Shown here: positions 1 through 14,650 of the stretch, piece by piece
Layout of the letters: every line of letters begins with the position of its first letter
Numbering within the stretch: position 1 is the stretch's first letter
Source: Gemmatimonadota bacterium
GTDB lineage: Bacteria; GCA-2686955
Direction: 5' to 3'
NCBI GenBank assembly: GCA_002686955.1
Contig: NYZA01000236.1
Span: 1-14,650 of the forward strand
Length of the DNA stretch: 14,650 nucleotides
Position numbers and translations under genes: made by a program
The notes under the pieces: model-generated
Database searches by the model: none
What the model was told of the DNA's origin: nothing
The model's input: the letters and a program-made list of their open reading frames with translations, nothing else

Positions 1-92
1 AGATCGGAACGAAGGCGGATGCCGGGCGAAGCGAAGGCTATGTGCAACAGGCTCCTAGTGCGCCTGGCCGAGCTCCGCCCCGAGCAGGCGAC

Positions 93-509
93 CTACATGC
101 AGCCCTGACGTTCCAGGCATTTGGCTACGGCCTGATATACAAGTCGTGCCACAGCAACAGCATGCTCAATGGTGTCGCGATCATCGAACTCGTCATCCCA
201 GCCCGGGTAGCGCGGCGCCACCGCCATTTGTGAGAGCAGCTCGAGATCGTCCTCGTCCACAGCGAGCGACTGCCGATCCGAATCGGGGAGTCGAGCCCAA
301 AGCGCTTCCAAGTCGTGTGTTCTTTGGGGTTGCTGGCCGGCAAAGACGGCAAGTGCCTTGAGCGATTTCTCGGCCGCTTGCTGGGCATGAAATGCGACCG
401 TGTCCAATGGTCCGTCTTTGTGCGGCAGAACGATCTCGATTGCCTTGAGGTCGTTGGCAGCCTTTTGCATCCAGGCACGTGCCTGTGCGCACTGTGCCTC
501 ACGAGGCAT
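93..509 (-). CDS. HEPN-domain protein (partner of MNT nucleotidyltransferase)
   Basis: 138-residue helical protein of the HEPN family that pairs with minimal nucleotidyltransferases. Visible signatures are the helix with H41-A-Q-Q-A-A-E-K-S-L-K-A52, the T64-H-D-L67 turn, R100-Y-P-G103, and an R111-x4-H116 pair that could be the HEPN RNase motif. I chose the ATG at 509 because an AGGA lies 10 bases upstream; a GTG at 518 in the same frame has almost no spacing from that site. The gene overlaps the end of the upstream nucleotidyltransferase by 11 bases, so the two are probably translationally coupled. In known HEPN/MNT systems the HEPN protein is an RNase toxin and the MNT protein neutralises it, often by AMPylation. 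That role is inferred here from family and context; toxicity and the catalytic assignment are not proven by sequence. Confidence 0.85.
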   Translation of the reverse strand: MPREAQCAQARAWMQKAANDLKAIEIVLPHKDGPLDTVAFHAQQAAEKSLKALAVFAGQQPQRTHDLEALWARLPDSDRQSLAVDEDDLELLSQMAVAPRYPGWDDEFDDRDTIEHAVAVARLVYQAVAKCLERQGCM

Positions 510-837
510 AGAGGACACGTCCTTCGTGCGCAGCGGGGTAAGCCACCGTGCCGGCGAGCTCTCTATGTGTTTCGAACTCGTCAGGCGTTAGCACAAAGAT
601 ATCTTTGGCAATTCCCAGTCCGCGCAGAGACTTTCGTATCTCTACCGCTGTGCGCAGTCGGCTACCCGTGTAGGACATGACAAACAACAAGTCGTAGTCG
701 CTCTCCGCCGTTGCCGCGCCGCGAGCCCGCGACCCGAAGAGGATCACCTTACGGGGCTCGAACGTGGGCACTGTCCTCCGCACGATCGCCGCCAAGATGG
801 CGGCATCGGCCTCTTCCGCGGATCTACTGTGCTGCAT
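499..837 (-). CDS. MNT-type minimal nucleotidyltransferase (antitoxin-like)
   Basis: 112-residue protein with the hallmark nucleotidyltransferase motif G35-S36 followed by D47-x-D49 (GSRARG...SDYDLLFV), which binds metal and nucleotide in the pol-beta superfamily. The length is typical of minimal nucleotidyltransferases (MNT) that partner HEPN proteins, and a HEPN gene follows with an 11-base overlap. The family's usual role is to neutralise the HEPN RNase, in some systems by adenylylating it; that is inferred here. The ATG at 837 is my start choice; a TTG at 876 would add 13 residues, and neither has a convincing Shine-Dalgarno site. The gene points away from the BMC operon and shares the 838-1159 gap with it. 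Confidence 0.85.
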   Translation of the reverse strand: MQHSRSAEEADAAILAAIVRRTVPTFEPRKVILFGSRARGAATAESDYDLLFVMSYTGSRLRTAVEIRKSLRGLGIAKDIFVLTPDEFETHRELAGTVAYPAAHEGRVLYAS

Positions 838-1159
838 GCGCGTGAGCTTACCAACTTCCCGCCAAGTCAGCGGCAACCGATCGCGGGTGCGGCCGGCTTC
901 CTCAAGTCCGGGGGAGAGCCTGGCAGCCCGTTGCGCATGGTCCTTGCGCGCTCAACCCGGGAGCACGGTAGGGAGCACCGATCCGCTCCGGCCTCGATCG
1001 CTCGGTTGACACCCCCTCGTCCGCATGCTAGTGTCCGCCCACAAACCTCTGTAATGCCGCAACTTGCGCCAGCCGGACACCTCCGGAGCGCGCCTTTCCG
1101 CGGAATCGTTCCACAGCCACATCCTCGACATCGATCGAGGCGCGACGGCGGGAGAAGAC
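838..1159. other. Divergent intergenic region before the BMC operon
   Basis: This 322-base gap separates the minus-strand MNT gene from the first shell gene. I see no convincing gene in it. It holds the sigma-70-type promoter at 1006-1034 and, just before the shell-gene ribosome site, a small hairpin (CCTCGA at 1123-1128 pairing with TCGAGG at 1135-1140). The predicted leader is about 120 bases, long enough for post-transcriptional control, but I recognise no known riboswitch. No clear promoter for the MNT/HEPN pair was found. Confidence 0.6.
1006..1034 (+). promoter_or_regulatory. Extended -10 sigma-70 promoter of the BMC operon
   Basis: Perfect -35 TTGACA (1006-1011), a 17-base spacer, then -10 TAGTGT (1029-1034) with an extended TGC directly before it (1026-1028). 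The -10 keeps the three most important consensus positions (T1, A2, T6). Transcription would start near 1041, about 120 bases before the first shell gene. No operator palindrome or regulator gene is evident beside it, so constitutive or distantly controlled expression is possible. Confidence 0.65.
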
Positions 1160-1444
1160 ATGACTCTGGACGCTCTGGGAATGGTCGAAACCAAAGGGCT
1201 CATCGGTTCGATCGAAGCGGCCGATGCGATGGTGAAGGCCGCCAAGGTCTCCCTGATCGGCAAAGAGAAGATCGGTGGCGGTTTCGTCACCGTGATGGTT
1301 CGAGGAGATGTGGGGGCGGTCAAAGCCGCCACCGATGCCGGTGCCGCCGCCGCCGAACGGGTCGGCGAGCTCGTATCGGTCCATGTCATCCCGCGTCCGC
1401 ACGCCGACGTCGAGATGATCCTCCCGAACGCCGGCGGCAAATAG
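1160..1444 (+). CDS. BMC-H shell hexamer protein, canonical pore
   Basis: 94-residue single-BMC-domain shell protein of the PduA/EutM type, which forms the hexagonal tiles of the microcompartment facets. Diagnostic stretches are the N-terminal [10 protein letters not shown] (residues 5-14), the helix [12 protein letters not shown] (19-30), the pore loop K37-I-G-G-G41 and the H75-V-I-P-R-P-H81 edge strand. The Gly-rich pore is the usual small-metabolite pore. The start at ATG 1160 is supported by GGAGAAG five bases or less upstream; an upstream in-frame ATG at 1064 would add 32 non-homologous residues. It is the first gene of the operon, 22 bases before a paralogous BMC-H gene. Confidence 0.97.
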
Positions 1445-1466
1445 CGCGTCGTCGCGAGGGCCCAGC

Positions 1467-1895
1467 ATGGGAGACGATCGCGCACTCGGAATGGTCGAGA
1501 CCGAGGGCCTCATCGCCGGCATCGAAGCCGCCGACGCCATGGTGAAGGCGGCGAAGGTGCGGCTCGTCGAGCGGGAGGTCACCGTCGCCAAGCTGGTCAC
1601 TATCAAGGTGGCCGGCGAGACCGGCGCCGTACGGGCCTCGGTGGAGGCCGGCGTGGCGGCAGCCAGAAAGGTCGGCACCGTGGTATCGAGCCATGTCATC
1701 CCCCGCCCCCACGAAGATGTGGAGAAGATCATCTATCCGGAGCTGCGGCACAACCCGGCACCCGACGGAGAGCTCGACTCGTTGACGGTTGCGGAGCTGC
1801 GCCGCCGCGTTCGCGCGATCCCCGACAGCGGTCTCTCCGGCCGCGACATCTCACGGGCCAGCAAGGATCAGCTCATCGCTGTGCTGCGTGGCTAG
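1467..1895 (+). CDS. BMC-H shell protein with C-terminal SAP/Rho_N-like extension
   Basis: 142-residue BMC-H paralogue of the preceding gene. The BMC domain spans residues 5-92 (A6-L-G-M-V-E-T start, H76-V-I-P-R-P-H82). Two features set it apart. The pore segment is V38-T-V-A-K42 in place of K-I-G-G-G, so the central pore should have different size and polarity. A roughly 50-residue tail follows the domain: an acidic linker (93-105), then a predicted helix-turn-helix at 106-140 ([10 protein letters not shown]...SKDQLIAVL) resembling the SAP/Rho_N/HeH fold, in which two helices of this pattern bind nucleic acid or protein. The fold resemblance is my reading of the motif and is unproven. In hexamers the tail would give six copies per tile. 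A short GGGC/GCCC hairpin (1897-1909) sits between this gene and the dehydrogenase gene. Confidence 0.95.
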
Positions 1896-1928
1896 AGGGC
1901 GGCCCGCCCGAGCACGGAAACCCATGCC

Positions 1929-3461
1929 ATGTCCTTCGACCCAGATCTGAAGGCGATCCAAGAGGTTCGCGACGCACTTGGGGCCGCCCACTCGGCCCAA
2001 AAGCAGTTCGCGGAGACTGATCAGGCCCAGGTCGATCAGATCGTGGGCGCGATGGCCCACGCCGCTCGGAACGAGATCGAATCGCTCGCCCGCCTCGCCG
2101 TCGAAGAAACGGGAATGGGGATCTACGAAGACAAGATCGGCAAGAACCGCTTTGCCGCCGTCGACGTCTACGAGCACATCCGCTCCATGCGCACGGTGGG
2201 AATCCTCTCGGAGTCTACCGAACGCGGAATCGTAGAGATCGCTCAGCCGATGGGGGTCGTCGCCGCGATCATTCCGACCACGAACCCCACCTCCACGGCG
2301 ATCTACAAGATCCTCATCTCGGTCAAGGCCCGAAACGGGATCGTGATCTCGCCCCACCCGCGCGCCAAAGGGTGTATTCGCCGCACAACCGAGCTCATGG
2401 TCCACGCCGCGCGCGGGGCCGGCGCCCCCGATCGACTGATCTCGTGTCTCGAGAATCCCACGCTCGAGTCCACCCAACATCTGATGTCGCACGATCTCAC
2501 TGCTGTCATTCTCGCGACGGGGGGCTCGGGATTGGTCAAGGCGGCCTACTCCAGCGGGAAGCCGGCCTTCGGAGTCGGTCCCGGTAACGTGCCGGCCTAC
2601 ATCGACCGCTCGGCTGATGTAGCCAAGGCCTGCCGCGACATCATCACCGGCACCGCCTTCGACAACGGAACGATCTGCGCGTCGGAGCAGTCGGTCGTCG
2701 TCGACGCCCCGGTCGAAGAAGAGGCCCTTCGCTCTTTCGAGGCAGCCGGTGGGTACATTCTCAGCCCCGAGGAAAAAGCGCGCCTCGAGCCGATCGTCGT
2801 CAAGAAGAGCGGCGCGGTCGATCCCGCAATCGTTGGCCAGCATGCCCGAGATATCGCCCGAAAGGCCGGGATCCAGGTTCCCGAGGGCACCAAGGCCCTG
2901 ATTGCCCGCCTCGACCGGGTCGGCAAGACCGAGGAGCCCCTCTCGATCGAGAAGCTCTCGCCGATCCTGGGCTTCTACGTGGTCGCCGACTGGGTCCGCG
3001 GCTGCGAACGCTGCATCGAACTGCTGCGCTTGGGGGGCATGGGTCACACTCTGGCCATTCACGCCACAGACGAATCGGTCATCCGGGAGTTCGGTTTGAA
3101 GAAGCCGGTTTTCCGGATCGTGGTGAACACCCCCTCGACCCACGGCGCGATCGGTCTGTCCACAGGTCTTGCCCCGGCCATGACCCTCGGCTGCGGTGCG
3201 GTTGGCGGCAACATCACCGGCGACAATGTCTCGCCTCTGCATCTGATCAACACGAAACGCTTGGCCTACGGGATCAAAGAGGTCGAGCTGGCTCCCCGTG
3301 CATCGGAAGGCGGGCTCCGCGCCGACGGGCGGGTCGGTCCCACTTGCCGGAGCGAAGCATCGGCCGGCGTAGACGCGGGTGCGTCGGTCGGTCACGCGCT
3401 GTCGGAATCCGACATCGAGCGGATCGTGGAGGACTTCCTCCGCGAGCGGCGGAGCGGGTGA
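1929..3461 (+). CDS. CoA-acylating aldehyde dehydrogenase (PduP/EutE-type) with C-terminal encapsulation peptide
   Basis: 510-residue enzyme converting an aldehyde, NAD+ and CoA into acyl-CoA, the core oxidation step of metabolosomes. Family features are IPTTNPTSTAIYK (115-127), the glycine-rich FGVGPGNVP (214-222) and the catalytic cysteine C250 in the NGTICASEQS segment. The catalytic domain ends near residue 456. A disordered Gly/Ala/Arg-rich linker (457-490) follows, then a terminal amphipathic helix, residues 491-507 (core D-I-E-R-I-V-E-D-F-L), which is a textbook encapsulation peptide for packing cargo against shell proteins. The substrate aldehyde cannot be told from sequence. The stop overlaps the PduL start by four bases (GTGA), indicating coupled translation. 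Confidence 0.96.
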   Translation: MSFDPDLKAIQEVRDALGAAHSAQKQFAETDQAQVDQIVGAMAHAARNEIESLARLAVEETGMGIYEDKIGKNRFAAVDVYEHIRSMRTVGILSESTERGIVEIAQPMGVVAAIIPTTNPTSTAIYKILISVKARNGIVISPHPRAKGCIRRTTELMVHAARGAGAPDRLISCLENPTLESTQHLMSHDLTAVILATGGSGLVKAAYSSGKPAFGVGPGNVPAYIDRSADVAKACRDIITGTAFDNGTICASEQSVVVDAPVEEEALRSFEAAGGYILSPEEKARLEPIVVKKSGAVDPAIVGQHARDIARKAGIQVPEGTKALIARLDRVGKTEEPLSIEKLSPILGFYVVADWVRGCERCIELLRLGGMGHTLAIHATDESVIREFGLKKPVFRIVVNTPSTHGAIGLSTGLAPAMTLGCGAVGGNITGDNVSPLHLINTKRLAYGIKEVELAPRASEGGLRADGRVGPTCRSEASAGVDAGASVGHALSESDIERIVEDFLRERRSG

Positions 3462-4258
3462 GCGAGCGGAACGCGCCACCGACTCTTCTGGCGCTCCAGG
3501 ACTATGTGTTCCACCGGCCCGTGCCGGTCGGCGTTTCGAATCGGCATGTCCATCTCTGCGATGCCGACATTTCCCGGCTTTTTGGCCCCCGCCACCTTCT
3601 CTCCAAACGCCGCGATATCGTGCAAAAAGGTCAGTTCTCTTGCCAGGAAGTGGTGACCGTGGCCACCTCGGCCGGCGTGCTGCGAGATGTCCGCGTCATG
3701 GGACCATCGCGCGCCCGCACCCAAGTGGAGCTCGCCCCTTCCGATGCCCGGGAGCTTGGATTGCGCGCGCCGTTGCGCCCTTCCGGCGATACGAACGACT
3801 CCGCGGGGTGCGTCCTCATCGGTCCAAAGGGCTCCATCGATCTCGCCGCTGGAGTGCTGATCCCCGAGAGACACCTGCACATGTCGCCGAGAGACACCGC
3901 CTTTTTCGGTGTTGCGCAGGGCGATCGACTCCGGGTCGCGGTGCCGGGTCGACGCGGGGGCCTGCTCGCGGATGTCCTTGTGAGGGTTCATGAGCGATTC
4001 GTGCTCGAGCTTCATCTCGACACCGACGAAGCGGGAGCACTGCTCGCGCGCAACGGCGACTTGACCTACGTGGTCGACGACGAGAGGCTCGGAGTCGACT
4101 TGAACCTCCGCCTGGCGCGGCCGCCGGGAGGGCGACGCCTAATGACCGAAAGCGAGCTCAGGCGCGTCGTTCGCACCGAAGGACGGGTGCGAATCCCCCA
4201 CGGTGTGCTTCTCACGCCATCGGCGCGCGATCTCGCCCGGCGACTGAAGCTCGACTGA
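3458..4258 (+). CDS. pduL: PduL-type phosphate acyltransferase with EutQ/EutT-like C-terminal mini-domain
   Basis: 266-residue phosphotransacylase that converts acyl-CoA plus phosphate to acyl-phosphate, freeing CoA for the dehydrogenase. It shows both PduL half-domains: PVGVSNRH30-V-H32 and the second R-H139-L-H141-M, plus H186 in ELHLDTDEA; these histidines belong to the di-zinc site. The GTG at 3458 is chosen because it overlaps the dehydrogenase stop by four bases with GGAG just upstream; an in-frame ATG at 3344 would lie deep inside that gene. The N-terminus lacks an obvious encapsulation helix. The C-terminus (229-266, MTESELRRVV...LTPSARDLARR) is extra to standard PduL and resembles the N-terminal segment of EutT (ITEAWLR...LTPSAREL) and of EutQ. 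BMC-P follows with a one-base overlap. Confidence 0.95.
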   Translation: MSERNAPPTLLALQDYVFHRPVPVGVSNRHVHLCDADISRLFGPRHLLSKRRDIVQKGQFSCQEVVTVATSAGVLRDVRVMGPSRARTQVELAPSDARELGLRAPLRPSGDTNDSAGCVLIGPKGSIDLAAGVLIPERHLHMSPRDTAFFGVAQGDRLRVAVPGRRGGLLADVLVRVHERFVLELHLDTDEAGALLARNGDLTYVVDDERLGVDLNLRLARPPGGRRLMTESELRRVVRTEGRVRIPHGVLLTPSARDLARRLKLD

Positions 4259-4593
4259 TGTTCATCGGACGGGTCGTCGGCACGGTTTGGGCAACCAAGA
4301 AGACGGAGAACCTGGACAACTTGCGTTTTCTGGTCGTCCATCCCGTCAACCTGAACAAGGCGCCGAACACCGATATCGTGGTTGTTGCCGATCGCCTCGG
4401 CGCCGGTCCCGGCGAGCTGGTGATGTGTGCCTACGGGCACGCCGCTCGCACCGCCGTGGGAGATACCGACCAATCGATCGAGGCGGCCGTCGTTGGCATC
4501 ATCGACTCCGTCGATATCGACCAGGCGGAGGTCGAAGCGATCGAGAAGCGGTCCGCGGGAAGCCTGGCGATGAACAACGACGGGAGGAGATAG
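4258..4593 (+). CDS. BMC-P (EutN/CcmL) pentameric vertex protein
   Basis: 111-residue pentamer-forming shell protein that caps the vertices of the polyhedral compartment. Family features are the opening F-I-G-R-V-V-G-T-V-W-A-T-K-K (2-15), the A44-D-R-L-G-A-G-P-G-E53 loop and the closing V79-G-I-I-D83 strand. The last 25 or so residues are a short polar tail. It is the only pentamer gene in the window, so by itself it can close the shell. The ATG overlaps the PduL stop by one base (TGATG), and the next gene starts one base after its stop, so PduL, BMC-P and the ACT protein are tightly coupled. Confidence 0.96.
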   Translation: MFIGRVVGTVWATKKTENLDNLRFLVVHPVNLNKAPNTDIVVVADRLGAGPGELVMCAYGHAARTAVGDTDQSIEAAVVGIIDSVDIDQAEVEAIEKRSAGSLAMNNDGRR

Positions 4594-4594
4594 C

Positions 4595-5008
4595 TTGGAG
4601 CTCGAAAGAGACGACGTACGGGCCATCGTCGAGGATGTGCTCGACTCGTACCAGACTGGAGGGTGCGTGCAGCGGCACGAACGAGCCGAGGTCACCGAGA
4701 CCGAAGCCGCCGCCCCCCGCACCGGCGCGCCGGTGAGCCACAGGGTCATCATCACCGCGCTCGGCCGCAACGCCCCCGGGATCGCGTCCGGTGTGACCGG
4801 GGCCTTGGCCGACGTCGGCGCGGATATTCTCGACATGAGCCAGACCCTTCTGGGCGATTTCTTCACGATGATCATAGTGGCCGATCTTTCGACCGCGACC
4901 ATCGATTTCGGAATGGTCCAGGAACATCTGGCGGATCGCGGTGTTGAGCTGGGCGTTCGAATCGTCGCCCAGCACGAAGACGTCTTTCGCTACATGCACC
5001 GCATTTAG
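4595..5008 (+). CDS. ACT-domain protein (UPF0237) with N-terminal encapsulation-peptide-like helix
   Basis: 137-residue protein. Residues 48-137 form a UPF0237-type ACT domain (VIITALGRNAPGIASGV, then DILDMSQTLLGDFFTMI and the terminal QHEDVFRYMHRI), a small ligand-binding fold that usually senses amino acids or related metabolites. Ordinary UPF0237 proteins are about 90 residues and begin at the ACT domain. Here about 47 extra residues precede it: an amphipathic helix at 2-20 (core D-V-R-A-I-V-E-D-V-L) and a polar linker (21-47). The helix matches the aldehyde dehydrogenase C-terminal encapsulation peptide. The TTG start is well supported: GGGAGGAG lies at 4582-4589 and the previous stop ends at 4593. 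UPF0237 genes are commonly next to UPF0210 genes, as here. I infer that this is BMC cargo with a regulatory or enzyme-partner role. Confidence 0.92.
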   Translation: MELERDDVRAIVEDVLDSYQTGGCVQRHERAEVTETEAAAPRTGAPVSHRVIITALGRNAPGIASGVTGALADVGADILDMSQTLLGDFFTMIIVADLSTATIDFGMVQEHLADRGVELGVRIVAQHEDVFRYMHRI

Positions 5009-5020
5009 GGTCCGCACAGT

Positions 5021-5080
5021 ATAGCTAGTGATCTTGGCATCCCATCTGCGGCACATCTGGGCGCCAAGATCACCAGCTAT
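5021..5080 (+). repeat. Long inverted repeat (hairpin) between ACT and UPF0210 genes
   Basis: An 18-base left arm (5021-5038, ATAGCTAGTGATCTTGGC) pairs with a right arm (5063-5080) with a single mismatch (5027/5074). The 24-base loop can add a CCCA/TGGG inner stem (5041-5044 with 5058-5061). No T-run follows, so it is unlikely to be a plain intrinsic terminator. It fills most of the only large gap (103 bases) within the operon's second half. It could be an mRNA processing or stability element, a protein-binding operator, or a small palindromic repeat element. The loop also holds a weak sigma-54-like TGGCAT...CTGC match (GG 5036-5037, GC 5048-5049). Confidence 0.8.
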
Positions 5081-5111
5081 TCCTGAGTGGACCCATGGAG
5101 CAACCGAATCG

Positions 5112-6473
5112 ATGTCCTGGAGCCGCGACGAAATCCTCGAAACCGTGCGGATGCTCGAGACCGAGCATCTCGACATCAGAACCGTGACCCTGGGAATCAG
5201 CCTCCTCGATTGTGCCGGCGGCGATGCTGGCCGCGTCTGTCACCGTGTCGCGGAGAAGATCAGCTCGTACGCGGCGAACTTCGTCCACCAGGCGAGACGG
5301 GTCGAGGCCGACTACGGCATTCCGATCGCTAACAAGCGGATCTCGATCACGCCGGCGGCGATCTTCGGCGCGGGCCTCGACGCGGACGGATTCGTGCGGC
5401 TCGCCGAGACGCTCGACCGGGTGGCCGAGGAGATCGGCGTGGATTATTTGGGCGGTTTTTCCGCTCTCGTGCACAAGGGCTTCTCGCGGGGCGACCTCGC
5501 CTACTTCGAGGCGCTCGCCGAGGCGCTCGCGACCACCAAACGGGTTTGCGCATCGGTCAATGTGGCCACCACGACGGCCGGCATCAACATGGACGCCATC
5601 GCGCGCCTGGGCACACTCATCAAAGACCTCGCCGAGCGCACCCGCGGAGAGGGTGGAATCGGCTGCGCGAAGCTCGTCGTCTTCGCGAATGCGCCCGATG
5701 ACAACCCCTTCGTCGCGGGCACTTTTCATGGCGTCGGCGAAGCGGAGTGCGCCGTAAACGTCGGCGTGAGCGGCCCCGGTGTGGTTCGCGCGGCCCTCAC
5801 GCCGTGCGCCGGCATCGACCTGGGCTCACTCGCCGAGGTCGTAAAACGGACCGCATTCAAGATCACCCGTCTCGGCGAGATGATCGGGCGACGGGTCGCC
5901 GAGCGGCTCGGTGTCGATTTTGGGATCGTCGATGTCTCGCTCGCTCCCACTCCCGCGGCGGGGGATTCGGTGGCCGACATACTCGAGCTCATCGGGATAG
6001 AGCGAACCGGTGCGCCGGGTACGACCGCTGCGTTGGCTCTGCTCACCGATGCGGTGAAGAAGGGCGGCGCGATGGCAACGAGCGCGACCGGTGGCCTTTC
6101 CGGCGCTTTCATCCCAGTCTCTGAAGACCAAGGCATGATTCGGGCCGTGCGCGAAGGGGCACTCTCTCTGGAGAAGCTCGAAGCGATGTCGGCCGTATGT
6201 TCGGTCGGCCTCGATATGGTCGCCGTGCCGGGCGACACCCCCGCCTCGACCATCAGCGGCATCATCGCCGACGAGATCGCGATTGGCGTAATCAATTTCA
6301 AGACCACCGCGGTTCGGATTCTCCCCCTCCCGGGAATGAAGGCCGGAGAATCGGTCGACTACGGTGGGCTCCTCGGCGAAGCGCCGGCGATGCCGGTCAA
6401 CCCGTTCAGATGCGACGAATTCGTCGCCCGCGGAGGCCGGATCCCCCCTCCGATCCGATCGATGAAGAACTGA
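5112..6473 (+). CDS. UPF0210/DUF711 family protein (PFL-like fold)
   Basis: 453 residues, the normal length for UPF0210. Family landmarks in order: D21[13 protein letters not shown]34, N74-K-R-I-S-I-T-P81, F191[12 protein letters not shown]204, N216-V-G-V-S-G-P-G-V224, A278[14 protein letters not shown] and the C-terminal G441-G-R-I-P-P-P-I. Members have a barrel related to pyruvate formate-lyase glycyl radical enzymes (structure known for a pneumococcal protein) but no established reaction; I see no RVxGY-type glycyl radical motif here. ATG 5112 is chosen from family homology and GGAG at 5097-5100; the open frame extends upstream to 5028 inside a hairpin. No encapsulation helix is seen at either end, so if encapsulated it would have to ride on its ACT partner. 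It is the last gene of the BMC operon. Confidence 0.93.
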
Positions 6474-6758
6474 GGGATCACCCAGAGCGCCCGTTTTTTT
6501 GCCGCTCATTCCTCGAACAGTTCCAACATAGGGAAGCGGAAAGAGGGAATCTCAGCTCGGGCGATTCTGTGCAAGTAACTATGTCTCAGGCGTTTGTGAG
6601 GTTCTAGCCGGGGCTGTGCGGCAGTTGCGCGGCCTGGTAAGAAAATCACCATGGGGACGTTTTTCTTACTCATGCCGTACCGGAAACACCCGATTTGATT
6701 GGTTAGAGCCCGACCACGAGGAGAGAGGCCTCGGAAACCATCTGAAAGGACCGAATCG
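6474..6758. other. Intergenic region after the BMC operon
   Basis: 285 bases without a convincing gene. A T-run (6494-6500) lies shortly after the operon's last stop, preceded only by a weak 5-bp hairpin (CTG-A-GG around 6470-6476 with CC-CAG at 6482-6485), so a terminator is possible but poor. Further on is the inverted repeat at 6637-6669. The ribosome site of the next small gene (AAAGGA, 6745-6750) lies at its end. Confidence 0.4.
6637..6669. repeat. Perfect 9-bp inverted repeat, REP-like or bidirectional terminator
   Basis: GTAAGAAAA (6637-6645) and TTTTCTTAC (6661-6669) are perfect complements around a 15-base loop containing CCATGG. The A-rich and T-rich arms give it the look of a bidirectional terminator, but the stem is AT-rich and lacks the usual GC core. 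The loop motif (ATCACCATGGGGACG) reminds me of repetitive extragenic palindromes near REP-associated transposases, a recollection I cannot verify here. It lies between the BMC operon and an unrelated small gene. Confidence 0.5.
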
Positions 6759-6965
6759 ATGACACGCACAAAGAAGATCGACGGCGCTGCCACAAAGTCC
6801 GTGAAGAGCCAGGCAACCAGCATCGACGCTCGAAAACTCCAGCGTGTTCGCGCCCGGATCGCAAACGGTTACTACGATCGTCCCGAGGTCCTGCGCGATC
6901 TCGTGGATATCCTTCTGCCCGTGCTCGAACGACCCGGAACCGATCCGTCCCCGAGCCGCGACTAG
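6759..6965 (+). CDS. Small FlgM-like protein
   Basis: 68-residue protein with a basic, flexible N-terminus (residues 1-22) and a helical C-terminal half (24-56: ARKLQRVRARIANGYYDRPEVLRD, then LVDILLPVLE). The pattern R-x-R-I-A-x-G-x-Y-x-x-P-E-V-L followed by a leucine-rich helix resembles the C-terminal sigma-binding helices of FlgM anti-sigma factors, in which 'I..G.Y.....ia..ll' is conserved. The match is short and no flagellar gene is nearby, so an anti-sigma role is only a possibility. ATG 6759 has AAAGGA eight bases upstream. It appears to be a single-gene unit, with 238 bases before the next gene. Confidence 0.7.
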   Translation: MTRTKKIDGAATKSVKSQATSIDARKLQRVRARIANGYYDRPEVLRDLVDILLPVLERPGTDPSPSRD

Positions 6966-7155
6966 TCGAAGGACTCCGCCCGCGGCAATGCGCGCAATGC
7001 CCCTCGCGCATCCGCGAAATCCCCCATCCCGGTCTTCGCCCGTCGGCCGCCCGGCACATTTCGCCCGGCCATTCTCCGCGCCACCGGTGGTAGAACCCCA
7101 TGCCGTGAAGCCGGTTGTGCGATCGCTGGCCACGCGGTGCCCCATCGCGTTCCGG

Positions 7156-7170
7156 GGGCACACGACTTGC
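7156..7170 (+). promoter_or_regulatory. Sigma-54-type promoter upstream of the tail-anchored protein gene
   Basis: GGGCACACGACTTGC carries the invariant GG (7157-7158) and GC (7169-7170) exactly ten bases apart and matches the TGGCAC-N5-TTGC consensus except for the first base; an A follows, as in TTGCA. Transcription would start near 7182, leaving a short leader with GGAGAAG (7193-7199) before the GTG at 7204. No sigma-54 activator gene is in the window. Confidence 0.6.
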
Positions 7171-7203
7171 ACTTCGCCCCAATCCATCCAGCGGAGAAGC
7201 GAA

Positions 7204-7764
7204 GTGGACAGAAGTACCCGCGACATCGTCGATGATTTCATTCACGAGACCTATCTCGATCGACTCGACGAAAAGGCGATTCTGAAAGACCTGGAACGAT
7301 TCTCTGAAATCTGCGGCAAGGTGATCTCGGAGACGATCCAAGACGGCAGCAAGATCGTCGAGTTGAACCGTCGACTAACCTCGATTCGGCAGAAGCAGAT
7401 GCTCTCCGCAGCCGACGAGGGTGAGGACGATCCGCCGTGGTCGAGCACGCCAAAGCGACGGGTCAGCAGAGCCCGACGGGTGGTGCGAAACAAGCGTCTC
7501 ATTCTCAGCGCCATTCACGAGATTTCGCCGGGCACGGCCGACAGAATCCGTTGCTCCGTGCACCCAAGCGTTCAAACCGGTCGGCGCTCGGCGAGGCGAG
7601 CGCTCCCGGCCCCCGGCAGGGCCCCCGAGATTGGCGAACAGGCTGAAGAAAGCGGCCCGCTGAAAGCTCCGACGAGTACACCGGCGTTTTCGACCCACAT
7701 GATGATCGCCCTTGCGCTGGTCGTATTGCTCGGCGTCACCGTGCTCTTCTCCATCGCCCAATAG
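7204..7764 (+). CDS. Tail-anchored membrane protein of unknown function
   Basis: 186 residues, no family recognised. The N-terminal third (1-70) is strongly helical and charged (TRDIVDDFIHETYLDRLDEK, then ILKDLERFSEICGKVISETI) and may form a coiled coil or helical bundle. A basic, low-complexity middle (80-165, rich in R, S, P) leads to a single hydrophobic segment at about 165-184 (MMIALALVVLLGVTVLFSIA) that ends the protein, leaving nearly all of it in the cytoplasm. GTG 7204 is selected because GGAGAAG lies four bases upstream, directly behind a sigma-54-type promoter; the frame is open upstream but that part has no protein-like character. The context gives no function. Confidence 0.75.
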   Translation: MDRSTRDIVDDFIHETYLDRLDEKAILKDLERFSEICGKVISETIQDGSKIVELNRRLTSIRQKQMLSAADEGEDDPPWSSTPKRRVSRARRVVRNKRLILSAIHEISPGTADRIRCSVHPSVQTGRRSARRALPAPGRAPEIGEQAEESGPLKAPTSTPAFSTHMMIALALVVLLGVTVLFSIAQ

Positions 7765-7782
7765 CCCGCCTGATTCCCGGCC

Positions 7783-8580
7783 TTGCTCAACTTCGATATC
7801 TGCTTCCGGTCGACCTTCCTCCGGCGCGACGTTTCGGTCTGCTGGAATGAGACAGCCTACGCTCCGCCGCGCGAGATCGAAGATAGAGTCGCGAGACTTT
7901 GGAAATCGGCCCTGGCGAAGGCCAGTCATCACGGCCAAAGCCTCTTTGCGGGACCACTCTGTCGGCTCGATGACCACCAAATCGCGGGCGACCGTCTTTT
8001 CCTGTCCCTCTCGATGACCGACTACCGGGATTTGCAGGGAACGAGCGGGTCGGCATGGCCGGGTGGTCTGCCGCGAGCCGCGCGGGCCGACGGAATTGGG
8101 GTCAACTCCGCGATCGTCACTGCCGATCGGCAGCTCGTGCTCGTCCGCAGGAGCGAGTCGGTCTACGAGAGCCCCGGCACCATAGACACCGGTGGCGGAC
8201 ACATCGATCCCATGTCACACAGGAGTGGAGGACGACCCGATCCCTTCGCCGCGATCGAGTCGGAGATCCGTGACGAGTTCGGATTGGTCCAGTCGGAGCT
8301 CGAAGAGACGCGGCTTCTGGGCTTGGCGCGGCATCGCCCCGGCGGAAAGCCGGAGCTGCTCTTTCTCGCCGAGATCTCCCTTCCCTTCAGTGTGCTTCCA
8401 GGTCGACTGGGGTCGGCGATCGAGGGGAGCGAGACCGCGGAGCTGATGGCGGTTCCCCTGGTCGATGCCGAAGCTGCGCTCATCGCGCACGAGCACGAGC
8501 TCTCCCCCTCGGGGCAGGCCTCGATCTACTTTGCGCTCAGAGAATGGGAGCGCACTGGAACTCTGGATCGAGCTCGGTGA
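7783..8580 (+). CDS. Nudix hydrolase, NUDT22-like
   Basis: 265 residues. The N-terminal region (residues 1-90, ending in L-S-M-T-D-Y-R-D-L-Q-G-T) resembles the NUDT22-type domain that precedes the Nudix fold. The Nudix domain (105-255) contains G138-G-H-I-D-P, an insertion rich in S/G/P, and then A157-I-E-S-E161-I-R-D164-E165-F-G167-L168, a degenerate Nudix box with Ser for the usual Arg and Asp for the first Glu of EE but with metal-binding E161 and E165 kept. NUDT22 relatives hydrolyse UDP-sugars; the substrate here is unproven. The TTG at 7783 is the first start after an in-frame stop at 7771 and keeps the whole N-terminal domain, though no Shine-Dalgarno site is evident. Its 3' end overlaps the opposite-strand gene by 44 bases. 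Confidence 0.85.
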   Translation: MLNFDICFRSTFLRRDVSVCWNETAYAPPREIEDRVARLWKSALAKASHHGQSLFAGPLCRLDDHQIAGDRLFLSLSMTDYRDLQGTSGSAWPGGLPRAARADGIGVNSAIVTADRQLVLVRRSESVYESPGTIDTGGGHIDPMSHRSGGRPDPFAAIESEIRDEFGLVQSELEETRLLGLARHRPGGKPELLFLAEISLPFSVLPGRLGSAIEGSETAELMAVPLVDAEAALIAHEHELSPSGQASIYFALREWERTGTLDRAR

Positions 8581-9298
8581 GCTCCGAGATCAGGCTGTTC
8601 AGGCGGCTCTTTACACCGGGGGCGCCACCGTCGCTTTGCAGATAAAGGGAGTACAGGTCGAGGAAATCGTCCCGCTTGCGCGCGATGCTTCCTTGATTGC
8701 CGATCGCGTTGACGTGCCGCATCAGGTGGAAGAGATCCCCCTCGCGCAGCCGAGGAGTCAGCCCAAGATGTTCTCGGCACGCATGCCGCACGATGCGCGC
8801 GTACTTGTCCAGATCCTGCGCGAGCTTTCCCAGAATCTCCGCGACACCCGCGTCGCGCCGGGCGAGCCGCCGCAGCAGATCGGCGGCGAACATGTAGTAC
8901 ATGCGCGCCCGTCCCACCCAGTAGTCCGGGCGGTGCTCGTAGTAACGCAAGGGACGCACGGTTCCGGCACCCTCGTCGAAGATGGCGAAGCGTGCCACGA
9001 TCGAGTCGGCGTTCGCCTGGTAGATCGTCGCCTTGCGGCGTTCGCCACAGTCTTCCGTCACTGCCGCGACTTCGCGGTCGCTCTCTCTCACCAGTTCCGA
9101 CCGCGCCCTTACCCTCTCGGGATCGACGAAGCTGACCATGAGGTCGGCGAGATAGACATTGACGTCCTCGTCGAAGTAGGGGCTGTTCGATTCCAGACCC
9201 AGGGTCAATCTCGATTTGAGAAGGGCGTTGACCATGAAGAACGACGTGGGTTCCCTGACACCTTGGGGGTGATTCAGATCCACGTAGCGATCCCTCAT
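8537..9298 (-). CDS. Conserved hypothetical helical protein
   Basis: 253 residues, function not recognised. The sequence is soluble-looking and mainly alpha-helical: an N-terminal region (1-65) with FDEDVNVYLADLMVSFVDPE, a central segment with RPLRYYEHRPDYWVGRARMYYMF (about residues 118-140) rich in Tyr/Arg, and a C-terminal half (141-240) of regular amphipathic helices. No signal peptide, membrane segment or catalytic motif stands out. ATG 9298 has AGAGGA five bases upstream on the minus strand, a good ribosome site. Its last 44 bases overlap the end of the Nudix gene in convergent orientation. A sigma-54-like element lies upstream at 9351-9364. Balanced amino-acid use and the strong start signal argue that it is real. 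Confidence 0.8.
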   Translation of the reverse strand: MRDRYVDLNHPQGVREPTSFFMVNALLKSRLTLGLESNSPYFDEDVNVYLADLMVSFVDPERVRARSELVRESDREVAAVTEDCGERRKATIYQANADSIVARFAIFDEGAGTVRPLRYYEHRPDYWVGRARMYYMFAADLLRRLARRDAGVAEILGKLAQDLDKYARIVRHACREHLGLTPRLREGDLFHLMRHVNAIGNQGSIARKRDDFLDLYSLYLQSDGGAPGVKSRLNSLISELTELDPEFQCAPIL

Positions 9299-9350
9299 GT
9301 TGGTCCTCTAGCCGGGGGAGATGATTGGGCGACCCCTTGGAGCCTGCCGC

Positions 9351-9364
9351 GCACCAGCTGTGCC
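9351..9364 (-). promoter_or_regulatory. Possible sigma-54-type promoter for the minus-strand hypothetical gene
   Basis: Read on the minus strand this is GGCACAGCTGGTGC, with GG and GC ten bases apart and a GGCAC block, but GTGC instead of TTGC and A before GG. Start would be near 9340, about 40 bases before the ATG at 9298. It is a weaker match than the two plus-strand elements and could be chance in GC-rich DNA. Confidence 0.3.
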
Positions 9365-9497
9365 TGCAGGTCGCGTGCCCTTCGATTGGTGTTATCGGCA
9401 AGAGATCAGTTCGAGTCCAGGCCGACCCTTCCCCGTAGCCTCTTGGTAGGCTGCTTCGACGAAGCACACCCACGTCCACCCGCGGAGCCGGATCAAC

Positions 9498-10304
9498 TTG
9501 AGCCCCCGTTCCCCCGCGCCGATTCGCCGCGCCCTGGCCCTGCGCTCCTCCAGAGGACGGGGGAAGAGCGGCCACTACCTCATCGAAGGTGCGCGCGGAG
9601 CGCTCGACGCGCTGGAGCGGACGAGATCTGTCGTCGAAGTGTTGATCTCGGATGCGGCGGGCGAGGAGGCGTCCACTTCGGTCCGGCGTGCCGCCGAGCG
9701 CTTCGCCGTGCCGGTGCATGCGGTGGCCAACGACGACTTTCGCCGAATCGCTCAAGTCGTGCATACGCAAGGCATAGCTGCGATCGCCCGAAAGCCGCCC
9801 GAACCCGCCCCGACCACACCTCTCCTACCGCGGGGGCCGGGGGTCGCGCTGGTTCTCGATGGAGTAAGGGATCCTGGGAACCTCGGCACGATCTCGAGAA
9901 CGGCGGAGGCCGCGGGTTGCACGGGCCTGATCCTGACGCCGGGATGTGGCGACCTCTACAACCCGAAGGTGGTCCGCGCGGCCTTCGGCTCGTTGATCAA
10001 CCTGCATTCTCGCTCCCTACCGCCAGAAGCGATCGTGGCCGCCGCACGGAAAGAAGAGCTCCCCTTGGTGTTGCTCGACGCCGACCAAGGGCTGCCACTC
10101 CAGGAGTTCAATGCCCCCGATCGGATGATCTTGGTCGCGGGGGGAGAGCCGAATGGAGTCGGCAAGACGCTGAGGAGGGCAGCGACCTCGCGACTCCGCT
10201 TCGATCTCCGCGGCGGCGTTGAATCGTTGAATGTGGCCGTCGCCACCGGCATCGCCCTTTTCGCTTGCAGGGACCGGCGGCCCCTTCGCAAAGTGCAACG
10301 GTAG
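9498..10304 (+). CDS. SpoU/TrmH-family RNA 2'-O-methyltransferase
   Basis: 268-residue SPOUT enzyme that transfers a methyl group from SAM to a ribose 2'-OH in rRNA or tRNA. An N-terminal substrate-binding domain (about 25-98: HYLIEGARGALDALE, then VHTQGIAAIA) is followed by the knotted catalytic domain with motif 1 (L120-D-G-V-R-D-P-G-N-L-G-T-I-S-R134, including N128 and the likely catalytic R134), motif 2 (I211-L-V-A-G-G-E-P-N-G220) and motif 3 (S243-L-N-V-A-V-A-T-G-I252). The architecture fits RlmB/TsnR-like rRNA methyltransferases, but the target nucleotide cannot be told. The TTG at 9498 gives an N-terminus of normal family length; GGAG lies ten bases upstream. It is divergent from the hypothetical gene at 8537-9298, with a 199-base spacer. 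Confidence 0.92.
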   Translation: MSPRSPAPIRRALALRSSRGRGKSGHYLIEGARGALDALERTRSVVEVLISDAAGEEASTSVRRAAERFAVPVHAVANDDFRRIAQVVHTQGIAAIARKPPEPAPTTPLLPRGPGVALVLDGVRDPGNLGTISRTAEAAGCTGLILTPGCGDLYNPKVVRAAFGSLINLHSRSLPPEAIVAAARKEELPLVLLDADQGLPLQEFNAPDRMILVAGGEPNGVGKTLRRAATSRLRFDLRGGVESLNVAVATGIALFACRDRRPLRKVQR

Positions 10305-10421
10305 CCGATGCAGAGTGCGCCCATTCCTAGGGCCCGCTCCACTGGAAGAGCGCCGAGGCGTGTATCGTAAACGACTGATGTGAAACGACGTTGCGAGGAC
10401 CTAGCTCCGTCGCCGGCCATC

Positions 10422-10436
10422 TGGCACACCCTTTGC
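10422..10436 (+). promoter_or_regulatory. Sigma-54-type promoter of the lipoprotein gene
   Basis: TGGCACACCCTTTGC matches the -24/-12 consensus TGGCAC-N5-TTGC perfectly in both blocks, with GG (10423-10424) and GC (10435-10436) exactly ten bases apart. Start would be near 10448, leaving a leader of about 126 bases before the GTG at 10574. This is the best sigma-54 match in the window. Confidence 0.75.
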
Positions 10437-10520
10437 GCGGCACGTCGCGCAGGTCTCCCGGCGATCCGCCCAGCGGGGGGGAATCCGGACCGGGGCGTAA
10501 GGCCACAAAGACGACGACCG

Positions 10521-10556
10521 GCGGTGTCTTGCGAGAGAGGCAAGTGCGCACGCCGC
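10521..10556 (+). promoter_or_regulatory. Hairpin in the leader of the lipoprotein mRNA
   Basis: CTTGC (10528-10532) pairs with GCAAG (10540-10544) around a purine loop (GAGAGAG), and GCGGTG (10521-10526) can pair with CAC..CGC (10549-10556) across a two-base bulge and a small internal loop. It ends five bases before the GGAGGA ribosome site (10561-10566), close enough to affect translation. I cannot assign it to a known riboswitch. Confidence 0.35.
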
Positions 10557-10573
10557 GACAGGAGGAATGTGTC

Positions 10574-11353
10574 GTGCCCAAGCAAAGGACGAGTTTTGGC
10601 GTAGTCGCGGGTGTCGCATCGATAGCGATTCTCGCAGGGTGTGAGAGCACCAGCATCACCGATCCGGATTTCAACGCGATTCAAGGAACCGGGGGAGATT
10701 TGATTGCCGCCCCCTATGTCGATCAGGAGTCCGCCGATGCTCCGGTGCTCGGCTACAACGGAGACGATGGGCCGTGGGCGGATCCCGAGGAGCCCGCTCT
10801 TGGCTACGAAGGCGATGGGTTCTGGGCCGATCCCCAGGTCCCGGTCATTGGATATGAGGAGGACGATTCCTGGGCAAAGCCCGAGGATCCCGTGCTCGGC
10901 TACGACGGCGATGATCCCTGGGCGAATCCAGATGTTCCGATCGAGGTCGTGAATCCATCCTTCAGCTACCCCTTCGAGTTCCAAATGGTCAATCCCGTGG
11001 GAGATGACGCATGGGGGAACCTGGGGATCGATTTCGAGTCTCGCGACCTGCGCCTCGTCGTCGGCGAGCTCAAGGCCGAACCCACGATCTCCTACGAGAT
11101 CCAGGTGCATTTCCTTTCGGATCACACCTTTTCGGAAGCGGGCTGGTTCAGCTTCAGCGATGAGGGACAGATGGTCATGGGGCACTGGGAGCTCCCGCCA
11201 ATGGGCAGTGAGCCGGATGATAACTACCCGGATCGCATCATCGTGGTGGAGCACGATGAGAACGGCCCCGGCTTCACCGGCGAAGAAGTTCTCGTCGCGA
11301 CCATCCCCTTCAACCGCGGACACGAAGGGCAGGACGATCGTTCGGTAGACTAG
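10574..11353 (+). CDS. Lipoprotein with four tandem GYxGDDxW repeats
   Basis: 259-residue predicted lipoprotein. The signal peptide (M1-P-K-Q-R, hydrophobic 8-20) ends in the lipobox I19-L-A-G-C23, so the mature protein would be acylated at C23. After a short polar spacer come four tandem 16-17-residue repeats (57-121) of the form P-V-L-G-Y-x-G-D-D-x-W-A-x-P-x. A C-terminal region (130-259) predicted to be beta-rich follows (LRLVVGELKAEP, ISYEIQVHFLS, GWFSFSDEGQMVMGHWELPP); it contains one more GDDAWGN echo at 143-149. No family is recognised. The GTG at 10574 has GGAGGA seven bases upstream and gives a proper signal peptide; the frame is open further upstream. A sigma-54-type promoter precedes it and strong hairpins follow. 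Confidence 0.85.
   Translation: MPKQRTSFGVVAGVASIAILAGCESTSITDPDFNAIQGTGGDLIAAPYVDQESADAPVLGYNGDDGPWADPEEPALGYEGDGFWADPQVPVIGYEEDDSWAKPEDPVLGYDGDDPWANPDVPIEVVNPSFSYPFEFQMVNPVGDDAWGNLGIDFESRDLRLVVGELKAEPTISYEIQVHFLSDHTFSEAGWFSFSDEGQMVMGHWELPPMGSEPDDNYPDRIIVVEHDENGPGFTGEEVLVATIPFNRGHEGQDDRSVD
10742..10936 (+). repeat. Four in-frame tandem repeats (about 48-51 bp each)
   Basis: The repeats encode residues 57-73, 74-89, 90-105 and 106-121 of the lipoprotein. Each unit is P-[VA]-[LI]-G-Y-[NED]-x-[DE]-[DG]-x-W-A-[DKN]-P-x-x; the first has one extra Gly. Divergence at DNA level with conserved Gly-Tyr, acidic cluster, Trp-Ala and Pro suggests an old duplication kept for protein function. Confidence 0.9.
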
Positions 11354-11367
11354 ATTCGGTCCATTTC

Positions 11368-11384
11368 CCCCCGTAGACCGGGGG
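11368..11384 (+). terminator. Short GC hairpin after the lipoprotein gene
   Basis: CCCCCG (11368-11373) and CGGGGG (11379-11384) form a perfect six-base stem around TAGAC, 15 bases after the lipoprotein stop. No T-run follows. Together with the next hairpin it probably forms a tandem transcription stop or mRNA end protector. Confidence 0.45.
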
Positions 11385-11400
11385 TCACGAACCGCCACAG

Positions 11401-11433
11401 AGATCGCCCCCGGGCACCATCCGGGGGCGATCT
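11401..11433. terminator. Strong 13-bp perfect hairpin (terminator-like)
   Basis: AGATCGCCCCCGG (11401-11413) is perfectly complementary to 11421-11433 around a seven-base loop (GCACCAT). The stem is very GC-rich and lies 48 bases after the lipoprotein stop. It lacks a downstream T-run, so it would act as a Rho-assisted or hairpin-only terminator, or as an mRNA 3' stabiliser. Confidence 0.6.
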
Positions 11434-11470
11434 GCGTTCGGGCGGTCCCGCGCGGCGTTACGCCTCGCCA

Positions 11471-11500
11471 TTGATGCCGGGCGCACTTACTCCCTATACT
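11471..11500 (+). promoter_or_regulatory. Sigma-70 promoter of the diguanylate cyclase gene
   Basis: TTGATG (11471-11476) and TATACT (11495-11500) are separated by 18 bases; four of six and five of six bases match the -35 and -10 consensus. Start would be near 11507, about 165 bases before the ATG at 11671. Confidence 0.6.
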
Positions 11501-11670
11501 CCCGGGTAGTGGACCGATCGGCGCCTCACCGCGTTTCCGGCAAGGTCCCTTTTGGAGCCGGGACCCTCCGGGCATGATCGACCGGTCGTAACCGGTGGTG
11601 CTGCTCCCCTCTTCGATCGACGATGGGGGGGCACGAATCGCGATGTCGCTCCGCACGGTAATTTCACGAG

Positions 11671-12687
11671 ATGGCTGAACTCTCGACAACCTCCGCCTCG
11701 ATGGCGTCATCGGGAGACTCCCCGGATCCGCGGGCCGAGTCCTCCGGCGATCCACGAGAAGCTCCGATCGGCGGTGGCAGGGCGCGCGTGTTGGTCGTCG
11801 ACGACGTGGAATCGGTGCGCGAGATGATGGCCGAGGCGCTGCGCCTGGACGGCCACGAAGTCACGGTCGCCGCGAGCGGTGAAGAAGCCCTCGACCTGTC
11901 CCGCGAGATCGCGTTCGACGTGTCTTTCGTCGATCTGGTCATGCCCGACACCAACGGCCTCGACGTGCTCAAGAGCCTCCTTCAGTTCACTCCCGATGCC
12001 GACATCGTGGTTGTCACCGGGTTTGCAACCATTGAAGTCGCGGTCGAGTCGATGCGACTCGGCGCCGCCGACTTCGTTACCAAACCGTTTTCCAATACGC
12101 ACTTGCAAGTCGTCGTTTCCAAGGTCTTGGAACGAAGGCGACTGATCAAGGCGGCCAAGGAAAAGGACTACTACAAACGCCTTTCACGCCTGGACGGCCT
12201 GACGGAGCTTTACAACCACCGCTTTTTTCATCAGTTGGTGGACTCCGAAGTCGCACGGGCCCGGAGATTCGGACACAAAATCTCTCTGTTGATCCTCGAT
12301 CTCGATCGCTTCAAGGACTTCAACGACCGGTACGGCCATCCGGCCGGCGACTTCGCGCTCAAGCAGGTCGCGGACCTGCTGCGGAATACCTGTCGAAAGT
12401 ACGACTTCATCGCGCGCTACGGCGGTGAGGAATTCGCGATCATCTCCCCGGGGAGCGACTCATCACAGGCATCCGTGCTTGCCGAGCGCATCCGCGAACG
12501 AATGAGTGAAAGCGATTTCGCCATGGGTGACGGTGTGGCGCATCTGACGCTGAGCGTTGGTATCGCGTGCCTGCCGGAGGACGCTGGGGCCAAGAAAGAA
12601 CTGATCGAGCGGGCCGATCGCGCGCTCTATCTCGCGAAGGATCGGGGTCGGGATTGCGTCGTTCTCGCGAAGGAGCTCTCTTCGTGA
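11671..12687 (+). CDS. Response regulator diguanylate cyclase (REC-GGDEF)
   Basis: 338 residues. A low-complexity N-terminal segment (1-36) precedes a REC receiver domain (38-155) with the acidic pair D44-D45, phospho-acceptor D88 (FVDLVMP), T116 and K138 (TKPF), all intact. A short helical linker (150-170) leads to a GGDEF domain (172-335) with the active signature G251-G-E-E-F255 and an upstream inhibitory site R242-K-Y-D245 exactly five residues before it. It should make c-di-GMP when phosphorylated and be product-inhibited. No histidine kinase is adjacent, so its partner is elsewhere. The ATG at 11671 has only a weak ribosome site; the conserved part starts at about residue 38, so a slightly shorter protein is possible. 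Confidence 0.95.
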   Translation: MAELSTTSASMASSGDSPDPRAESSGDPREAPIGGGRARVLVVDDVESVREMMAEALRLDGHEVTVAASGEEALDLSREIAFDVSFVDLVMPDTNGLDVLKSLLQFTPDADIVVVTGFATIEVAVESMRLGAADFVTKPFSNTHLQVVVSKVLERRRLIKAAKEKDYYKRLSRLDGLTELYNHRFFHQLVDSEVARARRFGHKISLLILDLDRFKDFNDRYGHPAGDFALKQVADLLRNTCRKYDFIARYGGEEFAIISPGSDSSQASVLAERIRERMSESDFAMGDGVAHLTLSVGIACLPEDAGAKKELIERADRALYLAKDRGRDCVVLAKELSS

Positions 12688-12692
12688 GCTCC
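12672..12692 (+). terminator. Possible 7-bp hairpin spanning the GGDEF stop codon
   Basis: GGAGCTC (12672-12678) and GAGCTCC (12686-12692) are perfect complements around TCTTCGT, with the TGA at 12685-12687 at the start of the right arm. There is no T-run. It is a weak terminator candidate; the next gene starts only 92 bases after the stop and may be partly co-transcribed. Confidence 0.3.
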
Positions 12693-12779
12693 ATGAGACC
12701 GAATCTCCACCACAACAGAACATGATTCAAGATCAACCGGCGTGCCGTGCGGTGCGCCCGTTGTGGAAGGAGACGTGCA

Positions 12780-14650
12780 GTGGAGTCGACCACGGGGCAC
12801 GGAGAAACCAGCACGACCCCTGAAGACCAGGTGTTGCTGCCGGCAAAGGGCATCAAGCGCAAGATTCTCGAAGTTCTGGCCGTCTTGGGCCGAGGAAGCA
12901 AGAGCGAGGATCTCCGCTCTGCTCTGGGATACCGTGGCAGGAACTGGCGCTACTTCATGAGCGATCTCGTTGATCGAGGCCTGGTCACCCGCACCGACGA
13001 CCCTCAAGCCGAGGCGGCATATGAAATCGCGGGTGGCGAGTTGCGGGGAGATGTTATCGGGCGAATTACAGAAACCGAGCGGGCAGGTTTGGAGCGCATT
13101 CTGAGCGATCTCGAAGATGAAGCGAAAGAGCCCGCCACGGACAGCAATGACCCGGAGAGACCCCAGGTCGAGCCTGCGTCCCCTCGGGATGACGAGAGAG
13201 CCGACTCGGGCGAATGCGCGCCGGAATACCCCGAGTCGGCCGAATCACAGGCAGACGCTTCCGCATCTCCCTCCTCGGCCGGGAATGGGGCGGACCAATC
13301 CACCCGCAAGTCGAGGGGTCGCAAGGACCGTCGCCGGTCCCGGTCCGGGGACGAGTCCGGAGAGGAGCTGTTGAGATTGGCCGAGGATGCACTGCGCCGG
13401 GGAGACAACGACAGCGCATTGTCGTTCGCGCGGGATGGTATCGAGGGGAAGTACGAAGGGACCGGAGAAGGCTTGGAGCTGGAACCGCTATTCAGAATCA
13501 GGGCTGCCCAGGCCCACATCCGGGCGCTGCGCCTGGGAGAGGCCCGGACCCTCCTCGATCCCCTGACCGGCGAGGATCAGGCCCCTCGAACCCGAGAGAC
13601 TGCGCTGGCGCAGATCGTGGCAGCGGAGTGCCATCTGGCGGATGGCAAGATCGAGCGCACCCGAGAGCTCATGGTCAAGGCCGATGCATACAAGGGAGAG
13701 CCGTCGAACGAACACGCCATGAGGAAGGCGATTCTAGATGCAAAGCTGGCGCTGATGGGGGGGCGCCCCTCCGAGGCTCTGCGCCGGATTGACACGCTGC
13801 ACCGAACCCCTGATGATCCCGCGGACCGCGCCCGCTTGTCGTTGCTGCGCGGAACTGCGCTTTTCCGCCTCGGAGAGTTCGAGCGAGCGGTTTCCCCGTT
13901 GCAAGAAGCGCTCGATATCGACCGCAATCGTGGAAACACCGAGGGGGAACGAGAAGCCGCGCTCTTCCTAGGGCGAGCTTTCCACTGTCGCGCGCAGTTC
14001 GCGAAAAGCGACAGCTTCTTGGAGAGGGCCAATGCTCTCGCGAAAGGGGCTCGAAACGAAGAAACGCGGGTTCGAGTTGCACTTGCACGGGCGACCGTGT
14101 ACGCCGATCGCGGTGACGCAGCCCGCCTGGAGGGGGCCCTGGATTCTCTCCCGCCCAGGGCGCGGAAAGAGAACGCGCGATTCGACCTGCAGCAGGCGCG
14201 GCTGCTCTTGCTCAAGGGGCGGATGGGCGATGCCGTCGAGGCCCTTGAAAAGCTCACGGAAACCAAGCTCGGCGATTCCGATGCGGCCGATGCGCTCCGT
14301 GAGTTGGGTGTCTGCTATAGACACTTGGGTCACCAAGAAGCCGCCGTCGGACCCCTCGAAGAGAGCTTGCGACGGGCGGAGCGCGCCCGTGATCGCGTGT
14401 CGATCGCCCGCTGCAGGGTCGAGTACGCGCTGGGTCTGCTCGACCATCCGGATGCCGCGAAACGGTCCGGCGCGGTCGTAGACGTCAAGAAGGCGCTGCG
14501 GCTTCTCGAGTACCTCGAAGTTCCAGACCTCGTGTGGCGCGGCTACCATGCGTTGGGATTGATCTTCTTGGAAGAGGGGAGACACGAGGACGCCTTCGTC
14601 CGCCTGGGTGACGCGACGGCGATCCTCGACCAGCTTCTCGGCCGATTCCA
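12780..14650 (+). CDS. Winged-helix and TPR-repeat protein (3' end outside window)
   Basis: An open frame of 623 codons running off the window. It starts at GTG 12780 with a strong AAGGAGA six bases upstream. Residues 22-84 look like a winged helix-turn-helix (IKRKILEVLAVLGRGSKSED, then a FMSDLVDRGLVTR wing). Residues about 112-193 form a disordered, acidic then Arg/Ser-rich linker. From about 194 onward the protein is built of TPR-like helical repeats, for example ALDAL/ALEKL-type hairpins and R-A-R-L-S-L-L-R-G-T-A-L-F-R-L-G-E-F-E-R-A, continuing to the edge. TPR arrays bind proteins or peptides, so this could be a transcription factor or scaffold with a large sensing domain. The C-terminal domain is not visible and the exact function is unknown. 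Confidence 0.85.
   Translation, partial: MESTTGHGETSTTPEDQVLLPAKGIKRKILEVLAVLGRGSKSEDLRSALGYRGRNWRYFMSDLVDRGLVTRTDDPQAEAAYEIAGGELRGDVIGRITETERAGLERILSDLEDEAKEPATDSNDPERPQVEPASPRDDERADSGECAPEYPESAESQADASASPSSAGNGADQSTRKSRGRKDRRRSRSGDESGEELLRLAEDALRRGDNDSALSFARDGIEGKYEGTGEGLELEPLFRIRAAQAHIRALRLGEARTLLDPLTGEDQAPRTRETALAQIVAAECHLADGKIERTRELMVKADAYKGEPSNEHAMRKAILDAKLALMGGRPSEALRRIDTLHRTPDDPADRARLSLLRGTALFRLGEFERAVSPLQEALDIDRNRGNTEGEREAALFLGRAFHCRAQFAKSDSFLERANALAKGARNEETRVRVALARATVYADRGDAARLEGALDSLPPRARKENARFDLQQARLLLLKGRMGDAVEALEKLTETKLGDSDAADALRELGVCYRHLGHQEAAVGPLEESLRRAERARDRVSIARCRVEYALGLLDHPDAAKRSGAVVDVKKALRLLEYLEVPDLVWRGYHALGLIFLEEGRHEDAFVRLGDATAILDQLLGRF

Follow-up and report, generated by a model that had tools for sequence, protein, structure and literature searches.

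A tagged ACT protein and its DUF711 partner in a probable FRAG-like deoxyribose microcompartment

Introduction

A gene run in a Gemmatimonadota bacterium joins shell and core enzyme genes of a bacterial microcompartment (BMC) to a UPF0237 protein, which has an ACT domain, and a UPF0210 (DUF711) protein. What does this pair do there? An initial sequence-only reading of the window (the whole stretch analysed, 14,650 nucleotides of contig NYZA01000236.1) had proposed that the pair supplies the signature chemistry of the organelle or its control, in the place of a usual signature enzyme. The answer would place two proteins that are very widespread, but whose function is not settled, in a clear physiological context.

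Results and discussion

The gene run and its conservation

We found that each of the seven genes named in that reading was confirmed by Pfam or NCBIfam models. All are on the + strand. The run begins with a EutM-like BMC-H shell protein (1160..1444; PF00936, 98 bits; EutM model PRK15474, 134.1 against a cut-off of 133) and a second BMC-H with a SAP/HeH-like C-terminal tail (1467..1895; PF00936, 85 bits). These are followed by an acylating aldehyde dehydrogenase (ALDH) of the acetaldehyde type (1929..3461; PF00171), the phosphotransacylase PduL (~3458..4258; PF06130, 206 bits; NF011652, 215.5 against 209) and a BMC-P vertex protein (4258..4593; PF03319, 95 bits). The ACT gene (4595..5008; PF13740; PRK00194/NF001220, 90.6 against 74) has a TTG start. 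The DUF711 gene (5112..6473; PF05167, 598 bits; NF003700, 699.7 against 440) has an ATG start and encodes an untagged protein; a longer open reading frame with a GTG start begins at 5028. With an acylating ALDH and a phosphotransacylase alongside shell genes, the core of a metabolosome is present. The nearest model to the ALDH is that of acetylating acetaldehyde dehydrogenase (TIGR02518), with a score of 603 bits that is below the cut-off of 620.

The tight junctions described previously are there: ALDH and PduL overlap by 4 bases, PduL and BMC-P overlap by 1 base, and 1 base separates BMC-P from the ACT gene. The exception is the junction between the ACT gene and DUF711, a gap of ~100 bases.

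The first BMC-H is 82-98% identical across the relatives checked, except in G396 (72%) and G349 (69%). The tail of the second BMC-H, a weak match to HeH/LEM (E 0.037), is kept in 11 genomes. The C-terminus of PduL bears the motif LLTPSARDLARRLKL. The C-terminus of the ALDH is a helix resembling an encapsulation peptide (EP), SESDIERIVEDFLRER, and such a helix was found in every complete window-type ALDH of this group's relatives.

In a sister genome (G001), one contig carries the two BMC-H genes, ALDH and PduL, and another carries the end of DUF711 with the same downstream genes as in the window. In addition, BMC-P, ACT and DUF711 are contiguous in 5/5 genomes examined of a second small phylum (that of G052), with a BMC-P that is 60-72% identical to that of the window. 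The gene run is not due to chance, because the sister genome retains parts of it and the last three genes are contiguous in the five genomes of the other phylum.

A split metabolosome with predicted deoxyribose chemistry

The source genome has at least three BMC loci, of which the window holds one. On a second contig (C127), genes for DeoC and RpiB are interleaved with three BMC-P genes (the window BMC-P is the fourth of the genome), and pyrimidine-nucleoside phosphorylase and cytidine deaminase are also encoded. A third contig (C68) contains PduS and BMC-T. The DeoC assignment is firm (equivalog model, 290 against a cut-off of 117). Relatives of DeoC were found in 15/16 genomes searched, the single miss being a genome that is 67% complete, and nearly all have an extended, EP-like N-terminus. 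Most of the comparator genomes are drafts. No alcohol dehydrogenase was seen in the BMC loci of the source genome; PduS is present.

That is, the genome encodes a split metabolosome, with a C2 chemistry (deoxyribose-5-phosphate, acetaldehyde, acetyl-CoA, acetyl-phosphate) that is complete without DUF711. The organelle is predicted to degrade deoxyribose. The gene run would be the principal locus of a FRAG-like metabolosome split over the genome, with a pathway that runs toward acetyl-phosphate: the ALDH would produce acetyl-CoA, PduL would then produce acetyl-phosphate, and electrons are probably handled by PduS, which is encoded together with the trimeric shell protein. The proposal that the pair replaces a signature enzyme did not hold up against the interleaving of DeoC and RpiB with three BMC-P genes, the EP-like N-terminus of DeoC and the acetaldehyde-type ALDH. 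The sequence-only reading had taken a standard signature enzyme just outside the locus as a mark of an incidental pair; this was borne out in part, in that DeoC is encoded elsewhere in the genome.

Relation to known microcompartments

The system resembles the SPU BMC (Axen 2014, PMC4207490; Sutter 2021, PMC8217296), with which it shares DeoC (pfam01791), RpiB (pfam02502), BMC-P genes, PduL, PduS and BMC-T. The combination that marks SPU loci, a DeoC-type aldolase and an RpiB-type isomerase beside shell genes, occurs at C127, a satellite locus. In contrast to SPU, the window ALDH is on another trunk (EutH/acetaldehyde type), is ~30% identical to SPU ALDHs and carries a C-terminal EP; the BMC genes are divided among several loci; and the system adds the tagged ACT protein and DUF711. 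None of the BMC-H genes checked in SPU loci had the SAP-like tail of the second BMC-H. We rejected membership in SPU, as a fully supported branch of the ALDH tree separates the window enzyme from SPU ALDHs (SH-aLRT 100). By identity alone, window-type ALDHs are not exclusive to genomes with DUF711 and BMCs, since EUT/GRM-like enzymes reach 46-52%.

The layout is more like that of FRAG BMCs (Sutter 2021), which also have scattered shell genes, a BMC-P triplet and an ALDH near some shell genes, and which likewise occur in Ignavibacteriae and candidate phyla. Shell genes are scattered in our draft genome and also in G054 and G391, where they are on long contigs. The likeness is one of gene layout and hosts, whereas the FRAG class itself is based on the composition of shell proteins, and no signature enzyme was assigned to it (Sutter 2021, PMC8217296). 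The main text of that catalogue does not mention ACT or DUF711. Among the papers searched, we found nothing useful on FRAG after 2021, and none that connects BMCs with UPF0210, UPF0237 or ACT. As the 2021 catalogue did not settle on a signature enzyme for FRAG-type microcompartments, the pathway from deoxyribose-5-phosphate to acetyl-phosphate that our results offer is a testable one for them.

The ACT protein has an EP-like tag and a changed loop

The window ACT protein has an N-terminal EP-like helix (residues 5-21), a disordered linker and an ACT domain (residues 50-135), and its AF2 model has the same order of parts. Its C-terminus (MHRI) is conserved. This matches the definition of an EP that we used, a terminal helix of ~15-20 residues with a flexible linker (PMC8217296). 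In contrast, free ACT proteins paired with DUF711 are about 89-97 amino acids long and have neither helix nor linker. The window pair has the same families and fold as UPF0210 SP0239 (2HA9) and a UPF0237-type ACT protein (1ZPV), and the pairing matches that of free pairs. No BMC role is described for 2HA9 or 1ZPV; the latter is a 91-residue chain without an extension, like the free forms and unlike the window protein.

The extension is carried by the window protein, five genomes of G052's phylum, six Ignavibacteria/Bacteroidota and one Zixiibacteriota. Among the genomes tested, it was seen solely in those bearing BMCs. BMC genes accompanied 7/7 tagged versus 5/33 other cases (Fisher p 4e-5), and a four-domain inventory taken as two BMC-H plus one BMC-T accompanied 7/7 versus 0/33 (p 5e-8), with the Zixiibacteriota genome entered as tagged; because 11 of the 14 BMC-linked DUF711s form one clade, these tests overstate independence and part of the co-occurrence may be shared history. 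Within the window, the tags of the ACT protein and the ALDH resemble each other (shuffle p 0.0004). The amphipathicity of the ACT helix alone was not above that of shuffled sequences (p 0.23); that of other cargo tags mostly was.

The tagged proteins also differ from free ones in a loop, G-x-N-x-x-G in the window protein. Asn was present in 13/13 scored tagged ACTs, versus Asp in 73/73 free ACTs. The ACT protein of G349 has a different tag and retains Asp.

Based on these results, we think it reasonably probable that the organelle is a FRAG-like BMC for deoxyribose, to which ACT and DUF711 belong as a ligand-regulated accessory, either encapsulated or tethered to the shell. The N-terminal helix would make the ACT protein a cargo, and this usual genetic partner of DUF711 probably carries it, by contact between the two, either into the lumen or to the inner side of the shell. 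The pair, in which the ACT ligand loop has Asn in place of Asp, would probably act as an accessory rather than as the main, aldehyde-producing enzyme of the organelle. This suggests a route for recruiting a cytosolic pair into an organelle, in which one partner is tagged and one diagnostic residue is changed.

ACT domains are typical ligand sensors. Tethered to the shell on its luminal or cytosolic side, the pair might act as a sensor or regulator with no catalysis in the pathway; the altered loop residue and the contiguity with vertex and trimer shell genes are consistent with this. However, DUF711 keeps more than 100 invariant residues in a 42-row alignment, which suggests retained catalysis, and we regard a purely sensory role as unlikely.

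Pairing across genomes

The ACT-DUF711 module is no chance neighbour of shell genes. The proposal that it is a genuine, conserved part of a BMC system was upheld by the tagged ACT protein and by the recurrence of the pairing in several lineages. Proximity of the pair to shell genes was found in part: besides the contiguity in G052's phylum, the Zixiibacteriota genome has a tagged ACT in the order PduS-BMC-T-ACT, but the tagged pair of Ignavibacteria/Bacteroidota has no shell genes within 10 kb. In G054, DUF711 has no neighbouring ACT gene. The sequence-only reading had also counted relatives with a BMC core and no adjacent pair as a sign of an incidental neighbour, and such relatives exist to some extent, in that 75 of 94 BMC-P-positive relatives are missing DUF711.

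In the DUF711 tree, the window sequence was placed outside the main BMC clade, a placement made unsure by its long branch; a single BMC clade was not rejected (AU p 0.40).

It is quite doubtful that we are seeing a widely conserved housekeeping module that came to lie beside shell genes incidentally, with an N-terminal extension unrelated to encapsulation. Most ACT-DUF711 pairs are indeed free of BMC loci, in a chromosomal housekeeping context that gives no metabolic hint, and the location of the Ignavibacteria/Bacteroidota pair fits such a module. Against it are the confinement of the extension to BMC-bearing genomes among those tested, the two separate kinds of shell-gene contiguity (BMC-P and BMC-T), the similarity of EPs within the genome and the diagnostic residue change.

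DUF711 fold and chemistry

The AF2 model of DUF711 (pLDDT 90) is a ten-stranded barrel of the RNR/PFL type, common to ribonucleotide reductases (RNRs) and glycyl radical enzymes (GREs). It matched 2ha9 at Z 53, RNRs at up to Z 15.7 and a GRE at Z 13.7. Below E 0.001, a Foldseek search gave solely 2ha9 and a single class III RNR. Thus, of the earlier suggestion of a PFL-like glycyl radical enzyme, the barrel fold stood and the radical chemistry did not: none of 90 DUF711 sequences had a glycyl-radical motif near the C-terminus, and the inferred finger loop (193-212, placed by strand order in the model) contained no conserved Cys. C34, C146 and C363 are invariant in DUF711. We rejected DUF711 as a glycyl radical enzyme because the motif is absent.

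A broader version of the accessory model is one that we put forward tentatively. This would be a BMC variant in several lineages, covering part of FRAG, in which a deoxyribose metabolosome imports UPF0210/UPF0237 by means of the ACT encapsulation peptide, the ACT ligand loop is adapted, and DUF711 is an RNR-fold enzyme with a non-radical, undescribed chemistry on a pathway metabolite.

It is very unlikely that the pair is the signature enzyme, in a scheme where DUF711 uses lyase chemistry, radical or otherwise, to make the aldehyde and ACT controls it: the barrel, the position inside the core operon and the tag on ACT favour it, but the same genomes have DeoC as their source of acetaldehyde, the radical motif is missing, no Cys is conserved in the inferred finger loop, and no activase was recognised within the window. 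In addition, DUF711 is ~60% identical to free forms from organisms without BMCs, and has therefore not been reshaped around a substrate specific to BMCs.

The ACT–DUF711 pair belongs to the microcompartment

We analyzed gene content, tag architecture, co-occurrence, a residue change and fold computationally, and found that the ACT–DUF711 pair belongs to the BMC. Pfam and NCBIfam profiles identified all seven genes proposed from the sequence for the run at 1160-6473 (BMC-H, BMC-H, ALDH, PduL, BMC-P, ACT and DUF711), and the tight junctions reported from ALDH to ACT were confirmed. ALDH overlaps PduL by 4 bases, PduL overlaps BMC-P by 1 base, and 1 base separates BMC-P from ACT, which starts with TTG at position 4595; DUF711 follows after ~100 bases. 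The window spans a whole contig (C236) of a 4.28 Mb draft genome (84.5% complete). The only same-family relative among the compared genomes, G001, has the same operon divided between two contig ends, one with BMC-H, BMC-H, ALDH and PduL (C623) and the other with the DUF711 end and then the window's downstream genes (C611). Just upstream of the BMC run is a HEPN–nucleotidyltransferase (MNT) pair (93-876, minus strand), likely a toxin-antitoxin module. A 253-aa ORF with no Pfam match (8537-9298, minus strand) is conserved at the same place in G001.

Of 386 relatives, 94 had BMC-P, 34 had DUF711 and 19 had both (odds 4.7-fold, Fisher p 3e-5, kinship uncorrected). BMC-P, ACT and DUF711 were contiguous in all five compared genomes of a second, small phylum (that of G052), where ALDH-PduL, DeoC-BMC-P, PduS-BMC-T and BMC-H pairs were sited elsewhere; DeoC was not found in one genome of this phylum (G386, 67% complete). 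BMC-linked DUF711s formed one 11-member clade with full support, and a single clade of all 14, including the window's, was not rejected (AU p 0.40). A scan of species genomes that used only DUF711 similarity yielded 80 loci; in nearly all of them ACT lies immediately upstream and no BMC gene lies within 10 kb. In three Lachnospiraceae loci (L060, L066, L095), PduL lies ~4-5 kb downstream of a free ACT-DUF711; elsewhere, acetate kinase and phosphotransacetylase occupy the matching region. DUF711 also has a second, distant subfamily (~380-410 aa, E about 1e-80), which occurs at G040:C107, G105:C4 and G199:C328.

A tagged form of ACT

The scanned loci encode two forms of ACT, unextended (free, ~89-97 aa) and long (~140-150 aa). 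The long form has an N-terminal extension of 45-60 residues resembling an encapsulation peptide: one or two helices with the pattern SEExIRxIT..AI.ELG, then a variable linker. Its carriers are the window, G052's phylum, six Ignavibacteria/Bacteroidota genomes and one Zixiibacteriota genome, where it immediately follows PduS and BMC-T. Four BMC domains occur in each of the six Ignavibacteria/Bacteroidota genomes and in that of Zixiibacteriota, a set that we interpret as two BMC-H and a single two-domain BMC-T; for Zixiibacteriota, contig ends may have raised the count. Five of 33 free-ACT genomes have BMCs, every one with a larger domain count.

The window's ACT tag resembles its ALDH tag around an IVED core (shuffle p 0.0004); amphipathicity of the ACT helix alone was no higher than in shuffles. 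AlphaFold2 predicted an N-terminal helix and, confidently, the ACT domain; its confidence was very low for residues 22-44. We infer encapsulation, contact between ACT and DUF711, and regulation. In G349, a TPSARD-type N-terminal mini-domain, resembling the end of the window's PduL, replaces the helix tag of ACT (L163:1781-2314, minus strand).

The ACT loop G-x-[D/N]-x-x-G had Asn in 13 of 13 tagged forms scored and Asp in 73 of 73 free forms; the differently tagged G349 ACT retains Asp. Because this kind of ACT-domain loop binds ligands, a changed ligand in tagged ACTs is plausible.

DUF711 is probably an accessory, not the signature enzyme

The window's genome has two other BMC loci. One (on C127) encodes pyrimidine-nucleoside phosphorylase, DeoC, two BMC-P, RpiB and a third BMC-P, assigned by profile match, and cytidine deaminase, identified by reading the sequence. 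The other (on C68) encodes PduS and a two-domain BMC-T. The window's ALDH is closest to the acetylating acetaldehyde dehydrogenase model TIGR02518 (603 bits, slightly below the 620 cut-off), and its PduL scores above the cut-off of its family model. With DeoC/RpiB/BMC-P, PduS/BMC-T, ALDH and PduL all present, the genome covers the whole acetaldehyde route of a deoxyribose metabolosome without DUF711. The signature-enzyme role that the sequence-only reading had offered for ACT/DUF711 is thus abandoned: the pair probably serves as an accessory in a split metabolosome of the deoxyribose type. The RpiB at L105:7811-8614 (minus strand) has DGAG where RpiB usually has CGTG/CGSG, and its catalytic Cys is therefore replaced; its N-terminal ITPLAADAI motif resembles the TPSARD tail of PduL.

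The DUF711 model (pLDDT 90) best matched 2HA9 (Z 53). Ribonucleotide reductases came next, at Z up to 15.7, along with a single glycyl radical enzyme at Z 13.7. The PFL-like glycyl radical fold once suggested for UPF0210 held as to the barrel but not the radical chemistry, as none of 90 DUF711 sequences had a glycyl radical motif. In ribonucleotide reductases and glycyl radical enzymes, the thiyl Cys sits in the loop that joins strand five to strand six. The DUF711 loop, sited by strand order rather than superposition, has an invariant N...DNPF.AG..HG and no conserved Cys; the invariant Cys34, Cys146 and Cys363 lie outside it.

Comparison with other BMC types

In the sugar phosphate utilization (SPU) type, the acetaldehyde route is likewise complete without DUF711, and ACT/DUF711 were absent from the ordinary SPU loci inspected. 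In contrast, the ALDHs of the window and of SPU lie on opposite ALDH trunks. In its scattered loci, BMC-P triplet and host range, the window's genome resembles the FRAG BMCs described by Sutter et al., who could name no signature enzyme for them (PMC8217296); the likeness is based on these three traits.

The first BMC-H is 82-98% identical across most lineages. The second has a conserved C-terminal SAP/HeH-like tail in the window's group, which is missing in G054 and in the SPU BMC-H proteins checked. The tailed protein (tail region at 1740-1895 of the window; homologues in L169, L240, L242, L245, L216, L220, L223, L227, L230 and L233) is perhaps a nucleic-acid-binding shell protein, and perhaps comparable to EutK.
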